Shown here: positions 1-64,000 of the stretch, piece after piece
How the letters are laid out: each line of letters opens with the position of its first letter
Numbering within the stretch: the first letter of the stretch is position 1
Source of the DNA: Pseudodesulfovibrio profundus
GTDB lineage: Bacteria; Desulfobacterota; Desulfovibrionia; Desulfovibrionales; Desulfovibrionaceae
Assembly: GCF_900217235.1 (NCBI RefSeq)
Contig: NZ_LT907975.1
Location: 2,827,001 to 2,891,000 of the forward strand
Reading direction: 5' to 3'
DNA length: 64,000 nucleotides
Made by a program: the position numbers and the translations under genes
Notes under the pieces: generated by a model
Told to the model about the DNA's origin: nothing
The model's database searches: none
The model's input: the letters and a program-made list of their open reading frames with translations, nothing else

Positions 1-765
1 CTCTTCGTTGCCGAGCCTGAGCCTGGCCTGTGTCGGGTAATCTGCTATTCCCCCCGTCACGATCTGAACATGGCCCGTCTGGGAACCGAACGCGTTGCAG
101 CCGTGGTCGATGCATGGTGTCGCGAATACGAAGAGCTCGGGGTGCGTGAAGATATCGGCTACGTCCAGATTTTTGAAAACCGCGGTTCAGTCATGGGATG
201 TTCCAATCCGCATCCGCACGGACAAATCTGGGCCACCGGTGCCACGCCCATGTATCCGGCCTCGGAAGACGCCAGACAGGCAGTCCATCTGCGGGAACAG
301 GGATCATGTCTCCTGTGCCGGTACATGGAGCAGGAACTGGCGAGCAGCGAGCGATTGATTTTCGAGAACGACTCCTTTGTCGTTGTCGTGCCGTTTTGGG
401 CGATCTGGCCCTTTGAAACCATGGTCTTGCCCAAGGTGCACATGACGTCCATCTCCGAGATGGAGGGCAAACAGCGGCTTGATCTGGCCGATGCGCTGGT
501 GCGACTGGGCATTCGATACGACAATCTTTTCCAGACCTCATTCCCCTATTCAATGGGTATTCATCAACGCCCCACAGATGGCGGAAACTATCCCCACTGG
601 CATTGGCACATGCACTTTTATCCGCCCCTGCTTCGCTCCCGCAGCGTCAAAAAATTCATGGTGGGCTTCGAGATGATGGCCATGCCCCAGCGGGATCTGA
701 CAGCCGAAGCCGCTGCTGCGCGTTTGCGTGAGTTGTCGGAAACACACTATCTGGAGTCCCTCTAA
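1..765 (+). CDS. galT: Galactose-1-phosphate uridylyltransferase, C-terminal part (5' end outside window)
   Basis: Leloir-pathway enzyme that swaps UDP between UDP-glucose and galactose-1-phosphate. The reading frame is open from base 1, so the gene begins before the window; about 255 residues are visible against roughly 350 in typical GalT, so the N-terminal quarter is missing. The segment FENRGSVMGCSNPHPHGQIW carries the HPH active site (211-219), whose second His forms the uridylyl-enzyme intermediate. A CxxC pair (CLLC) and a late HWHWHMHF stretch match the family's metal and fold positions. The stop codon overlaps the galK start by one base (TAATG), so the two are translationally coupled. 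Identification is firm; only completeness is unknown. Confidence 0.95.
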   Translation, partial: LFVAEPEPGLCRVICYSPRHDLNMARLGTERVAAVVDAWCREYEELGVREDIGYVQIFENRGSVMGCSNPHPHGQIWATGATPMYPASEDARQAVHLREQGSCLLCRYMEQELASSERLIFENDSFVVVVPFWAIWPFETMVLPKVHMTSISEMEGKQRLDLADALVRLGIRYDNLFQTSFPYSMGIHQRPTDGGNYPHWHWHMHFYPPLLRSRSVKKFMVGFEMMAMPQRDLTAEAAAARLRELSETHYLESL

Positions 766-2072
766 TGGAAACCGTGGTCGGCTATCTGTCTGCCTTGCGT
801 AGTGGCGCCTTGGATGAATCCCTGATCGCCCTGTATGGTGAGGCCGCTCTTGTCAGGCAGAAGGAGCGGGTGCGAACCTTGCTGCGTCGCATGGAGCGGG
901 GATTTGACAGCGGGCAGCGGGCCGCTCTTGTCAGTGCGCCGGGCCGGACCGAATTGGGAGGCAACCATACGGATCACAATAACGGTGTGGTGTTGGCCGC
1001 TGCCGTGCATTTTGACTGCCTGGCCCTTGCCACACCGGGTGGCGGCAAGGCGATCCGTATGCGTTCCGAAGGGTTCCCCGGCACCATTGAAGTGGATTTG
1101 TCTGACACGGCCCCCAGACCGGAAGAAGCTGACACGCCTCAGGCACTGATCCGCGGTGTGGCCGATGGTCTGGTCAAGGCGGGCTACCGTATCGGTCCGT
1201 TCAATGCCTGTGTGGCCGGAGAAGTACCCATGGGCGCGGGATTGAGTTCGTCTGCAGCCTTTGAAATCTGTGTCGGGCAGATATTCAGTCAGTTGTACAA
1301 CAACGGCGAAGTTCCGCCTTTGGAACTGGCTCGCATCGGACAGCGCGCAGAGAATCTTTTTTTTGGCAAACCGTGTGGCCTCATGGACCAACTGGCCTGT
1401 GCGGTACAGGGGGTCCTGTCCATTGACTTCAAGGATCAGGCCCAGCCCGTGATTCGGGAAGTGGATGTGGATTTCAAGGCGGCCGGATACCAGTTGGTGG
1501 TGGTCGATACTGGGGGAAGTCATGCGGACCTGACCCCGGAGTACACTGCCATCCCACATGAAATGGGCCGTGCGGCGCGAGTGCTCGGTCAGGAGCGTGC
1601 CCGTGGATTGACCATTGACGATGTGCTGCAAGCCGCGCCCGCCATTCGACGCGAGGCCGGTGATCGCGCCGTGCTTCGTCTGATACATTTCATTGAGGAG
1701 ACCGAGCGGGCGCAGGCGCAGGCCGAGGCGTTGTCACAGGGCAAGATTGATACATACCTTGATCTCGTCAATGCTTCCGGTGACTCCTCATGGCGATTGT
1801 TGCAGAACTGTATTTCCACCACACGCCCGGATGAGCAGGGGATCACCCTCGCCCTTGCGCTGACCAGGCGCTACCTACAAGGGCAGGGAGCCTGGCGCAT
1901 ACAGGGGGGAGGATTCGCCGGAACCATTCAGGCGTATGTGCCGCTTGACCGGCTGGACAGCTATATTTCCTCCATGGAAGGGGTGTTCGGGGCCGGGGCG
2001 GTCCTCCCGCTGTCCATCCGAAAGCCGGGCCGTGAGTTGATCATGCCTGCTTCGAGCAAAGGGGAGCGGTAG
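765..2072 (+). CDS. galK: Galactokinase (GHMP kinase family), divergent motif 1
   Basis: Phosphorylates galactose to galactose-1-phosphate with ATP, feeding GalT just upstream. The 435-residue protein has the three GHMP-kinase motifs: a galactokinase signature near residues 58-74 (APGRTELGGNHTDHNNG), the phosphate-binding loop GAGLSSSAAFE near 157-166, and the late glycine-rich motif GGGFAGTIQ. Motif 1 departs from the usual GRVNLIGEHxDY form, with Gly-Asn in place of Gly-Glu before the His; the catalytic region HTDH is kept. It is somewhat longer than the usual 380-400 residues. It overlaps galT by one base, with a GGAG ribosome site inside galT, and is followed two bases later by the repressor gene. 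Galactose is the probable substrate because of the neighbours; another sugar cannot be excluded. Confidence 0.9.
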   Translation: METVVGYLSALRSGALDESLIALYGEAALVRQKERVRTLLRRMERGFDSGQRAALVSAPGRTELGGNHTDHNNGVVLAAAVHFDCLALATPGGGKAIRMRSEGFPGTIEVDLSDTAPRPEEADTPQALIRGVADGLVKAGYRIGPFNACVAGEVPMGAGLSSSAAFEICVGQIFSQLYNNGEVPPLELARIGQRAENLFFGKPCGLMDQLACAVQGVLSIDFKDQAQPVIREVDVDFKAAGYQLVVVDTGGSHADLTPEYTAIPHEMGRAARVLGQERARGLTIDDVLQAAPAIRREAGDRAVLRLIHFIEETERAQAQAEALSQGKIDTYLDLVNASGDSSWRLLQNCISTTRPDEQGITLALALTRRYLQGQGAWRIQGGGFAGTIQAYVPLDRLDSYISSMEGVFGAGAVLPLSIRKPGRELIMPASSKGER

Positions 2073-2074
2073 GC

Positions 2075-3097
2075 ATGGGGCAGTTCACCATCAAGGATTT
2101 GGCCCGGAAGCTCTCGATTTCCCCGTCCACTGTGTCTCGGGCTTTGCGCGATCATCCAGACATCAGTAAAGAGACCAAACGGCGAGTCGTTGAAGCCGCC
2201 GAAAAATATCACTACCAGCCCAATCAGCTCGCACAGTCCCTGCAAAAGCGCCGTTCCAGCACCATCGGGGTCATTGTCCCGGAAATCCGACATCATTTCT
2301 TTTCCACCGTCATCAGCGGCATCGAAGAGGTCGCTTATGAGCACGGCTACACCATCATGGTGTGCCAATCCAACGAAACCATCGAGCGCGAAATCATCAA
2401 CACGCAGGCACTGGTTGCCAACCGCGTGGCCGGTCTGCTTATCGCCATTTCCTCGGAAACAACGCGCTTCGAGCACCTTGAGAGCGTCATTCGCCGCTCC
2501 GTGCCACTGGTCCAGTTCGATCGGGTCGTGGAGGAGCTGGATACCAGCAAGGTCGTGGTTGATGACTACAAGGCCGCCTATGAAGCGGTGGAGCACCTGA
2601 TTCAGGCAGGCTACCGGCGTATCGGCCATATGGCGGGGCAGGACGGCATTGCCCTCAACCATCATCGATTCCTGGGATACCGGGACGCCCTCCGCGATCA
2701 TGGTCTGGAATATGACAGTCGTTGGCACCTGCATGGCGGTTACCGCGAAGATGACGGTCGGGTCGGAGCAGCAAAATTTCTGGCCATGGATGAGATGCCG
2801 GACGCCATTCTCGCCATCAACGATCCCGTGGCAGTCGGGCTGTTCTCGGAGTTCAAAAAAGCGGGGTTGCGCATACCGCACGACATCGCGCTGGTCGGAT
2901 TTTCCGATACCCCGGCTGCGGCTCTTATCGATCCGCCATTGACCACCGTGTACCAACCCGCATTCGAAATGGGGCAGACGGCTGCATCACTTTTACTAAA
3001 GCAATTTGATACAGATGATGATATGATCGCTCCCGAAAAAGTAACCTTGGCTACAAAATTGTTGGTTCGCGGTTCATCCCGGCCAAAGGGGGCCTAA
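2075..3097 (+). CDS. LacI/GalR-family transcriptional repressor
   Basis: DNA-binding regulator of 340 residues, probably controlling the surrounding sugar operon. The N-terminus (about residues 4-50) has the classic LacI helix-turn-helix and hinge, with TIKDLARKLSISPSTVSRAL followed by the YHYQPN hinge segment. Residues 60-335 form a periplasmic-binding-protein-like effector domain (SSTIGVIVPEI; DAILAINDPVAVGLF; VALVGFSD-like segment). It lies inside the operon between galK and galM, an arrangement expected for a local autoregulated repressor that responds to the imported sugar or a metabolite. The stop overlaps the galM start (TAATG). A LacI-type central-CG palindrome lies before the binding-protein gene at 5335-5346, a plausible target. 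The effector is not identifiable from sequence. Confidence 0.92.
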   Translation: MGQFTIKDLARKLSISPSTVSRALRDHPDISKETKRRVVEAAEKYHYQPNQLAQSLQKRRSSTIGVIVPEIRHHFFSTVISGIEEVAYEHGYTIMVCQSNETIEREIINTQALVANRVAGLLIAISSETTRFEHLESVIRRSVPLVQFDRVVEELDTSKVVVDDYKAAYEAVEHLIQAGYRRIGHMAGQDGIALNHHRFLGYRDALRDHGLEYDSRWHLHGGYREDDGRVGAAKFLAMDEMPDAILAINDPVAVGLFSEFKKAGLRIPHDIALVGFSDTPAAALIDPPLTTVYQPAFEMGQTAASLLLKQFDTDDDMIAPEKVTLATKLLVRGSSRPKGA

Positions 3098-4152
3098 TGG
3101 AAGTAGTGCGGGAGAAATGGGGACAATTGAAGGACGGGCGCTGGGCAGAGCGTTTTACCCTGTCCAATGCCAGAGGAATGCAGGCTGTCGTAACCAATTA
3201 TGGCGCGACATTGATCGGCCTGACAGCGCCGGATAATAACGGCAATATGGCCGATGTCGTACTGGGGTTTGATACGCTGGACGAGTATGTTCATGGTCGC
3301 GGCTATTTCGGCGCGACCATCGGGCGCGTTGCCAATCGTCTTTCCGGCGGCAGTTTCATGCTGGATGGCAAGGTCCATGAGGTGGTCCAGAACAAGGATG
3401 GATTCCAGATTCACGGTGGCGCAGGTGGATTTCACTCCCGGTTGTGGGAAGCGGAAATCCGCAACGACGTTACCGGCTCCAAGCTGATCCTTTCCTATCG
3501 CAGCGAGGACGGGGAAGAGGGGTATCCCGGTAATGTTGATGTACAGGCCGTCTTTTCCATGATCGAAAATGGGCTGCGGATGGAGTATCGGGCAGCGACC
3601 GACACCCCGACCGTGCTGACCATGACCAACCACGCCTATTTCAATCTGAGCGGCCGAGGGGCTGACTCCATTCTTGATCACGTGGTCACACTGAATGCCA
3701 GCGGCTGGCTGCCCACGGATGAAAAGCAGATTCCCACAGGTGAAGTGGCCGAAGTTGCCGGTACACCGTTGGACTTTTCCCGGCCAACCGCCATCGGGCT
3801 TCGGATCGATGAATCCTTTCCGCCTCTGGAACTGGCCCATGGCTACGACCATTTCTACATCATTGACGGTGATCCCTGTGAATTGACACCGGCAGCACAA
3901 ATATTTCACGGCGGTTCCGGGCGTGTGCTGGAGGTTTGCACCACGCAGCCCGGATTGCAATTTTACACGGGAAACCACATGGCAGACCGTATCAATGGGA
4001 AACTGGGTGTGCTATATGGACCACGCTCGGGTTTCTGTGTTGAAACGCAAGGGTATGTGGATGCGCCCAATCGACCGGAATTCCCTGCCGTTACACTGCG
4101 GCCCGGGGAAACGTATCATCATGTAACCGAATACCGCTTCTCGAACATGTGA
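3097..4152 (+). CDS. galM: Aldose 1-epimerase (mutarotase)
   Basis: Interconverts alpha and beta anomers of galactose or glucose so that galactokinase gets the alpha form. The 351-residue protein shows family marks: NYGATLIGL near the start, [12 protein letters not shown] (sugar-binding Asn-Arg), QIHGG (catalytic His region), a [12 protein letters not shown] segment holding the second catalytic His, HGYDHFY, and the late FYTGNH and [19 protein letters not shown] segments with the catalytic Glu. Length matches the family. It starts within the stop codon of the repressor gene, so it is in the same transcript. A gap of only 28 bases separates it from the transporter ATPase, linking galactose metabolism and uptake. 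Confidence 0.94.
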
Positions 4153-4180
4153 GGCTGAAACTAGCGACCAAGGTACTGCA

Positions 4181-5278
4181 ATGGCGAATGTTCAACTGAA
4201 GAAAGTGATCAAACGGTATGGTTCCGTGGAAGTGGTCCACGGCATCGACCTGGAGATTCAGGATAATGAATTCATCGTGCTGGTCGGTCCGTCCGGGTGC
4301 GGCAAATCGACGGTTCTGCGTATGGTGGCAGGGCTGGAAGAGATCAGCGGTGGCGAGATCGTCATCGGTGACAGGGTGGTCAATCAGGAATCGCCCAAAG
4401 ATCGAAACGTGGCCATGGTTTTCCAGAACTACGCTCTGTATCCCCACATGTCCGTGCGTGAAAACATGGGCTTCTCGCTTAAGATGAGCAAGTGGAGCAA
4501 AGAGGATATCAACGCCAAGGTGGCCGAGGTTGCCCATATCCTTGAGCTGGAGCCGTATCTGGACCGCAAACCATCGGAGCTTTCTGGCGGCCAGCGCCAG
4601 CGCGTTGCCATGGGGCGCGCCATGGTGCGCGAGCCCGATGTGTTCCTTTTTGATGAGCCGCTGTCCAACCTCGACGCTCAGCTTCGCACGCAGATGCGCA
4701 TGGAACTGCGCAAGATGCATATGCGTCTGGCAACCACCACCATCTATGTCACCCACGACCAGATCGAGGCCATGACCCTGGCTGATCGTATCGTCATCCT
4801 CAAGGATGGACATATTCAGCAGGTCGGCACGCCCATCGACGTATTCGAGGACCCCAACAACGTGTTTGTGGCCCAGTTTATCGGTAATCCGCCCATGAAC
4901 ATCCTAGAAGGCGTTTGCCATATCCAGGACGGCAAGCGGTCGGTGAAAGTCGGGGCTTCAACATTCCCGGTGATCGACGGCAAGGCCGAGGCTTTGGAGG
5001 ACGGTGCGCCCGTTCTGGTGGGGCTTCGACCGGACTCCATCAAAATGGGCGACAACATCGAGAAACTGCCCAAAGAATGGTGGTGTCGTGGTGAAGTGGT
5101 CGTGTCGGAAATCCTTGGCGGACAATCCCATCTGGAGATCGTCGTGGATGGGGAGAATCAACTGATCGCCGAGGTAGAGGGACGGGTGATCGCCCATCCC
5201 GGTGAAATTGTTCCCATCGGTTTCGAATTTGACAGAATGGTCTTGTTCGATCCGGAGACAACCAATGCGCTTCGTTGA
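4181..5278 (+). CDS. ABC sugar transporter ATPase (MalK/UgpC/MsmK type)
   Basis: Cytoplasmic ATPase that powers the sugar importer encoded downstream. The 365-residue sequence has Walker [10 protein letters not shown] at 36-44, Q-loop [11 protein letters not shown] near 82-92, signature [14 protein letters not shown] at 134-147, Walker B FLFDEP at 155-160 and H-loop [10 protein letters not shown]. The C-terminal third (about 235-365) is a TOBE/OB-type regulatory domain as in MalK. Placement right after galM and before the binding protein and two permeases gives a full importer. A chloroplast- or iron-type specificity is unlikely because the partners are of the CUT1 carbohydrate type. Family assignment is firm; the sugar (galactose, a galactoside or an oligosaccharide) is inferred from context. 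Confidence 0.93.
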
Positions 5279-5334
5279 TGTTGCGGTCTGCGAAGTGTTT
5301 GTTTTAATTGCTAATTGATTGTGGAAAATCGTTT

Positions 5335-5346
5335 GCTAACGTTAGG
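5335..5346. promoter_or_regulatory. Candidate LacI-family operator before the binding-protein gene
   Basis: The stretch GCTAACGTTAGG is an almost perfect palindrome (five of six bases per arm) around a central CG, the usual architecture of LacI/GalR operators. It directly abuts the AGGAGGT ribosome site of the binding-protein gene, so binding could also hinder translation start. The half-sequence TTGCTAA occurs twice, at 5308-5314 and 5333-5339. A LacI-family gene lies 2.2 kb upstream in the same operon. Assignment as its target is inference. Confidence 0.4.
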
Positions 5347-5353
5347 AGGTACT

Positions 5354-6610
5354 ATGAAAAAGGCTTTTGCTCGTGTGCTGTTCTTCATGGTTGCCGCTCT
5401 GCTGCTCTCCGCGCCGCAGGCCGTGCAAGCCAAGGAATTTTCCGGTGATCTGGAAATCTTCTCCTGGTGGGCTGGTGACGAAGGTCCGGCACTCCAGGCT
5501 CTCATCGACATCTACAAAAAACAAAATCCCAAAGTTAACGTAATCAACGCCACAGTAACAGGCGGCTCCGGCGTCAACGCCAAGGCTGTCCTCAAGACCC
5601 GTATGCTCGGTGGTGAGCCGCCGGATTCCTTCCAGGTTCACGCCGGACAGGAACTTATCGGTACCTGGGTTAAAGCGGATCGCATGGAAGACCTGACCCC
5701 GCTCTTCAAGGAGCAGGGATGGATGGACGTTTTCCCCGAAGGGCTGATCAAGCTCATCGGTACTGAAGACGGCATCTGGTCTGTGCCGGTCAATATCCAC
5801 CGCTCCAACGTGATGTGGTATACGCCTGCCAACCTGAAAAAATGGGGCGTTGAAGCTCCTAAGACCTGGGATGAGTTCTTTGCCATCGCTCCCAAGCTGA
5901 AAGCCGCTGGCGTCACGCCGCTGGCTCTCGCTCAGAACTGGACCGCCAACCACCTGTGGGAATCTGTTGCTCTGGCCTCTCTTGGCCCGGACAAGTGGGA
6001 CGCCCTGTGGAACGGCGAGCTGTCCTTTGATTCCCCTGAAGTTGTCAAGGCATGGGAACTGTTCGGCAAGGTCCTCCAGTACACCAATGCCGATGCTTCC
6101 TCCCTGTCCTGGCAGCAGGCCACGGATATGGTCATCGATGGCCGCGCCGCCTTCAACATCATGGGTGACTGGGCTGCCGGTTACATGGCCACCACCAAGA
6201 AGCTCGTTCCCGGCGAAGGGTTCGGTTTCATGGCCTCTCCCGGTACCAACGGCGAGTTCATGTTCCTGGCCGACTCCTTTGGTCTGCCCAAGGGTGCTCC
6301 CAACCGTGACAACGCCATTGCCTGGTTGAAGGTCCTCGGTTCCAAGGAAGGCTCTGATGCATTCAACCCCCTGAAGGGTTCCATCTCTGCCCGTACCGAC
6401 TCCGACCTGTCCAAGTACAACGGCTACCTGCAGGCCACTGCTGCCGACTTCGGCAAGGATCGTGTGGTTGGTTCTCTGGCACACGGCGTTGCAGCCAATG
6501 AAACCTTCATGGGTGGCTTCGCTTCCGTCATGGAGATGTTCCTGAAGACCAAGAACGCTCCTGCCGCTGCCAAGGCGTGCGCTCAGCTCGCCAAGAAGGC
6601 CGGTATCTAA
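5354..6610 (+). CDS. Extracellular sugar-binding protein (ABC importer, family 1)
   Basis: Periplasmic receptor that captures sugar and delivers it to the two permeases downstream. The start chosen is ATG 5354, preceded by a perfect AGGAGGT seven bases away, giving 418 residues; an in-frame extension to 5315 would put non-hydrophobic residues before the signal peptide. Residues 1-26 are a clear signal peptide ([18 protein letters not shown], ending AVQA). The mature part has the carbohydrate-binding-protein pattern: [19 protein letters not shown] at the start, a TGGSG region, [15 protein letters not shown] and an internal [11 protein letters not shown]. Codon use is strongly biased to C-ending codons, fitting high expression. 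A strong hairpin follows it before the permease genes. Confidence 0.93.
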
Positions 6611-6625
6611 AACGCATTCATCAAC

Positions 6626-6656
6626 CCTCCCGCGCCGCTTCCATGGGCGCGGGAGG
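6626..6656 (+). other. Intra-operon hairpin after the binding-protein gene
   Basis: An 11-base-pair perfect GC-rich stem (CCTCCCGCGCC paired with GGCGCGGGAGG, 9-base loop) lies 15 bases after the binding-protein stop and is followed by CTTTC, not a run of T. It is in the 156-base gap before the first permease. Such hairpins are known to give high binding-protein and lower permease expression by partial termination or by protecting the upstream mRNA end. Confidence 0.65.
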
Positions 6657-6766
6657 CTTTCAACGCTCCGCCAACTCGTTCTGACAAAGCGTCAACAGGA
6701 GTTGTTCGGAGATATGATCGGGCGGCGGCCATGGTGCCCGAAGAGGATTAGTGAAGAGTAGGAATC

Positions 6767-7885
6767 ATGCGCGAAGCATCAAGAGACAAATTGAAAGCGT
6801 TGCTGACGCTGCTGCCATCCATGCTGCTCATAGGCATTTTCGTCTATGGCTTCATAGGCAATACCATATGGACATCCATGACCGACTGGGGTGGAACGGG
6901 ATCGCTCTCCATGACCCCGCAAAAGAATTTCGTCGGACTGGATAACTACGTTGAGCTGTTTACCGGATTTCTGGGCGGCGGGTTCCGTCAGGATCTGGTG
7001 AACGCGGTGTACTACTCCGTGATGCTGCTGGCCGGTGCCATCGGGCTGGGCATGTTCATTGCCATTTTGCTGGACCAGAAGCCCAAGGGCGAAGATGTGT
7101 TGCGGACCATCTTCCTCTATCCCATGTCTCTTTCTTTCATCGTGTCCGGTACCATCTGGCGCTGGCTGCTCGCTCCCCAGGGCGGCGTGAACGTGCTGCC
7201 GACCTATGTCGGTCTGGAGCCGCTTTCCTTTTCCTGGTTATCTAGCACCGAAGCTGTCCTGCAGTTCAACTGGCAGAACCTGTTCCAGATCATCCTGTAT
7301 GTGGCCGCATTCATCATGATCATGGTCGGTCTGTACAAGTTGCGCAGTCACGGCAATGCTGCTGTGAAGAAATGGCTTGGCCCCGGTATCGTTGTCGGCG
7401 GTGGCGCTTGGCTCTTTGGCGGCATGCTGCCCGAGGCACTGTTCATGGAAGAGATGCATGGATTCAACTTGGCAACCCTCGGAATCATCATCGCGACCAT
7501 CTGGCAGTATTCAGGATATACAATGGCTCTCTACCTTGCCGGGTTCAATGGCATTTCGCAGGATCTTCGCGACGCGGCGCTGCTCGATGGAGCCACGGAA
7601 GCCGGGTATTATCGCCATGTGGCTATCCCCATGCTCAAGCCCATCACCATCAGTGCGGTCATTATCCTGTCCCATATTTCACTCAAGATGTTCGACCTCG
7701 TCTTTGCCATGACCGGGCCGGACAATGCGGAAACCGGTCACCCCGCGTTGAACATGTATCTGACCACCTTCCGCGCCAATGACTTTGCCGTGGGTGCGGC
7801 CATTGCAATCGTTCTGTTTCTGGTGGCAGCGACGTTTATCGTCCCCTATCTCATCGGGCAGTACAGACAGCGGAGGCGGGGATAA
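6767..7885 (+). CDS. ABC sugar permease, MalF/UgpA type
   Basis: Inner-membrane channel subunit of the importer. The 372-residue protein has a hydrophobic N-terminus (LLTLLPSMLLIGIFVYGFIG) and about six further membrane segments, with the EAA-type loop DAALLDGATEAGYYRHVAIP near residues 270-290 that docks on the ATPase. It is about 70 residues longer than common UgpA/LacF-type permeases; the extra length is an extra hydrophilic-hydrophobic stretch around residues 185-225 (YKLRSHGNAAVKKWLGPGI and following). Ribosome site AGTAGGAATC precedes the ATG. The next permease starts 2 bases after its stop region. Specificity is inferred from the neighbours. Confidence 0.92.
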   Translation: MREASRDKLKALLTLLPSMLLIGIFVYGFIGNTIWTSMTDWGGTGSLSMTPQKNFVGLDNYVELFTGFLGGGFRQDLVNAVYYSVMLLAGAIGLGMFIAILLDQKPKGEDVLRTIFLYPMSLSFIVSGTIWRWLLAPQGGVNVLPTYVGLEPLSFSWLSSTEAVLQFNWQNLFQIILYVAAFIMIMVGLYKLRSHGNAAVKKWLGPGIVVGGGAWLFGGMLPEALFMEEMHGFNLATLGIIIATIWQYSGYTMALYLAGFNGISQDLRDAALLDGATEAGYYRHVAIPMLKPITISAVIILSHISLKMFDLVFAMTGPDNAETGHPALNMYLTTFRANDFAVGAAIAIVLFLVAATFIVPYLIGQYRQRRRG

Positions 7886-7887
7886 TC

Positions 7888-8712
7888 ATGAAACGTTCTT
7901 CTCCTGTCAGCTCGGTCCTTCTTTACGGGACTCTCGGCGTTCTGGCGCTGTTCTTCCTTATGCCAGCCTACATGGCGTTCGTCACGGCGCTCAAACTGCC
8001 TGCGGACATCAGCCTGCCTTCGGCCTGGGAACTGCCAGCCACATTCAACTGGGCGAGTTTCAGTCAGGCCATCGATCTGCTCAAGCCTAACTTCGTCAAT
8101 TCCATTATCCTGACGATCTCCGCGACTATCGGCTCCACCGTTCTTGGCTCGCTCAACGGGTATGTGTTCTCGAAGTGGAAGTTCAAGGGCAGCGAGGTCG
8201 TGTTCACGCTCTTCCTGTTCGGCATGTTCATACCGTATCAGGTTATCCTGATTCCTCTGTTTCAGACCCTGCGCGCCATGAACCTGTACGGTGGCCTGCC
8301 GGGATTGATTCTGGCGCACATCGTCTACGGGTTGCCGATCACGTCGTTGATCTTTCGGAATTTTTATTCGCAGATTCCGACAGCGCTCATTGAATCCGCC
8401 CGTCTGGATGGTGCAGGATTCTTCTCCATCTATCTGCGGATTGTGTTTCCGCTGTCCATTCCGGGCTTTGTGGTCACGAGCTTGTGGCAGTTCACCCAGA
8501 TTTGGAACGAGTTCCTCTGGGGCATCTGTCTGACCCGTCACGCCGACAATCCGATCACCGTCGGGCTGGCGCAATTGGCCGGTGGACAGGCCGTGAGCTG
8601 GAATCTGCCCATGGCCGGTTCGATCATGGCTGCGGTGCCGGTGCTGTGCATCTACATCTTCCTCGGACGATACTTCATCCGAGGACTGCTGGCCGGTTCG
8701 GTGAAAGAGTAA
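7888..8712 (+). CDS. ABC sugar permease, MalG/UgpE type
   Basis: Second channel subunit, expected to form a heterodimer with the product of the preceding gene. The 274-residue length is typical for MalG-type permeases. It has six predicted membrane segments, an N-terminal one being LLYGTLGVLALFFLMPAYMAF, and the EAA loop IESARLDGAGFFSIYLRIVF near residues 170-190. The ribosome site GGGGATAATC overlaps the end of the previous gene. This is the last gene of the operon: a strong terminator follows within 22 bases. Confidence 0.93.
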   Translation: MKRSSPVSSVLLYGTLGVLALFFLMPAYMAFVTALKLPADISLPSAWELPATFNWASFSQAIDLLKPNFVNSIILTISATIGSTVLGSLNGYVFSKWKFKGSEVVFTLFLFGMFIPYQVILIPLFQTLRAMNLYGGLPGLILAHIVYGLPITSLIFRNFYSQIPTALIESARLDGAGFFSIYLRIVFPLSIPGFVVTSLWQFTQIWNEFLWGICLTRHADNPITVGLAQLAGGQAVSWNLPMAGSIMAAVPVLCIYIFLGRYFIRGLLAGSVKE

Positions 8713-8733
8713 TCGGCAACTGTTCGATAATCA

Positions 8734-8768
8734 AAAAAGGCGGCTCTTCGTGGAAGTGCCGCCTTTTT
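8734..8768 (+). terminator. Rho-independent terminator of the galactose/ABC operon
   Basis: AAAAAGGCGGC pairs with GCCGCCTTTTT around a 13-base loop, giving an 11-bp stem that ends in a T run. The A run on the other side means it can also end transcription of the convergent gene at 8788-9534. Confidence 0.9.
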
Positions 8769-8787
8769 CTGTTGCTTGCTGATGCAG

Positions 8788-9534
8788 TCAGTCCGTGCTG
8801 AAGTAATGCCCCAGTATGACATCCATGGTCCCGTCATCAATTATCCCCTGCAATACCTCTCCGAGCTCATCCTTTCGTTCGATGAGTGGGGATTTGCGTG
8901 AAATGCCGATATATAGTTCGATGTGCACGTCCGGCTGATAGGGCACTTTGCGAAGGGTCGTTTCCAGGTTCTTTCGTCGTATGTCGTAATCCACCTGACA
9001 GTCGGTTCCGATCATGACATCCCATCGACCTTCCTGCATCATCTTGAGCATCAATCCCTCATCCTTGATGGCGATCTTGTTGAGCTGCATGTCGGAGTCA
9101 AAAGGCTCGAAGTAGGCCGACCCACGGGTGTATCCGATGGTCAGCTCGCGGAGCTGTTCATAGGTGGTGACTGGCTTACCTTTGCGGTCGGCCCGTTCGT
9201 AAAATGCAGGGGAGCAGGTGAAATATTCAGGAGAGGTGTAGGCGATGTACTTTTCGCGTTCCGGTGTCCGTGCGAGGCCGGTCATGATGTCGGCTTTGCC
9301 GTGTTCCATATCAATGAGGCAGCGGGCCCATGGCGCTCGTTTTGTTTCAAAGTCGATATGCATCCGCTTTCCGATGACGGAAAGCAATTCCATATCTATC
9401 CCGCCGATTCCATAGGGATTCTGAATACGGAAAGGAGGCCAGTAATCGGTCACAACTGTGTATGTTTCTTTTCCGAAAGCCGACCCGGGAAACGAGAAAA
9501 TGGCCAGTAAAAAAACAAGCAGCATGTATCGCAT
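8788..9534 (-). CDS. Periplasmic solute-binding protein, family 3 (amino-acid-like)
   Basis: Secreted protein of 248 residues from ATG 9534. A GTG three codons upstream (9543) is also open, but the GAGG ribosome site sits eight bases before the ATG. Residues 1-21 are a signal peptide (MRYMLLVFLLAIFSFPGSAFG). The mature part has the SBP family 3 opening VVTDYWPPFRIQNPYGIGGIDM, then APWARCLIDMEHGKADIM and TPEREKYIAY. No permease or ATPase genes adjoin it, so it may be an orphan receptor or a chemosensory binding protein. The ligand cannot be told from sequence. Confidence 0.85.
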   Translation of the reverse strand: MRYMLLVFLLAIFSFPGSAFGKETYTVVTDYWPPFRIQNPYGIGGIDMELLSVIGKRMHIDFETKRAPWARCLIDMEHGKADIMTGLARTPEREKYIAYTSPEYFTCSPAFYERADRKGKPVTTYEQLRELTIGYTRGSAYFEPFDSDMQLNKIAIKDEGLMLKMMQEGRWDVMIGTDCQVDYDIRRKNLETTLRKVPYQPDVHIELYIGISRKSPLIERKDELGEVLQGIIDDGTMDVILGHYFSTD

Positions 9535-9627
9535 AGAGTCCACCTCTATATGAATAGTAGCTAATGCTTGCGTTTTTGCAAATACTTTACAGCGAAGACG
9601 GTAGTGGGATTTGCAAATCCTCGTGGA

Positions 9628-10902
9628 TCAGGAAGGGTCGACGTAGTAAGTGATCTTGGTCCGGGGAGAGAGGTAATCACGTACTTTTTGAGGAAGATGG
9701 GAGACCCGTATGGATTTTTCCACCCGCAAATCAGGCTCTTCTGCCAGGTCCACGATGAGCGCTTCCTTTTTTGGAACGGCATCGTCGTAGAGAACAACGC
9801 TGGGATTGAGCTGGTTTTTCGGGTTGACCGCCATGACCATCCCGATGGCGCCGTTGGACAGTTCAACTACTGTACCCGGAGGGTAGACGCCGAGACAGCG
9901 AATGAAAAGCGCCAGCATCTCCACGTCGAACAACTGCTTTTGCTGACCGAACATGTAGGAAAGGGCCAGGTAGGGGGTCAGGGATTTATCCGGGTCCTTG
10001 GAGTTGGTGTGATTGTCGTAGGTATCGGCAATGGCGACGATCCGTGCCAGAGAGTCGATAGCGTCCCCTTTGAGTTGCTCAGGCCCGCCCGAGCCGTCAA
10101 TGCGCTCGTGGTGATGGGCCACGATCCGGGCAACGGCATTGGGGAAAACCTTTATGCTTGAAAGCAGGCTGGCCCCGAAAGCGGCGTGCTGGTCCATCAG
10201 GGCCTGTTCCGGCTTGGTGAGCGGACCACGCTTTTTGAGGAGCTTCTTCGGGATTCGATATTTGCCGATGTCGTGGAACAACGCTCCAAGGCCCAGAGCG
10301 AGCATCTCCTTACCATCCAGACCGGCCTCCCGTCCGACCATGAGTGAAAGAACCGCAACGTTCATCGGATGGGAATAGGCAATCTCTTCGGGGTCAACCA
10401 CATTCATGAGGTGGAGGGTCGATTCCGTGTCATCCAGAAAGTAACGGGAAAGACGGTCCACAAAGCGAATGGCATCCTCTATGGACTGGGAGTTGCCCCC
10501 CATGACGCCTTTGAGGATGTTGTCGAAGGGCTTGATGCAGGTGTTGAATTTCTCTTCACATTCAGCGATGCGAAGCTTCTTTTCCCTGAGTCGCCGGGTG
10601 CGTTCCTTCTTGACTTCCCACAGGCGGTCGATGACTTCCTGGGATAGCTCCTTCTTTGCCTCCGGAGCGGTCTTTTTACCGGCTGTCGGACGCTTGGGCA
10701 GAACGTCGCTTTTTTCAGGAATACAGACGACATGTGTTATGCCAAGGTTGCGTAGCAACGCCACCTGCTCCTCGTCCTTCACTTTGAACTTGCTAAAGAG
10801 GAACGGGTGATCAAACCAGTTGGTTTTTTCCAACCGAATGAAAACACCCGGACGAAGCAAGTCGACCGAGATGCGGTATTCTGGCATATTTGTGTCATCC
10901 AT
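9628..10902 (-). CDS. HD-GYP domain phosphodiesterase with N-terminal DUF3391-like domain
   Basis: Probable c-di-GMP hydrolase of 424 residues. Residues 5-70 (ISVDLLRPGVFIRL, then LRNLGITHVVC) look like the DUF3391 domain that often precedes HD-GYP. A charged linker with many Lys/Arg/Glu follows (75-125). The catalytic domain carries the HD pair at 210-211 in LFHDIGKYRIPKKLL, a following His in MDQHAAFGA, and HHERIDGSGGP at 264-274, where the name-giving GYP is GGP. The metal-binding residues are kept, so activity is likely; the Tyr change may affect substrate choice. The ATG at 10902 has a weak ribosome site, and ATG 10887 is an alternative. It stands alone, with over 350 bases of non-coding DNA upstream. 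Confidence 0.85.
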   Translation of the reverse strand: MDDTNMPEYRISVDLLRPGVFIRLEKTNWFDHPFLFSKFKVKDEEQVALLRNLGITHVVCIPEKSDVLPKRPTAGKKTAPEAKKELSQEVIDRLWEVKKERTRRLREKKLRIAECEEKFNTCIKPFDNILKGVMGGNSQSIEDAIRFVDRLSRYFLDDTESTLHLMNVVDPEEIAYSHPMNVAVLSLMVGREAGLDGKEMLALGLGALFHDIGKYRIPKKLLKKRGPLTKPEQALMDQHAAFGASLLSSIKVFPNAVARIVAHHHERIDGSGGPEQLKGDAIDSLARIVAIADTYDNHTNSKDPDKSLTPYLALSYMFGQQKQLFDVEMLALFIRCLGVYPPGTVVELSNGAIGMVMAVNPKNQLNPSVVLYDDAVPKKEALIVDLAEEPDLRVEKSIRVSHLPQKVRDYLSPRTKITYYVDPS

Positions 10903-11255
10903 AATCCGTAGATATTAGCTCATGATGCGTAAACACACAACTCCCTGTGTGTGCTGCACGATTATGCACCAGTCATTTGGTTTTGCCTGACATCGGAGCC
11001 AGAAAGAGACATCTTTTTCTTCGGTGCCAAAATGTGGTAATGATAATAATTGTTGAGCCAAATGGTTTAAAAAAAGATTATAAAAAATTTTCAAAAATTA
11101 GAATATGTTTGTCATTTTTGTAGGAAAAACCCACACCATCCGTGTTGCCAAGCAGTGTCAAATGGTTTACGCCATCTAGGTGGTTCACGCCGTGGTGGCC
11201 TTTTTGTCTGAATTTACACACTTTTTTATGCGGGGAGCTGCAAGAGCAGAATAGC
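10903..11255. other. Non-coding, AT-rich divergent intergenic region
   Basis: No open frame of coding character is seen here. It separates the HD-GYP gene (minus) from the tandem paralogue pair (plus), so it should hold both promoters. Visible structure: a small CACACA/TGTGTG hairpin at 10934-10951, an AT-rich tract near 11068-11104, two exact copies of CAAATGGTTTA at 11059-11069 and 11159-11169 (100 bases apart), and a near-repeat GGTTTACGCC/GGTTCACGCC around 11164-11191. Confidence 0.5.
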
Positions 11256-11723
11256 ATGAAAGCATTTATAAGAAATACGCTTATAGCGACGGTGTTCATC
11301 ATTCTTGGCGGTGTGATCGCTGTTCAGGTTGGTGTAGTGGATACCGGCAGCGATCCCAGTGATGGACTTTCCGGCATGGTTACCGTCAAAGGATCTGTGG
11401 CTGCCCGTGATCTCGGGTTGAGTAAAGCGGACGTAAAACGTATCAACCGGGCTGTCGGAAGCCATAAAAACATGTTCACCAAGGTCAATGTCTTTTTGGA
11501 TGCACGAGAGGACAAGGATCCGTCAGAGCCGACAACCATCTTGGTGATGGCCATGGTCCTGGAGACAGATGGGAACTGTGAGGTGCGCTCCTGGAGCCGA
11601 AAGGTATCTCGGGACAAGCTGATCTCCCAAATGGAAGTGTATATGAAAAAGGCGGCCAGGGAATATGAGGAATTCAAGAAATTCCCTGACGTACAGCAAA
11701 ATTTCAAGTGTCTGTACATCTAG
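11256..11723 (+). CDS. Membrane-anchored protein of unknown function (tandem paralogue 1)
   Basis: 155 residues from ATG 11256; the frame is open further upstream but the residues there are unlike a protein start. Residues 5-25 (IRNTLIATVFIILGGVIAVQ) are a single membrane anchor or uncleaved signal. The rest is a soluble alpha/beta-like domain with VKGSVAARDLGLSKADVKRIN, then WSRKVSRDKLISQM. The same pattern (VTGTIRADDLNLSGKEITRIN; WSRKVPRKRLVKHM) recurs in the gene 200 bases downstream, so the two arose by tandem duplication and divergence. I do not recognise the family. A terminator follows, so the two copies are separate transcription units. Confidence 0.75.
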   Translation: MKAFIRNTLIATVFIILGGVIAVQVGVVDTGSDPSDGLSGMVTVKGSVAARDLGLSKADVKRINRAVGSHKNMFTKVNVFLDAREDKDPSEPTTILVMAMVLETDGNCEVRSWSRKVSRDKLISQMEVYMKKAAREYEEFKKFPDVQQNFKCLYI

Positions 11724-11748
11724 CCTTTTGATTAACGAGATTTTTTTG

Positions 11749-11777
11749 ATCCCCGCCATGTGCGGGGATTTTTTTTG
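11749..11777 (+). terminator. Rho-independent terminator after paralogue 1
   Basis: ATCCCCGC pairs with GCGGGGAT around a 5-base loop and is followed by a run of eight T. It stands 25 bases after the stop codon. Confidence 0.9.
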
Positions 11778-11921
11778 TCGTGTGACTGAAGTGGGGTGGT
11801 ATGGATTGGGTACAATAAATGGGTGTGGTAATCATTGTTTCCAGAAGGAAAAGTCGGTATACATTTTCGCTGATATGACAGAGTAAATGCAGAGGCGAAG
11901 CCTCGTGAGGGCGATGATACC

Positions 11922-12413
11922 ATGGCGAAAAAAAAGAAGAAATCCAACAGCAAGCAAATCCTGATGATTGTGCTGTTACTGATGATGGCGACGGGTGCGG
12001 TCGTTGTCTTTCAAAGTGGATTTTTCAGTCGCTCCAATCAGCCTGTATATGACAGCGCTTTGGTTGATTCCGTGACGGTCACCGGAACCATTCGAGCTGA
12101 TGATCTCAATCTGTCCGGCAAGGAGATTACACGAATCAACCGCCTGATGAGCCGTTTTTCCCTGTCCTTTGATAGCATTGAAGTCAACCTTGAGCTGGAA
12201 GACCAATTCGCCCCCATAGAAATAGAAAACGATACAGTCCTCGTGCTGAGACTGCGATGCCAGGCTCCCAAAATGGAGGTGGCTTTCTGGAGCCGGAAGG
12301 TACCCAGAAAACGGTTGGTGAAACATATGGAAACCGCCGTGCCTGAAGCCGCTGAAGAACTGAAATGGGCCACGCAGAAAAGTGGAAATACAGTCCGGCG
12401 AATCTATCTGTGA
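11922..12413 (+). CDS. Membrane-anchored protein of unknown function (tandem paralogue 2)
   Basis: 163 residues with a very basic start (MAKKKKKSNSK) followed by one membrane segment (ILMIVLLLMMATGAVVVFQSG), giving an N-in topology by the positive-inside rule. The outer domain matches the neighbour at 11256-11723 in order and spacing: a VTGTI strand, DLNLSGKEITRINRLMSRF, a strand of alternating hydrophobics, FWSRKVPRKRL and a final short aromatic-aliphatic tail. The shared WSRKVxRxxL core suggests a common ligand or partner. Its last codons overlap the convergent DUF2721 gene by 10 bases. Function unknown. Confidence 0.75.
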   Translation: MAKKKKKSNSKQILMIVLLLMMATGAVVVFQSGFFSRSNQPVYDSALVDSVTVTGTIRADDLNLSGKEITRINRLMSRFSLSFDSIEVNLELEDQFAPIEIENDTVLVLRLRCQAPKMEVAFWSRKVPRKRLVKHMETAVPEAAEELKWATQKSGNTVRRIYL

Positions 12414-12835
12414 TCGCTTTTCACTTCAGCAATCATTTCCTCGGTAGGGCTCTCCATGTCTTCCAGCAGAATATCGAGGGCGCGAACCGAAATGCGTATT
12501 TCCAGAAACGATATGCCAAGCGACAGCACGAGGAATAGCAGGCTCCCTCCGAACAGAATCGATCCGGCCAGCGGCCAGTCCTGAAACAGACAAATCATTG
12601 AAAAAATGCAGGAGAGCATCGACATGACGCCGAATCCCTGCATACGCCGAATCATGTGTACCCTGATCCGAAGGTTCTCGATCTGTTGTCGAATGGATTC
12701 GTCGTGTCTTTCCCTGTACTGATCGTGGAGGTGGCGTATGCGCGCACCAAGTGACAGAAAGCGATTGGTAAAGGCAAGCATGAAAAGTGAGATTGCCGGG
12801 AAAAGCAGGGCGGGGGTGGTGACTGATATCTGCAT
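12404..12835 (-). CDS. DUF2721 family inner-membrane protein
   Basis: 143 residues from ATG 12835, which has an AGGAGAT ribosome site eight bases upstream; the open frame continues to 13027 but without coding character. It has a short N-terminal hydrophobic segment (TPALLFPAISLFMLAFTNRF), a charged cytosolic-type stretch rich in Arg and Glu (RIRHLHDQYRERHDESIRQQ), and two further membrane segments (MSMLSCIFSMICLF and GSILFGGSLLFLVLSLGISF) ending in an acidic tail. This layout is that of DUF2721. No function is known for the family. Its 3' end overlaps paralogue 2 tail to tail. Confidence 0.75.
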   Translation of the reverse strand: MQISVTTPALLFPAISLFMLAFTNRFLSLGARIRHLHDQYRERHDESIRQQIENLRIRVHMIRRMQGFGVMSMLSCIFSMICLFQDWPLAGSILFGGSLLFLVLSLGISFLEIRISVRALDILLEDMESPTEEMIAEVKSDHR

Positions 12836-13102
12836 GAGAGATCTCCTAGGAAAAAACTGACGGATAGTATGCTGCAAAGCATACTGACAGTCGCGCTCTT
12901 CGTCCAATATCTTGATTGCTTGTTTTTTGGTTGTGAAATGACGTTGCCCAAAAAAGCAATGTCCAAATATTTTTCGGATTGTGCGTTTTGGGATAATGCG
13001 TAACGAGGTGGAGAGGTTGCGATACAATCATGCGACTTCACGGGATGTGCAATCGACGTGCAGCCCTTGCAGTTGCTGGACAAATGGCAATTTATAGACT
13101 AG

Positions 13103-13118
13103 GGTGTGTCGACAATCA
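13103..13118. repeat. Left terminal inverted repeat of the IS5-family element
   Basis: GGTGTGTCGACAATCA, matching the opposite end with one change (T for C at position 3). It lies at the transposase 3' end and overlaps the last codon of the second frame. Confidence 0.9.
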
Positions 13119-13523
13119 CTTCAGCCACAGCCACATTGCTCCTACGTACACGAAAGCAAGATAGGACGTCGCCAGCTTGTCGTATCGTGTTGCAATCCTT
13201 CGAAACTGTTTTAAATTTCCAAACATACACTCTATAGCACTTCGCTCCTTATAGAGATGTTTGTCATATGTTCGCCTTGTCTTTCTGTGAGAGCGAGGAG
13301 GGACAACCGGATTGGCATTCATGGCTTCAATTGCCATTACAATTTCATCTGAATCATAGCCCTTATCAGCAAGGACATGCTCGGCAGCCTGTCCTTCAAT
13401 AAGCGGAATCGCCATACTGCAATCCGCTGTATTTCCAGGTGTTAATATGAATTTAGTTGGACATCCGAGAGCATCTGTGGCAGCATGGACTTTCGTTGAA
13501 AACCCTCCTCTAGATTTCCCCAC
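13116..13523 (-). CDS. IS5-family transposase, C-terminal frame (orfB)
   Basis: 135 residues as an open frame starting at a GTG inside the overlap with orfA. It begins GKSRGGFSTKVHAATD, the usual mid-protein sequence of this family, then carries the second catalytic Asp (HVLADKGYDSDEI) and the final Glu in KERSAIECMFGNLKQFRRIATRYDK, completing the DDE triad. It would be made as a fusion with orfA by frameshifting, so this is a part of one transposase and not an independent gene. If the frame difference is a mutation the element is inactive. Confidence 0.85.
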   Translation of the reverse strand: MGKSRGGFSTKVHAATDALGCPTKFILTPGNTADCSMAIPLIEGQAAEHVLADKGYDSDEIVMAIEAMNANPVVPPRSHRKTRRTYDKHLYKERSAIECMFGNLKQFRRIATRYDKLATSYLAFVYVGAMWLWLK

Positions 13524-13869
13524 CGACTGCTGGAGGTGCCCCCTTTCCGCCAGCCGAATGCTGATGAGCTCGCACTATTGTGCTGTCAATCATGAGCCAT
13601 TCAGTATCAGCGTCTACCGCAAGCGTGTTGAAGATCATTTGCCATACACCTTTCTTGGCCCAGCGGATAAATCTCTTATGGACCGAAGACCACTTGCCAT
13701 AGCTTTCTGGCAAATCTCGCCAAGGCGCCCCTGTCTTGCCAATCCACATGACTGCATCAATGAATAGCCTGTTATCTTTTGCAGTTACACCGCAGTCACT
13801 TTGTTTTCCTGGAAGATATTCTTTGATTTTATCCCACTGATCGTCGCGTAGAGCGTGTCTTTTTTGCAC
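13510..13869 (-). CDS. IS5-family transposase, N-terminal frame (orfA)
   Basis: 119 residues from GTG 13869, chosen because AGGAGG lies seven bases upstream; the open frame extends to 13920 through the terminal repeat but lacks a start signal there. It contains the DUF4096-like opening (RHALRDDQWDKIKEYLPG), the GAPWRDLPESYGKWSSVHKRF segment typical of the IS427 group, and the first catalytic Asp in WLMIDSTIVRAHQH. It ends shortly after a run of five G (13539-13543 on the plus strand as C). To reach the second frame a ribosome must shift by +1 (or -2) near that run. Confidence 0.85.
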   Translation of the reverse strand: MQKRHALRDDQWDKIKEYLPGKQSDCGVTAKDNRLFIDAVMWIGKTGAPWRDLPESYGKWSSVHKRFIRWAKKGVWQMIFNTLAVDADTEWLMIDSTIVRAHQHSAGGKGAPPAVGGEI

Positions 13870-13907
13870 TGCCAACCTCCTGCCAAGAAGTATAGCAAAT
13901 CTCAGAA

Positions 13908-13923
13908 TGATTGTCGACACGCC
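13908..13923. repeat. Right terminal inverted repeat of the IS5-family element
   Basis: TGATTGTCGACACGCC, reverse complement of the left repeat with one mismatch. It lies upstream of the transposase start and is followed by CTAG. Confidence 0.9.
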
Positions 13924-14037
13924 CTAGGGCCGGTTGCAGTTTGTTCTACCAATAAGAGAACGACAACTCTACTACGCTTGGTGTCAAGGCGCACTCTTTC
14001 GGCGGTTGAATACAATGCCGGACACCGAGGAATATTA

Positions 14038-16728
14038 ATGATCGTATATCGGTACCTTTCGAGGGTATGGAGTGGCATGAGCGTAATGCGAAAGTTTGCA
14101 TTGGCTCTGGGCTCCATGGTGGCCCTCATCCTTTTTGTGGCAACTATCGGCTTTTTCTCCCTCACGTTTCAGGAGCAAAAGGTCGCTGATATTGTTGCCG
14201 ACTCGATGCGTGTCCAACGCCTTGCCTTGGAGGTCGAATCCCGACTTCAGTTGGCCCGTCAGGCAGAGCGCGATTTTATTTTGCATCTGCATGAACTGGG
14301 TGTTCAAGGGTCCAATGCAGCATATGGCGTTGAGTTTCTCGACAACGTCAATGACGCTGTGCGCAATGTGCTCTGGCTGCAGAATCTGGCCGGAATGGAT
14401 GCGGGGAAGCCTTTGCAGGCCCGCTCCAATCACCGACTTATGGAACTGCGCAAAGGACTGGAACAGTATCTCGATACATTCAACCATCTGGCCGAGGTTG
14501 CACAAAGCGAGGGGATCAATAATACCTTCAAGCATTTGGTCAGCGGGCTGGATGGCGAGTACCTTTCGCTGACGACTCTGGTCCGTCAACTGGCGCTGGC
14601 AGCTTCGGACGAGGCTCGCAACGCACAGGCCGCGATCAGTCAAACCAGCATGGTCATCAAGATTCTGCTTATAGCCTCTGTGCTGCTTGCATTGTTGCTG
14701 GCCGCAAGTATCACGTGGGTTCTCAACCGGACCGTGGTCAGGAGCGTTGTTCAGCTTCGCGATACAGCCTATGAGTTGAGCTACGGCAACCTGGAGGCCC
14801 GGGCCGAGCTTGATAGTGGTGATGAATTCGGTCAACTGGCGGAATCCATAAATGGGATGGCCGAGCGCATCAATTCGCTGGTTTACGACATGGAAGTGCG
14901 GGTGGATACGGTCAATGACCGGTTGTTCGAGGTCATTGACGCCACATCGGAAGGTTTCATTCTTTATGACAAGCATGGCCGACTGCTGCTGACCAATAAG
15001 CGGATCATGGAAATGGCCGGCCCCAATGCTGAATACCTTCAGCCGGGAATGTCACGAGAAGATGTGTTGCACGAACAGGCGAAAAGCGGCCTGCTGATCA
15101 ATGCCTACGGTCGGGAAGAAGAGTGGGCGCAGGAACGGTTGGAACAACAAAGCAAGCCGTTTTCCATGCAGGAAGAGCCACTGCGTGACGGTCGCTGGAT
15201 GCAAGTCCGGTCCTACAAGACCAGCCGGGGCGAGATTGTACTGATTGTCAGTGACATAACAGAGCGCAAGCAAAGGGTGCAGGATCTCGCCTCAATGAAT
15301 TCCGATCTGGAGGAGCTTGTCCGGGAGCGCACGCAGGTGTTGGTGGAAAAGGCCTCCGAGCTCAAGGAAGCCAACGAACGACTACGAGAACTTGACGAAC
15401 TCAAATCCACTTTCCTTACCTCTGTCTCTCACGAGCTGCGCACTCCCCTCACTTCCCTCATCGGCTTCTCCAAGATCATCAAACGTGATTTCTCCCGTAT
15501 TTTCATGCCGTTGGCTGACTGTGAAAAAAGCAGCTCCATTGGTGAGCGTATTCAGTCCAACCTCGATATCATCAGCAACGAAGGGGAGCGCCTTACCGGG
15601 TTGATCAATGACGTGCTTGATCTCAGCCGCATCGAGTCGGGCCAGGACGAGTGGCAATATATCGAGGTTGATTTGGCCGAAGCCATCAACCGGGCCGTCA
15701 CCGCTTCATCCGGTGCCTTTGCACAGAATTCGCAACTCAAGCTTTCTCTCCGGCGCTTTGAAAAAGTGCCGCCGGTACTTTGTGATCCCGATCGAATTCA
15801 TCAGGTGCTGATCAATCTCTTGTCCAATGCAGCGAAATTTACCGAATCGGGTGCTGTATATATTGATTTGTTCCAGGATGTTCGAGGGAGAGTCTGCATA
15901 CAGGTTCAGGACACCGGACAGGGGATTGAAGAAAAGTACCTGGAGCGGATTTTCGACAAATTTCAACAGGCACAAAGCGATACCCTGACCGAAAAACCAT
16001 CGGGAACAGGTCTTGGATTGGCCATATCGAGGCAGATCATCGAGCAGTATGATGGCCGGATCTGGGCGAGTTCGGAACTGGGTCGCGGGACGACAATGCA
16101 CATTGTGATGCCGCCTGCCGTACCAGACAACATGCCGTTGGTCCTTGTTGTCGATGATGACATGACCGTGCGCGAATATCTTTCCATGTATCTGAAAAAG
16201 GCTGGCTACGGGGTTCAGACTGCCGCTGACGGGCGCGAGTGCCTGAGGATGGTTGAAGAGTTGCGGCCGGATATCATCTGCACGGATCTGCTGATGCCTG
16301 GTATGGGAGGCGAGGAAACGATCCGGGAACTCAAGGCTGACGAGCGTTTCAGCAACATTCCTATCCTCGTTATCTCCTCGGCCGGAGAATGCCGGACTGC
16401 CGGGGGGGACATCGCCATGCTCAAGCCGTTGAACGGCGATACCATACTGCAGGTGGTGGCGGCGTTTCTCGATCGTCAAACCGCCACGCTGCCCGCGCTC
16501 TCCGTTGGCACGGCAGGGATATGTCCATTGCCCGTTCTGTGCGGTGATGATGTCACCCATTGCACCAGGGAAGATATGTGGCAGATGGTTGAGAGCGGGT
16601 TCAAGGGGACTGTTGTCGTGCCTGAATCCCAGGTGCAGGACATCGACATCCAGCGACTCAGTAGTCATGTGCGGTTGCAGGTGATTCTGGTCCCTTCACA
16701 AGAGCCGGTTGAATTGGCTAACGGATAA
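14038..16728 (+). CDS. Hybrid sensor histidine kinase (HAMP-PAS-HisKA-HATPase-REC)
   Basis: Membrane sensor kinase of 896 residues from ATG 14038 (GAGG seven bases upstream; the frame is open back into the IS but those residues are not native). Membrane segments lie near 21-43 and 206-228, enclosing a largely helical periplasmic domain. A HAMP linker (about 229-283), a PAS domain (about 293-410, DATSEGFILYDKHGRLL), and a coiled coil (415-455) follow. HisKA has the phospho-acceptor His465 in SVSHELRTPLT; the ATPase has NLLSNAAKFTESG, DTGQGI and GTGLGLAIS. A receiver domain spans about 700-812 with Asp750 and Lys796, and about 80 residues of unclear role follow. Before the IS4 insertion the single-domain regulator at 18221 was the next gene, a likely phosphorelay partner. 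Confidence 0.93.
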   Translation: MIVYRYLSRVWSGMSVMRKFALALGSMVALILFVATIGFFSLTFQEQKVADIVADSMRVQRLALEVESRLQLARQAERDFILHLHELGVQGSNAAYGVEFLDNVNDAVRNVLWLQNLAGMDAGKPLQARSNHRLMELRKGLEQYLDTFNHLAEVAQSEGINNTFKHLVSGLDGEYLSLTTLVRQLALAASDEARNAQAAISQTSMVIKILLIASVLLALLLAASITWVLNRTVVRSVVQLRDTAYELSYGNLEARAELDSGDEFGQLAESINGMAERINSLVYDMEVRVDTVNDRLFEVIDATSEGFILYDKHGRLLLTNKRIMEMAGPNAEYLQPGMSREDVLHEQAKSGLLINAYGREEEWAQERLEQQSKPFSMQEEPLRDGRWMQVRSYKTSRGEIVLIVSDITERKQRVQDLASMNSDLEELVRERTQVLVEKASELKEANERLRELDELKSTFLTSVSHELRTPLTSLIGFSKIIKRDFSRIFMPLADCEKSSSIGERIQSNLDIISNEGERLTGLINDVLDLSRIESGQDEWQYIEVDLAEAINRAVTASSGAFAQNSQLKLSLRRFEKVPPVLCDPDRIHQVLINLLSNAAKFTESGAVYIDLFQDVRGRVCIQVQDTGQGIEEKYLERIFDKFQQAQSDTLTEKPSGTGLGLAISRQIIEQYDGRIWASSELGRGTTMHIVMPPAVPDNMPLVLVVDDDMTVREYLSMYLKKAGYGVQTAADGRECLRMVEELRPDIICTDLLMPGMGGEETIRELKADERFSNIPILVISSAGECRTAGGDIAMLKPLNGDTILQVVAAFLDRQTATLPALSVGTAGICPLPVLCGDDVTHCTREDMWQMVESGFKGTVVVPESQVQDIDIQRLSSHVRLQVILVPSQEPVELANG

Positions 16729-16739
16729 TCACTCCTATT

Positions 16740-16753
16740 CAATGAAAATACGT
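16740..16753 (+). repeat. Direct repeat at left edge of the IS4-type element (target duplication)
   Basis: CAATGAAAATACGT, an exact copy of 18093-18106. Part or all of it is the duplicated target. If the right terminal repeat includes CAATG, the true duplication is the last nine bases, AAAATACGT. Confidence 0.8.
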
Positions 16754-18097
16754 CAGTGTTGTCCGGTTAAGCGACATAGCTCAGTAGCCTGTAATCGTTG
16801 TTGATGTTGTCATGGAAGGCGTCGGGTGGTTTGAAGATGTCCTCCATTTCTCGCCGATCGAAGAGGTTGACCTGGAGCAACTGGAACATCTCCTGGAGGC
16901 TGAAGGCAACGCTGGACTTGAACTTAAGCCAAGCCAGCATGAGATAGGCGATCATGGCCACGTAGATCTGGCTTAGAACGGCGTTCTCCGAGGTGCCGAC
17001 AAAGGATTTGAGGCGAAGATTTTGCTTGATGAGCCGGAAGAATGTCTCGATCTGCCAGCGTTCCTTGTAGATGTCGGCGATGGTCTTGGCCGAGAGGTTT
17101 AAGTGATTGGTCAGGAATTCGTAGAACTTGCCGGTTTCTGGATCCCTGTAGCCAACCCGCCGAAGGTGCAGTTCCTTGTCTTGGCTGAAGACGACAATCA
17201 CATGGTCGGAAGTGACGCCAGTGCTTTTCCGAACCGGGTTTCTTTTGAGAACTTTGTACACGGCGTTGGTCTTGAGCCTGGTGACGAAGAACAGCCCCGA
17301 GGCGCTGAGGGTCCGAAACCAGGAATAGTTGATGTATGCTTTGTCGAAGACGGCGATGGACCCCTTGGGGAGCCTGAGCATCTTGACCATCTTGGAGTCA
17401 TGAAGTCGGGCATTGGTGACACGGACAAAGGCAGGCAGGTATCCGTCGTGATCGAGGACTGTATGGATTTTGAGGCCACCCCTTTTAGCCCGATAGGATG
17501 CCCATGGAAAGGCGGACAGGCAGAGCTTGATGACCGAGGAATCGAAGCTGTAGAGTTTGGCTTTGAAGCGGAACTTATGCCCAGGAGCCACGGACGAGCA
17601 ACGCTGGTAGAGCTTGCCGAAAATCGCCTGAAAGAACTCCGCTGGCCGCTTGGAGTTGGCATCGGCAAAGGTCGAGCGTGCCACGCTGCGCAGCCCCAGA
17701 TGATACATTTGCCTGATGTTGGCACCCAGGCTGCGGATGCCGTCACGCATGCTTTGGCGACCTGCAAGGTGGATGAAGAGCAGGCATGCGAACTGGTTCC
17801 ACCGGGAAAAACTCCGGAACGCCCTGCCGGTACTGTACTTTTTGGCCAGGGCTTCGAATTCAGTCCGAGGGATCAGGGATAGCACTTGATGAAAGATTGT
17901 GTTAGCATGAGCCATGTCCGAAATCTCCTTTTTGTGCAGTGAGTTAGACATCCTCTGCATATCACAAAAAGAGGAGAATTCGGACATTTTTCTTTTTGAA
18001 GGGCTGTCAAACATGTCCATCAAATAACCTTCGCCTAGGAAGTGAATGCTCATGCCGAAATCCTGGGATACCAACGGTTCTTAACCGGACAGCAATG
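16754..18097 (-). mobile_element. IS4-family insertion sequence, about 1.34 kb
   Basis: The left end CAGTGTTGTCCGGTTAAG (16754-16771) pairs with the right end, which reads inward CATTGCTGTCCGGTTAAG (18080-18097), an 18-bp terminal repeat with two mismatches; the inner 12 bases are perfect. The element is flanked by the direct repeat described at 16740 and 18093. It carries one full-length transposase gene. Joining the flanks rebuilds an uninterrupted intergenic region between the hybrid kinase and the receiver gene, so the insertion is recent enough to keep perfect repeats. Confidence 0.9.
16767..17915 (-). CDS. IS4-family transposase (ISPepr1-like)
   Basis: DDE transposase of 382 residues from ATG 17915, which has AGGAG about nine bases upstream; the open frame runs on to 18074 through the terminal repeat. 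It opens with HANTIFHQVLSLIPRTEFEA, the DUF4372-type N-terminus of this group. The catalytic core has the first Asp in LYSFDSSVIKLCLSAFPWA, the second in SIAVFDKAYINYSWF, and the YxxRWQIE signature (IYKERWQIETFFRLIKQNLRL) with the catalytic Glu. No frameshift or internal stop is seen, so it appears intact and potentially active. Confidence 0.93.
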   Translation of the reverse strand: MAHANTIFHQVLSLIPRTEFEALAKKYSTGRAFRSFSRWNQFACLLFIHLAGRQSMRDGIRSLGANIRQMYHLGLRSVARSTFADANSKRPAEFFQAIFGKLYQRCSSVAPGHKFRFKAKLYSFDSSVIKLCLSAFPWASYRAKRGGLKIHTVLDHDGYLPAFVRVTNARLHDSKMVKMLRLPKGSIAVFDKAYINYSWFRTLSASGLFFVTRLKTNAVYKVLKRNPVRKSTGVTSDHVIVVFSQDKELHLRRVGYRDPETGKFYEFLTNHLNLSAKTIADIYKERWQIETFFRLIKQNLRLKSFVGTSENAVLSQIYVAMIAYLMLAWLKFKSSVAFSLQEMFQLLQVNLFDRREMEDIFKPPDAFHDNINNDYRLLSYVA

Positions 18098-18106
18098 AAA
18101 ATACGT
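18093..18106 (+). repeat. Direct repeat at right edge of the IS4-type element (target duplication)
   Basis: CAATGAAAATACGT, identical to 16740-16753. See the left copy for the uncertainty about where the element ends and the duplication begins. Confidence 0.8.
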
Positions 18107-18220
18107 ATAATCGGGTTGTCGCGAAAGCGCAGATGGCCTATGGTTACTTGAAGCGATCGTTTTGATCGTCAGTCAGGGGTCAGTAACTATTGTGTTTTTG
18201 GTTTGTTGAAGGATACAGCG

Positions 18221-18601
18221 ATGCCCAAGAAAATCCTCATAGTCGATGATGAAGTTCATATCAAAATGTTGCTTGAGCAGACGCTCGAAGAGCTGGAAGA
18301 CGAATATGATGTGGAACTCTTCACGGCCTCAGATGGTGAGGAAGGGCTTGAATTCATTAGAAGTGAGCGGCCGGACCTGGTTTTTCTCGACATCATGATG
18401 CCCAAAATGAATGGGTATGAGGTGTGTCGGGAAGTAATGGATGATCCTGAATTCAATGAGATTAAGATCATCCTGCTGACCGCCAAGGGACAGGAAGTCG
18501 ATCGCAAGCAGGGGCTGGAACCTGGCGCCAAAATGTACATGACCAAACCGTTTGACCCTGATGAGATTCTTAAGGTCTCCAAAGATTTGCTTGAGCTGTA
18601 A
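18221..18601 (+). CDS. Single-domain response regulator (receiver)
   Basis: 126-residue stand-alone receiver. ATG 18221 is chosen over an upstream TTG because GAAGGAT lies ahead of it. It has the acidic pair in KILIVDDEVH, the phosphorylated Asp in LVFLDIMMPKMNGYE, the conserved Thr in ILLTAKGQ and Lys in YMTKPFDPDEI. There is no output domain, so it acts by protein contact, for example on the HD-GYP protein encoded 17 bases downstream or as an intermediate in a relay from the hybrid kinase that preceded it before the IS inserted. Confidence 0.92.
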   Translation: MPKKILIVDDEVHIKMLLEQTLEELEDEYDVELFTASDGEEGLEFIRSERPDLVFLDIMMPKMNGYEVCREVMDDPEFNEIKIILLTAKGQEVDRKQGLEPGAKMYMTKPFDPDEILKVSKDLLEL

Positions 18602-18618
18602 TTCATTTTTTTTCTTTC

Positions 18619-20366
18619 ATGACGCCGTTTAAGAGATTCATTCGTCCTGGAGTGCTCAGGAATATCCTGCGCAAAGCCTATGACCTCACTGGTGGGCAAT
18701 GTGCTTACGCCATTGAGTTTGAGGGCGAAGTGCTGCTGCACTCTGGCGAAGAAAACGGTGGTAGCTTTATCGCTGATTCAACCAATTGTATTAGCAAAGC
18801 ACTCAATTTCAATGACATTCATTCAGGGCAGTTGCGCATGTACATGCCTGAAGATTGTTCTGACGACTTGCGCGAACACTATGTGCGAGCTTTTGAGTTT
18901 GCTGCTTTTTCCATTCAGGAACTTATCGACATGGAGCGTGCCAGGCGGTGTATAGCCGATGAAGCGCTGGCCAAATACAGGGAACTGGCTGTCTTCCATC
19001 GTTCGGTTCCTTCCATCAATACATCGTTGCGTCTGCGCGATGTTGTGGGGGCGCTCATCAATGAGTGTCGTCGAGAAAATTACCCCGGCGAGTTGGGAAT
19101 GGTTTTCCTTTCCGAGCCGGGGACAAACCACTTCAGACTGGCGGTCCAGTTCGGGTTCCATTTTGGGAGCAATCCCCAAGCCATGGTCGAGAGTCGGCTC
19201 TTTCTTGATGTCGTCAAAGACGGGCATGGCGAAATAATCAATGACCTGAGCAAGGACAGTCGCTGGGGCAATCAGATTCCCGGCATCGGTTCCATGGCCA
19301 TTATCCCCATTGTTTCCCCCAATCGGGTGGAAGGGATGCTTGTGCTGGGGTCCGAAAACAAGGGCCTTTTTGAAGCGGCTCACCGCAAGAGTCTGAGCAC
19401 GTTGGCTTCCGTGGCCGGTATTTCCGTTTCCAACGCGTTCAATTTCGAAGGCATCCAGACTCTGATGAATGCGATTCTTCAGGCTCTGGCAGAGGCCATC
19501 GATTCCAGGGATCCATACACCGCAGGTCACTCCGAGCGGGTTGCTCATCTTGCCGTGGCCTTTGCGTACATGCTGGGTGAGTCTCCTGCATTCCCGAATC
19601 TGCGGTTAACGACCTTGACCTTCGTGAGTTGTATTATTCAGGCATTCTGCACGACGTCGGCAAGATCGGCATCAAGGAAGACGTGTTGACCAAGAAAACA
19701 CGACTTCCCAAGCGTCGCCTGGACGTACTGCGTGCGCGTTTTCAATTGCACGCCCAGGTAATGGATTTTGATTGGCATGATGCCTATGAAACCATACAAG
19801 CTGTCAATTCGAGCATGACTCCTTCAACTGAAGAGTTGGAAAAAGTAAAAAAGATCAGCCAGATTCGCTGGCAGCTCGGTGATGACAGACCGCCCCTTCT
19901 CTATGATGACGAGTTGGAGGCGCTGATGCTCGAATATGGTAATCTGACATCTGAAGAACGGGATGAGATTGAACGTCACCCCGCAGAGAGCGAGCGGATT
20001 CTCCAGCACATTCCACTTCAGGAAGGATACGACAATCTACTGACGATCATTCGTCAGCATCACGAACGGATGGACGGTTCCGGGTACCCGGATGGTCTGC
20101 TGGGCACCGAGCTTTTGCTGCAAAGCCGATTGATGGCTATTGTGGATATCTACGACGCCATCACGCAGGAGCGGCATTACAAACCGGCACGAACCCGAAG
20201 TGAGGCATTGAAAATCCTTTCAAAGGAGCGGGATCGCGGTAAATTGGACAGCGATCTGGTCGACTTCTTCCTGACCAATGTCGACACCATTGAAATGCTC
20301 TCGGAACGGGTCAGGTCCACTCGTGTCACCCATCTCTCGGAAATCGGCAATCTCTCAACTCTCTAG
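18619..20366 (+). pseudogene. GAF / HD-GYP phosphodiesterase gene split by a -1 frameshift
   Basis: Two overlapping frames together make one protein. Frame one (18619-19689) has an N-terminal domain, a GAF domain (about residues 135-290) and the first HD-GYP helix with DSRDPYTAGHSERVAHLAVAF. Frame two (open from about 19588 to 20366) continues with SGILHDVGKIGIKEDVL, holding the HD pair at 19650-19655, and HHERMDGSGYP. The HD helix would be read only after losing one register, most simply explained by loss of one C in the CCC run near 19593-19595. Downstream residues are well preserved, so the event is recent, programmed or a sequence error. Between the HD pair and HHE there are about 75 more residues than in ordinary HD-GYP domains. 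No clear ribosome site; translation is probably coupled to the receiver gene. Confidence 0.8.
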
Positions 20367-20376
20367 CAAAATCTCG

Positions 20377-21966
20377 CTAGGTCTGTTCTCGAATAATCTC
20401 GCCCAGGTGGGTAAAGGAAATCTGTCCGTGGGACAGGATGGTGTTGCAGAACTGCGGCAGCATCTGCTTGGACATGCGACGCAGGGACCGGATTTCATGC
20501 AGGCCGAGTACCGGCATGACGCGGTTGCCCGGTTCCAGTCGAATGCTGCGGACGCGAGCCAGGCTCTCCTCTTTGGAGCATCCTGAATCCATCAATATGT
20601 TCAGGCATTTGTCCTGATCAAGATTGCCCACGGCAAGTCCGGCATCGATCATTGCCAGCGCAGCTCGAATACGGCCGCGTTGGTGAAGTACCAGCCGATC
20701 CAGCGGCTTCTCCAGGTAGCCCAGTTCTTCGAGCATGTCTTCGGCAAAGGATGACCATCCTTCCATGAACAGGGGATTGGTGATCTGTGCCAGTGGAGAA
20801 TTCTTGATACCACGGCGTTGGGTATCGAGCAGGTGTCGGCCGGGATAGGACTGGCGAGCAGCCATAAACAGGTATTCGCGTCGAATGCGACCAAGGCGAG
20901 TTGGGTCGTCCCGGAAGCCTCGTCCGGAGAAGAGTTGCGGACTCACGAAACAGTGAGAGGGAATGTCGCTTTGAAGGGCCGGATCGTAATGGATCGGGCG
21001 TAAGGTAGCCGCAAGGTACTGCGGCAGTTGGGCGATACGTAACGAACTGTCTTCAAGGATGGGAGCCAGCGGGCTTTCAAAAATGAAATTGCGCAGACGG
21101 TGCACCTCTCGAACAATACAGTCGATGGCGTCTTCACCTTCTCGGGCAGGCCCGGCATATCCTTCCAGCGCGGTAGCCCATGGAGTGCCTATCTCGGATT
21201 CGAGAAAACGGATGGACTCCACTCTGCGCTCATATTCAGCCTCGGCAATGGTGAAAATCTCATCCGGCGTTTTCTGCGTCCCCAGTACGGAGCGCAGCAT
21301 GACCTCAAAAGCCGGTCCTTCCCGTTCCGGAATTTCATTGCACATGGACAGCAGACGATCATAATCCCGGAGAGCAATGGAACAGGCTGCAATATACCGT
21401 GGCGCCTTGCCAGCCTTACCCAAATCGCTTTCGTTCAATGCGGAAACATATCGGGCGCAATCCCTGATCATTGTCTGGGCACGGCCGCGAGCAGTGGGCG
21501 TAACCGCTTCGATATTGTTTTCGGCTTCCGCCAAAAGGGCAGGAATTGCCTTGAGCCGTTTCAGGAATCGTTTTTCTCGCACCCGGTCACTTTTGGCAGG
21601 CATGTTCATGGCCTGATCAAGACCGGTAAAGGCGATGCGTAAATAGAAGTCTGGCGAAGTTTCCCAGGTACGGATGATCTCCAGCTCGGCAATGGCGGCT
21701 GATGCGCACATGGCAAGGGCATGGGCGGTGGCCCTGTTGGCTACGGCACCGCCTTTGATCTCCATGGTCTCGAAATCACTGCGAAACTTTTTGAGTTTGA
21801 CGAGATGCTTGGCAATGGCCTTGGCATTGACTTCATCGTATCTGTCCAGCCAGTTGGCGGCGTCTGCCACAGGCGGCATCAGGGGGAACGCCCCTGACGA
21901 ACACATTACTGGATAATATTTGCCGATATAGGCGAAAAATCTGTCAGCGGTTTCGAATTTGAACAT
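20377..21966 (-). CDS. DUF885-like protein with degenerate metal site
   Basis: 529-residue, mostly helical soluble protein without a signal peptide. The C-terminal half resembles DUF885: SYPGRHLLDTQRRG followed about 20 residues later by PLFMEGWSSFAEDMLEELGY. Active-type family members read HEAxPGHHxQ and (E)EGWALYxE; here HE is replaced by arginine-glutamine and the middle His by Arg, so the zinc site looks lost while the fold signature stays. It follows cheV by six bases with no ribosome site of its own, implying coupled translation and a possible role with that chemotaxis adaptor. Family assignment is by motif recall and is moderately sure. Confidence 0.65.
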   Translation of the reverse strand: MFKFETADRFFAYIGKYYPVMCSSGAFPLMPPVADAANWLDRYDEVNAKAIAKHLVKLKKFRSDFETMEIKGGAVANRATAHALAMCASAAIAELEIIRTWETSPDFYLRIAFTGLDQAMNMPAKSDRVREKRFLKRLKAIPALLAEAENNIEAVTPTARGRAQTMIRDCARYVSALNESDLGKAGKAPRYIAACSIALRDYDRLLSMCNEIPEREGPAFEVMLRSVLGTQKTPDEIFTIAEAEYERRVESIRFLESEIGTPWATALEGYAGPAREGEDAIDCIVREVHRLRNFIFESPLAPILEDSSLRIAQLPQYLAATLRPIHYDPALQSDIPSHCFVSPQLFSGRGFRDDPTRLGRIRREYLFMAARQSYPGRHLLDTQRRGIKNSPLAQITNPLFMEGWSSFAEDMLEELGYLEKPLDRLVLHQRGRIRAALAMIDAGLAVGNLDQDKCLNILMDSGCSKEESLARVRSIRLEPGNRVMPVLGLHEIRSLRRMSKQMLPQFCNTILSHGQISFTHLGEIIREQT

Positions 21967-21972
21967 GCGTTT

Positions 21973-22935
21973 TTAGGCACCAGAACCCGTGGGGTGCTGA
22001 ATGAGTTTGTACACTTTGCTCACCAGTTCATTGAGTTCCGCTTTGGAAACCTGATCGTCGGCGCCTACGGCAATACCCTTGTGATGGAGTGTTTCAGTGA
22101 TGATTGAGGAACAGAGGACAATTGGAACACCGTGGAAAAAGGGGTCCTCCTTGATCTGGCGGGTCAGGGTGTGACCGTCCATGATCGGCATTTCAATGTC
22201 GGAGACAACGACATCCACGTAGTCCTGTATGGGAAGATCCGCTTCCAGAGCCTGCTTCTTACAGCGGTTGAGATAGTGCAACGCCAACTCGCCGTTTTCA
22301 ACTGAGTGAACATGTATCCCGGCCTTTTGGAGAATGGAGACAATCATCTTGCGGGCCATGGTGGAGTCATCCGCAACCAGAGCCTTGATGCGACGTTGCT
22401 CTATTTCCTGCTTCACGCTTTCAGCCGGTTCCTCAATCGGTGCCTGATCGGGATTGAGGGCTGCGGTGATCTTTTCCATATCCAGAATGAAAATGATTCT
22501 GTTGGATATCTTGACCACGCCGGTGATGGAATTGACTGTCAGGGAGGAAACATACCCAGTGGGCGCTTCCACTTCTTTCCAGTTGATGCGATGGATTCGG
22601 GTGACGCCAGACACGAGAAATGCGGTTTTCGTCCGGTTGAATTCCGTGACGATGATTTTGGGCGCCTCTTTCTCGACCCGCTTTTTGTTGAGCCATCCGG
22701 CCAGATCGATCAGGGGGATGATTTCGTCGCGCAGATTGAAGGCACCAAGGACTGCCGGATGCGAAACCTCAGGCATGTCAGTGAGTTCTGGCATCTGCAG
22801 GATTTCAAGGACTTTGGCGACATTGATGCCGTAAAACCCTCGATACGTATCCTTTCCCCGGTCTTCGTCCAAGTAGAATTCGACGATTTCCAGTTCATTG
22901 GTTCCGGATTCGAGTAGAATATTGGTTTCGGGCAT
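21973..22935 (-). CDS. cheV: Chemotaxis adaptor CheV (CheW domain plus receiver)
   Basis: Couples chemoreceptors to the CheA kinase and has its own phosphorylation control. Residues 1-165 are a CheW-like domain (ELEIVEFYL, YGINVAKVLEIL, LPELTDMP-type segment, FNLRDEIIPLIDLAGWL). Residues 187-315 are a receiver with KALVADDSTMARKM, the phospho-Asp in VVVSDIEMPIMDGH and Lys in DDQVSKAEL; the usual Lys-Pro is Lys-Ala. Length (320) is standard. The ribosome site GGAGA lies nine bases before the ATG, and a likely promoter is at 22991-23018. No other che genes are in the window apart from the chemoreceptor at 51174. Confidence 0.92.
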   Translation of the reverse strand: MPETNILLESGTNELEIVEFYLDEDRGKDTYRGFYGINVAKVLEILQMPELTDMPEVSHPAVLGAFNLRDEIIPLIDLAGWLNKKRVEKEAPKIIVTEFNRTKTAFLVSGVTRIHRINWKEVEAPTGYVSSLTVNSITGVVKISNRIIFILDMEKITAALNPDQAPIEEPAESVKQEIEQRRIKALVADDSTMARKMIVSILQKAGIHVHSVENGELALHYLNRCKKQALEADLPIQDYVDVVVSDIEMPIMDGHTLTRQIKEDPFFHGVPIVLCSSIITETLHHKGIAVGADDQVSKAELNELVSKVYKLIQHPTGSGA

Positions 22936-22965
22936 GAAAGATGTCTCCGGTTCTGGTCTTTAAAT

Positions 22966-23036
22966 AAAGCGGCAGGTCTGAAACATAGCATATATACCAA
23001 GCTCTTCACTACTTGCAAGCCCGGTTGTGCCGCTTT
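22966..23036 (-). other. Long-range 9-bp stem in the cheV leader region
   Basis: AAAGCGGCA (22966-22974) is perfectly complementary to TGCCGCTTT (23028-23036), enclosing 53 bases that contain the probable cheV promoter. On the minus strand the second arm is followed by ATTTAAAG. It could work as a terminator for the upstream regulator gene with a long loop, or be chance. Confidence 0.35.
22991..23018 (-). promoter_or_regulatory. Candidate sigma-70-type promoter for cheV
   Basis: On the minus strand TTGCAA (23013-23018) is followed after 16 bases by TATATA (22991-22996), about 55 bases ahead of the cheV ATG. Match to the consensus is fair; no other good candidate is seen between the two genes. 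Confidence 0.45.
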
Positions 23037-23058
23037 CTCGATACTCCCGTTATAATCG

Positions 23059-24405
23059 TTACCCGTTCAGGTCATATTTTTTGATTTTGTAGTGAATGGC
23101 GCGTCGGCTGATTCCCAGAATGTCGGCCGCTTCCTTCTTGACGCCGCCGGTTTTCTCAAGGGCGCGTCGTATGGTTTCGCGTTCATTGTCTTCCAGCGAT
23201 AGCGAGTTGCCCGTTGCTGCTGGTGAATCCATCGGAACAGGGTCGATTTGCAGATCGTCCGCAGTGATGGTTCCATCAGCACAAAAGACCAGAGCACCTT
23301 GCAATGTGTGCTTGAGTTCCCGAATATTGCCGGGCCACTGGTGGTGGAGGAGCTTATCCATGGCTCCCTCCGTGATAGTGGCATTGTTTACCCCCTGTTC
23401 CTTGCCGAGTGTTGCAACGAAGCGCGTTGCCAGTTCCGGCAGGTCCTCCATGCGTTCCCGCAATGGCGGTATGGTAAGGGCCACGACCTTCAGCCGATAG
23501 TACAGGTCTTCGCGAAATTCTCCCTGCGCCACCTTCTCGACAAGATTGGCGTTGGTGGCGGCTACCACGCGACATTGCACCTGCCGTTCACGAGTCTCGC
23601 CGACCCGACGGATGGTGCCTTCCTGCAGAAAGCGAAGCAGGCGCGTCTGCATCTCGGGGGATATGTTGCCTATCTCATCCAGAAACAACGTTCCGCTATC
23701 TGCCGCTTCAATGAGGCCGGTCTTGTCTTTGACTGCATGGGTAAACGCCCCTTTGGCGTGTCCGAATAACTCGCTCTCAAGGAGAGTGGGCTGGGTTGAG
23801 CCGCAATCCACAACCACAAAAGGACCAGCCGCAAGGGGACTGTTGTCGTGTAGATATTTCGCAGCCAGCTCCTTGCCGGTGCCAGATTCGCCAAGCAGCA
23901 GAACGGAAACCGTTGCCTTGGATACACGCTCAAGCAGTTCCATGAAGCGCGCCATGGCCGGAGCTTTGCCGCCCCAAATGCCTTTGGGGGAAGCGGGCTG
24001 TTTGGCGACCGGTTCTGGTTCCGGCTTGGCTTCCTGTTCCATGATGGCCCGAATGCGTCGCACCAGTTCCTTACCCTCAAAGGGTTTAGTTAGGTAATCG
24101 GCGGCACCGGACTGGATGGAATCCACCGCATCTGGGATGGTCCCATGGGCTGTCAGCATGATGATCGGAATATGCGGCCAGTTGTTCAGCACTTCATTGA
24201 GCAGGCCGTATCCGCCCATGCCGGGCATTTTGACGTCCGACACAATACAGTCGACAGAGTGGTCGGCCAGTATTTCAAGGGCTGTTTCTGCGCTGTCGGC
24301 CAGAAGCGGATTGAGGCCGGATGCCAGAAGTCGGGCCTCGATAACCTGGAGTATGTTGTCATCGTCATCAACGACGAGAACCGTTGGAATATGCTTTGTG
24401 CTCAT
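23059..24405 (-). CDS. Sigma-54-dependent response regulator (NtrC family)
   Basis: 448-residue transcriptional activator. The receiver domain (1-120) has Asp57 in CIVSDVKMPGMGG and Lys108 in YLTKPFEG. The AAA+ domain has Walker A GESGTGKE (172-179), Walker B LFLDE (239-243) and the sigma-54-contact loop, which reads GAFTHA (218-223) where the classic form is GAFTGA. A Fis-type helix-turn-helix closes the protein (ETIRRALEKTGGVKKEAADILGISRRAIHYKI). Its ATG overlaps the stop of the kinase gene just upstream (TGATG), so the two form a cognate two-component pair. The linker around 125-145 is rich in Pro and Glu. Target genes are unknown. Confidence 0.95.
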   Translation of the reverse strand: MSTKHIPTVLVVDDDDNILQVIEARLLASGLNPLLADSAETALEILADHSVDCIVSDVKMPGMGGYGLLNEVLNNWPHIPIIMLTAHGTIPDAVDSIQSGAADYLTKPFEGKELVRRIRAIMEQEAKPEPEPVAKQPASPKGIWGGKAPAMARFMELLERVSKATVSVLLLGESGTGKELAAKYLHDNSPLAAGPFVVVDCGSTQPTLLESELFGHAKGAFTHAVKDKTGLIEAADSGTLFLDEIGNISPEMQTRLLRFLQEGTIRRVGETRERQVQCRVVAATNANLVEKVAQGEFREDLYYRLKVVALTIPPLRERMEDLPELATRFVATLGKEQGVNNATITEGAMDKLLHHQWPGNIRELKHTLQGALVFCADGTITADDLQIDPVPMDSPAATGNSLSLEDNERETIRRALEKTGGVKKEAADILGISRRAIHYKIKKYDLNG

Positions 24406-25826
24406 CAGATATCCTTGTTGTCCAATGGGAGAGTGAAGCGAAAGGTTGCCCCTTGCTGCGGGCGGCTCTCGATGTGGATTGTACCGCCGTGGGCATCGAT
24501 TATCCGTTTGACGATGGAAAGCCCAAGCCCTGCGCCGTCAATGCTTTCACGCACCTCCGGTGTTCGATAATACTTGCGAAAAATACGGACCTGTTCCTCT
24601 TCGGGGATTCCGGGCCCCTGATCCGTGACATGAAAGACCGCCTTGTCGTCCGCTTGTTCAACCTTGATGGTTACAATGCTTGTTTCCGGTGAAAACTTGA
24701 TGGCATTGCCCAGAAGATTGAGCAGCACCTGCTGGATATGGGCCGGATCGCATCGACAGACAATACCGGGGTCGAGGAGCGACTCCACGGAAATATTCTT
24801 GGCTTGGGCCGCGGGCAGTATTCGTTCCACCGCCGTGGAAACCAGTTCGGCGCTATCAATGCTCTTCAATTGCAACTGGAGGGATTCGGCCTCCATGCGC
24901 GATACGGTCATCAACCGCTCCAGCAGTTCGGATAGGCGTATGGCTTCCTGGGCCGCAATATCGAGAAATTGTCGTTGTTTAGGCGTGACTTCACCGAATG
25001 TACCTTCAGCGATAAGGTCAACGGATTCGCGCATGGATGTAAGGGGAGTGCGGATCTCGTGGCTCAACATGGCAATGAAGTCCGCACGCATGGCCTCTTC
25101 ATGCCGCAGTCGTTCGGCCATGGCGTTGAAAGCCTCGGCCAGCTCTCCCAGTTCATCATGGGACAGAACCCTGACGTCACGAGGAGCAGAGCCGGTTCCG
25201 AGTTGACGGATGCCGCGTCGAATCTCCCGCAGGGAACGGGTGAGCGTATATGCCAGTATCAATCCGCCACCGATGCTGAGGGCAAGACAGATGATGAGAC
25301 TGTACATGCCGATGGTGGCGGCCCGTTCTCCGGCTTCCCGCATTTTTGTCAGGCTCAGTTCCATGTCCGCCTGATTGTCCAATAAGGATTGCTCCAGAAT
25401 ATCTGTCCAGTCCAGAACCGTTGCGTTGGGGGCAAAAGTGTCGCCGCCCTCATCGGAGGGGGTCAGGGTGATGGTGAATTCCTGGCGCAGGTCCTGCCAT
25501 TCTTCAGCGTATCCGGGATGCTTTTCAAGTGTCTGGTCCAGCAGTTCGCCAAAGCGGTTCAAATCCTGGACGATGAAATCGACCACCCTGTCGGTGCCGA
25601 GCAATCGGTATCGACGAATGTTTTCCTGTACACTGTCCAGGCGCTCAAGCATTCGCTGGATGGCGCTGTCGAGGTCGTGATTCACTGCCACGATGCGATT
25701 GGCAAGCTCGGCATCACTGCGAACCTGATTGAACAAGTATGCGGCGATGCTGAAAAAAACCACAACCAGCGAGCACGACCAGATGGTCAGTTTGGTGGCG
25801 ATGGAAATGTTCTTTAGGTGTGGCAT
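24405..25826 (-). CDS. Membrane sensor histidine kinase, partner of the sigma-54 regulator
   Basis: 473 residues. Membrane segments at about 12-31 and 173-194 bound a 140-residue, largely helical periplasmic sensor. A HAMP domain (195-247) leads to the HisKA helix with phospho-acceptor His256 in AMLSHEIRTPLTSM. The ATPase domain shows NLLGNAIKFSPE, DQGPGIPEEE and GAGLGLSIVKRII. It is the first gene of a two-gene operon with the NtrC-type regulator, overlapping it by one base. It lies 44 bases beyond a terminator that ends the acylphosphatase-like gene. The signal cannot be deduced; such helical sensors often bind small organic ligands. Confidence 0.94.
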   Translation of the reverse strand: MPHLKNISIATKLTIWSCSLVVVFFSIAAYLFNQVRSDAELANRIVAVNHDLDSAIQRMLERLDSVQENIRRYRLLGTDRVVDFIVQDLNRFGELLDQTLEKHPGYAEEWQDLRQEFTITLTPSDEGGDTFAPNATVLDWTDILEQSLLDNQADMELSLTKMREAGERAATIGMYSLIICLALSIGGGLILAYTLTRSLREIRRGIRQLGTGSAPRDVRVLSHDELGELAEAFNAMAERLRHEEAMRADFIAMLSHEIRTPLTSMRESVDLIAEGTFGEVTPKQRQFLDIAAQEAIRLSELLERLMTVSRMEAESLQLQLKSIDSAELVSTAVERILPAAQAKNISVESLLDPGIVCRCDPAHIQQVLLNLLGNAIKFSPETSIVTIKVEQADDKAVFHVTDQGPGIPEEEQVRIFRKYYRTPEVRESIDGAGLGLSIVKRIIDAHGGTIHIESRPQQGATFRFTLPLDNKDI

Positions 25827-25870
25827 AGGCGGATAGTAGCCGGAGTAGGGCCTCCGGGTAAAGTCGAAGC

Positions 25871-25915
25871 AAAAAAGACCGCCGGATTCGGGGGAGTTAT
25901 CCGATTCCGGCGGCC
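25871..25915 (-). terminator. Terminator after the acylphosphatase-like gene
   Basis: Read on the minus strand, GGCCGCCGGAATCGG pairs with CCGAATCCGGCGGTC (two imperfect positions), followed by a run of six T. It separates that gene from the kinase operon. Confidence 0.85.
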
Positions 25916-25968
25916 ATGTGGCTCACGCGCAAAAGCGCATTCGGCTGTGCTGTTTTGTCAACGAACCG

Positions 25969-26241
25969 TTATCCGCGAACGGAAAACTGGTCGTGAACCT
26001 TGTCATATTCAATGGCATTACAAGTGATGTTTTCCAGATCGACAACCGGGCTTTCGTCCTTGAGGCGTTCACGGAAAGCGGCATAGGCTTCTGCAGTACC
26101 CTGAAGAAGGACTTCCGCCTTTCTGTCGGCGATATTCCGAACCCAGCCAGTCAGGCCGAGCTGTTGCGCAGTGGACTGTGCCCAGGATTGGAAATTTCCA
26201 CCGGTAACCTTTCCTTCAATGATGCAGGTGTAGCTCTTCAT
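25969..26241 (-). CDS. Acylphosphatase-like protein lacking the catalytic arginine
   Basis: 90-residue ferredoxin-like-fold protein from ATG 26241, preceded by GGAGG at good spacing; the open frame extends to 26511 but without a start signal. Acylphosphatases carry a phosphate loop GxVQGVGFR and a later Asn in GWVRN. Here the loop is GKVTGGNFQSW, so the catalytic Arg is Gln18 and the glycine pattern is changed, while Asn36 in LTGWVRNIADRKAEVLLQG is kept. Hydrolysis of acyl phosphates by the known mechanism is therefore unlikely; it may bind a phosphorylated ligand. The assignment to the fold is secure, the activity is not. Confidence 0.85.
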   Translation of the reverse strand: MKSYTCIIEGKVTGGNFQSWAQSTAQQLGLTGWVRNIADRKAEVLLQGTAEAYAAFRERLKDESPVVDLENITCNAIEYDKVHDQFSVRG

Positions 26242-26574
26242 TACGCGCCTCCGTATGGATTGAGAATTTGTTTCATGCTGAATATATAAGAAATATTTCC
26301 TGTTATGGGAAGGGGGAAGGTGAAAAAAGTATGGAAATCGTTTCAGGAACAGTTGCCGAGGGCTTCTTTCAAGAGATTGAAAAAGCTGAATTGTGATGGT
26401 CGAATGGTGCGATTGTCCATATACGACGCTTGCTTTGATATGAACGATTACCGCGTTTGTCGGGTTTGATGCGTTTGTCAAGAATAGTGGTTTTGAGGTT
26501 GAATTTATCACGCCGTCAATGTATGTTCCTTTCCTGCTCTGAACGCTTCAAACCCTTGAAGCAAAGGTTTTCCC
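26242..26574. other. Non-coding divergent intergenic region
   Basis: 333 bases between the acylphosphatase-like gene (minus) and the secreted protein at 26575 (plus), expected to hold both promoters. It has an AT-rich patch near 26278-26300, a purine-rich GGGAAGGGGGAAGG stretch near 26308-26321, and no hairpin or open frame that I would call a feature. Confidence 0.5.
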
Positions 26575-27168
26575 ATGGACAAATTTAGGAACATTTCGAC
26601 ACTCATCGTTACTATCGCTTTTTACGTGGCTGTATCCATTACTCCTGCCTGGGCTTCGCTGCCCTATTACAATGAGGAGCTGGGGTATATCATATGGCTT
26701 CCCAAGGAATGGCATGAAGCATCGGACGACATGTTGTCCGACTTCAGAGAGTTTGATGATGGACTCGCTGCACATATGGTCGGATGGGAAGCCGGGTATG
26801 TCTTGAACGGCAATAGCACCGTTCGCCTGTTGGTTTCCGAATTGTCGGGCAAAGCCAGTTCCGATGCTTTTATCAGCAATTTCAACCGGCACGTGATTCG
26901 TCAGGTCAAGAAAGCGGGCGAACAGCATGTGACGAATAGCGGTGAACCTGTTGTCCGTCTGCGGGAAGCCAGCTACAATGGAAGCAAGAAAATGCTTCGG
27001 TTGGAGATGGACCGTCGGGATTCCACCGGCTCCGAAATGGTTTCCGTGGTTTACATCGTCTATGCGCGGGAAGGCATGCTCAAGTTCGTGGGCCTTGTCG
27101 AGCCCGGAGACAAAGACGGTGTCGTCGCCATCGACAAGGTGGTCTCAACGCTCTATCTGGAGCGCTAG
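26575..27168 (+). CDS. Secreted protein of unknown function
   Basis: 197 residues. The first 27 form a signal peptide (ISTLIVTIAFYVAVSITPAWA). The mature part starts LPYYNEELGYIIWLPKEWHEA, a pattern seen in exported proteins with a lipoprotein-LpqN or PsbP-like fold, where an opening GYxIxxPxxW is typical, and it ends with a KVVSTLYLE helix in the same style. That resemblance is only by eye. No catalytic motif is seen. The ribosome site AAAGG lies eight bases before the ATG. A second small secreted protein is encoded 140 bases downstream. Confidence 0.7.
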   Translation: MDKFRNISTLIVTIAFYVAVSITPAWASLPYYNEELGYIIWLPKEWHEASDDMLSDFREFDDGLAAHMVGWEAGYVLNGNSTVRLLVSELSGKASSDAFISNFNRHVIRQVKKAGEQHVTNSGEPVVRLREASYNGSKKMLRLEMDRRDSTGSEMVSVVYIVYAREGMLKFVGLVEPGDKDGVVAIDKVVSTLYLER

Positions 27169-27308
27169 TCCCGGCTGGTTTGGTGCGCAAGGATTGTTTC
27201 ATCCAGCGCAGTTTTCGATGGGGATATTTGCCGCAAGTATTTTCTTGCTTGGAATGTATGCGGTTTTTTGCAGGAACGAACGTTGCAACTTACCATGTGG
27301 AGGATCTG

Positions 27309-27512
27309 ATGCGTATCGTACTGATGATTGTTGCACTCATGATGCTGACAATACCTGCCACTTCGCAGGCGCAAATCTCGCATGTGCCGGATGCATACGT
27401 TCTTGCTGCCAATAAGGATGACCGTGATAAGCCTGGAAAGGTGATCATTACCGGAAAGGGCGGCAAGGTGAAGGACGTTCGCAAGTCCTCCGGCAAGGAT
27501 AAGAAAAAGTAG
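27309..27512 (+). CDS. Small secreted basic peptide
   Basis: 67 residues from ATG 27309, chosen for its strong GGAGG ribosome site; the longer open frame from 27180 lacks one. A signal peptide covers about 1-21 (MRIVLMIVALMMLTIPATSQA), leaving a mature peptide of about 46 residues that is very rich in Lys, Asp and Gly (KVIITGKGGKVKDVRKSSGK) and ends in KDKKK. It has no Cys. Too short for the usual domain families; it could be a periplasmic stress peptide or a structural tail. A bidirectional terminator follows. Confidence 0.65.
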   Translation: MRIVLMIVALMMLTIPATSQAQISHVPDAYVLAANKDDRDKPGKVIITGKGGKVKDVRKSSGKDKKK

Positions 27513-27571
27513 TCGATGGCGAGCCTGTTTCGCAAGAGGCCGGCGAAGTCTGTTCATTCCGAAGATAGAAA

Positions 27572-27603
27572 AAAAGCCCCGACTCATTGGAGTCGGGGCT
27601 TTT
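27572..27603. terminator. Bidirectional rho-independent terminator
   Basis: AAAAGCCCCGACTC pairs with GAGTCGGGGCTTTT over 14 bp with a 4-base loop. It serves the small secreted peptide gene on the plus strand and the convergent gene at 27616-28119. Confidence 0.92.
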
Positions 27604-27615
27604 CTATTGGTCAAT

Positions 27616-28119
27616 CTACTGTTTGGTGCTGCACGTGGGCATTCCGGGATCAGTGCCGGAGTCCTGCAGCTTGGTGCGGTATTCCTGAACTTCGTCAAGG
27701 GAATTCCAGCCCTCGTACATGTCCAGCCACTCGGTGAAGGTCATGGGCTCTTCGTCAAGGTGCGATTCGTGCATCTTGAGCCAGACATTGAAAATGTACA
27801 TTTCCACTTTGAATGTGGAGCTGTCGAAAACCTGGGGCAGAACGGTTTGTTCGTACTTCTGACCATCAAGTCGGGAGGCGATGAAGGAACAGACATTTTC
27901 CTGACTGCGCTGATAGTCAGTAACGAGTTCGTTCACCATATCAGCATAGGGGTGCAGGTGAGGGTAATCTTTCTTCAGTCCTTCCAGCACGGCTTCGGGA
28001 ATTTCGATCCAAAGCTCTTTCTCTTTTTCGACGACGTAATAGAACCGAATCCATTGGTCGAATTGAAAGACTTCCAGGGCATCCTTGATGGCGCTTTTTA
28101 CGCTGACACTTCTGATCAT
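27616..28119 (-). CDS. Conserved-looking soluble protein of unknown function
   Basis: 167 residues, no signal peptide or membrane segment. It is acidic and rich in aromatic residues (FQFDQWIRFYYVVEKEKELWIEIP; FNVWLKMHESHLDE; FTEWLDMYEGWNSL), with a likely helical layout. A short Cys sits near the C-terminus only. The ATG has an AAGGATGAT ribosome site. I do not recognise a family. It stands alone between a terminator and a 177-base gap. Confidence 0.7.
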   Translation of the reverse strand: MIRSVSVKSAIKDALEVFQFDQWIRFYYVVEKEKELWIEIPEAVLEGLKKDYPHLHPYADMVNELVTDYQRSQENVCSFIASRLDGQKYEQTVLPQVFDSSTFKVEMYIFNVWLKMHESHLDEEPMTFTEWLDMYEGWNSLDEVQEYRTKLQDSGTDPGMPTCSTKQ

Positions 28120-28296
28120 TATATCATCCTTATCATGGGGGTTGTCGCTGGAAAGGGACTATGGTCATCCATTCGGTATGAGTCAAGGGGAAAATCGTGG
28201 GCCTCGGGACTGGACAAACGCTTGACGATTGTTATATGAAGTGCGGCTCGCAAGAAAGAAAAGCCCAAACCGGGCTGAAATATTAAGGAGACCAAC

Positions 28297-28407
28297 ATGG
28301 CACGTCACAAGAAGCATGAGCGCAAAAAAGAATTGGATCGTAAACGTCAGCGTCGTAAAAAGGCTATCAAGGCCCGCATCAAGGAAGCCAAGGCTGCAAA
28401 GGCCTAG
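28297..28407 (+). CDS. 36-residue highly basic microprotein
   Basis: A short frame with a clean AGGAGA ribosome site eight bases before ATG 28297. The product is 36 residues, about half of them Lys or Arg (MARHKKHERKKELDRKRQRR and a KAKAAKA-type tail), predicted as one amphipathic helix. Codons are of the highly expressed type. Its size and charge suggest an RNA- or ribosome-associated peptide, but no family is recognised. It is 144 bases upstream of the FmdB-type gene. Confidence 0.65.
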   Translation: MARHKKHERKKELDRKRQRRKKAIKARIKEAKAAKA

Positions 28408-28550
28408 CGAAAAGCTTTCCCGATAACCGTCCTGTTGCATGGCGAAATCCGGAAAATTGCGCAAGTCGCAATTGATTGGGATCGGTGTGTGCAAGGACGT
28501 TTATCTCGTTGATTGATTCATAACTGTAAACAATACTGAAGAGTTACGTT

Positions 28551-28862
28551 ATGCCTATTTATGAGTATCAGTGTCAGGAATGCCATTGCGTTTTCGAGGA
28601 ATGGCAGACCGGATTTGAGGATCGTGAATTGGAGTGTCCCGATTGCAGTGGACAGTCCAAGCGTCTGATTTCTCACTCGTCCTTTCATTTAAAAGGAAGT
28701 GGCTGGTATGCAGACGGGTATGGTGGAACCAAGTCCGGCTCAACGCCAGGCAAAGCGGCTGAACCAGCCGGTTCCGGCAACGGAGATTCCGCCGGAACCG
28801 ATACGGCGCCAGCAAAGAAAAGCGAGTCCTCGGATAGTTCGTCCGCAGGCTCCGCATCCTGA
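28551..28862 (+). CDS. FmdB-family zinc ribbon protein
   Basis: 103 residues. The first 40 match the FmdB/regulatory zinc ribbon: MPIYEYQCQECHCVFEEWQ with CxxC, then ECPDCSG with the second CxxC, then a HSSFHLKGSGWYADGYG segment. The remaining 45 residues are low-complexity (Gly, Ser, Ala, Pro, Asp) and probably disordered. FmdB family members are often next to purine or methylotrophy genes but their role is poorly defined; here purB follows after a terminator. Confidence 0.88.
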   Translation: MPIYEYQCQECHCVFEEWQTGFEDRELECPDCSGQSKRLISHSSFHLKGSGWYADGYGGTKSGSTPGKAAEPAGSGNGDSAGTDTAPAKKSESSDSSSAGSAS

Positions 28863-28871
28863 TAGACGAGG

Positions 28872-28900
28872 AAAAAGGCAGCCATGGCTGCCTTTTTTTT
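28872..28900 (+). terminator. Rho-independent terminator before purB
   Basis: AAAAAGGCAGCC and GGCTGCCTTTTT form an almost loopless palindromic stem ending in eight T. Confidence 0.9.
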
Positions 28901-28944
28901 GGTTCTTGTGGCTCACATCACTTTTTTTACGGAGATAAGAGAGC

Positions 28945-30240
28945 ATGTTAGAGAGATATTCCCGCCCGGAAATGAGAAATTTGTGGACCCTGGAGAATAA
29001 ATTCCGGGTATGGCTTGAAGTGGAACTGGCCGTGACCCGGGCCTGGGCGGATATGGGGGAAGTCCCCATGGAGGCCTACGAAGATATCGCCGCAAAGGCG
29101 GACTTCGAGCTGGATCGTATCCTCGAAATCGAGGAAACCACCAAACATGACGTTATCGCCTTTCTTACCGCTGTAGAGGAAAAGGTCGGCGCCAACTCCC
29201 GGTACATCCATCTTGGCTGCACCTCTTCGGATATCGTCGATACCGCCAATGGCGTGCTGCTGACCCGTTCCGCCGACATCCTGGCTACAGGCATTGAGCG
29301 TATCCTCGCCGTGCTCAAGGAAAAAGCCCACGCCCACAAAGGCTTGATCTGCATGGGACGCACCCATGGCATCCATGCCGAGCCGACCACATACGGCCTC
29401 AAATTTGCCGGTTTCTACGCCGAGTTCAAGCGCCATCAGGAGCGCTTCGAGGCGGCTCGCGAGAATATCCGTGTCGGTAAACTCTCCGGTGCGGTCGGAA
29501 CGTTCGCACACCTCAGCCCCGAGCTTGAGGAACGCACCTGTGCCATTCTCGGCCTGAATCCCGATCCGCATTCCACGCAGATCGTGCAGCGCGATCGCTA
29601 TGCCCAGTTCTTTACCTCCCTCGCCATGCTGGCCGGTGGTATCGAGCGCCTCGGGCTGGAGTTGCGCCACCTGCAGCGGACAGAAGTTCTCGAAGTCGAA
29701 GAAGGATTTTCCAAGGGGCAAAAAGGCTCTTCCGCCATGCCGCACAAGAAAAACCCGATCTCCGCTGAAAATCTGTGCGGTCTGGCCCGTGTCATCCGGT
29801 CCAACTCCGTGGCCGCCATGGAAAACCAGGCCCTGTGGCACGAACGTGATATCTCCCACTCTTCAGTTGAACGTGTTATAATGCCTGACACCACCGCTCT
29901 GATGGATTACATGTTGCATCGCATGTCCGGTGTTCTGGAGCGTCTGGTGGTCAAGGAAGACAACATCGAGCGTAACCTGCTTGGGTCGTTCGGTCTGTTC
30001 TACTCCCAGCGTGTGCTGAATAAACTCATCGCTACCGGCCTGAAGCGTCAGGAAGCGTACGAGATGGTCCAGAAAGTGGCCATGCGATGCTGGGAAGGCA
30101 AAGTGCAGTTCGAGGATGAAATCCGTAAGGATGCGGAAGTAAACAAGCATCTTGCGGCTAACGAACTTGACGAAGCGTTCGACCCCTCGTATTACAAACG
30201 CTATGAGGATGTGGTCTTTACCCGCGTCTTCGAGGATTAA
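28945..30240 (+). CDS. purB: Adenylosuccinate lyase
   Basis: Catalyses two fumarate-releasing steps of purine synthesis (SAICAR to AICAR, and adenylosuccinate to AMP). The 431-residue protein has the fumarase/aspartase-superfamily signature GSSAMPHKKNPISAEN near residue 263-278, the SSDIVDTANGVLL substrate loop, and MGRTHGIHAEPTTYG with the general acid His. Length is that of the bacterial short PurB form. It is followed five bases later by pyrE, so purine and pyrimidine synthesis genes share a transcript. Confidence 0.96.
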   Translation: MLERYSRPEMRNLWTLENKFRVWLEVELAVTRAWADMGEVPMEAYEDIAAKADFELDRILEIEETTKHDVIAFLTAVEEKVGANSRYIHLGCTSSDIVDTANGVLLTRSADILATGIERILAVLKEKAHAHKGLICMGRTHGIHAEPTTYGLKFAGFYAEFKRHQERFEAARENIRVGKLSGAVGTFAHLSPELEERTCAILGLNPDPHSTQIVQRDRYAQFFTSLAMLAGGIERLGLELRHLQRTEVLEVEEGFSKGQKGSSAMPHKKNPISAENLCGLARVIRSNSVAAMENQALWHERDISHSSVERVIMPDTTALMDYMLHRMSGVLERLVVKEDNIERNLLGSFGLFYSQRVLNKLIATGLKRQEAYEMVQKVAMRCWEGKVQFEDEIRKDAEVNKHLAANELDEAFDPSYYKRYEDVVFTRVFED

Positions 30241-30245
30241 TATCT

Positions 30246-30806
30246 ATGAAAGAAATGAAAACAAAGCTCGCCAAACTGTTGCTTGAACTCTCTTACCGTG
30301 AAGGCGATTTCACGCTGACATCCGGCAAGAAAAGTGATTACTACTTCGACTGCAAGCAGACGGCTTTGCATGCTGAAGGCAGCTATCTTATCGGGCGGCT
30401 TTTCGTTGAAATGCTCAAGGATTTCGATTGTAAAGGTGTTGGTGGCATGACTCTGGGGGCTGATCCCCTGGTGTCGAGCGTGACCGTGGTATCCCACCTG
30501 GAAGGACTCCCGATGCCGGGATTCATCATTCGCAAGAAATCCAAGGGACACGGCACCAATCAATATCTTGAAGGTTTGGCCAATTTCGAAGAAGGTGATC
30601 GGGTCGTCTTGCTGGAGGACGTTTGTACCACTGGCGGCACACTGATCACCGCAGCCGAATGCGTGCGGGACGCAGGGCTGGAAATTGCCGGAGTTCTGGC
30701 TGTATTGGATCGAGAGGAAGGCGGACGGGAAAAGCTTGCGGAAGCAGGATTGGAGCTTCACTCCATCTTCACCCGCGCCGAGCTGTTGGCCGCCGGAAGA
30801 GGGTAG
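30246..30806 (+). CDS. pyrE: Orotate phosphoribosyltransferase
   Basis: Makes OMP from orotate and PRPP in pyrimidine synthesis. 186 residues with the PRPP-binding motif RVVLLEDVCTTGGTLITAAE near 120-140 and the KSDYYFDCKQTALHAEG N-terminal substrate segment typical of the thermophile/deltaproteobacterial PyrE type. It is tightly linked to purB. A 53-base gap separates it from the YkuD gene, which may be in the same transcript because no terminator is seen. Confidence 0.95.
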   Translation: MKEMKTKLAKLLLELSYREGDFTLTSGKKSDYYFDCKQTALHAEGSYLIGRLFVEMLKDFDCKGVGGMTLGADPLVSSVTVVSHLEGLPMPGFIIRKKSKGHGTNQYLEGLANFEEGDRVVLLEDVCTTGGTLITAAECVRDAGLEIAGVLAVLDREEGGREKLAEAGLELHSIFTRAELLAAGRG

Positions 30807-30859
30807 CTCGGGGTTCCGGGCGAGGGGAAACCGACCGCAAGGAGCTGGTTGATCGAACC

Positions 30860-32119
30860 ATGCGATTAGTTACTGCCATACTATCAATACTAGTGTTTGC
30901 CGTCCCGGCCTTGGCCGAAGGATGGGCGACGAAGCTCTCCTCGCACAACTATGGGCCGGAACGGCTTATTGCTGTGGAGAAGCAGTCCCAGACGTTCATG
31001 ATGTTTGAACGTAAATCGCCCCTGCGTGAGGTTCGACGTTTCCCGTGCACCACGGGACAGTTGACTGGTGACAAACTGGTCGAAGGCGACATGCGCACTC
31101 CCGAGGGAGTGTATTTTGTTGGCCCCAAGATCAATCGCACGCTCAATTGGGATTTGTACGGGAACCTGGCGTACTCTCTCAACTACCCGAATCCGATAGA
31201 TAAAATTAAAGGAAAGACCGGAAGCGGCATCTGGATCCATGGCCGTGGCAAGGAATTCCTGCCCCGCGACACTCTTGGATGTGTGGCGCTCAAGGTGCCG
31301 GACATGCTCGATGTGTCCAAGGAGTTTGAATTCGGCACACCGGTTGTCATTGCCCGTGATGTTGAGTGGACACCCGAGCCGGGCGAAGCCGACAAGGTTG
31401 CCAAGCAGTTGGCAGCGCGGCTGCAGGCCTGGGCGCAGGATTGGGAAGGGCAGAATGATGCCTTTTTCCAGCATTATGATTCGGCGCTGATGTCCGTTTC
31501 CGAAGGCAGTTCCTTCAACAGTTTTGTTTCGCACAAAAAGAATGTCTTTGCCGCCAAACCGTGGATTCACGTCATGGTCGATAACATTCGTGCCATTCCC
31601 GGGCCTGATTACTGGGTCACGTGGTTTGATCAGTATTACCGTACCTCCGGCATGGTTTCCATGACCGGCAAGCGGTTTTACTGGATGCGCGATGCGGAAG
31701 GCGAGTGGCGTATCGTCGGTCGTGAATACGTTCCGGCCGGGGAAGACCTGAAAGACAAATATCTTGCCGTCAAATCCGAAGAAGTCCGTGAAGTCATTGA
31801 TGCGTGGCGCGATGCATGGCTGAGCATGAATGCGGACGCTTACGGTGAACTGTACAGCCGCGATGCAGTACAGGGAAATCGGAGAGGCGCAAGTCGCATT
31901 ATTGATTATAAAAAGGCGTTGTGGGCCAAGACTCCACCTGTTACTGTGCACGTTGATGACCTGAAGATTTCCACACACCCCAAAGGGCTTCAGGTAGCCT
32001 TTGTGCAACGTTTCGAGGATGCGGGCGGTTATTCCGATATCGGTCGTAAGACCATGGTGATGGTCCCGGACGGGGCTACATGGAAAATCGGTAGCGAACA
32101 TTGGAGACGGGGTCGATGA
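30860..32119 (+). CDS. Secreted YkuD-fold peptidase/transpeptidase with two NTF2-like domains (Csd6-like)
   Basis: 419 residues from ATG 30860; the frame is open into pyrE but that part is antisense-like shadow. A signal peptide covers 1-19 (cleavage after ALA). Residues 35-165 are a YkuD L,D-transpeptidase fold with IWIHGRG (His127, Gly128) and RDTLGCVALKV (catalytic Cys141, in place of the common SxGC). Two NTF2/SnoaL-like repeats follow (about 190-300 and 305-419), each with an AWxxxW start and a final W-R-I/W-K-I-G strand. In Helicobacter Csd6 and Bdellovibrio Bd1075 this architecture belongs to L,D-carboxypeptidases that trim tetrapeptides and set cell curvature. It overlaps the next gene by four bases (ATGA). 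Specific activity here is inferred. Confidence 0.88.
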   Translation: MRLVTAILSILVFAVPALAEGWATKLSSHNYGPERLIAVEKQSQTFMMFERKSPLREVRRFPCTTGQLTGDKLVEGDMRTPEGVYFVGPKINRTLNWDLYGNLAYSLNYPNPIDKIKGKTGSGIWIHGRGKEFLPRDTLGCVALKVPDMLDVSKEFEFGTPVVIARDVEWTPEPGEADKVAKQLAARLQAWAQDWEGQNDAFFQHYDSALMSVSEGSSFNSFVSHKKNVFAAKPWIHVMVDNIRAIPGPDYWVTWFDQYYRTSGMVSMTGKRFYWMRDAEGEWRIVGREYVPAGEDLKDKYLAVKSEEVREVIDAWRDAWLSMNADAYGELYSRDAVQGNRRGASRIIDYKKALWAKTPPVTVHVDDLKISTHPKGLQVAFVQRFEDAGGYSDIGRKTMVMVPDGATWKIGSEHWRRGR

Positions 32120-32820
32120 GCAATTCCAAATACAGCGTTTTATTCATGCGGGATGACCGGGATGTCACTCGCTATCGCATAAGTCCATTCTGGTTGAAGA
32201 TATTCGTCTTCTCCCAGGTGTTCCTCTTATTGTGTGCCGCTGGTGGAATTTACATGGGCGTTCGCGGTTTCAAGCTGAACAACAGGCTTCAGGTTGAAAA
32301 CAAGGGTCTGGAACAGCGACTCGTGGATGCGGAAGTCCGGCTTGAACGACTGGGCAACATGGAGAAGATTCTTCAATCCTACGATCCGGCCGAACTCCAA
32401 TCGCTCCTTTCCGCAGCAACAAGTGACGTTGAGCAGGCTCCCGAGCCGGTGGAAATCGACCTGAACAAAGTTTTCACCCGTGTGGATACGCAGCAGGTTG
32501 GCGTGGAAAATCTCCAGGCCAAGATTTCCGGGCGCAAAGTCAGTATCAGTTTTGAATTGAATAATCTGCAGGCTTCAAAGGCCGTTACCGGGACAATTGA
32601 TGTCAAGGTCGTCAAGAAGGACGGCTCCACAAGCGTGCCGGAGGTCAAGAAAAGCGATTTGAGCTTCCAGATTCAGCGTTTCAAACGAATCAAAACCACG
32701 TTCCTTCTGCCTGAAGGTGTAGAACAGAAGGATTTGTTCGGACTGCGACTCGAAATCAAGAGCAAGGGCGGGGAAATCTTTTTTGCGGAAACCTATCCTA
32801 TCTATCATATCCGTTCTTAG
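32116..32820 (+). CDS. Bitopic coiled-coil membrane protein of unknown function
   Basis: 234 residues from ATG 32116, which overlaps the YkuD stop. A cytoplasmic N-tail of about 25 residues (SNSKYSVLFMRDDRDVTRYR) precedes one membrane segment (about 28-50), a coiled coil (about 55-92) and a probably beta-rich periplasmic domain. The N-tail with MRDD and RISPFWLK is reminiscent of the membrane-linked M23 and scaffold proteins of epsilonproteobacteria. Position between the two peptidoglycan-trimming enzymes suggests a scaffold or regulator, comparable in role to Csd5 though no homology is claimed. Its last 38 bases overlap the start of the M14 gene. Confidence 0.8.
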   Translation: MSNSKYSVLFMRDDRDVTRYRISPFWLKIFVFSQVFLLLCAAGGIYMGVRGFKLNNRLQVENKGLEQRLVDAEVRLERLGNMEKILQSYDPAELQSLLSAATSDVEQAPEPVEIDLNKVFTRVDTQQVGVENLQAKISGRKVSISFELNNLQASKAVTGTIDVKVVKKDGSTSVPEVKKSDLSFQIQRFKRIKTTFLLPEGVEQKDLFGLRLEIKSKGGEIFFAETYPIYHIRS

Positions 32821-34516
32821 TCTGATCCTGCTCGCAGCCACGACAGCGCTTGCCGGTTCCTGGGAACACTCCTTTTTCGGAGGTACACAGTACCCGTTAC
32901 GGGTCGTGTATCTGGAAGGCAGTGAGCCGGGGCCGACGGTCATGGTACAAGGCGGCATCCAGGGTGACGAAACCGCTGGCTTTGTCACGGCACAGTTACT
33001 GACGCAGGCCAAAGTCACCAAAGGCAATGTCATCATCCTGCCTCGGGCCAATGTGCCTTCCATCAACCTGCGCAAGCGGCAGGTGAACGTGGATATGAAC
33101 CGGCGGTTCGACCAGAACTACAACCGGTTTTATGAAGATCGTGTCGCCCGGGTCATCCGATTCCTGTTGGCACAGTCGGACGCCTTCATCCATCTGCATG
33201 AGGGAAGCGGTTTCTATCATCCCACTTATGTGGACAATCTTCGCAATCCCAATCGATACGGACAGTCCATCATCATTGATACGCTCCATTACGGTGGTAT
33301 CGATCTCGAAGCCACGGCCAACTCCGTCCTCGATGAACTGAATCGCGGGATTCTCTCTTCCGACTATCATTTCAGACTGTTCAATACCAAGACCTTTGAT
33401 ACGGGTACCAGTTACCCCGAGATGCGTAAGTCGCTGACTTGCTATGCGCTTTCCGAGCACGGTATCCCGGCCATGGCTGTGGAGGTCAGTAAGGATATCA
33501 TCCAGCTGGACTGGAAGGTGCGACAGCAACTCCACGCTACCATCATGCTGCTGGACCGCCTGGGCGTTACGGTCACTGCGCCCGATTTCAGCGACAGCGA
33601 TGTACGTGCTTATTCGCGGACTAACGTACAGGTACAGGTGAACGGCCGCATCATGCAGGGCGATGCCTCGCTGGTTCTCGCTCCCGGGACCACTCTCGCT
33701 GTGGAGTCACTGGCTTCCGGACCAAGTGAATTTGCTCCTGAGTTGGCGCTGTTTGCCTCTGATCGTCCTGGCGTAAATCTGCTGAATGCCCATCGTATGG
33801 CCCTTGAGCCGTTTTCCGAGTTGGAGTTGCGCAGCGACGGCAAGCGTGTTGCCAGGGCTCGTGTCAAATGGACGGGCAAGATGCCCAATTCACCCGGGAA
33901 CGACAAGACGGTCTTTGTCTGCTGGCTCAATGGGAATCCGACCTTTGTCCGTGAGGGCGAAGTGCTGAATACTGTGTTCGGGGATCAACTGATCCTTGAA
34001 GGCATATGGGGCAGCGACAAACAGGAAGTGGTCAACCTCAAAGGGTTTGTCGCCATTCCCTGGGCCAATAATGGTCAGGATATGGGCTGGGAGATCATTC
34101 TCGACCCAGAAACGTTTCTGAGCAAGTACAGCCTTGAATCCAGCCGTCCCGGCGTGACACGATACCGTGTTGTACGTGAAACGCCCGGTACACGGCCTGC
34201 GACTTTCTATATCGACATCGAGCCGCGTCGAATCCATGCATTGCGTTTGGCGGACAAGCAGGGGCGCTCCCTGTTCATTCCATGGAATCCCGGCGGCAGC
34301 TATTCTCTTCCTGAGGGGGAGTATGTTCTTGAGGACGCATGGAGTAACGGTCCAGGTGACAAGCTGGTCGCTACCACAGGAGAAGTGCCCGTATCAACCG
34401 GTCATGGCTTCAAGGTGGATTATGCGAACCCGTTGCAGCTTACCGTGCGTCAGGCAACCACGTTTGCCGGAATCGGGACGATGACGTTTACGGCTTCTGG
34501 TTTGGCAGAACGATAG
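32783..34516 (+). CDS. Secreted M14-fold carboxypeptidase with Gln-type zinc site (Csd4/Pgp1-like)
   Basis: 577 residues starting at TTG 32783 inside the preceding gene; the signal peptide begins at once (MRKPILSIISVLSLILLAATTALAG), so this rare start is well supported. The zinc-site motif reads VMVQGGIQGDE, giving Gln60 and Glu63 where most M14 enzymes have His and Glu; the third ligand is His137 or His139 in FIHLHEGSGFYHP. VDMNRRFD supplies the carboxylate-binding Arg and AMAVEVSK the general base Glu. A Gln first ligand is known from Helicobacter Csd4, a D,L-carboxypeptidase that removes the terminal meso-diaminopimelate of tripeptides. About 300 C-terminal residues form beta-rich domains, as in Csd4. 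The substrate is inferred. Confidence 0.85.
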   Translation: MRKPILSIISVLSLILLAATTALAGSWEHSFFGGTQYPLRVVYLEGSEPGPTVMVQGGIQGDETAGFVTAQLLTQAKVTKGNVIILPRANVPSINLRKRQVNVDMNRRFDQNYNRFYEDRVARVIRFLLAQSDAFIHLHEGSGFYHPTYVDNLRNPNRYGQSIIIDTLHYGGIDLEATANSVLDELNRGILSSDYHFRLFNTKTFDTGTSYPEMRKSLTCYALSEHGIPAMAVEVSKDIIQLDWKVRQQLHATIMLLDRLGVTVTAPDFSDSDVRAYSRTNVQVQVNGRIMQGDASLVLAPGTTLAVESLASGPSEFAPELALFASDRPGVNLLNAHRMALEPFSELELRSDGKRVARARVKWTGKMPNSPGNDKTVFVCWLNGNPTFVREGEVLNTVFGDQLILEGIWGSDKQEVVNLKGFVAIPWANNGQDMGWEIILDPETFLSKYSLESSRPGVTRYRVVRETPGTRPATFYIDIEPRRIHALRLADKQGRSLFIPWNPGGSYSLPEGEYVLEDAWSNGPGDKLVATTGEVPVSTGHGFKVDYANPLQLTVRQATTFAGIGTMTFTASGLAER

Positions 34517-34565
34517 TCGTAGCGCCTGTCATGGTTCGGCAGACGAAGACCTTGCGAGGTGTTCG

Positions 34566-34763
34566 ATGACTGTTGAGCGAATTGTGCGTGGAATGGCAGG
34601 TTTTTTCATTCTGGTCAGCTTGTTGCTGGCCCACTTCCACTCCCCTTACTGGCTTTGGTTCACCGCATTTGTCGGAATGAACCTGTTCCAGTCTTCATTG
34701 ACCAACTGGTGTCCGGCCATGACTATTCTCAAGCGTATAGGGTTCAAGTATTCCTGTCCCTAA
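34566..34763 (+). CDS. DUF2892 small membrane protein
   Basis: 65 residues with two membrane segments (IVRGMAGFFILVSLLLAHF and WLWFTAFVGMNLFQSS) and the typical end TNWCPAMTILKRIGFKYSC. This is the YgaP C-terminal domain in stand-alone form (DUF2892); the conserved GMNLFQSSLTNWCP stretch is diagnostic. In other genomes it sits with rhodanese or respiratory genes. Ribosome site GAGGTG before the ATG. Confidence 0.85.
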   Translation: MTVERIVRGMAGFFILVSLLLAHFHSPYWLWFTAFVGMNLFQSSLTNWCPAMTILKRIGFKYSCP

Positions 34764-34789
34764 TACTCGTTTAGAGGCCCTGTATGGGG

Positions 34790-35041
34790 TTAGTCGATGG
34801 CTTTGCCTATGAAGAGCAGTGTAGAGCCTGCAATCAGCGTTGTGGCGGCAAAGAGGTACGCTTCGTAAAAGCCCAGAGGCACGGACAAGAATATGAGCAG
34901 ACCACCGCTTGCCTGAGCGATGCGGGAGTTGATCATCATCTTGCGGGCCATCTTTTCGCTTCTGCGCACAATATGTACGCCGCAAAATTTGCACAGAGAT
35001 GAGCGCGAATGGATATTTTTTCCACAACTAGGACATTGCAT
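34790..35041 (-). CDS. Zinc-ribbon membrane protein
   Basis: 83 residues with two CxxC pairs at the N-terminus (MQCPSCGKNIHSRSSLCKFC), a basic stretch and two membrane segments (ASGGLLIFLSVPLGFYEAYL and ATTLIAGSTLLFIGKAI). A zinc ribbon on the cytosolic face of a small membrane hairpin is a common architecture of unknown function. It is convergent with the DUF2892 gene, 26 bases away. Confidence 0.75.
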   Translation of the reverse strand: MQCPSCGKNIHSRSSLCKFCGVHIVRRSEKMARKMMINSRIAQASGGLLIFLSVPLGFYEAYLFAATTLIAGSTLLFIGKAID

Positions 35042-35208
35042 GGCGATTCATTAACAAAGAAACACCAGATAGTATAGTCTCTTATCTATATTTTTTTTCC
35101 AGGTATAATGATCTGTAGGTCCAATGCAGGTTTAGTCGCGGAAGGTGGAGGTTCGCCTTTCAGGCACGGTGGTGGACAAGACGATCAACTGGCTGTCGAT
35201 GGACATGA

Positions 35209-35242
35209 AAAAAGCCCTCAATCTGATGATTGAGGGCTTTTT
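35209..35242 (-). terminator. Rho-independent terminator after tRNA-Arg
   Basis: AAAAAGCCCTCAATC pairs with GATTGAGGGCTTTTT, a 15-bp stem with a 4-base loop. It begins eight bases after the tRNA 3' end on the minus strand and has a T run in that direction. Confidence 0.9.
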
Positions 35243-35249
35243 GCTTTTG

Positions 35250-35326
35250 TGGCGCGCCCGGCACGATTCGAACGTGCGACCTTTCGGTTCGTAGCCGAAT
35301 GCTCTATCCAGCTGAGCCACGGGCGC
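35250..35326 (-). tRNA. tRNA-Arg (anticodon ACG)
   Basis: A 77-base cloverleaf: acceptor GCGCCCG/CGGGCGC, D arm GCTC...GAGC, anticodon stem TTCGG/CCGAA with loop CTACGAA (anticodon ACG, read as ICG after deamination), T arm GCACG-TTCGAAT-CGTGC, discriminator G and encoded CCA. It decodes CGU, CGC and CGA. Confidence 0.97.
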
Positions 35327-35339
35327 GCGGTGGAAGGAC

Positions 35340-35368
35340 TGTTTATGTCGAAGGCCTTCATACGTCAA
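35340..35368 (-). promoter_or_regulatory. Candidate promoter for tRNA-Arg
   Basis: On the minus strand TTGACG (35363-35368) is followed after 17 bases by TAAACA (35340-35345), ending 13 bases before the mature tRNA 5' end. CATAAA two bases earlier is an alternative -10. Confidence 0.45.
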
Positions 35369-35386
35369 GCACTTTTTAAGAAAAAA

Positions 35387-35809
35387 TTAAAATTTTGTTT
35401 CAAAAATATCATCTATACCGGTCAGAAGTTTGCCTCGTTTGCCCACAATACGTATGAGTTCTGTGGAGTCTTGGTCGACAAAGTCTTTTAATTCCGGGTG
35501 CTTGTGAAGGAAGAGCTTCATGATCGCCTTGGTGGTTTGCTGGGTTTTGATAGGGGAGTAGACCCCTTGGACGGTCAATGCGATATTTTCTTCTCTTCTA
35601 TCAATAAGAATAGAAGCATGAGGATGTTGTTTGATATTTTTGCTTTTTTGAGAGTCCTTGTTTGTCAGAAAATAAAATTTCATGGATGCGTGATCGGCAA
35701 ACAAGGTCATAAGCGAACAAAGAGGTTCAATGCCATTGGTCGTCGCAAGGACGCAAAAATCTGCATTGGAAACCAGATCGTCAATGAGTTGCATTTTGTT
35801 TTTGCTCAT
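35387..35809 (-). CDS. Pyridoxamine 5'-phosphate oxidase-like flavin-binding protein
   Basis: 140 residues from ATG 35809 (AGG upstream); the frame is open to 35980 but overlaps the divergent gene. It has the PNPOx-like split-barrel pattern: an N-terminal helix, FCVLATTNGIEPLCSLMTLFAD, MKFYFLTNKDSQKSKNIKQHPHASILID and a later strand VQGVYSP. The family binds FMN, F420 or heme; the substrate cannot be told. It is divergent from the PP-loop gene with starts 62 bases apart. Confidence 0.8.
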   Translation of the reverse strand: MSKNKMQLIDDLVSNADFCVLATTNGIEPLCSLMTLFADHASMKFYFLTNKDSQKSKNIKQHPHASILIDRREENIALTVQGVYSPIKTQQTTKAIMKLFLHKHPELKDFVDQDSTELIRIVGKRGKLLTGIDDIFETKF

Positions 35810-35870
35810 GGGACAGCCTACCTCAACAATGCGCTTCGCGCTATTATTTTGAATACAGGATGGTGAATGC

Positions 35871-36554
35871 ATGTCTGTGCAATCGTTGGATGATAAAATA
35901 CGGTATACTGAATCGTGTCTGCAACAGGTTTTTGAACAGGCAGGGCCGGATAGGGCCGCAGTAGCTTGGACCGGCGGCAAGGATTCGACCGTAGTTCTTT
36001 ATATATGGCTGATGCTTTTGCAGCATCACCGAGCTACACCCATTAGAGCTATTAATATAGATACGGGATGTAAATTCCCCGAAGTTATGTCGTTCAGAGA
36101 TACAATGGCCACCGAGTGGGGCCTTGATCTGCATGTGGCCCAGCCAACCCTTTCCCTCGATTCGTACCCGCTTGCAGAGGATGCAGTGACATGTTGCCAT
36201 GATCTCAAGGTTTCTCCTTTGAAAAAGGCGATTCGGGAGACCGGCATCACACATCTTATTTCAGGCATCCGACGCGATGAACATCCCGACAGGGCTAATC
36301 GAACTACGGTAGAGCACCGTGATGACCCCTCCCATACACTGATCAATCCTGTTCTTGAATGGACGGAAATGGATATATGGGCATTTCATTCCCGGTTCGA
36401 GCTTCCATATTGTATATTATATGATGAAGGATACCGCTCCCTGGGGTGTCGCCCATGCACGGTTCGCCCGGGAAAAGGGGAGGGGGAACGCGGTGGTCGG
36501 CAACAGGGAAAAGAGACAGTAATGGGTACGCTGACCAAGTTGGGATATTTCTGA
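35871..36554 (+). CDS. PAPS reductase / sulfate adenylyltransferase-type PP-loop protein
   Basis: 227 residues of the adenine nucleotide alpha-hydrolase fold. The PP-loop VAWTGGKDST (about 31-40) binds ATP or an adenylyl group. Further CysH/CysD marks are INIDTGCKFPEV, a GIRRDEHPDRAN segment, PVLEWTEMDIWAF, and a C-terminal LGCRPCTVRPGKG...GRQQGKETVMGTLTKLGYF tail that looks closer to CysD. Two Cys pairs (CC and CRPC) could bind a cluster or metal. Dissimilatory sulfate reduction uses Sat and Apr instead, so a role in assimilation or nucleotide/tRNA thiolation is possible. There is no CysN gene beside it. Confidence 0.8.
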   Translation: MSVQSLDDKIRYTESCLQQVFEQAGPDRAAVAWTGGKDSTVVLYIWLMLLQHHRATPIRAINIDTGCKFPEVMSFRDTMATEWGLDLHVAQPTLSLDSYPLAEDAVTCCHDLKVSPLKKAIRETGITHLISGIRRDEHPDRANRTTVEHRDDPSHTLINPVLEWTEMDIWAFHSRFELPYCILYDEGYRSLGCRPCTVRPGKGEGERGGRQQGKETVMGTLTKLGYF

Positions 36555-36580
36555 TCCAAATTATCACGTTTTTCTATTGG

Positions 36581-36609
36581 ACCGACCCGGGAGAATCTCC
36601 CGAGTCGGT
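36581..36609 (+). terminator. Terminator after the PP-loop gene
   Basis: ACCGACCCGGGAGA pairs with TCTCCCGAGTCGGT (one mismatch, one-base loop in the simplest fold) and is followed by TATTTTC. Confidence 0.8.
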
Positions 36610-36719
36610 TATTTTCACTTTTATTCACAAATTTCCCTACTTTTTTATGCTGTTTTTTTTAAGTAAAATATAAAAAAACGATCATATTTACTTATAAAAC
36701 AGCAGTTTAACCAACCTAG

Positions 36720-36778
36720 TTGATTGATCAAACAAATTTTGAACCCCCCTTGACCTAAGCCGCCACTTCACCTATTGA
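36720..36778 (+). promoter_or_regulatory. Candidate promoter and operator of the ech operon
   Basis: TTGACC (36750-36755) and TATTGA (36773-36778) are separated by 17 bases, about 115 bases before echA. Nineteen bases ahead of the -35 element lies TTGATTGATCAA (36720-36731), a palindrome of CRP/FNR half-site type (TTGAT and ATCAA) with a 2-base spacer instead of the usual 4. The rest of the 338-base gap (36555-36892) is AT-rich and has no open frame. Confidence 0.4.
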
Positions 36779-36892
36779 CCCATGTTTAATAGGCTATGGG
36801 TAAGGTGCATTCGCATCCGTTTTTCGGTTGGAGGTGATCCGAAATTCGGGTGTCCGTTGTACTCGTATTCAATGTTATGAGACGAGGTCTTC

Positions 36893-38794
36893 ATGTCGAA
36901 TCTGCTTCTACTTCTCATTCTCCTGCCTGCCGCAGCTGCTTTGGTCTGCTATCTGGTTCGGTCCAGTGCCGTTCGTAAGCTGACTGTTGTAGCCACCGGT
37001 GCGATCTTGACGCTCGCATCGCTGGGTCTGTTGGCGCAGGGAACATTTGAACCGATTATGGTCGGTTCATTTCTTGGCATCAGCAGCGATTTCCTGATCA
37101 CGGTCCTGGATTTCGCACTGTTGGGTGTCATCTTTTATTATGGTCTCAAACACCGGAGTCTCCTGATTCAGGGTTTCACCCTGGCACAGGCTGCTCTGCT
37201 CGTTTGGTTTGAGTTCGTTATGATCGATCATGTGGCGGTTCCCGCCCTGGTCGGCGACCAGCTTTCCCTGATCATGGTTCTGGTGATTTCCGTCATCGGT
37301 TCCCTGATCTGTATCTTTGCCATTCCTTATATGAAGGAACATGAAGATCATCTGCATTTGAAGACGTCCCGCCAGCCGCGGTTCTTCCTCTTCCTGCTTC
37401 TCTTCCTGGGCGCCATGAATGGTCTGGTCCTTTCCAACAACATTCTGTGGCTCTACTTCTTCTTTGAAGTCACGACGCTGTGTTCCTTCATGCTCATCGG
37501 GCATGACGGCACCGAAGTTGCCACTCGCAACTCTGTTCGCGCCCTGTGGATGAACTCCTTCGGCGGCGTAGCTTTCGTCATCGGCATGATGCTGGTGTAC
37601 GCAAAAATCGGCACCCTCGACATCTCTGCCATTCTGGCAGCCGGTCCGCAGGGCGCGATGATGGTTACCGGTATCGGTTTCCTGTGTCTTGCCGGTTTTA
37701 CCAAAGCCGCTCAGGTTCCTTTCCAGTCCTGGCTGCTCGGTGCCATGGTTGCCCCGACTCCGGTCTCCGCGTTGCTGCACTCCTCGACCATGGTCAAGGC
37801 CGGTGTCTACGTGGTTCTGCGCTTTGCTCCCGCCTACATGGGGACATTGCTCTCCGATGGCGTGGCTATCTGTGGCGCGTTTACCTTCGTTGCCTGTGCC
37901 GCCCTGTGTATCGGCCAGTCCAATGGTAAGAAAATCCTGGCGTACTCAACGGTTTCCAACCTGGGCCTGATCATCTGCTGTGCGGGTATCAACACTCCGC
38001 TGGCCACCACCGCTGCGGTGATGCTGATCATCTTCCACGCCATTTCCAAGTCCTTGCTCTTCCTGTGCGTTGGCACCATTGAGCAGGCTATCGGTTCTCG
38101 CGATATCGAGGACATGCGCGGTCTGTTCACCAAGCATCCCCGCACTGCCCTGATCACGATCATCGGCATCCTGACCATGCTGCTGCCCCCGTTCGGTGTG
38201 CTCATGGCCAAGTGGATGGCTATCGAAGCTGCTTCCGCCAACATCTACGTCATCATCATGCTGGCCATGGGCTCTGCCCTGACCGTCGTGTACTGGGCCC
38301 GTTGGGCCGGTTCCCTGATGGCAAGCCGCGACGCTGATGCTCCGGCCGAACAGCAGGCTACCCTGATCCGCATTCCGCTGATGGCCCTGTGTGCAGGTGC
38401 TGTCGTGTTGTCCATCGCTGCCCCGTGGATTTACAACTCCATGCTGGCACCCATGTTCGATGCGCCTCCCTTCGCACTTCAGTTCGGTTCGCTGACAGCT
38501 TCCACCGGCTCCTTCGCCGTTGTCCCGCTGTTCATCGTACTCGGTCTGGGCGTCATTTATGCTGCCAAGGCTGCATCCGGATTCCGCAAGGCCAAGGTCA
38601 TGCCGCCGTACGTTGGCGGTGCCAACGTGGTTGGTGACAATGACGGTGCATATGTTGGTCCCATGAATGGAACCGTACCGTTCGTCGCTTCCAATATGTA
38701 CCTGGGCGAGCTGTTCGCCGAAGGCAAGCTTACTCCGGTCTTCAACGCTCTGGCGGTCGCGCTGATCGTCCTCATGCTGGGAGGAGCTCTCTAA
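36893..38794 (+). CDS. echA: Ech hydrogenase subunit A (NuoL/MrpA-like antiporter)
   Basis: Large ion-translocating membrane subunit of the energy-converting [NiFe] hydrogenase, which couples ferredoxin oxidation and H2 formation to ion pumping. The 633-residue protein has about 16 membrane segments and the proton-antiporter core: FFFEVTTLCSFMLIGHDGTEVATRN and, later, AAQVPFQSWLLGAMVAPTPVSALLHSSTMVKAG, the NuoL/M/N signature with the conserved Lys and His. ATG is preceded by GAGGTC. The stop overlaps echB (TAATG). Known EchA proteins are of nearly the same length. First gene of a six-gene operon. Confidence 0.95.
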   Translation: MSNLLLLLILLPAAAALVCYLVRSSAVRKLTVVATGAILTLASLGLLAQGTFEPIMVGSFLGISSDFLITVLDFALLGVIFYYGLKHRSLLIQGFTLAQAALLVWFEFVMIDHVAVPALVGDQLSLIMVLVISVIGSLICIFAIPYMKEHEDHLHLKTSRQPRFFLFLLLFLGAMNGLVLSNNILWLYFFFEVTTLCSFMLIGHDGTEVATRNSVRALWMNSFGGVAFVIGMMLVYAKIGTLDISAILAAGPQGAMMVTGIGFLCLAGFTKAAQVPFQSWLLGAMVAPTPVSALLHSSTMVKAGVYVVLRFAPAYMGTLLSDGVAICGAFTFVACAALCIGQSNGKKILAYSTVSNLGLIICCAGINTPLATTAAVMLIIFHAISKSLLFLCVGTIEQAIGSRDIEDMRGLFTKHPRTALITIIGILTMLLPPFGVLMAKWMAIEAASANIYVIIMLAMGSALTVVYWARWAGSLMASRDADAPAEQQATLIRIPLMALCAGAVVLSIAAPWIYNSMLAPMFDAPPFALQFGSLTASTGSFAVVPLFIVLGLGVIYAAKAASGFRKAKVMPPYVGGANVVGDNDGAYVGPMNGTVPFVASNMYLGELFAEGKLTPVFNALAVALIVLMLGGAL

Positions 38795-39642
38795 TGGATA
38801 CTCTGATACTGATCATCATCGGCATTGTGGTCGGCCCGCTTGTCGGCGGCCTGATCGCCGGTCTCGACCGCCGCGTCACCGCCTGGTTCCAGTCTCGACA
38901 GGGACCGCCGGTCATGCAGGCATTCTATGATGTGGCCAAACTCTTCGGTAAGGAGAAAATGGTCGTCAACCAGTGGCAGATCTTCTGTGCGTGGATCTAC
39001 CTGATCGCAGCCGCCGTTTCGGTTGGTCTGTTCTTCGCTCAGGGCGACCTGCTGCTGATCTTCTTTGTTCAGGCCGTTGGTGCGGTTTTCCTGGTCATGG
39101 GTGCCATGGCTGCGAAATCCCCGTACTCCCAGGTCGGCGCCCAGCGCGAGCTGATGCAGATTCTGGCTTACGAGCCGGTTCTGATCCTCGTCTTCGTCGG
39201 CTTCTACCTGACCACGGGCAGCTTCTCCATCGAAGCCGTGTGGCAGCTCGAAGAGCCGCTGCTGGCCAAGATGCCGCTGCTGTACCTGGCTCTGGGTTAC
39301 GCCCTGACCATCAAGCTGCGGAAGTCTCCCTTTGACTTCTCCACTTCTCACCACGGTCACCAGGAACTGGTAAAGGGTGTACTCACCGAGTACTCCGGCC
39401 CCTACCTGGCCCTGGTCGAGATCGCTCACTGGTACGAAACCGTATTGGTTCTCGGCCTGTGTGCCCTGTTCTGGAGCACGAACCTGTTCTGGATGGGTGC
39501 GCTTCTGCTCGGTACCTATATGCTCGAAATCCTGGTGGACAACACCATGGCCCGTATGACCTGGCGCTGGATGCTGAAGCGTGTCTGGCTGCTCGGCATG
39601 GGCATGTCCGTCGTTAACCTCATCTGGCTGTACGCGGGGTAA
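38794..39642 (+). CDS. echB: Ech hydrogenase subunit B (NuoH-like)
   Basis: 282-residue membrane subunit anchoring the hydrophilic arm. It has about eight membrane segments and the NuoH-family marks GLDRRVTAWFQSRQGPPVMQ near residues 25-45, MAAKSPYSQVGAQRELMQILAYEPVLIL, and KSPFDFSTSHHGHQELVKG with the conserved acidic and His residues at the quinone-site equivalent. It overlaps echA by one base and precedes echC by three. Confidence 0.95.
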   Translation: MDTLILIIIGIVVGPLVGGLIAGLDRRVTAWFQSRQGPPVMQAFYDVAKLFGKEKMVVNQWQIFCAWIYLIAAAVSVGLFFAQGDLLLIFFVQAVGAVFLVMGAMAAKSPYSQVGAQRELMQILAYEPVLILVFVGFYLTTGSFSIEAVWQLEEPLLAKMPLLYLALGYALTIKLRKSPFDFSTSHHGHQELVKGVLTEYSGPYLALVEIAHWYETVLVLGLCALFWSTNLFWMGALLLGTYMLEILVDNTMARMTWRWMLKRVWLLGMGMSVVNLIWLYAG

Positions 39643-39645
39643 ATC

Positions 39646-40089
39646 ATGTTCGGTTCATTCATAAAGAAATCTCGCGCCAAATCTCCGTGGATCATGCACT
39701 TTGACTGCGGTAGCTGCAACGGATGCGATATCGAGGTTCTGGCCTGCCTGACACCGCTCTACGACGTGGAACGGTTCGGCATCATCAACGTTGGTAACCC
39801 CAAGCACGCCGATGTGCTGCTGGTCACCGGCACAGTCAACCACCGGAACAAGAAGGTGCTCAAGAACATCTATGATCAGATGCCCGAGCCCAAAGCCGTT
39901 ATCGCCATTGGCGCTTGCGGTAACACCGGTGGCGTCTTCCGCGATGCATATAACGTTGTCGGTGGTATCGACAAAGTTATCCCCGTGGATGTCTACGTGC
40001 CCGGTTGCCCTGCCAAGCCCGAAGCCATCATTGATGGCGTTGTCGCCGGTTTGGCCAAGTTCGCAGAAAAAGTGGAACAGGCCGACTAG
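39646..40089 (+). CDS. echC: Ech hydrogenase small subunit (NuoB-like, proximal cluster)
   Basis: 147 residues carrying the proximal [4Fe-4S] cluster ligands: CGSCNGCD near residue 23-30, GACGNTGG near 88-95 and VPGCPAKPEAI near 118-128. This four-Cys pattern is that of group 4 hydrogenase small subunits. It passes electrons from EchF to the NiFe site in EchE. The short N-terminus lacks a Tat signal, as expected for a cytoplasmic-side enzyme. Confidence 0.95.
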   Translation: MFGSFIKKSRAKSPWIMHFDCGSCNGCDIEVLACLTPLYDVERFGIINVGNPKHADVLLVTGTVNHRNKKVLKNIYDQMPEPKAVIAIGACGNTGGVFRDAYNVVGGIDKVIPVDVYVPGCPAKPEAIIDGVVAGLAKFAEKVEQAD

Positions 40090-40110
40090 GCGTTCCGCAA
40101 GAGGTGAAAA

Positions 40111-40479
40111 ATGAAAGGTAAAATCATAGACGTTACCGTCGACAATATTGTCGGCGAAGTCATGAATCTCAAGAATGATGGGCAGCGCCTGGTCACGTTC
40201 ACAACCTATCAGGAAGATGAGAACAAGATCGGCATTCTGTACCACTTCGATAAGGATCTGGAGACCACCCACCTGCGACTTGTTGCGGATATGGACAAAC
40301 CCATTCCCAGCATTTCCGGGGTGCTCTTTGCCGCCCTGCTGGTGGAAAACGAAATCCGCGACCAGTGGGATGTCGAATTCGACGGCCTGGTCTTAGACTT
40401 CAACCGTTCGCTCTACCTTGACCCCGAGGTCACCCAGGTTCCGCTGGTGTCCAACGTCAAGATCGAACCTAAAAAATAG
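40111..40479 (+). CDS. echD: Ech hydrogenase subunit D (NuoC-like)
   Basis: 122 residues without cofactors, matching the short NuoC-type subunit of Ech: QRLVTFTTYQEDENKIGILYHFDKDLETTHLRL and PSISGVLFAALLVENEIRDQWDVEFDG, the second being the conserved segment of the 30-kDa complex I subunit. Ribosome site GAGGTG. It stabilises contact of the large and small subunits. Confidence 0.93.
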   Translation: MKGKIIDVTVDNIVGEVMNLKNDGQRLVTFTTYQEDENKIGILYHFDKDLETTHLRLVADMDKPIPSISGVLFAALLVENEIRDQWDVEFDGLVLDFNRSLYLDPEVTQVPLVSNVKIEPKK

Positions 40480-40488
40480 GGGGCTGAA

Positions 40489-41568
40489 ATGGCTACTACT
40501 GTAATTCCCTTCGGCCCGCAGCATCCCGTTCTCCCTGAGCCGGTCCACTTGACCCTCAAGGTCGAGGACGAGATCGTCAAAGAGGCCATCCCGGCGCTTG
40601 GATACGTCCACCGCGGCCTGGAAAAACTGGCTGATATCCGTGACTACCATCAGATGATTCAGGTCTGTGAACGTGTCTGCGGCATCTGCTCCATGATCCA
40701 CGCTGTCTGCTACTCGCAGGCTGTTGAAGAGCTCATGGAAATCGAAGTGCCCAAACGCGCTGAACTGCTCCGCGTCATCTGGTCCGAGCTGCACCGCACA
40801 CACTCCCACCTGTTGTGGCTGGGTCTGTTTGCCGATGCGTTCGGATTTGAATCCCTGTTCATGCAGTTCTGGAAAATCCGCGAACGCGTGATGGACATCA
40901 ACGAGGCCACCACCGGTAGCCGCGTTATCGTGTCTGTCAACGTCATCGGCGGCGTCCGTGCTGACCTTTCTCCCGATCAGATTCGCTGGATTCTCAGCGA
41001 AATCGACATCGTGGAAAAAGAAGTCCGCCAGCTCCAGGACACCATCATGAACGACTACACCGTCAAGGCCCGTACCTGCGAAGTCGGCGTTCTGACCAAG
41101 GATCAGGCTTACGAGCTTGGTGCTGCAGGTCCGACCCTCCGCGGTTCCGGCGTTGCACAGGATATGCGCATGCTGGGCTATGGTGGTTACTCCGAGATCG
41201 ACTTTGAGCCGATCGTGGAAACCGCCGGTGACTGCTGGGCACGTTCCACGGTTCGTTTCCGTGAGTGCATCCAGTCCATGGATCTGGTTCGTCAGGCCAT
41301 CTCCAAGCTTCCTGAGGGCGACATCAACGTCAAGGTCAAGGGCAACCCGCCGGAAGGCGAAGCCTACGTCCGCGTTGAGCAGCCCCGCGGCGAATGCATG
41401 TACTACATCAAGGGTAACGGCACCAAGCATCTGGATCGTCTTCGCATCCGGACGCCCACCTTTGCCAACATCCCGCCGCTGCTGGCCATGATGCCCAATT
41501 GCGAGCTGGCTGATGTGCCGGTTATCGTCCTGTCCATCGACCCGTGCATCAGCTGCACCGAACGCTAA
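40489..41568 (+). CDS. echE: Ech hydrogenase large subunit (NiFe site)
   Basis: 359-residue catalytic subunit. The two NiFe-binding Cys pairs are RVCGIC (near 63-68, in CERVCGICSMIHAVCY) and DPCISC at the very end (DPCISCTER). The protein ends three residues later, so no C-terminal peptide needs to be clipped, as in other Ech and CO-linked group 4 enzymes. Ala-Gly-Pro and PRGE motifs of the family (LGAAGPTLRGSGVAQDMR, EQPRGECMYYIKGNG) are present. Maturation genes hypABCDEF are not in the window and must lie elsewhere. Confidence 0.96.
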   Translation: MATTVIPFGPQHPVLPEPVHLTLKVEDEIVKEAIPALGYVHRGLEKLADIRDYHQMIQVCERVCGICSMIHAVCYSQAVEELMEIEVPKRAELLRVIWSELHRTHSHLLWLGLFADAFGFESLFMQFWKIRERVMDINEATTGSRVIVSVNVIGGVRADLSPDQIRWILSEIDIVEKEVRQLQDTIMNDYTVKARTCEVGVLTKDQAYELGAAGPTLRGSGVAQDMRMLGYGGYSEIDFEPIVETAGDCWARSTVRFRECIQSMDLVRQAISKLPEGDINVKVKGNPPEGEAYVRVEQPRGECMYYIKGNGTKHLDRLRIRTPTFANIPPLLAMMPNCELADVPVIVLSIDPCISCTER

Positions 41569-41580
41569 GGAGGATCTGAC

Positions 41581-42039
41581 ATGCTGTTTACACCTACAGT
41601 CGTCAAGAACCTGCTCAAGAAGCCTGCAACTCGTAACTATCCGTTTGAAGTTCGTGAGCCATTTGCGAACTACCGCGGTGAGTTGATCATTGATGTTGAT
41701 AAGTGCATCTTCTGCGGCATGTGCGAGCGCAAATGCCCCAGCCAGTGCATCACTGTTGACAAAAAGGCCGGGACCTGGGCCTGCGATCCGCATGCATGCG
41801 TGTATTGCGGTGTCTGCCGCGACCATTGTCCCACCAAGTGTCTGGACATGAAAGACGTCCACCGCAAGCCGATGACCGAGCGCATCACTTGGGTGGAACA
41901 GGGCACGCCTCCCAAGCCCAAGAAAAAGAAAGCCGCCCCCAAGCAGGAAGCCGCTCCTGAAAAGGAAGCTGCACCTGCCAAGGAAGAAAAGGCGGAGAAA
42001 AAGCCTGCTGCAAAGAAGAAAGCTGACTCCAAAAAGTAA
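41581..42039 (+). CDS. echF: Ech hydrogenase ferredoxin-like subunit F with long basic/acidic tail
   Basis: 152 residues. The core (about 35-100) holds two [4Fe-4S] binding sets, CIFCGMCERKCPSQC and CVYCGVCRDHCPTKC, which take electrons from ferredoxin. The last 45 residues are a Lys-Ala-Glu-Pro-rich repeat-like tail (KPKKKKAAPKQEAAPEKEA and onward, ending KKADSKK). Typical EchF proteins end soon after the second cluster, so the tail is an extension; it is predicted disordered and could aid complex assembly or partner binding. Ribosome site AGGAGG. Last gene of the operon. Confidence 0.94.
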   Translation: MLFTPTVVKNLLKKPATRNYPFEVREPFANYRGELIIDVDKCIFCGMCERKCPSQCITVDKKAGTWACDPHACVYCGVCRDHCPTKCLDMKDVHRKPMTERITWVEQGTPPKPKKKKAAPKQEAAPEKEAAPAKEEKAEKKPAAKKKADSKK

Positions 42040-42080
42040 GCTTCCAAATAGCAGCAACTCAGATTCGACTGAGAATAGAC

Positions 42081-42110
42081 AAGGCCCGGACAATTTGTCC
42101 GGGCCTTTTT
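42081..42110 (+). terminator. Rho-independent terminator of the ech operon
   Basis: AAGGCCCGGACAA pairs with TTGTCCGGGCCTT, followed by TTT, 42 bases after the echF stop. The flanking A bases also give a weak signal for the minus strand. Confidence 0.92.
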
Positions 42111-42502
42111 AGTGGGGATTACATCTCCTGCAAAAATGGGTTTGTATCTCTGCATCTGAAAGCGCGTGTAAGTAAGAAAAAGGTCGATATTTTGATTCTC
42201 ACGCAAGGAAACACGTCTATGCGCACACATGCCGATCGAGAGTGTGCAATGCGTTGAGAAGGTGTTAGTGCGCGAAATAGGGTGGTGTGTTGCTGGTATA
42301 TCCATATCGTATATATGGAAAAGTACAGGCGTGGCTCAGCCTGCCTGTTTCTCAAAAAAAAGAAACCCGGCTGGCATGTAGCTGAAGCGATCATCCTCAG
42401 CAGCATCTTATGATGATTGACGGGGTAAGAGGGCGGCAGAAGGGGAGCTGTATTCATGCTGTTCAGCACGAAAACCTTCTACCGTCTAAATGTGATGTGC
42501 GG
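42111..42502. other. Non-coding region between the ech and dxs operons
   Basis: About 390 bases between two convergent genes. Frames open on the minus strand here have no coding character and no ribosome site. Visible items are a CCATAT/ATATGG hairpin near 42301-42317 and a GTTTCT/AGAAAC stem with an A-rich loop near 42349-42367. No gene is called. Confidence 0.5.
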
Positions 42503-44401
42503 TTACTTGTTGCAGAGAGCTTTGGCTGCTTTCTTGATGCCTGCCATATCGATTCCAACCAGATGGCGTAACTCTTTTTGCGTTCCATGCTCAATGAACT
42601 CATCGGGCAGGCCGAGGCGCTTTATCTTGTGGTTGGTCAGTGCATCTTCTTCGTTGAGCATCTCCAACACGGCTGAACCAAATCCACCTGCGAGGGCGTT
42701 CTCTTCGACCAGAAGGATGTTGTCGTATTTGGCTGCCAGTTCAAGGAGTTGCGCCTTGGGCAGCGGTTTGACAAAGCGGGTGTTGAACACGGCCACATTC
42801 AGTCCTTCCTTCTCCAGTTCCATGGCTGCTTCCACTGCGGGATACACTCTGGAACCGAGGGTGATGATGACGGCATCATCGCCTTCATGGACTATCTCGC
42901 CCTTGCCAAGGGGGATTTTGCGGGGATTGCTTGATACATTGGCTCCAACGCCGGTACCACGGGGATACCTGATGGCGGTCGGGCCTTCGTGGTCAAAAGC
43001 TGTTGCCATCATGCGGGCCAGTTCGGCCTCATCCTTGGGCGCCATGACCACAAGATTGGGGATGTGGCGGAGGAAACTCAGGTCAAAAGCACCGTGATGG
43101 GTCGCACCATCTTCGCCAACCAGTCCACCGCGATCCAGGAACAGGTTGACGTTCAGGTTCTGAAGGCAGACATCATGGACGATCTGATCGTAGGCACGCT
43201 GCATGAACGTCGAGTAGATGGCTACAGCAGGCTTGTATCCCTGCGTTGCGAGACCGGCCGCAAAGGTGACGGCGTGCTGCTCGCAAATCCCGACATCGAC
43301 AAAACGATCCGGGTAGTTTTTGCGGAAACATTCCGTTCCAGTCCCCTCGGGCATGGCCGCTGTGATGGCGAAAATCTTATCATCCTTCTTCGCAAGATTG
43401 CAAAGAGTGGAGCCGAAGATCGACGTGTAGGACGGCAAACCCGAGCCGGAAAACTTGCGGGCAAGTCCGGTCTCCGGAATGAATTTGCCGACTCCATGAA
43501 AGTGCGTGGGGTCCGACTCAGCCGGTTCATACCCTTTGCCTTTCTTGGTCAGCACATGGACCAGCGCCGGTTTGTCGAGCTTCTTGATCTCATCGAAAAC
43601 CTTGACCATCTGCGCCGTGTTGTGCCCGTCAATGGGACCCACATACGTGAAATGGAAAGCCTCGAACAGGATGCCCGGTGTGAAGAATGACTTCAGCGAG
43701 TCGCTTGAACGTTTGGCGTACCCGGCCAGATCGTCACCGATTTTGGGAATGCCGCCAAGCAATCCTTCCACATCGGTTTTCAGTCGCTGGAGGAACGGAT
43801 TGGTCATCTTTCGGCTGAGGAATTGCGAAAGGGCGCCGACATTCTTGGAGATGGACATTTCGTTATCGTTGAGGACAACGACCATCTTTCGGCCAAGTGC
43901 TCCTGCCTGATTCAGTCCCTCGAACGCGATACCGGCAGTCAATGAACCATCGCCGATGACAGCGATGACCTCGTTGTCATCCCCTTTGAGATCCCGAGCC
44001 ATGGCCATGCCGAGCGCTGCGGAAATGGAAGTGGATGAATGACCGACACCAAAGTGATCGTATTCGGATTCCTCCGGGCGAGGAAAGCCGCTGATGCCGT
44101 CTTTCTGGCGCAGGGTATGGAATCGATCTGCCCGACCTGTGAGGAGTTTATGGGCGTATGCCTGATGGCCGACATCCCAGACAAGCTTGTCCGGGCCGAT
44201 GTTGAAAGAATTGAATAGTGCCATGGTCAGCTCAATGACGCCGAGAGAGGGCGCGAGATGACCACCGTGTGCCGCTACCTGATCGATGATGGTTTCACGG
44301 AGTTCCTGTCCCAGGATTTCCAGCTCTGCCATGGACAGGTTGCGTACGTCTGCTGGCTCCTTGATCTTTGCAAGGAGCGATGTGGAGTCGTGGTTACTCA
44401 T
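42503..44401 (-). CDS. dxs: 1-deoxy-D-xylulose-5-phosphate synthase
   Basis: First committed enzyme of the MEP isoprenoid pathway, joining pyruvate and glyceraldehyde-3-phosphate with thiamine diphosphate. The 632-residue protein has the transketolase-type N-terminal segment HGGHLAPSLGVIELT, the ThDP motif GDGSLTAGIAFEGLNQAGAL...NDNEMSIS, EQHAVTFAAGLA and DRGGLVGEDGATHHGAFD. Length is standard. It is the last gene of a minus-strand cluster that begins at xseA and includes ispA, so the two isoprenoid steps are co-transcribed. Confidence 0.96.
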   Translation of the reverse strand: MSNHDSTSLLAKIKEPADVRNLSMAELEILGQELRETIIDQVAAHGGHLAPSLGVIELTMALFNSFNIGPDKLVWDVGHQAYAHKLLTGRADRFHTLRQKDGISGFPRPEESEYDHFGVGHSSTSISAALGMAMARDLKGDDNEVIAVIGDGSLTAGIAFEGLNQAGALGRKMVVVLNDNEMSISKNVGALSQFLSRKMTNPFLQRLKTDVEGLLGGIPKIGDDLAGYAKRSSDSLKSFFTPGILFEAFHFTYVGPIDGHNTAQMVKVFDEIKKLDKPALVHVLTKKGKGYEPAESDPTHFHGVGKFIPETGLARKFSGSGLPSYTSIFGSTLCNLAKKDDKIFAITAAMPEGTGTECFRKNYPDRFVDVGICEQHAVTFAAGLATQGYKPAVAIYSTFMQRAYDQIVHDVCLQNLNVNLFLDRGGLVGEDGATHHGAFDLSFLRHIPNLVVMAPKDEAELARMMATAFDHEGPTAIRYPRGTGVGANVSSNPRKIPLGKGEIVHEGDDAVIITLGSRVYPAVEAAMELEKEGLNVAVFNTRFVKPLPKAQLLELAAKYDNILLVEENALAGGFGSAVLEMLNEEDALTNHKIKRLGLPDEFIEHGTQKELRHLVGIDMAGIKKAAKALCNK

Positions 44402-44422
44402 AAGCGGGTCACTCTATGCCAA

Positions 44423-45316
44423 TCAATACACCCTGTCTACAATGTAACGAGCCATTTCCGTCAGGAATTGCTTCTCGTCACCACTGTAGTCATCGAGTCG
44501 TTTTATCGCATCGTCAATGTGCTGCGATGCGAGTTCCTTGCTCTTTTCCAGTCCCAATAGCGCGGGGTAGGTGGATTTGCCCATGGCCACGTCGCTCCCG
44601 GCGGGTTTGCCAAGGGTGTCTGTATCGCTAACCACATCGAGCACATCGTCCACGATCTGAAAGGCGACGCCAATGGATTTGCCGAATTCGCGGGCGTTGT
44701 CGATATCTCTATCGGTACCGCCAGCCAGAATGGCCCCGCACTGGCAGGCCGCGGTGATCAATGCGCCGGTTTTCATGGCGTGCATGGTGCGCAGTTCTTC
44801 GAGCGGAACACCGTTTCGTCCGGTGAACTGCATATCCACCACCTGTCCACCGACCATGCCGCCGGAACCGGCAGCCGTAGCGAGAACATGGATGGCGCGG
44901 AGGACTCGGTCCGCCGGCAATCCCTTGACGATGGAGGCTGCGGACATCAGCCCGAAGGCTTCGGTGAGCAGTCCATCTCCTGCAAGGATGGCCGTGGCTT
45001 CATCAAATTGCTTGTGATTGGATGGCTTGCCACGACGCAGGTCGTCATCATCCATGGCCGGAAGATCGTCGTGAATGAGCGAGTAGGTGTGGATGCACTC
45101 CAGACTGGCCGCAAAGGGCATGACCGCATCTCGATCGCCGCCGAGCATGGTTGCCCAGGAGAGGGTCAGAACCGGACGGAAGCGCTTCCCTCCGGCAAGA
45201 AGGGAATATTCCATGGAGGCAAGCAGACGTTCAGGGATGCCTCGATCCCTGAGACAGCTCTGAAGGTAGGACTCCACTTCCGTTGCGCGTTCGGCAAGCT
45301 TTTCTTTAGCCGTCAT
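44423..45316 (-). CDS. ispA: Polyprenyl (farnesyl/geranylgeranyl) diphosphate synthase
   Basis: 297-residue all-helical prenyltransferase that condenses DMAPP and IPP to C15 or longer. It has the first aspartate-rich motif in HDDLPAMDDDDLRRGKPSNHK (about residues 84-104) and the second, DDVLDV (about 224-229), plus a GGKRFRP segment near the start. The pattern before the first motif (SLIHDDLPAMDDDDLRRG with two extra residues) is that of bacterial type II FPP synthases. Its ATG lies inside the end of xseB (11-base overlap). Confidence 0.94.
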   Translation of the reverse strand: MTAKEKLAERATEVESYLQSCLRDRGIPERLLASMEYSLLAGGKRFRPVLTLSWATMLGGDRDAVMPFAASLECIHTYSLIHDDLPAMDDDDLRRGKPSNHKQFDEATAILAGDGLLTEAFGLMSAASIVKGLPADRVLRAIHVLATAAGSGGMVGGQVVDMQFTGRNGVPLEELRTMHAMKTGALITAACQCGAILAGGTDRDIDNAREFGKSIGVAFQIVDDVLDVVSDTDTLGKPAGSDVAMGKSTYPALLGLEKSKELASQHIDDAIKRLDDYSGDEKQFLTEMARYIVDRVY

Positions 45317-45542
45317 TGTCTTCTCCCAGTGCTTCCAATGCCTCGAACTCCTTGATCAAACCATCGGAAACAATGGTCACTTCGTGTCGGGCACCTTCCA
45401 GTTGCTTGCCACAGGCTTTGGCCAGCTCCAGCCCTTCCTTGTACAGGGATACACCCTGTTCCAACGGAAGGTCGCCCCTTTCGAGGCGTTCAACGATGGT
45501 TTTGAGGCGGTCAAGCCTGTCTTCAAACGATTCGTTTGCCAT
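45306..45542 (-). CDS. xseB: Exodeoxyribonuclease VII small subunit
   Basis: 78 residues of helical structure that binds the large subunit XseA in multiple copies. Typical family pattern: SFEDRLDRLKTIVERLERGDLPLEQGVSLYKEGLELAKACGKQL. It has a good GGAG ribosome site. It is separated from xseA by the M23 peptidase gene, an interrupted arrangement compared with the usual xseA-xseB pair. It overlaps ispA downstream. Confidence 0.94.
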   Translation of the reverse strand: MANESFEDRLDRLKTIVERLERGDLPLEQGVSLYKEGLELAKACGKQLEGARHEVTIVSDGLIKEFEALEALGEDNDG

Positions 45543-45629
45543 TTATTTCTCCAAAATCCGGTTGCCTTATGTTGCCGTCAGGGTGCAACCGCTAAATTCT
45601 CATTTTGCTGTCGTTAAAAAAGGCCGCTC

Positions 45630-46619
45630 CTATTTGAGCATGTCATCAACGCTGGACGCGAAAAGCGGTGCCGGATCCACCAGTTTGCCAAGGATGGAAA
45701 CCGAAAGGTGGAGGTGCGGACCGGTTGCGCGTCCTGTTCTGCCCGACTTGGAAATAACCTGTCCGCGCTCGACCTTGTCGCCCTGTTTTACGACGACTTC
45801 GGACGAATGGAAGTACATCGAAATGACACCGTTGCCATGATCGATATACACGGAGTTGCCTGCATAGTAATGGTCGCCGACCAGAATGACCGTGCCGTCG
45901 GCAATGGCCTTGATGGGCGTCCCCATGGGAGCGCGGAAATCCAGTCCGCGATGGGGATTCTTGGGCTTGCCGTTGAGGATGCGCTTGAGCCCGTAGGTGC
46001 TGGTCATTTTGCCCTCTACCGGGCGATAAAACGGCAGGCTCCAGGTGCGGTCCGGGGAAACGGTGGTCAATGCCTCGCCGATCTCGACGCGGTCCGCCTT
46101 GATCTTGTCGTAGACCTCCTGGGGCGGGGTGACCATCTTCTTGGGAAGGGTCAACTCCTGCTTGGGGTAATCCACGGCATTGATAACTATGGAGCGGCGG
46201 AAGGTGTTCTCTTTGCCATCAATGGAAGCGATGACCGACAGCTCTTCCTTGCCCGGCTTGGCGTTCAGGACGTCCGTGCCGAGCATGGCAAGGGCCACGT
46301 GGCGATTGTTCCATACAGAGATGGAAGGAACAACGGATTTGCCCTGCCAGTGAAAGGCGACGGAATCGAGGGGCTGATCCGAAGTCAGACGAACGATGAA
46401 CGGCTGGCCGGTGCCGACTCGCGACGGAGCAGCCAGAACCAGCGCGGAAGCACCGGTATCCGCGGCGGTGTCAGCCTCTGCAGCCACGGCTTCACCGGGC
46501 AGGAGGAAGCCAGCGTCGTCACCTTCCTGCAGGCCGAATTCCTGGGCTGTCCCGGATGTGGGGATCATGGGAAGGGTCAGGGCTGTGACGAGAAATATCA
46601 GTAGAATCAAACGTTTCAT
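45630..46619 (-). CDS. Periplasmic M23 (LytM-type) peptidoglycan endopeptidase
   Basis: 329 residues with a signal peptide (MKRLILLIFLVTALTLPMIPTSGTA). A middle beta domain (about 60-200) may be an autoinhibitory or Ig-like module. The C-terminal M23 domain has HRGLDFRAP (first zinc ligands His and Asp), then VYIDHGNG and ATGPHLHLSVS with the HxH motif, so all zinc ligands are kept and it should cut cross-links. Its ATG overlaps the stop of xseA. Known in the same place in related genomes by my recollection; otherwise the link to xseA/xseB is positional. Confidence 0.93.
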   Translation of the reverse strand: MKRLILLIFLVTALTLPMIPTSGTAQEFGLQEGDDAGFLLPGEAVAAEADTAADTGASALVLAAPSRVGTGQPFIVRLTSDQPLDSVAFHWQGKSVVPSISVWNNRHVALAMLGTDVLNAKPGKEELSVIASIDGKENTFRRSIVINAVDYPKQELTLPKKMVTPPQEVYDKIKADRVEIGEALTTVSPDRTWSLPFYRPVEGKMTSTYGLKRILNGKPKNPHRGLDFRAPMGTPIKAIADGTVILVGDHYYAGNSVYIDHGNGVISMYFHSSEVVVKQGDKVERGQVISKSGRTGRATGPHLHLSVSILGKLVDPAPLFASSVDDMLK

Positions 46620-48046
46620 TATTGCTCCCGGGAGTCATTGCTGTCTTCGGTTACGACGGCGCTCACGCTGCCGTCCCTGACGGTGATAGCAAGAGTATCG
46701 CCTGCCGTCACTTCTTTCGGATCACGGAGAAAATCACCGGTGCGATCGATGCGAACAAGGGAGTACCCGCGGTCGAGGGGCGCCTGTGGATCGAGACCGG
46801 CCAGCGTTGTCTGCATCAACTCGAAGTTGCGCTCCTTGATGTCCTGATGGCGGTTCATGGCTTGGGTCAGTCGTTCGACGAGCGATGCGGTGCGGCTGGC
46901 GGTTTGCCGAACCACTCGGGGGCCGTGAGCCCGGTGCAGACGTTGCACGGTGCCGGTCATTTCGCGCAGCTTTCGGTCGACCTGCGTTTGTCCGGCTGCT
47001 TCCAATCGGCCGATCAGATGACCGAAGCGGTCCTGCATTCGTTCCAACTTGCGCTCGGGTGACAGCCATATCAATGCCTTGCGGAGCTGCTCGAAAGCCG
47101 CGCCTTTGCCAAGCAACCATTCGGCGTACCGGCGGGTCAGTCGCATCTCCAGGTCATCAATTTTCTGGGCGAGTTGCTCGCGTCGCGGCCACAGCTCCTG
47201 CGCAGCGTGGCTGGGTGTGGCTGCGCGCTTGTCTGCCACAAAATCGGCTATGGTCACATCCGGCTCATGGCCGATGCCGGAGATGACAGGCAGGCGAGCG
47301 CGGTAGATGGCATCAGCTACCGGTTCGGTATTGAAGGCCCAGAGGTCTTCCAGTGATCCGCCGCCGCGAATGAGCACAATTACCTCGGCCCAACCATCTT
47401 CGTCAGCCTGATCAAGGGCTTTGGCAATTCGCTTTGGCGCTTGATCTCCCTGTACCAGTGAAGGATAGATGCGGATTTGCGCCCCGGTGCCGCGGGTATC
47501 GGCCAGACGCAGAAAGTCTCTGATCGCTGCCCCGGAGGACGAAGTCACCACCGCGACCCGTTTGGGATTCTCGGGCAAAGTGAGCTTTCGGTCTTCGTCA
47601 AAGTAGCCCTTCTCTGCCAATTTGCGTTTCAGCGCTTCAAAGGCAATGGCCAGATCCCCAACACCCTGATCCTGCACCAGCTCTGCAACCAGTTGGTACT
47701 GACCTCGGGGTTCATAGACGTTGAGGCGTCCGGCGCACAGGACCTCCATCCCGTCTTCTATGGTCGTGCCGGTCAATCCGGTGGCGCCGCTTTGCTCCTC
47801 CACTTCGCCGGTCAGGGGATTAATGCGCTCTTCTCCGTGGCTGATGGTTTCGCCGGATGTCTGGGCCGACTTGAACCAGACCACGGAAAGGGACGCGTTC
47901 CCATCGGTCAGCGTAAAATAGATATGACCACTGGCCGGACGCGAGAGATTGGATATCTCGCCGCGAACCCATACAAAAGGGAACTCCGCTTCCAGCAGGT
48001 TCTTGACGGAGCGGGTAAGCTCACTGACGGTGAAGATGGCTGACAA
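46619..48046 (-). CDS. xseA: Exodeoxyribonuclease VII large subunit
   Basis: 475 residues, starting at TTG 48046 with GGAGG six bases upstream. The N-terminal OB-fold domain ([29 protein letters not shown]) binds single-stranded DNA. The catalytic domain shows [29 protein letters not shown] and [28 protein letters not shown]-type segments of the family. A long helical C-terminal part binds XseB. First gene of the xseA-M23-xseB-ispA-dxs cluster. Confidence 0.95.
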   Translation of the reverse strand: [475 protein letters not shown]

Positions 48047-48147
48047 CTATGCCTCCGTTTCTCAATCTATACCGGCCAACATATCATTGGTGATGGGCGT
48101 GGACAATAGCCTGAAAGGGGTTTGACCACTGGTCCGAATATGAAGAA

Positions 48148-48174
48148 ACGCACCCCGTTCTGAACGGGGTGCGT
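48148..48174 (-). terminator. Terminator after proS
   Basis: ACGCACCCCGTTC pairs with GAACGGGGTGCGT, 13 bp; on the minus strand it is followed by TTTCTTC. It lies 38 bases beyond the proS stop and isolates proS from xseA. Confidence 0.85.
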
Positions 48175-48212
48175 GATACATCATGTGTTTCCTCTCGATG
48201 GGAGAGCCGGGG

Positions 48213-49949
<1,737 letters not shown>

Positions 49950-49953
49950 GAGT

Positions 49954-51024
49954 TTATGATCTCCTTTCTTTGAGAAAAGCTTGTATTTCTTTCATGAATT
50001 CGGGCAGCAGGTTGTCGTTACCCTTGACTTTGCGGACGACTTCGCCCTTTCGAAATATGATGCCGAGGTCGCGACCGCCGGCTATGCCGATATCCGCTTC
50101 CTTTGCTTCGCCGGGACCGTTGACCACGCATCCCATGACCGCAACGGTGAAGACCTCGTCCACACCGCGCAGGGCTTCTTCCACCTGTTCGGCCAGTTCG
50201 ATGAGATGAATTTCCGTGCGACCACAGGTCGGGCAGGAGATGATTTCCGGTCCACGTTCGCGCAGCCCTAGTGAACGCAGAATCTCGTAGGCCACACCGA
50301 TTTCCGCCACCGGATCGTGAGTCAGTGAAACACGTAGGGTGTCGCCGATTCCCTCGTACAGGAGTACACCCAGCCCGACGGCAGACTTGACGGCTCCGCG
50401 CACCAGCGTACCGGCTTCGGTGATGCCGATATGCAGCGGATAGTCGATCTGGTCGGCCATCAGCTTGTAAGCCGTGATGGTATTCAGGACCGATGACGTC
50501 TTCAGGGAAATCTTGATGTCGGTGAATCCGCGCTTCTCGAGCATACGGATATGGCGCAGACCGGATTCGACCATGGCTTCGGGCGTTGGTCCGCCGAACT
50601 GCTTGAGCAGGTCTTTTTCCAGTGAACCGCCGTTCACACCGATACGGATGGGCGCACCATGCTGCTGGGCGGCGCGGACAACGGCATCGACCTTGGATTC
50701 ATCGCCGATATTGCCGGGGTTGATGCGCAACCCATCCATACCCGCATCCAGAGCGGCCAGGGCGAGTCGGTGATCGAAATGGATGTCGGCGATGAGCGGA
50801 ACAGGGGATTGCTCGCGGATGGCGCTGAGTGCTGCCGCAGCCTTGTCGTCAGGAACAGCAAGACGGACGATTTCGCACCCGGCATCAGCCAGTTGCCTGA
50901 TCTGAGCAGTGGTGGAAAGGATGTCGCGGGTGTCGGTGTTGCACATGGATTGGACCCGGATGGGGTTGGCTCCGCCTATGCCCACATTGCCGACTGATAT
51001 GGCGTTTGTTTGCTTTCGTTGCAT
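49954..51024 (-). CDS. ispG: (E)-4-hydroxy-3-methylbut-2-enyl-diphosphate synthase
   Basis: Penultimate enzyme of the MEP pathway, a [4Fe-4S] protein that makes HMBPP. 356 residues, the short bacterial type: a TIM barrel ([45 protein letters not shown]) and a C-terminal cluster domain with [11 protein letters not shown] and [19 protein letters not shown], which supply the three Cys and one Glu ligand. It is the first gene of an ispG-proS operon. No strong ribosome site is seen at the ATG. Confidence 0.96.
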
Positions 51025-51173
51025 GAGGAGTGGGACTTTACGATATTTCCTAACTCAAGCCAAGCGGCGGAATAACATCTTCCCCGAAAGAAAAATAATG
51101 GAGTAAGACTTTATTCGCACATATTATTAGACCGTTGGAAGCAGTTGCCAACAGAATACAAAAGGGGATGGAT

Positions 51174-53204
51174 ATGAAGCTCAACATTCGGACAAAGATA
51201 CTTTTGTCTTTCATTGTGTCGCTTGTGGTGTTGTGTGCCGCTATTTTGATTCTGGGTTTATCCCAGACGTATAACGACTCGCTGGAATACAACGTCACAT
51301 CCACTGCCGATCAGTTGGAACAGGTGGACGGTATACTTTCCACATTTGTCACGGAAGCCAAGAAGAACACCGTTCTTCTCTCTCTTGATCCTCGCCTGCA
51401 GCAGGCGGACGACATCACTACTTCCTATATAGATGCCAAGGGTGACAGCCTGACTGCCCAGTCCCGCGCCGACGATCCGATCGGGCAGGGGATGTCGGTA
51501 TTGTTCAACATGATGACCGATAGTCACGACAGCTATATGGACGCCTATGTCGGAACGCGCAAGGGCGCATTCGTTGTCGGCAATGCAATCAGTTTGCCCG
51601 GTGGGTATGATCCCAGGTCCCGTCCCTGGTATACCTCTGCTTTGGCTACTCCCAACAAGGCTGTAGTATCTGCGGCTTATGTTTCCACGACTGGCGATGC
51701 CATGGTCTCCACGGTCAAGGCCGTGGTGAGCGGCAGCGATGCACTGGCTGTTGTCGGGTTGGATATTTCCCTGGCCGAACTGACGGAAATCGTCAAGAAC
51801 ATCAAGCTGAACAAGCGCGGCTTCGTGGTCCTGATTCAGGACGACGGTGTCATCATGGCCGATCCGTCCAATGAGAATAACAATTTCAAGAACGTCAACG
51901 ATCTGAGTGATAGTGGGTTGGCCGAATGTTTTCGCAAGGGGAGCGGCGAACTGCGCGTGACAATAGATGATGTCGAGTATGTATCCTTTGTTCACACGTC
52001 CGATGAACTCGGTTGGAAGCTTGTCGGGTTGGTTCAGTATGAAGATATCATCGCCCCGGTATGGTCGTCCGGCATCAGCATCGTGGGCCTGTCCCTTTTG
52101 GCCCTGTTGTGTATCGCCACCGCAATCTGGTTCTACATGAACGGATTGATCATCAAGCCCATGGTCGAGATCGTCCAGATTCTCAAGCTCGCAGCAAGCG
52201 GCGATTACACCCGTCGTATCGAAAGTGACCGCAAGGACGACATCGGCGATATTTATGCCGCGCTCAAGGAAATGTCGGACCGGCTGACCAGCGTTGTCAG
52301 TGATGTTGTGGACGGTAGCTCCCGCGTCGCTTCCGGCAGTGAAGAGCTTTCGGATACGTCGCAGGCTTTGTCTCAGGGTGCAACAGAACAGGCTGCCTCT
52401 CTTGAAGAGGTCTCTTCCTCCATGGAAGAAATGGCCTCCAATATCAGCGGTAACGCCGAGAATGCTCGGGAAACCGAAACCATCGCCAACCGGGCTTCGG
52501 AGAATGCGCGTGTGGGTGGCGAGGCGGTTGCCAAGACTGTTTCCGCCATGCAGGAAATCGCCGAGAAGATTTCCATTGTCGAAGAGATTGCCCGTCAGAC
52601 CAACCTGCTGGCGCTGAACGCAGCCATTGAAGCCGCCCGAGCCGGTGAACACGGCAAGGGATTTGCGGTTGTTGCCGCCGAAGTGCGGAAGCTGGCCGAA
52701 CGAAGCGGTGACGCAGCCGCGGAAATCAGTGAGCTGTCATCCTCCAGCGTACAGGTTGCCGAAAAGGCCGGTGTCATGCTGCGCGAGATGGTACCTGATA
52801 TTGAGAAGACGGCTGAACTTATTCAGGAAATATCGGTTGCAAGTAACGAGCAGACAACCGGAGCCGAGCAGATCAATGCAGCGTTGCAGCAGCTTGATCA
52901 GGTCGTTCAGCAGAATGCGGCGGCATCCGAGGAAATGGCTTCCACTTCCAACGACCTCGCCAATCAGGCCAACGGCTTGCAGGATATCATTGCCTTCTTC
53001 AAGGTCCGTCAGGGCGACGGTCGAAGGCAGTCCAGAAGTTCCACGGTGGTTCGCTCCAAGCCCAAGGCGCAGTTGCCTTCGGCTGGTCCGGCCAAGGCTC
53101 CCAAGGTGGCCCCGGCAAAGCAGCTTGGCTCCCAGAAGCCTTCCGGCAACTCCGGCGTGTCTCTGGACATGGACGATGATGACGGCGACTTCGAACGCTT
53201 CTAA
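51174..53204 (+). CDS. Methyl-accepting chemotaxis protein with dCACHE sensor
   Basis: 676-residue chemoreceptor. Start ATG 51174 fits an AAGGGG site seven bases upstream; ATG 51168 is too close to it. Membrane segment 1 (about 8-30) is followed by a large periplasmic dCACHE-type domain ([23 protein letters not shown] with the ligand-site Trp-Tyr) and a second segment (about 305-327). HAMP and a long coiled coil lead to the signalling tip [42 protein letters not shown] flexible Lys/Pro/Ser-rich tail ends in an acidic peptide. No CheR/B pentapeptide is visible. Ligand unknown; such Cache domains often bind amino acids or carboxylates. Confidence 0.95.
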
Positions 53205-53225
53205 TATCCGGTAACAGACCAAATA

Positions 53226-53255
53226 AAAGGGCGCTCTCACATGAGAGCGCCCTTT
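53226..53255 (+). terminator. Terminator after the chemoreceptor gene
   Basis: AAAGGGCGCTCTC pairs with GAGAGCGCCCTTT around a 4-base loop. It can also serve the convergent YchJ-type gene. Confidence 0.9.
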
Positions 53256-53278
53256 CTATTGAGACTGTAGCCGATCTA

Positions 53279-53767
53279 TCAGCGGCCACAGCACTTCTTG
53301 TATTTCTTGCCCGAATCACAGGGGCAGGGCTCGTTACGCCCGATCTTCCGTTCCTTGCGAACCGGCGGACCAGAGACCATCTGGCCATCAACATATCGCC
53401 AGTTGTCTTCAATCTTGCGGAATTCTCCGCGTTCACGATGGGACAGCTCTTCGCCGTCGATGGCATAATTTGCGGTGAACTCGACAATGCCGGCTTCATC
53501 GCCTTCGCCACCGGCCCATGTGTCATGAATTTCCAGTCCGAGCCAGTCGGCTTTTTCGGCCCATTCCTTGACGGAAGAGTCGTCATGGTCCTTGAGTGCC
53601 TCAGGGGCAAGGGATTGCTTGAGGTAGTCCAGCTCGTTCAGCACGTAGGCAGAGTAGCGGGAACGCATGAGCGCCTCGGCGGTCGGGGCGGGTTTTTCAC
53701 CGGAAATATACGGGGTGCAGCATTCGACATGTTCCTTGCCGGAACCGCACGGACAGGGCTTGGTCAT
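53279..53767 (-). CDS. YchJ-family protein with two SEC-C zinc motifs
   Basis: 162 residues. An N-terminal [13 protein letters not shown] and a C-terminal [13 protein letters not shown] are SEC-C type zinc sites (CxCxSGxxxxxCC). Between them is the YchJ (UPF0225) middle domain, an NTF2-like fold with [18 protein letters not shown] and [10 protein letters not shown]...HRERGEF. YchJ proteins are of unknown function; SEC-C motifs often bind ribosomes or nucleic acids. Ribosome site AAGGATA before the ATG. Confidence 0.92.
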
Positions 53768-53878
53768 GTGTCTATCCTTGGTTAGTTTGTTGATGGGCGG
53801 ATTGTATAGAAAGGGAACGGTCTGTCAATCGGCAATTGCAGGGTTGCGGGACCTTGATTGGCATGTCACTCTTAGGTC

Positions 53879-54307
53879 ATGATTCGCATTACCGAAAAGG
53901 TCGTTATCCCTTACGAAGAAATCCGCTTTATTACGTCACGCAGTTCTGGCCCTGGCGGCCAGCATGTGAACACGACGGATACGCGGGTCACTCTGCTGTT
54001 CAGTGTTGAAAAGAGCAATGCCTTGTCGCAGCTTCAGAAAGTCGCTGTCAACGGAAAATTGCGTCGACGCATAGATAAACGAGGCATACTCCGTGTGACC
54101 TCCCAGAAATTCCGCAGCCAGAAATCCAATAAGGATTCAGCAATCGAACGCTTTGTGGAGCTGATGCAATGGGCGCTCAAGCCGGTGACAAAGCGCAAGT
54201 CCACAGCGGTTCCAAAATCCGCAAAACGCCGCCGTCTGGAACGAAAAAAGCAAACAGCCCAGCGCAAGAAGGCACGGAAGACACCGGACGTCAGCAAGGA
54301 ATACTGA
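53879..54307 (+). CDS. ArfB-like peptide chain release factor (ribosome rescue)
   Basis: 142 residues containing the peptidyl-tRNA-hydrolysing GGQ loop in SRSSGPGGQHVNTTDTRVTL (about residues 19-38), where ArfB has GGQNVN; GGQ itself is intact. It lacks the codon-recognition domains of RF1/RF2 and ends in a Lys/Arg-rich tail (RRLERKKQTAQRKKARKTP), which in ArfB inserts into the empty mRNA channel of stalled ribosomes. Length matches ArfB (YaeJ). Function is therefore likely release of stalled ribosomes independent of tmRNA. Confidence 0.9.
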   Translation: MIRITEKVVIPYEEIRFITSRSSGPGGQHVNTTDTRVTLLFSVEKSNALSQLQKVAVNGKLRRRIDKRGILRVTSQKFRSQKSNKDSAIERFVELMQWALKPVTKRKSTAVPKSAKRRRLERKKQTAQRKKARKTPDVSKEY

Positions 54308-54351
54308 TCAGAAGGTCAGCCCTGGTTGAAAGTCAGAAAGCTTGAAACGGA

Positions 54352-54969
54352 TCAGGAGCGGATAAGACCGAGATCATGCAATGCGAGGTACAGCTCGCGG
54401 CTGACCCAGGCATCTGTTGCCGCATAGTTGATCTGCTGGGTGGTCAGCTTTTCCTTGGCCCAGTTGGAACACTGCGCTGACTTGGAGATACGGAATCCCA
54501 ACAGATTTGCAGCCATGTTTCGCAGACCGTGGGTTTGCATTTTCGCTGCCGTGGATACATCAGACAGATCGATGAACCCGGACGGAGTGAACTCTGCCAG
54601 ACGCTGCAGGCCGAGAATGTCGTCGCGGACGGCTACGCCGGTCTTGGTGATGGATTCATCTGCCAGCAGATCGCACAAGCCGTTGCAAAGAGGCAGGAGA
54701 TTGATCTGGAAAATGTAGGCACAGGAAGCGGTGGCGAGCTGGATGAGTGATGGTGGTCCGGGTTTTTTGCCCTTCTTGAAAACCGGGCGGGTTTCCGTAT
54801 CGAAGCCGAGGAGCGTTTCTCCTTCAATGTCCTTGAGCGCGCGTGTCCGCTGCTTTTCGGTGCGTATGACTTCGATTGGCCCTTCGTAACGACGTAGGGG
54901 CATCTCATTGATGTCGCTCTTGGTGAACGCTTTGAGATATTGTTCCGGTATGGTTGGGACCTTGGTCAT
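54352..54969 (-). CDS. DEDDy 3'-5' exonuclease (RNase D / WRN-type)
   Basis: 205 residues from ATG 54969; a TTG three codons upstream is also possible. The exonuclease motifs are in order: Exo I GFDTETRP (Asp, Glu), Exo II GVAVRDDILGLQRL (Asp), Exo III INYAATDAWVSRELYL (Tyr, Asp). No HRDC or helicase domain is attached, so it is a minimal single-domain enzyme. Substrate (RNA 3' ends or DNA) cannot be told apart from sequence. Confidence 0.9.
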   Translation of the reverse strand: MTKVPTIPEQYLKAFTKSDINEMPLRRYEGPIEVIRTEKQRTRALKDIEGETLLGFDTETRPVFKKGKKPGPPSLIQLATASCAYIFQINLLPLCNGLCDLLADESITKTGVAVRDDILGLQRLAEFTPSGFIDLSDVSTAAKMQTHGLRNMAANLLGFRISKSAQCSNWAKEKLTTQQINYAATDAWVSRELYLALHDLGLIRS

Positions 54970-55115
54970 GAAATACAATACAGCTCGTTATCGGGGGCAT
55001 ACCCAGTTGAAGTGGAGGGATGGTTGAATATTTGAGCGGTTTCGTCAAGTCCGGGAATGAAAAAAAGCCAAATGAATATATTTCGGTCAGTTGGACGTGC
55101 TCAAATAAACACCTG

Positions 55116-55748
55116 TTACCGGCCTGTGCAGGGGGTGTCGTAATAACGCCACCAATACTGGCCCTCACAACGCTCCTTGCCGATGGTTCCAGTGGTTACG
55201 CCAATGCGGACATTGTGGATGTATTGACTGACGACACCTTGCTCCAGTGTCTCCGTGGCTTCTTCCAGAGACATGGCGCGAGATGCCAGCCCGATGGTGG
55301 TTGCCCGCATGGTTTCATTGAGCTTTGCCAGGCCGGGGTTGTTCGCGCGAAACAGTTCAAGCCAATGCACGAATGCTTCACGGTCGCCAAGTCTGCCATG
55401 AGCCAGCGCGGCAAACAGGGGCGCTTCCCACAATTCCTTTTCTACAGCGGCCAGTGTCTTCATGGTGTCGGCGGCTTCCTGGTAGCGACCGGCAAAGTAG
55501 AAAGACATGCCTGCCTTGGCCTGTGTTGATCCGAACTCGATGAGGCGGCTGTCGGATTCGTCTGCCAGCGCCTGGGCGTAATCATCTGCGCCGTCGGTAA
55601 AATATTCTGATGCCTTGGCAAAATCCTTGAGCATGAGTGAGCGCCAAGCTCGCTCAAAGTCCTTGTTCCCTTTTCGGGCGGGCGTCATGTTGTCGCAGGC
55701 GAAAAGGGTGACGACGAGAAGAATGAGGATAAAACTGAGTTGGCGCAT
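55116..55748 (-). CDS. Lipoprotein with tetratricopeptide-like helical repeats
   Basis: 210 residues from ATG 55748 with a GAGG ribosome site; the longer frame upstream overlaps the neighbour. The lipobox LFACDN follows a short hydrophobic signal (MRQLSFILILLVVTLFAC). The mature part is helical with TPR-like units (KDFERAWRSLMLKDFAKASEYFTDGADD; AGMSFYFAGRYQEAADTMKTL; HGRLGDREAFVHWLELFR). A C-terminal CEGQYWWRYYDTPCTGR holds two Cys that could form a disulfide. The gene for Lgt, which modifies such lipoproteins, is 870 bases away. Confidence 0.75.
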   Translation of the reverse strand: MRQLSFILILLVVTLFACDNMTPARKGNKDFERAWRSLMLKDFAKASEYFTDGADDYAQALADESDSRLIEFGSTQAKAGMSFYFAGRYQEAADTMKTLAAVEKELWEAPLFAALAHGRLGDREAFVHWLELFRANNPGLAKLNETMRATTIGLASRAMSLEEATETLEQGVVSQYIHNVRIGVTTGTIGKERCEGQYWWRYYDTPCTGR

Positions 55749-55761
55749 GGGGTACCTCGGG

Positions 55762-56514
55762 TTACAGCATGTAGGCTCGGGCGATGCGGAAGATGTCCTC
55801 ATACGAGAGTTTGTCCCGTATGGCGAGGGCCATTTCAAACGCCATGTCCATTTTCCTTTTGGTCTCGCTGATGAGATTGTCGCGCATATTCTTGAGGTGG
55901 TTTCCCAGAAAATCCGCATCAAAATTATCGATGGCAAGGGAAATGCCCTCAGAGAAGAAGTGCGAGCCGAAGTGGGGCAGGAATTTTTCAAGGCTTTCGC
56001 GTCCTTCGCGCCGGGCATACATCGAGAAGAAAAGCAGCTTGACCAGCAACCTGTCAGCCTGGAGTTTGTGGTCCACTGAAAGGAGAATGTCGAAATCAAC
56101 TCCTCTGGGCTGGATAGCCTTGAACATGGCCGAAGCCATCTCAAGGGCCTTGTCTTCGGTGATGGGCGGGGTGGCGAACTTCGAGTCCATTCGGACCAGC
56201 GTGATCTGAGGGTTCTCCCCCGAAGCCACGGCATAGGTGGCTATACGCATGAGGTCGATTTTTCGCGTGTAATCTTCCAGCAGCACATCCCGTTTGACCC
56301 CGGCCAGACGGCGTACGTGTTCTCTGGACAGTCCTGAAAAAACGGTTTCAAGCAGATGGCGAATGTAGGGTTCGTCGGTGTGGGCGATCTCGTCATCAAT
56401 GATGGTTCGCCCTTTTTTGGTGTCGAGGATCTTTTTGATGGAGAGCCAGTAGGCGGCCAGTCCTTCCACCGGCATCTGCACTATGTCGAGTTCTTGCGGT
56501 TTTTCCATGGCCAT
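55762..56514 (-). CDS. Helical soluble protein of unknown function
   Basis: 250 residues from ATG 56514 (or 56508). No signal peptide or membrane segment. Mostly helical and charged; its N-terminal part has KKILDTKKGRTIIDDEIAHT and the middle RRLAGVKRDVLLEDYTRKIDL. The segment SVDHKLQADRLLVKLLFFSM followed by RREGRESLEKFLPHFG has a flagellar motor (MotA-like cytosolic stalk) flavour, but this is only an impression. Thirteen bases separate it from the lipoprotein gene downstream, so they form one transcript. Divergent from lgt. Confidence 0.65.
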   Translation of the reverse strand: MAMEKPQELDIVQMPVEGLAAYWLSIKKILDTKKGRTIIDDEIAHTDEPYIRHLLETVFSGLSREHVRRLAGVKRDVLLEDYTRKIDLMRIATYAVASGENPQITLVRMDSKFATPPITEDKALEMASAMFKAIQPRGVDFDILLSVDHKLQADRLLVKLLFFSMYARREGRESLEKFLPHFGSHFFSEGISLAIDNFDADFLGNHLKNMRDNLISETKRKMDMAFEMALAIRDKLSYEDIFRIARAYML

Positions 56515-56624
56515 GCTGTGTCCGGGGTTGACGTACTGGGTAAAAAGGCACACCCTGTGCCCGAAATCGCAGTATACCCGAATCGCAAGAGAAAACAAAG
56601 ACGGCGATCACGCCGCATGTGATT

Positions 56625-57437
56625 ATGCTCAGTTACCCGTATTTTGATCCGAATATGATCTCCATCGGTCCGCTCCAGTTGCGCTGGTACGGGATGATGT
56701 ATGTTTTCGGCGTTGTCACCGGCTGGCTGCTGGGACGGTATCGTGCCAAAAAACCATGGAACAAGATGACGCCCGCCCGCATGGACGACTTCATCACATG
56801 GGCCGTGGTCGGTGTGGTTGCTGGTGGACGACTTGGGTACTGCCTGTTTTATAATTTCGATTATTACTTCTACGCCCCGCACAAGATTTTTTACGTGTGG
56901 GAAGGTGGGATGGCCTTTCATGGCGGTCTGCTTGGCGTCCTGTTGGCCTGCTGGCTTTTTGGCCGCAAAAATGGAATGACCTTCCCTGAGGTGGGAGACT
57001 TTATCGCACCGTTGGTGCCGCCCGGACTCTTTTTCGGACGTATCGGCAACTTCATCAATGCGGAGCTGTGGGGACGGCATACGGATGGCTGGTACGGCAT
57101 GGTCTTCCCCGGCGCAGGGGGTATGCCTCGTCACCCGTCCCAGTTGTATGAAGCCGCCCTTGAGGGATTGCTGCTGTTCATCATCGTTTGGTGGTATTCG
57201 GCCAAACCGCGTCCCAAAGGATGTGTCGGCGCATTGTTCCTGCTGGGCTACGGCGTATTCCGATTCATCGTGGAGTTTGCCCGCGAACCGGATGCCCACC
57301 TTGGGTTTGTCGCGCTCAACTGGATGTCCATGGGACAGGTTCTGTGCCTGCCGATGATTCTGTTCGGCGTCGGGTATATGGTCTGGGCATATCGTCGGGA
57401 ATCCACTCATCCGACCATTCCGGCGGAGTATCGATAG
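56625..57437 (+). CDS. lgt: Prolipoprotein diacylglyceryl transferase
   Basis: Inner-membrane enzyme that adds diacylglycerol to the lipobox cysteine. 270 residues from ATG 56625 (GTG 56619 is an alternative). It has seven membrane segments, the AFHGGLLGVLLA segment with the essential His, and the family signature GRIGNFINAELWGR (about residues 138-151). The RHPSQLYEA motif (about 167-175) is also kept. Length is standard. The 3' end is six bases from the convergent glutaminyl cyclase gene. Confidence 0.95.
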   Translation: MLSYPYFDPNMISIGPLQLRWYGMMYVFGVVTGWLLGRYRAKKPWNKMTPARMDDFITWAVVGVVAGGRLGYCLFYNFDYYFYAPHKIFYVWEGGMAFHGGLLGVLLACWLFGRKNGMTFPEVGDFIAPLVPPGLFFGRIGNFINAELWGRHTDGWYGMVFPGAGGMPRHPSQLYEAALEGLLLFIIVWWYSAKPRPKGCVGALFLLGYGVFRFIVEFAREPDAHLGFVALNWMSMGQVLCLPMILFGVGYMVWAYRRESTHPTIPAEYR

Positions 57438-57443
57438 GATAGA

Positions 57444-58259
57444 TCAGTTGCTGGCGGCAGGCGGTGTGACCGGTTGCCGCCAGAGTACGGCATCCATGGT
57501 GATCTCGAAGAGTTTGTCCCAGTGCTTTCCGGTGACAAACAGTCGCCCGGAGTGCTCATCATACGCAATCCCGTTTGCCACACCTGCCTGTGATCCCAGG
57601 CGCTCCCGAAGCGGGCTGAGGTCAATCCAGGCCTGCACATTGCCTGTTTCCAGGGCGATGACGGCAATCACGTCCTTTTTCCAGACATTGGCAAGCAGGG
57701 TGCCGCCAACGTACTCCAACTCGTTGAGTAGTCGGACCGGTTCGCCGTTGTCGAGGACGGTCATGACCGCCTGATGTTTGAAGTCGGCATGTGTGTGAAA
57801 GCGCAGTCTCGGCTTGCCGGTGGACATGATGAACTGTGTTCCGTCCGAGGTCAGCCCCCATCCTTCGGTTTTCTCCCAGGACTGGCGATACTCGAATGTG
57901 CCGATGCGCTCCAATGTTTCGAGCGAGTGGATGAATCCGGTACCCGACAACCATGTGAGCATGTACAACGCGTCACCACGGCGGCTGATTCCTTCTGCGA
58001 AATATTTGCCTTCCAGCGGGTATAATCTGAGGGTTCTGCCGGATTCCGGCTCGATCATGGCGAGATATGATTCGCCAAATCCCCCGGATGACTCGTACAT
58101 TTTCCCTTCATGAAAAAAGAGTCCCTGCGTGTATGTCTCAGGGTTGTGCGGATACTCGTTGATGATGCGGCATGGGTAGGTCGGCGTTCGTGCCAAGGCT
58201 GGCGCAAGAGTGCAGCAGAAGATGAAGCAGGTTGCCAGAAGGTAGGTAATTCGAGTCAC
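57444..58259 (-). CDS. Glutaminyl-peptide cyclotransferase (plant/bacterial type)
   Basis: Converts N-terminal Gln of secreted proteins to pyroglutamate. The start chosen is GTG 58259 because AGGGAG lies six bases upstream and the signal peptide (MTRITYLLATCFIFCCTLAPALA) then follows at once; ATG 58283 is open but adds a charged tail and lies at the edge of the inverted repeat. The protein is a five-bladed propeller with repeat segments CRIINEYPHNPETYTQGLFF, LYPLEGKYFAEGISRRGDALYMLTW and GVTDGTQF-like strands. 271 residues, family-typical. It is preceded by the TetR gene on the same strand. Confidence 0.85.
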   Translation of the reverse strand: MTRITYLLATCFIFCCTLAPALARTPTYPCRIINEYPHNPETYTQGLFFHEGKMYESSGGFGESYLAMIEPESGRTLRLYPLEGKYFAEGISRRGDALYMLTWLSGTGFIHSLETLERIGTFEYRQSWEKTEGWGLTSDGTQFIMSTGKPRLRFHTHADFKHQAVMTVLDNGEPVRLLNELEYVGGTLLANVWKKDVIAVIALETGNVQAWIDLSPLRERLGSQAGVANGIAYDEHSGRLFVTGKHWDKLFEITMDAVLWRQPVTPPAASN

Positions 58260-58286
58260 GGAGCGCTCCCTGTTAGACCTCATTAA

Positions 58287-58341
58287 TCATGTATACGAAG
58301 GGCGAACAATTGAATGATTTGTTCGCCCTTCGTATACATGA
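58287..58341. repeat. Perfect 23-bp inverted repeat between tetR and the cyclase gene
   Basis: Positions 58287-58309 and 58319-58341 are exact reverse complements with a 9-base loop (58310-58318). Each arm contains GTATAC and AAGGGCGAAC. There is no T run on either side (TTAATG on the minus strand), so it is not a standard terminator; a large hairpin in the mRNA or a binding site is possible. It lies within the leader of the cyclase gene. Confidence 0.85.
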
Positions 58342-58388
58342 CAGTTCGCAGGAAACGCGGGTTCGGTCAAGGTGGGGCTGGTTGGCCG

Positions 58389-59015
58389 TTATCCTTTGAC
58401 CGCTCTGATGCCGCCGATGGAGAATGTCAACACATGCTCCACGAATTCGTTGATGTTGTCCTCGCGAATGGCGGGACGCTTGGGAGTCAGTCTGTCGAGT
58501 ATCGGCTGGGTGAGAAGGTGGTCGAGCAGCAGAATCCAGACACTGGAGCTGGTGAAGGCGAGTATTCGGTCAGAGACCTGGGGGCCAAGAAATGCGCTGA
58601 CGATGTCGCGCAGTTCGTCCGCACGCGGCTGGACCTGCCGTTTGACGATAAAATCCAGGTTCTTGCTCGGCTTTGCCATTTCCCTGAGGAATATGGACCA
58701 ACGCTCGGTGACGATGTTGTTGCCGCGCTCATAGATTTCGCGAACCAGTTTGCGTAGGTACTGGCGCAGGCGCTCTTCGGGTTCCGTGTCGTCAGATGTG
58801 TAGCGTTCGTATTCGTCAGAAGGAAACACCACTTCAAGAACAGCCATGTACAGGGCGTCCTTACCGCCGTAATGGTAGTTGACTGCCGCTACATTTGCGT
58901 TAGCCTTGCTGCATATGTCGCGGACTGTTGCCGCATCGAATCCCTTGTCGGCAAACACTTCAATGGCTGCTTCCAGGAGAGCATCTTTTGTGTTGACGTC
59001 TTGCTTTTCGTTCAT
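58389..59015 (-). CDS. TetR-family transcriptional regulator (CerR-like C-terminal domain)
   Basis: 208 residues. The helix-turn-helix is at about 12-57 (TKDALLEAAIEVFADKGFDAATVRDICSKANANVAAVNYHYGGK). The C-terminal domain (about 80-205) with YERGNNIVTERWSIFLREMAKPSK and DIVSAFLG fits the DUF1956/CerR type. It is divergent from ispH, with a candidate operator at 59049-59068 in the shared 138-base gap, so it may control ispH, itself or both. The effector is not identifiable. Confidence 0.88.
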   Translation of the reverse strand: MNEKQDVNTKDALLEAAIEVFADKGFDAATVRDICSKANANVAAVNYHYGGKDALYMAVLEVVFPSDEYERYTSDDTEPEERLRQYLRKLVREIYERGNNIVTERWSIFLREMAKPSKNLDFIVKRQVQPRADELRDIVSAFLGPQVSDRILAFTSSSVWILLLDHLLTQPILDRLTPKRPAIREDNINEFVEHVLTFSIGGIRAVKG

Positions 59016-59048
59016 AATGATTGCATCTCGTTACGCTGAAATTGTTTT

Positions 59049-59068
59049 AAACGACCGTTTGACAAACG
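59049..59068. promoter_or_regulatory. Overlapping palindromes between tetR and ispH (candidate operator)
   Basis: AAACGACCGTTT (59049-59060) and CGTTTGACAAACG (59056-59068) share a half-site, giving three AAACG-type units. The second is a perfect 6-bp palindrome about one central base. It lies 34 bases ahead of the tetR start and 86 before ispH. Confidence 0.55.
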
Positions 59069-59153
59069 CTATTCCTGCAAGCGGCTCAAGTCAAGTCAAA
59101 ATATATCCACGGCGCGGAGCTGTTCGATGCCGCTGGAAAGGAGTTTCTATTCT

Positions 59154-60002
59154 ATGGATGTGATCCTCGCGGAAACGGCTGGATTCTGCATGGGAGTGGA
59201 TTTGGCCCTGCGGCGGCTGGATAAGCTGGTCAAAGCAGCAGACGGCAGGCCCATATTCATTCTCGGACCGATCATTCACAATCCGCAGGTCTTGAAGCGA
59301 TATGCGGAAAAGGGAGTGACCATCGCCGAAGAGCCGGACGAAGTGCCCGGCGGTGCCTATGTCGTAATCCGTGCTCATGGCATCACCCGTGAGGTCGAAG
59401 CGCAGCTCAAGGCGCGGGATGTGGTCATCAAGGATGCGACGTGTCCGCGAGTGAAAAAAGCCCAGCTCCTCATTGCACGGCATACCGCGAAAGGGCGTGA
59501 GCTGTTGCTTTACGGCGAGGCTGATCATCCGGAAGTCAAAGGATTGGTCAGCTATGCGGAGCACGGTCACTTCCTGTTTGGCGCTCCTGAAGAACTTGAT
59601 GATTACCCTCTGTCGCCGGACAAATCCTATGTCCTTGCCGCCCAGACGACCCAGGATCGGGAACTGTTTCAGGCGATGGCAAAGAAGCTTCAGGAAAACG
59701 ACTCGGTCAACGTCAAGGTTTTGCAGACCATATGCGATGCCACCAAGCTACGGCAGAAAGAAGCGAGCGAGCTGGCCGAAGGAGTCGACTACATGGTGGT
59801 CGTAGGCGGGTTCAACAGCGGCAATACCCGTCGACTTGCTCAGGTGGCTTCAGATAAAGGCACGCCTTCGCAACATGTGGAGACCGTGGCTGATCTGGAT
59901 TTGGAAAATCTCAGGCAGTACGGACGGATAGGTGTGACGGCTGGCGCATCCACCCCTCGCATACTCATCGACGAAGTGCTCGAGGCCTTGGAAGCCCTGT
60001 AG
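59154..60002 (+). CDS. ispH: 4-hydroxy-3-methylbut-2-enyl diphosphate reductase
   Basis: Last MEP-pathway enzyme; it gives IPP and DMAPP from HMBPP. 282 residues from ATG 59154 (AAAGGAG upstream); the frame is open back to 59127. The three cluster Cys are in TAGFCMGVDLAL, KDATCPRVKKAQ and QTICDATKLRQKE, and the substrate-binding His and Glu segments (GPIIHNPQVL; GEADHPEVKG) and TT(Q) (AAQTTQDRE) are kept. With dxs, ispG and ispA in the window this accounts for most of the isoprenoid backbone steps seen here. Confidence 0.96.
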   Translation: MDVILAETAGFCMGVDLALRRLDKLVKAADGRPIFILGPIIHNPQVLKRYAEKGVTIAEEPDEVPGGAYVVIRAHGITREVEAQLKARDVVIKDATCPRVKKAQLLIARHTAKGRELLLYGEADHPEVKGLVSYAEHGHFLFGAPEELDDYPLSPDKSYVLAAQTTQDRELFQAMAKKLQENDSVNVKVLQTICDATKLRQKEASELAEGVDYMVVVGGFNSGNTRRLAQVASDKGTPSQHVETVADLDLENLRQYGRIGVTAGASTPRILIDEVLEALEAL

Positions 60003-60108
60003 CGCATATGCGGGTGCCGGACCGAAAGGTAATGCATGAGGCTTGCCTCGGCCCTGATGCGTGCTTACTTGGAAAAGGAACGCAACCACAATACCCAAGA
60101 GGTGTTTC

Positions 60109-60471
60109 ATGGATATCAATCAAGCCATCGCAGATTTGAAAAAAGAACCCGGATTCAACGACAATGTGGGCATGATACTGGTTCACAACGGCATCGTCCG
60201 TGGTTGGTCCCGCAAGGATCGTGCAGAAGTCACCGCTATCGAGGTCAATCCCGACAGGGAAAAGATCGAAGAGATTCGTAAAGACATCGAGGCCAAGGAA
60301 GGTATCTTCCGTGCTGTGGCTCACGCCTATTCCGGTCCGATGAAGCCGGGGGACGATGTGCTGTATCTGATCGTTGCAGGAGATATCCGTGAAAACGTCA
60401 AGGCTGCACTTGCGGAATTTCTGGACAGGGTCAAGGCCGAGGCCGTCACCAAGAAGGAAATATTCGCATAA
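60109..60471 (+). CDS. moaE: Molybdopterin synthase catalytic subunit family protein
   Basis: 120 residues from ATG 60109 (GAGGTG upstream). MoaE-type features are the opening helix, the GMILVHNGIVRGWSRKDRAEVTAIEV segment and HAYSGPMKPGDDVLYLIVAGDIRENVKAALAEFLDRVKAEAVTKKEIF, which matches the MoaE core with Lys residues near the end. It differs from Escherichia coli MoaE in lacking some loops and in being shorter (about 150 there). No moaD adjoins; moaA follows by two bases. Role in molybdenum or tungsten cofactor synthesis is well supported by that neighbour. Confidence 0.85.
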   Translation: MDINQAIADLKKEPGFNDNVGMILVHNGIVRGWSRKDRAEVTAIEVNPDREKIEEIRKDIEAKEGIFRAVAHAYSGPMKPGDDVLYLIVAGDIRENVKAALAEFLDRVKAEAVTKKEIFA

Positions 60472-60473
60472 TC

Positions 60474-61478
60474 ATGCACAAACTCCTTGAGGACAGACAC
60501 GGCCGCAAGGCCAGCTATATGCGCGTCAGCGTAACGGATCGTTGCAATCTGCAATGTACCTACTGTGCTGGCGAAGGGCAGACGTTCATTCCCCACCCCA
60601 TCATTTTGCGGTACGAGGAAATCCTTGATCTCATGGGATTGGCCGTGAATCTCGGGGTGGAGAAGGTGCGCTTTACCGGCGGTGAACCGTTTGTCCGTAA
60701 AGGGTTCGGTGATTTCATGATTCGTGCTGCCGAACAATTCCCGACGCTGGATTTGTGCGTCACCACCAATGCGACCCTCGTTGGGAAGTATGTGGACTCC
60801 CTTGCTGATGCCGGTATCAAGCGAGTCAATATCTCCTTGGATACACTTGATCCGGCGAAGTTCCAGTCCATCACGGGCAATGACCTGTTCCATACGGTTC
60901 GCAGCAATATTGATCGCTGCCTGGAAGCCGGGATGAAGGTCAAGGTCAATGCGGTCGCCATGAAAGGCGTGAATGATGATGAATTGCCTGCCTTTATCGA
61001 CTTTGCCCGTAATAACAAGCTGGACATGCGTTTTATCGAGTTCATGCCGGTGGGACTGGAAACAGGCTGGAAGGGCGACGCAGTCTGGACAGCCGAAGAG
61101 ATTCTCTCCCAGGCGCAGAATCTGGCCGATATCAAGCCGGTCACCGATGAAGAGGGCGGTCAGCATGGCCCGGCGCGCATGTTCTCAATCGAGGGCGGCA
61201 AAGGGCGTCTTGGGCTTATTTCACCATACACCAACCACTTCTGTGGTACGTGCAATCGACTGCGCCTGACATCGGACGGCAATCTGCGCACCTGTCTCTT
61301 TTCCGACAAGGTCTATCGCTTGCGTCCCGTGCTTCGACACCCCAAGCTCGGTCTTCAGGCCGTAGAAAAAATTCTGCGCCGTGCAAGCCGTCACAAGCCC
61401 ATGGGACATGAGCTGCTGGAGCGCATGCCCGCAGGTCAGGGCGTGTGCCGAACCCGCATGGCATCCATCGGCGGATAG
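60474..61478 (+). CDS. moaA: GTP 3',8-cyclase (molybdenum cofactor synthesis)
   Basis: Radical SAM enzyme that starts molybdopterin synthesis. 334 residues. The first [4Fe-4S] cluster is bound by TDRCNLQCTYC (about 22-32, CX3CX2C), followed by RFTGGEPFVRKGF. The second cluster has CGTCNRLRLTSDGNLRTC in the C-terminal part. The protein ends ...RMASIGG with the GG tail essential in MoaA. The segment before the end (RHPKLGLQAVEKILRRAS) looks like the normal C-terminal helix. It is co-transcribed with moaE. Confidence 0.95.
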   Translation: MHKLLEDRHGRKASYMRVSVTDRCNLQCTYCAGEGQTFIPHPIILRYEEILDLMGLAVNLGVEKVRFTGGEPFVRKGFGDFMIRAAEQFPTLDLCVTTNATLVGKYVDSLADAGIKRVNISLDTLDPAKFQSITGNDLFHTVRSNIDRCLEAGMKVKVNAVAMKGVNDDELPAFIDFARNNKLDMRFIEFMPVGLETGWKGDAVWTAEEILSQAQNLADIKPVTDEEGGQHGPARMFSIEGGKGRLGLISPYTNHFCGTCNRLRLTSDGNLRTCLFSDKVYRLRPVLRHPKLGLQAVEKILRRASRHKPMGHELLERMPAGQGVCRTRMASIGG

Positions 61479-61502
61479 ACGCTCAATTCCTATACAAAAT
61501 AA

Positions 61503-61520
61503 CGACCTTTTCAAAGGTCG
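61503..61520 (+). other. Small perfect hairpin after moaA
   Basis: CGACCTTT pairs with AAAGGTCG (8 bp, 2-base loop) 24 bases after the moaA stop. No T run follows, so it is at most a weak terminator. Confidence 0.4.
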
Positions 61521-61593
61521 ATAGAACCTGTATCATTCACTTTGTTGGCGATTCACCGCATTGGTGCGCCAGTTTATACAAGGATGAATAGCG

Positions 61594-64000
61594 TTGCCGT
61601 TTGAAAATCGTCGTATCAGCATAAAATACCGCCTCATGGGGTGGTTTTCCTTCTTCTTCGTACTGACCACCGCTCTTACGGCGGGGACGGTGTATGTGCT
61701 GGTGCGTGATACCATCAAGCAGAACGTCTTCACTGAACTGCGCGTTTCATCTGAAGCCATCCAATCCATGGTCCGTACTGCGGCACAGGTCTCAGTACGA
61801 AACCGTCTTCGTGCCATAGCCGAAAAAAATGTCGACATACTCAGCGGGTTGCAGCGCCGCGTTGATGCCGGGGAATTGACTCCTGAGCAGGCCCGGGCTG
61901 AAGGAAAGCGGATTCTGCGAAGTCAATCCATCGGCTCTTCCGGGTATGTTTATGTGATACAAACCACAGGCAAAATAGCCATGCACCCGGCCTCATCCCT
62001 TGAGGGAGAGGATATCTCTTCCGAATGGCTTGGGCAGAAACAGGCAGAAATGAAACAGGGGTACCTTGAGTACTCATGGGCGAATCCCGGGGAATTGACC
62101 AAGCGGGAAAAAGCACTCTACATGGAATACTATGCTCCCTGGGACTGGATTGTATCCGTTTCGAGCTATCGCTCGGAATTCAACCAGCTCATTGATCATG
62201 AGGATTTCCGGGCCGGAGTCGAAGATTTTGCATTGGGCGACTCAGGCTATGCCTTCCTGATGACCAAACAGGGCAATATGCTCATCCACCCCTGGATTCA
62301 TGGACATGTTACCGAATTTTTGCCGGACGAAGACCATACGCTGTTTACCGATATGGTCCTCAATCGTAACGGCCGCTTCTCCTACTCCTGGAAAGAACCG
62401 AGCACCGGCACCTACACCGAGAAAGTCATGGTGTATCGCGAGATTCCGGAGCTTGGGTGGATTGTTGGCTCAACCGGGTATGTCGATGAGGTCTATGCCC
62501 CATTGTATCGCATCCAGTCATTCCTCATTTTCAGCGGTATACTCACGGTACTGATAGTCCTTCCTCTGGCCTATTATCTGGGACGATCCTTCTCCAATCC
62601 CATCACGAAGCTGGCCACCAGTATGTCGCAGGCTGACAAAGGTGACCTGTCTGTTCGGGCGGAAGTGGATGGGTATGGGGAAGCAGCAGAGCTGGCGACA
62701 CACTTCAATCAGTACATGGAGCGACTGGGCGAGTATCGGAACGAGTTGCAAAACGAGATCGACGAGCGCCGCCGTGCCGAGCAGCAGTTGCAATTGTTTG
62801 CCATGGTTTTCGAGAATGCGCTCGAAGGTATTTCCATCACTGACAAACAAGGCAACATCGTTGCCGTGAACCCATCCTTTACCATCATTACAGGGTTTGA
62901 ACCCGAAGATGTTCTGGGCAAGAACCCCCGCGTTCTCAAATCCGATAGACACGAAGAGTCCTTCTACAGAGAAATGTGGGAATCGTTGTATACCAATGGT
63001 TCATGGCATGGAGAAATATGGAATCGCAGGAAGAATGGTGAATCCTACCCGGAAATTCTCAGCATCAGTGCGGTACAGGACAAAACTGGGAGCGTGAGCA
63101 ATTACGTTGCTGTTTTTCATGATATTTCAGATATGAAGCTCAAGGATAAGCAGATCGAGCATCAAGCGTATCATGATGCGCTGACCGGCCTGCCTAACCG
63201 CTCTCTGGCCCATGACCGCCTCTCGGTTGCCATCACCCATGCCAAGCGCGACGGCAGTTCTGTTGTTGTCCTGTTCATGGACCTTGATAATTTCAAGAAG
63301 ATCAACGACTCGATGGGTCACTCCTTTGGGGACCTGTTGCTGAAAGAGGTCGCTGCCCGACTCAGGAAGGATTTCCCGGATGCGGATACCATTGCCCGTC
63401 TTGGCGGTGACGAGTTCCTGATGATCATTGAAGGCGTGGGTGAAGAGCGTGAGGTGGCCAGTCTGGCCGAGCGCGCCCTGGCGGTTTTTGAAACGCCGTA
63501 TGTTGTCAGGGGAGAGGAGTTGCATGTCACGCCAAGCATAGGTGTGACCATGTACCCGGATGACGGCAGCGACGCGGAAACGCTGATCAAGAATGCCGAT
63601 ATGGCCATGTATCAATCCAAGGCCAAGGGGAAAAACGCCTACTTCCTTTTCACTCAGGAAGTGAATCTGCGTATTTCCAAGCGTTTGAAGCTGGAAAACG
63701 ACATGCGTCAGGCCCTCAAGAATCGTGAGTTTACAGTCTATTTCCAGCCTAAGGTCAATCTCTTCAACGATGTTGTTACTGGCATGGAAGCGCTGGTGCG
63801 TTGGCACAAGCCGGACGGGACTGTTGTGAGCCCGGCGGATTTTATCCCCCTAGCCGAGGAAACCGGATTGATCGTCCCGCTGGGCGAATATGTCATGGAT
63901 GCATCCTGCAAGGCCATGCAGTTGTTTGAAGGTATCGGTTGTGATGACATTTCCATTGCCGTGAACCTTTCGCCCATTCAGTTTGATCAGGAAGATCTCG
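61594..64000 (+). CDS. Sensory diguanylate cyclase/phosphodiesterase (Cache-HAMP-PAS-GGDEF-EAL), 3' end outside window
   Basis: The frame is open from TTG 61594 to the window end (802 codons). TTG is chosen because AAGGATG precedes it; an in-frame stop lies just upstream and ATG 61636 has no ribosome site. Order of domains: membrane segment (about 15-36), a double Cache-type periplasmic region with two GSSGYVYVIQTTGK/GDSGYAFLMTKQGN repeats, a second membrane segment (about 307-330), HAMP, coiled coil, PAS (about 400-505), GGDEF (motif at 63403-63417, intact GGDEF) and EAL (EAL at 63787-63795, start of the domain only). The inhibitory RxxD site before GGDEF is absent. It probably both makes and breaks c-di-GMP in response to an outside ligand. 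Confidence 0.93.
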   Translation, partial: MPFENRRISIKYRLMGWFSFFFVLTTALTAGTVYVLVRDTIKQNVFTELRVSSEAIQSMVRTAAQVSVRNRLRAIAEKNVDILSGLQRRVDAGELTPEQARAEGKRILRSQSIGSSGYVYVIQTTGKIAMHPASSLEGEDISSEWLGQKQAEMKQGYLEYSWANPGELTKREKALYMEYYAPWDWIVSVSSYRSEFNQLIDHEDFRAGVEDFALGDSGYAFLMTKQGNMLIHPWIHGHVTEFLPDEDHTLFTDMVLNRNGRFSYSWKEPSTGTYTEKVMVYREIPELGWIVGSTGYVDEVYAPLYRIQSFLIFSGILTVLIVLPLAYYLGRSFSNPITKLATSMSQADKGDLSVRAEVDGYGEAAELATHFNQYMERLGEYRNELQNEIDERRRAEQQLQLFAMVFENALEGISITDKQGNIVAVNPSFTIITGFEPEDVLGKNPRVLKSDRHEESFYREMWESLYTNGSWHGEIWNRRKNGESYPEILSISAVQDKTGSVSNYVAVFHDISDMKLKDKQIEHQAYHDALTGLPNRSLAHDRLSVAITHAKRDGSSVVVLFMDLDNFKKINDSMGHSFGDLLLKEVAARLRKDFPDADTIARLGGDEFLMIIEGVGEEREVASLAERALAVFETPYVVRGEELHVTPSIGVTMYPDDGSDAETLIKNADMAMYQSKAKGKNAYFLFTQEVNLRISKRLKLENDMRQALKNREFTVYFQPKVNLFNDVVTGMEALVRWHKPDGTVVSPADFIPLAEETGLIVPLGEYVMDASCKAMQLFEGIGCDDISIAVNLSPIQFDQEDL

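What the first reader, a model, noticed from the sequence alone, without database searches (positions are those of the whole stretch)
30860..34516. Candidate cell-curvature operon: YkuD-NTF2, bitopic coiled-coil protein, M14 with Gln zinc ligand
Three overlapping genes encode a secreted YkuD-fold enzyme with two NTF2-like domains, a bitopic membrane coiled-coil protein, and an M14-fold enzyme whose zinc motif is QGDE where His is usual. The first architecture is that of Helicobacter Csd6 and Bdellovibrio Bd1075; the Gln ligand is a known hallmark of Csd4. Both families trim peptidoglycan stem peptides and set helical or curved shape. In Helicobacter the genes are scattered, so an operon that pairs both enzymes with a membrane protein in between would be a compact, self-contained version, with the middle protein as a possible scaffold. 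Curved cells are common in Desulfovibrionaceae, so a shape role is plausible.
Basis: partly seen in the sequence, partly recalled or inferred. Interest (0 to 1): 0.8.

Follow-up and report, generated by a model that had tools for sequence, protein, structure and literature searches.

The report
Wall-trimming operon with cytoskeleton adaptor
Three overlapping genes of a sulfate-reducing bacterium encode two enzymes of the kind that trim the cell wall to set cell shape, and between them an undescribed membrane protein whose relatives often lie beside cytoskeleton (bactofilin) genes, which suggests how such enzymes could be placed inside the cell.

Summary
Gene 1 (30860-32119) is a Csd6/Pgp2/Bd1075-type YkuD enzyme with two NTF2-like domains. 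Gene 2 (32116-32820, "MID") is a bitopic protein that matches no Pfam family. Gene 3 (32783-34516) is an M99 peptidase with Csd4's Gln-Glu-His zinc site, but in a sister clade of Csd4.

The order csd6-mid-m99 is not local. Outside the family, 37 of 44 sampled genomes with both enzymes have them adjacent (18 families); 32 of those 37 loci carry MID. MID's outer domain is fused to Csd6 in three genomes.

Main new result: a bactofilin link. Bactofilin lies within 1.2 kb, same strand, in 15 of the 37 operons. MID relatives at loci without csd6 adjoin bactofilin in 8 of 18 regions read. In the window's family, where the window genome's bactofilins are elsewhere, 7 of 99 near-complete genomes lack csd6, MID, M99 and bactofilin together.

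Best reading: MID anchors the enzyme(s) and couples them to bactofilin. Enzyme classes are well supported; coupling is inferred. A curvature role is untested, and some relatives lack M99. Adjacency of the two enzymes was in print for four species; MID and its bactofilin link were not found in the papers searched.

The parts
30860..32119 (+). csd6-like gene: secreted YkuD enzyme with two NTF2-like domains, predicted LD-carboxypeptidase
   Evidence: Pfam; Bd1075/Csd6/Pgp2 best solved matches; His127, Cys141, Ala143
32116..32820 (+). MID: bitopic protein, short cytoplasmic N-terminus, membrane helix and coiled coil, periplasmic Ig-like domain; predicted adaptor
   Evidence: no Pfam family; model; directly 3' of csd6 in 46 of 46 family regions; bactofilin links of relatives
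32783..34516 (+). m99 gene: secreted M99 peptidase with Gln zinc ligand, predicted DL-carboxypeptidase, sister clade of Csd4
28945..30240 (+). purB-like gene (adenylosuccinate lyase), conserved upstream neighbour, not part of the function proposed
   Evidence: Pfam Lyase_1 and ADSL_C
30246..30806 (+). pyrE-like phosphoribosyltransferase gene, conserved upstream neighbour, not part of the function proposed
   Evidence: Pfam Pribosyltran

Best explanation
The operon encodes a two-step stem-peptide trimming pathway with its own membrane adaptor. Gene 1 removes the last D-Ala from tetrapeptides (LD-carboxypeptidase); gene 3 then removes meso-diaminopimelate from the tripeptide (DL-carboxypeptidase); gene order follows reaction order. 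MID spans the inner membrane. Its periplasmic Ig-like domain holds the Csd6-type enzyme, and perhaps M99, near the wall. Its cytoplasmic end is recruited to bactofilin filaments. Trimming is thereby confined to one zone, which would bend or otherwise shape the cell. SHOWN (computed): gene families, conserved active-site residues, synteny, fusions, bactofilin adjacency and co-loss. INFERRED: enzymatic activities, MID-Csd6 contact, MID-bactofilin contact, effect on shape.
Against: In C. jejuni pgp2 was concluded to act in a different pathway from the bactofilin and M23 genes. In the window's own genome bactofilin is far from the operon. 22 of the 37 linked operons, and 10 of the 18 csd6-less MID regions, show no bactofilin nearby. 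G118 keeps the operon but has no bactofilin hit. MID also occurs without csd6, and in G151, G175, G197, G240 and G342 the two enzymes sit together without MID at the locus. The first 20 residues are modelled at mean pLDDT 51-58; the 24-residue profile is weak and does not score the window genome's own M23 above control; in that genome a third hit, an unrelated 592-residue frame, scores almost as well as the M23 (20.1 against 21.3 bits). No control gene family was run for the co-loss, and no phylogenetic correction was made. No activity, binding or phenotype data exist here.
Confidence: 0.6

Rival explanations
1. The two enzymes form an ordinary wall-recycling or wall-remodelling pathway; MID is a membrane tether or chaperone for Csd6 only, and bactofilin is a frequent neighbour because both are envelope genes, without contact.
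For: MID-Csd6 pairing is tighter than any other link, with fusions; bactofilin absent from 22 of 37 operons; separate pathways in C. jejuni
Against: MID relatives without csd6 adjoin bactofilin in 8 of 18 regions, and bactofilin is lost together with the operon in the family although the window genome's bactofilins are unlinked
Confidence: 0.25
2. The system sets cell curvature as Csd4/Csd6 do in Helicobacter, with MID a passive scaffold and no cytoskeletal link.
For: Enzyme homology; Pgp1/Csd4 reported mainly in curved or helical bacteria
Against: Bactofilin adjacency and co-loss; two genomes of the window's genus and G047 lack M99, the genus being described as curved
Confidence: 0.1
3. The middle gene and the enzymes are co-located without joint function (transcriptional hitch-hiking behind purB-pyrE).
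For: Lone MIDs keep a purB or pyrE-like neighbour in L319, L322, L323, L324, L325
Against: Same order in 18 families, fusions, and co-loss of csd6, MID and M99, also where M99 is unlinked (genus g42)
Confidence: 0.05

Closest known systems
Csd6 / Pgp2 / Bd1075 (YkuD + NTF2 LD-carboxypeptidases)
   Same: YkuD His and Cys, small residue at Cys+2, C-terminal NTF2-like domain, secreted
   Different: Two NTF2 domains here; no N-terminal dimerisation domain by eye (as in Bd1075); followed directly by MID
Csd4 / Pgp1 (M99 DL-carboxypeptidases)
   Different: Sister clade, not ortholog; encoded in the operon. Other Desulfovibrionaceae have a Csd4-clade enzyme elsewhere instead
pgp2-pgp1 neighbourhood in Nitratiruptor, Nautilia, 'Desulfococcus deovorans' (the paper's spelling) and Persephonella (PMC3961634)
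   Same: The two enzyme genes close together
   Different: Reported as within 300 bp; no middle gene and no bactofilin mentioned in the passages seen
LmdC (bactofilin-recruited M23 endopeptidase, PMC10945521)
   Same: Short cytoplasmic N-terminus, one membrane helix, coiled coil, periplasmic domain, link to bactofilin
   Different: MID carries an Ig-like domain instead of M23 and stands beside separate enzymes
Csd5 / Csd7 (H. pylori transmembrane shape proteins, PMC9507126)
   Same: Non-enzymatic transmembrane proteins tied to bactofilin CcmA
   Different: Csd5 has an SH3 domain; they belong to other complexes (MurF; Csd1/Csd2). No direct sequence comparison with them was made here

Membership tests
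Csd6/Pgp2-type LD-carboxypeptidase | YkuD domain with catalytic His and Cys | tested here: met
   YkuD 60.2 bits; His127 and Cys141 present; in 156 aligned rows, some cut short at locus ends, His in 125 (20 gaps) and Cys in 123 (21 gaps)
Csd6/Pgp2-type LD-carboxypeptidase | Small residue instead of the transpeptidase Arg two after the Cys | tested here: met
   Ala143; column of 156 rows: Ala 97, Val 23, Ser 5, Thr 5, no Arg; rule from PMC8938487
Csd6/Pgp2-type LD-carboxypeptidase | C-terminal NTF2-like (Cds6_C) domain | tested here: met
   86.6 bits, two stretches; two Cds6_C matches in 95 of the 103 family genomes with a hit, counted by eye
Csd6/Pgp2-type LD-carboxypeptidase | Tetra- to tripeptide activity and shape phenotype | not testable with these tools
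   needs bench work
Peptidase family M99 | M99 profile and fold | tested here: met
Peptidase family M99 | Gln-x-x-Glu...His metal motif, two Arg, catalytic Glu | tested here: met
   Invariant in 23 of 23 operon rows; first ligand Gln in 159 of 165 wider rows, His 5, Asp 1
Csd4 ortholog | Falls in the clade that holds H. pylori Csd4 | tested here: not met
   Tree of 126 rows, quick method: Csd4 groups with unlinked family enzymes (99% SH-aLRT), window in the operon group (100%)
LmdC-type M23 peptidase | C-terminal M23 domain | tested here: not met
   No Pfam hit; modelled as Ig-like beta-sandwich
LmdC-type M23 peptidase | Cytoplasmic beta-hairpin that binds bactofilin | tested here: inconclusive
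   Strands 6-8 and 20-22, first 20 residues at mean pLDDT 51-58; 24-residue profile above all 2638 control ORFs in 7 of 20 sampled loci, a selected sample; binding not testable
Csd5 | SH3 domain | tested here: not met
   No SH3 family among the Pfam hits (E up to 0.01) of 30 MID members
Bactofilin-linked gene | Adjacent bactofilin gene | tested here: inconclusive
   Relatives: 15 of 37 linked operons and 8 of 18 csd6-less MID regions. Not so in the window's own genome, whose bactofilins are unlinked

The most novel reading that the evidence does not exclude
A cytoskeleton-coupled carboxypeptidase machine widespread in one phylum. Bactofilin filaments bind MID's cytoplasmic N-terminus directly, and MID's Ig-like domain holds an LD- and a DL-carboxypeptidase side by side, so that tetra- to tri- to dipeptide trimming is confined to a filament-marked zone. 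In Campylobacter the LD-carboxypeptidase and bactofilin are thought to act in separate pathways, so this would be a different solution: one adaptor that joins both.
Probability: 0.45. Interest if true: 0.85.

Novelty: new variant of a known kind. Interest (0 to 1): 0.73.

Why it matters
How periplasmic carboxypeptidases of the Csd6/Csd4 kind are directed to one part of the wall is open; [quoted passage not shown] A conserved adaptor that sits between the two enzymes, is fused to one of them in some lineages, and is tied to bactofilin by adjacency and co-loss is a concrete candidate that can be tested directly. It also gives an undescribed protein family a predicted role across many families of one phylum.

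Tried and rejected

Rows dropped and limits: the M99 tree used 126 rows with at least 195 residues of the domain, duplicates removed. The Fisher tables use the 99 of 119 genomes at 90% completeness or more; over all 119 the MID/bactofilin table is 101/3/5/10. The 47 non-family M99 genomes include two below the family cut-off (G119, G158). Coordinates were typed from the listings, and genome sets. The MID profile A4 was built with 18 sequences from the L242-L261 loci, so finding these again is by construction; L254 and L261 were first placed by position and architecture alone. In the 17 further linked regions 12 have MID, two of which (G205, G260) were also in A4. Two of the 15 bactofilin cases (G157, G252) are 907 bp away; the rest are within 121 bp or overlap. 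The 20 N-terminal-only proteins were taken from the best hits, at most one per genome, passing over a few; they were not random, so the 18 of 20 and the 7 of 20 are not unbiased rates.
Full report
OBSERVATION. They follow purB-like and pyrE-like genes and overlap by 4 and 38 bases. Gene 1 matches YkuD and Cds6_C, with Bd1075, Csd6 and Pgp2 as nearest solved structures. Gene 3 matches Peptidase_M99, with Csd4 nearest. Gene 2, called MID here, matches no Pfam model. A 65-residue YgaP-like membrane gene (34566-34763) follows and is not counted as part of the unit.

TWO M99 LINEAGES. In 119 genomes of the family M99 occurs in 101. 53 hits score 252.7 bits or more, and none of the 53 lies within 10 kb of MID. 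50 hits score 79.8-140.4 bits, and 45 of these are directly downstream of MID. One further hit is below the cut-off. One genome, G099, has both kinds. A tree of 126 M99 domains puts H. pylori Csd4 with the high-scoring unlinked group (99% SH-aLRT) and the window's gene in the operon group (100%) (quick method, no bootstrap, and some long branches were flagged, Csd4's among them). So the window's enzyme is an operon-bound sister of Csd4.

OPERON ACROSS THE PHYLUM. Csd6 lies directly 5' of MID in 46 of 46 family regions and in 36 of 37 named loci, the last missed only through an over-long ORF; M99 follows directly in 24 of the 46 and 23 of the 37. In a sample of 297 phylum genomes (286 outside the family), 47 outside the family have M99, 64 have Cds6_C and 44 have both. 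In 37 of those 44, csd6 lies 138-1397 bp upstream of M99 on the same strand. Those 37 span 18 families, and 32 carry a MID domain in the locus. In G286 and G134 MID's C-terminal domain is fused to the end of Csd6; G206 has both a fused and a free copy. Fusion to an enzyme with a secretion signal also supports a periplasmic place for this domain.

BACTOFILIN LEAD. A wide MID profile (A4) also found proteins matching only its N-terminal part. Of 20 such proteins taken from the best hits, 18 are M23 peptidases. In the window's own genome the second hit is the N-terminus of an M23 peptidase (21.3 bits), but a third, unrelated frame scores 20.1. In LmdC, an M23 peptidase of this plan, a cytoplasmic hairpin recruits the enzyme to bactofilin (PMC10945521, passages). 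A profile of the 24 cytoplasmic residues alone is weak: 7 of the 20 sampled loci score above every one of 2638 control ORFs, 13 do not, nor does the window genome's M23; the sample was chosen by the wider profile.

TESTS OF THE LEAD. (a) In the family, bactofilin is in 91 of 99 near-complete genomes. Seven (G006, G026, G059, G070, G073, G103, G115) lack hits to csd6, MID, M99 and bactofilin together. MID against bactofilin is 90 both, 7 neither, one discordant each way, Fisher 4e-9, not corrected for phylogeny. Discordant: G118 has the operon without bactofilin; G034 has bactofilin without MID. Genera g6 and g42 contain both kinds of species, so more than one loss is likely. (b) Outside the family, bactofilin lies within 1.2 kb on the same strand in 15 of 37 linked operons, in 9 of 18 families, upstream in some and downstream in others; Pfam confirmed all 15. 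(c) Of 20 further regions read around MID relatives, 18 have no csd6 in the stretch; 8 of those 18 have bactofilin next to MID, at 19-40 bp in seven and 346 bp in L328, where the order is M23-bactofilin-MID. Five other lone MIDs keep a purB- or pyrE-like neighbour (L319, L322-L325); L323's pyrE-like match is just under its cut-off.

MECHANISM. Pgp2 makes the tripeptide that Pgp1 cuts (PMC3961634, passages), so gene order follows reaction order. The best reading is an adaptor that holds the trimming enzyme(s) at the membrane and ties them to bactofilin. Which faces touch, and whether M99 is held too, is inference. Against it stands PMC10151779 (passages), which concludes that pgp2 and the bactofilin gene act in different pathways in C. 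jejuni.

SHAPE. Genus members are described as vibrios or curved rods, one species as straight or slightly curved (PMC11505543, passages). Pgp1/Csd4 were reported mainly in curved or helical bacteria, Pgp2 not so restricted (passages). So M99 is probably not needed for curvature in every relative, and the link of this operon to curvature is a hypothesis.

KNOWN AND NEW. Known: both enzyme families, and their adjacency in four species. Not found in the searches (open-licence papers only, mostly seen as listings): MID, its fusion to Csd6, and the csd6-mid-m99-bactofilin arrangement. Hence a new variant of a known kind.

Noticed in passing
L089 (G047) 3603-4508: csd6-like gene reduced to its two NTF2 domains, with MID kept and no M99 hit in the genome; recalled as Lawsonia from a contig length
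   Followed up: partly
L126, L127, L203, L206, L215, L193: M99 relatives with His (five) or Asp (L193) in place of the Gln zinc ligand, none found beside a MID gene
   Followed up: partly
L147 and L257: MID frame interrupted in the draft of Salidesulfovibrio brasiliensis; M99 split over two frames in G189. Assembly error or decay not decided
   Followed up: no
L159-L162, L164: In Solidesulfovibrio loci and Desulfovibrio sp. DV the Csd6-type protein is 717-820 residues long, some 300-400 longer than in the window
   Followed up: no
L287 1034-1558 and 1775-2116: A 175-residue MID-like membrane protein without a Pfam family lies just upstream of a bactofilin gene in G343
   Followed up: partly
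L328 2132-4767: Gene order M23 peptidase, bactofilin, MID on one strand in G250
   Followed up: yes
L325 and L348 (G342): MID sits beside purB on one contig while bactofilin, csd6 and M99 sit together without MID on another contig of the same genome
   Followed up: partly
window 34566-34763: Small YgaP-like membrane protein directly after the operon on the same strand
   Followed up: no
window 36893-40089: Genes that look like part of an Ech-type membrane hydrogenase or related complex, by eye only
   Followed up: no
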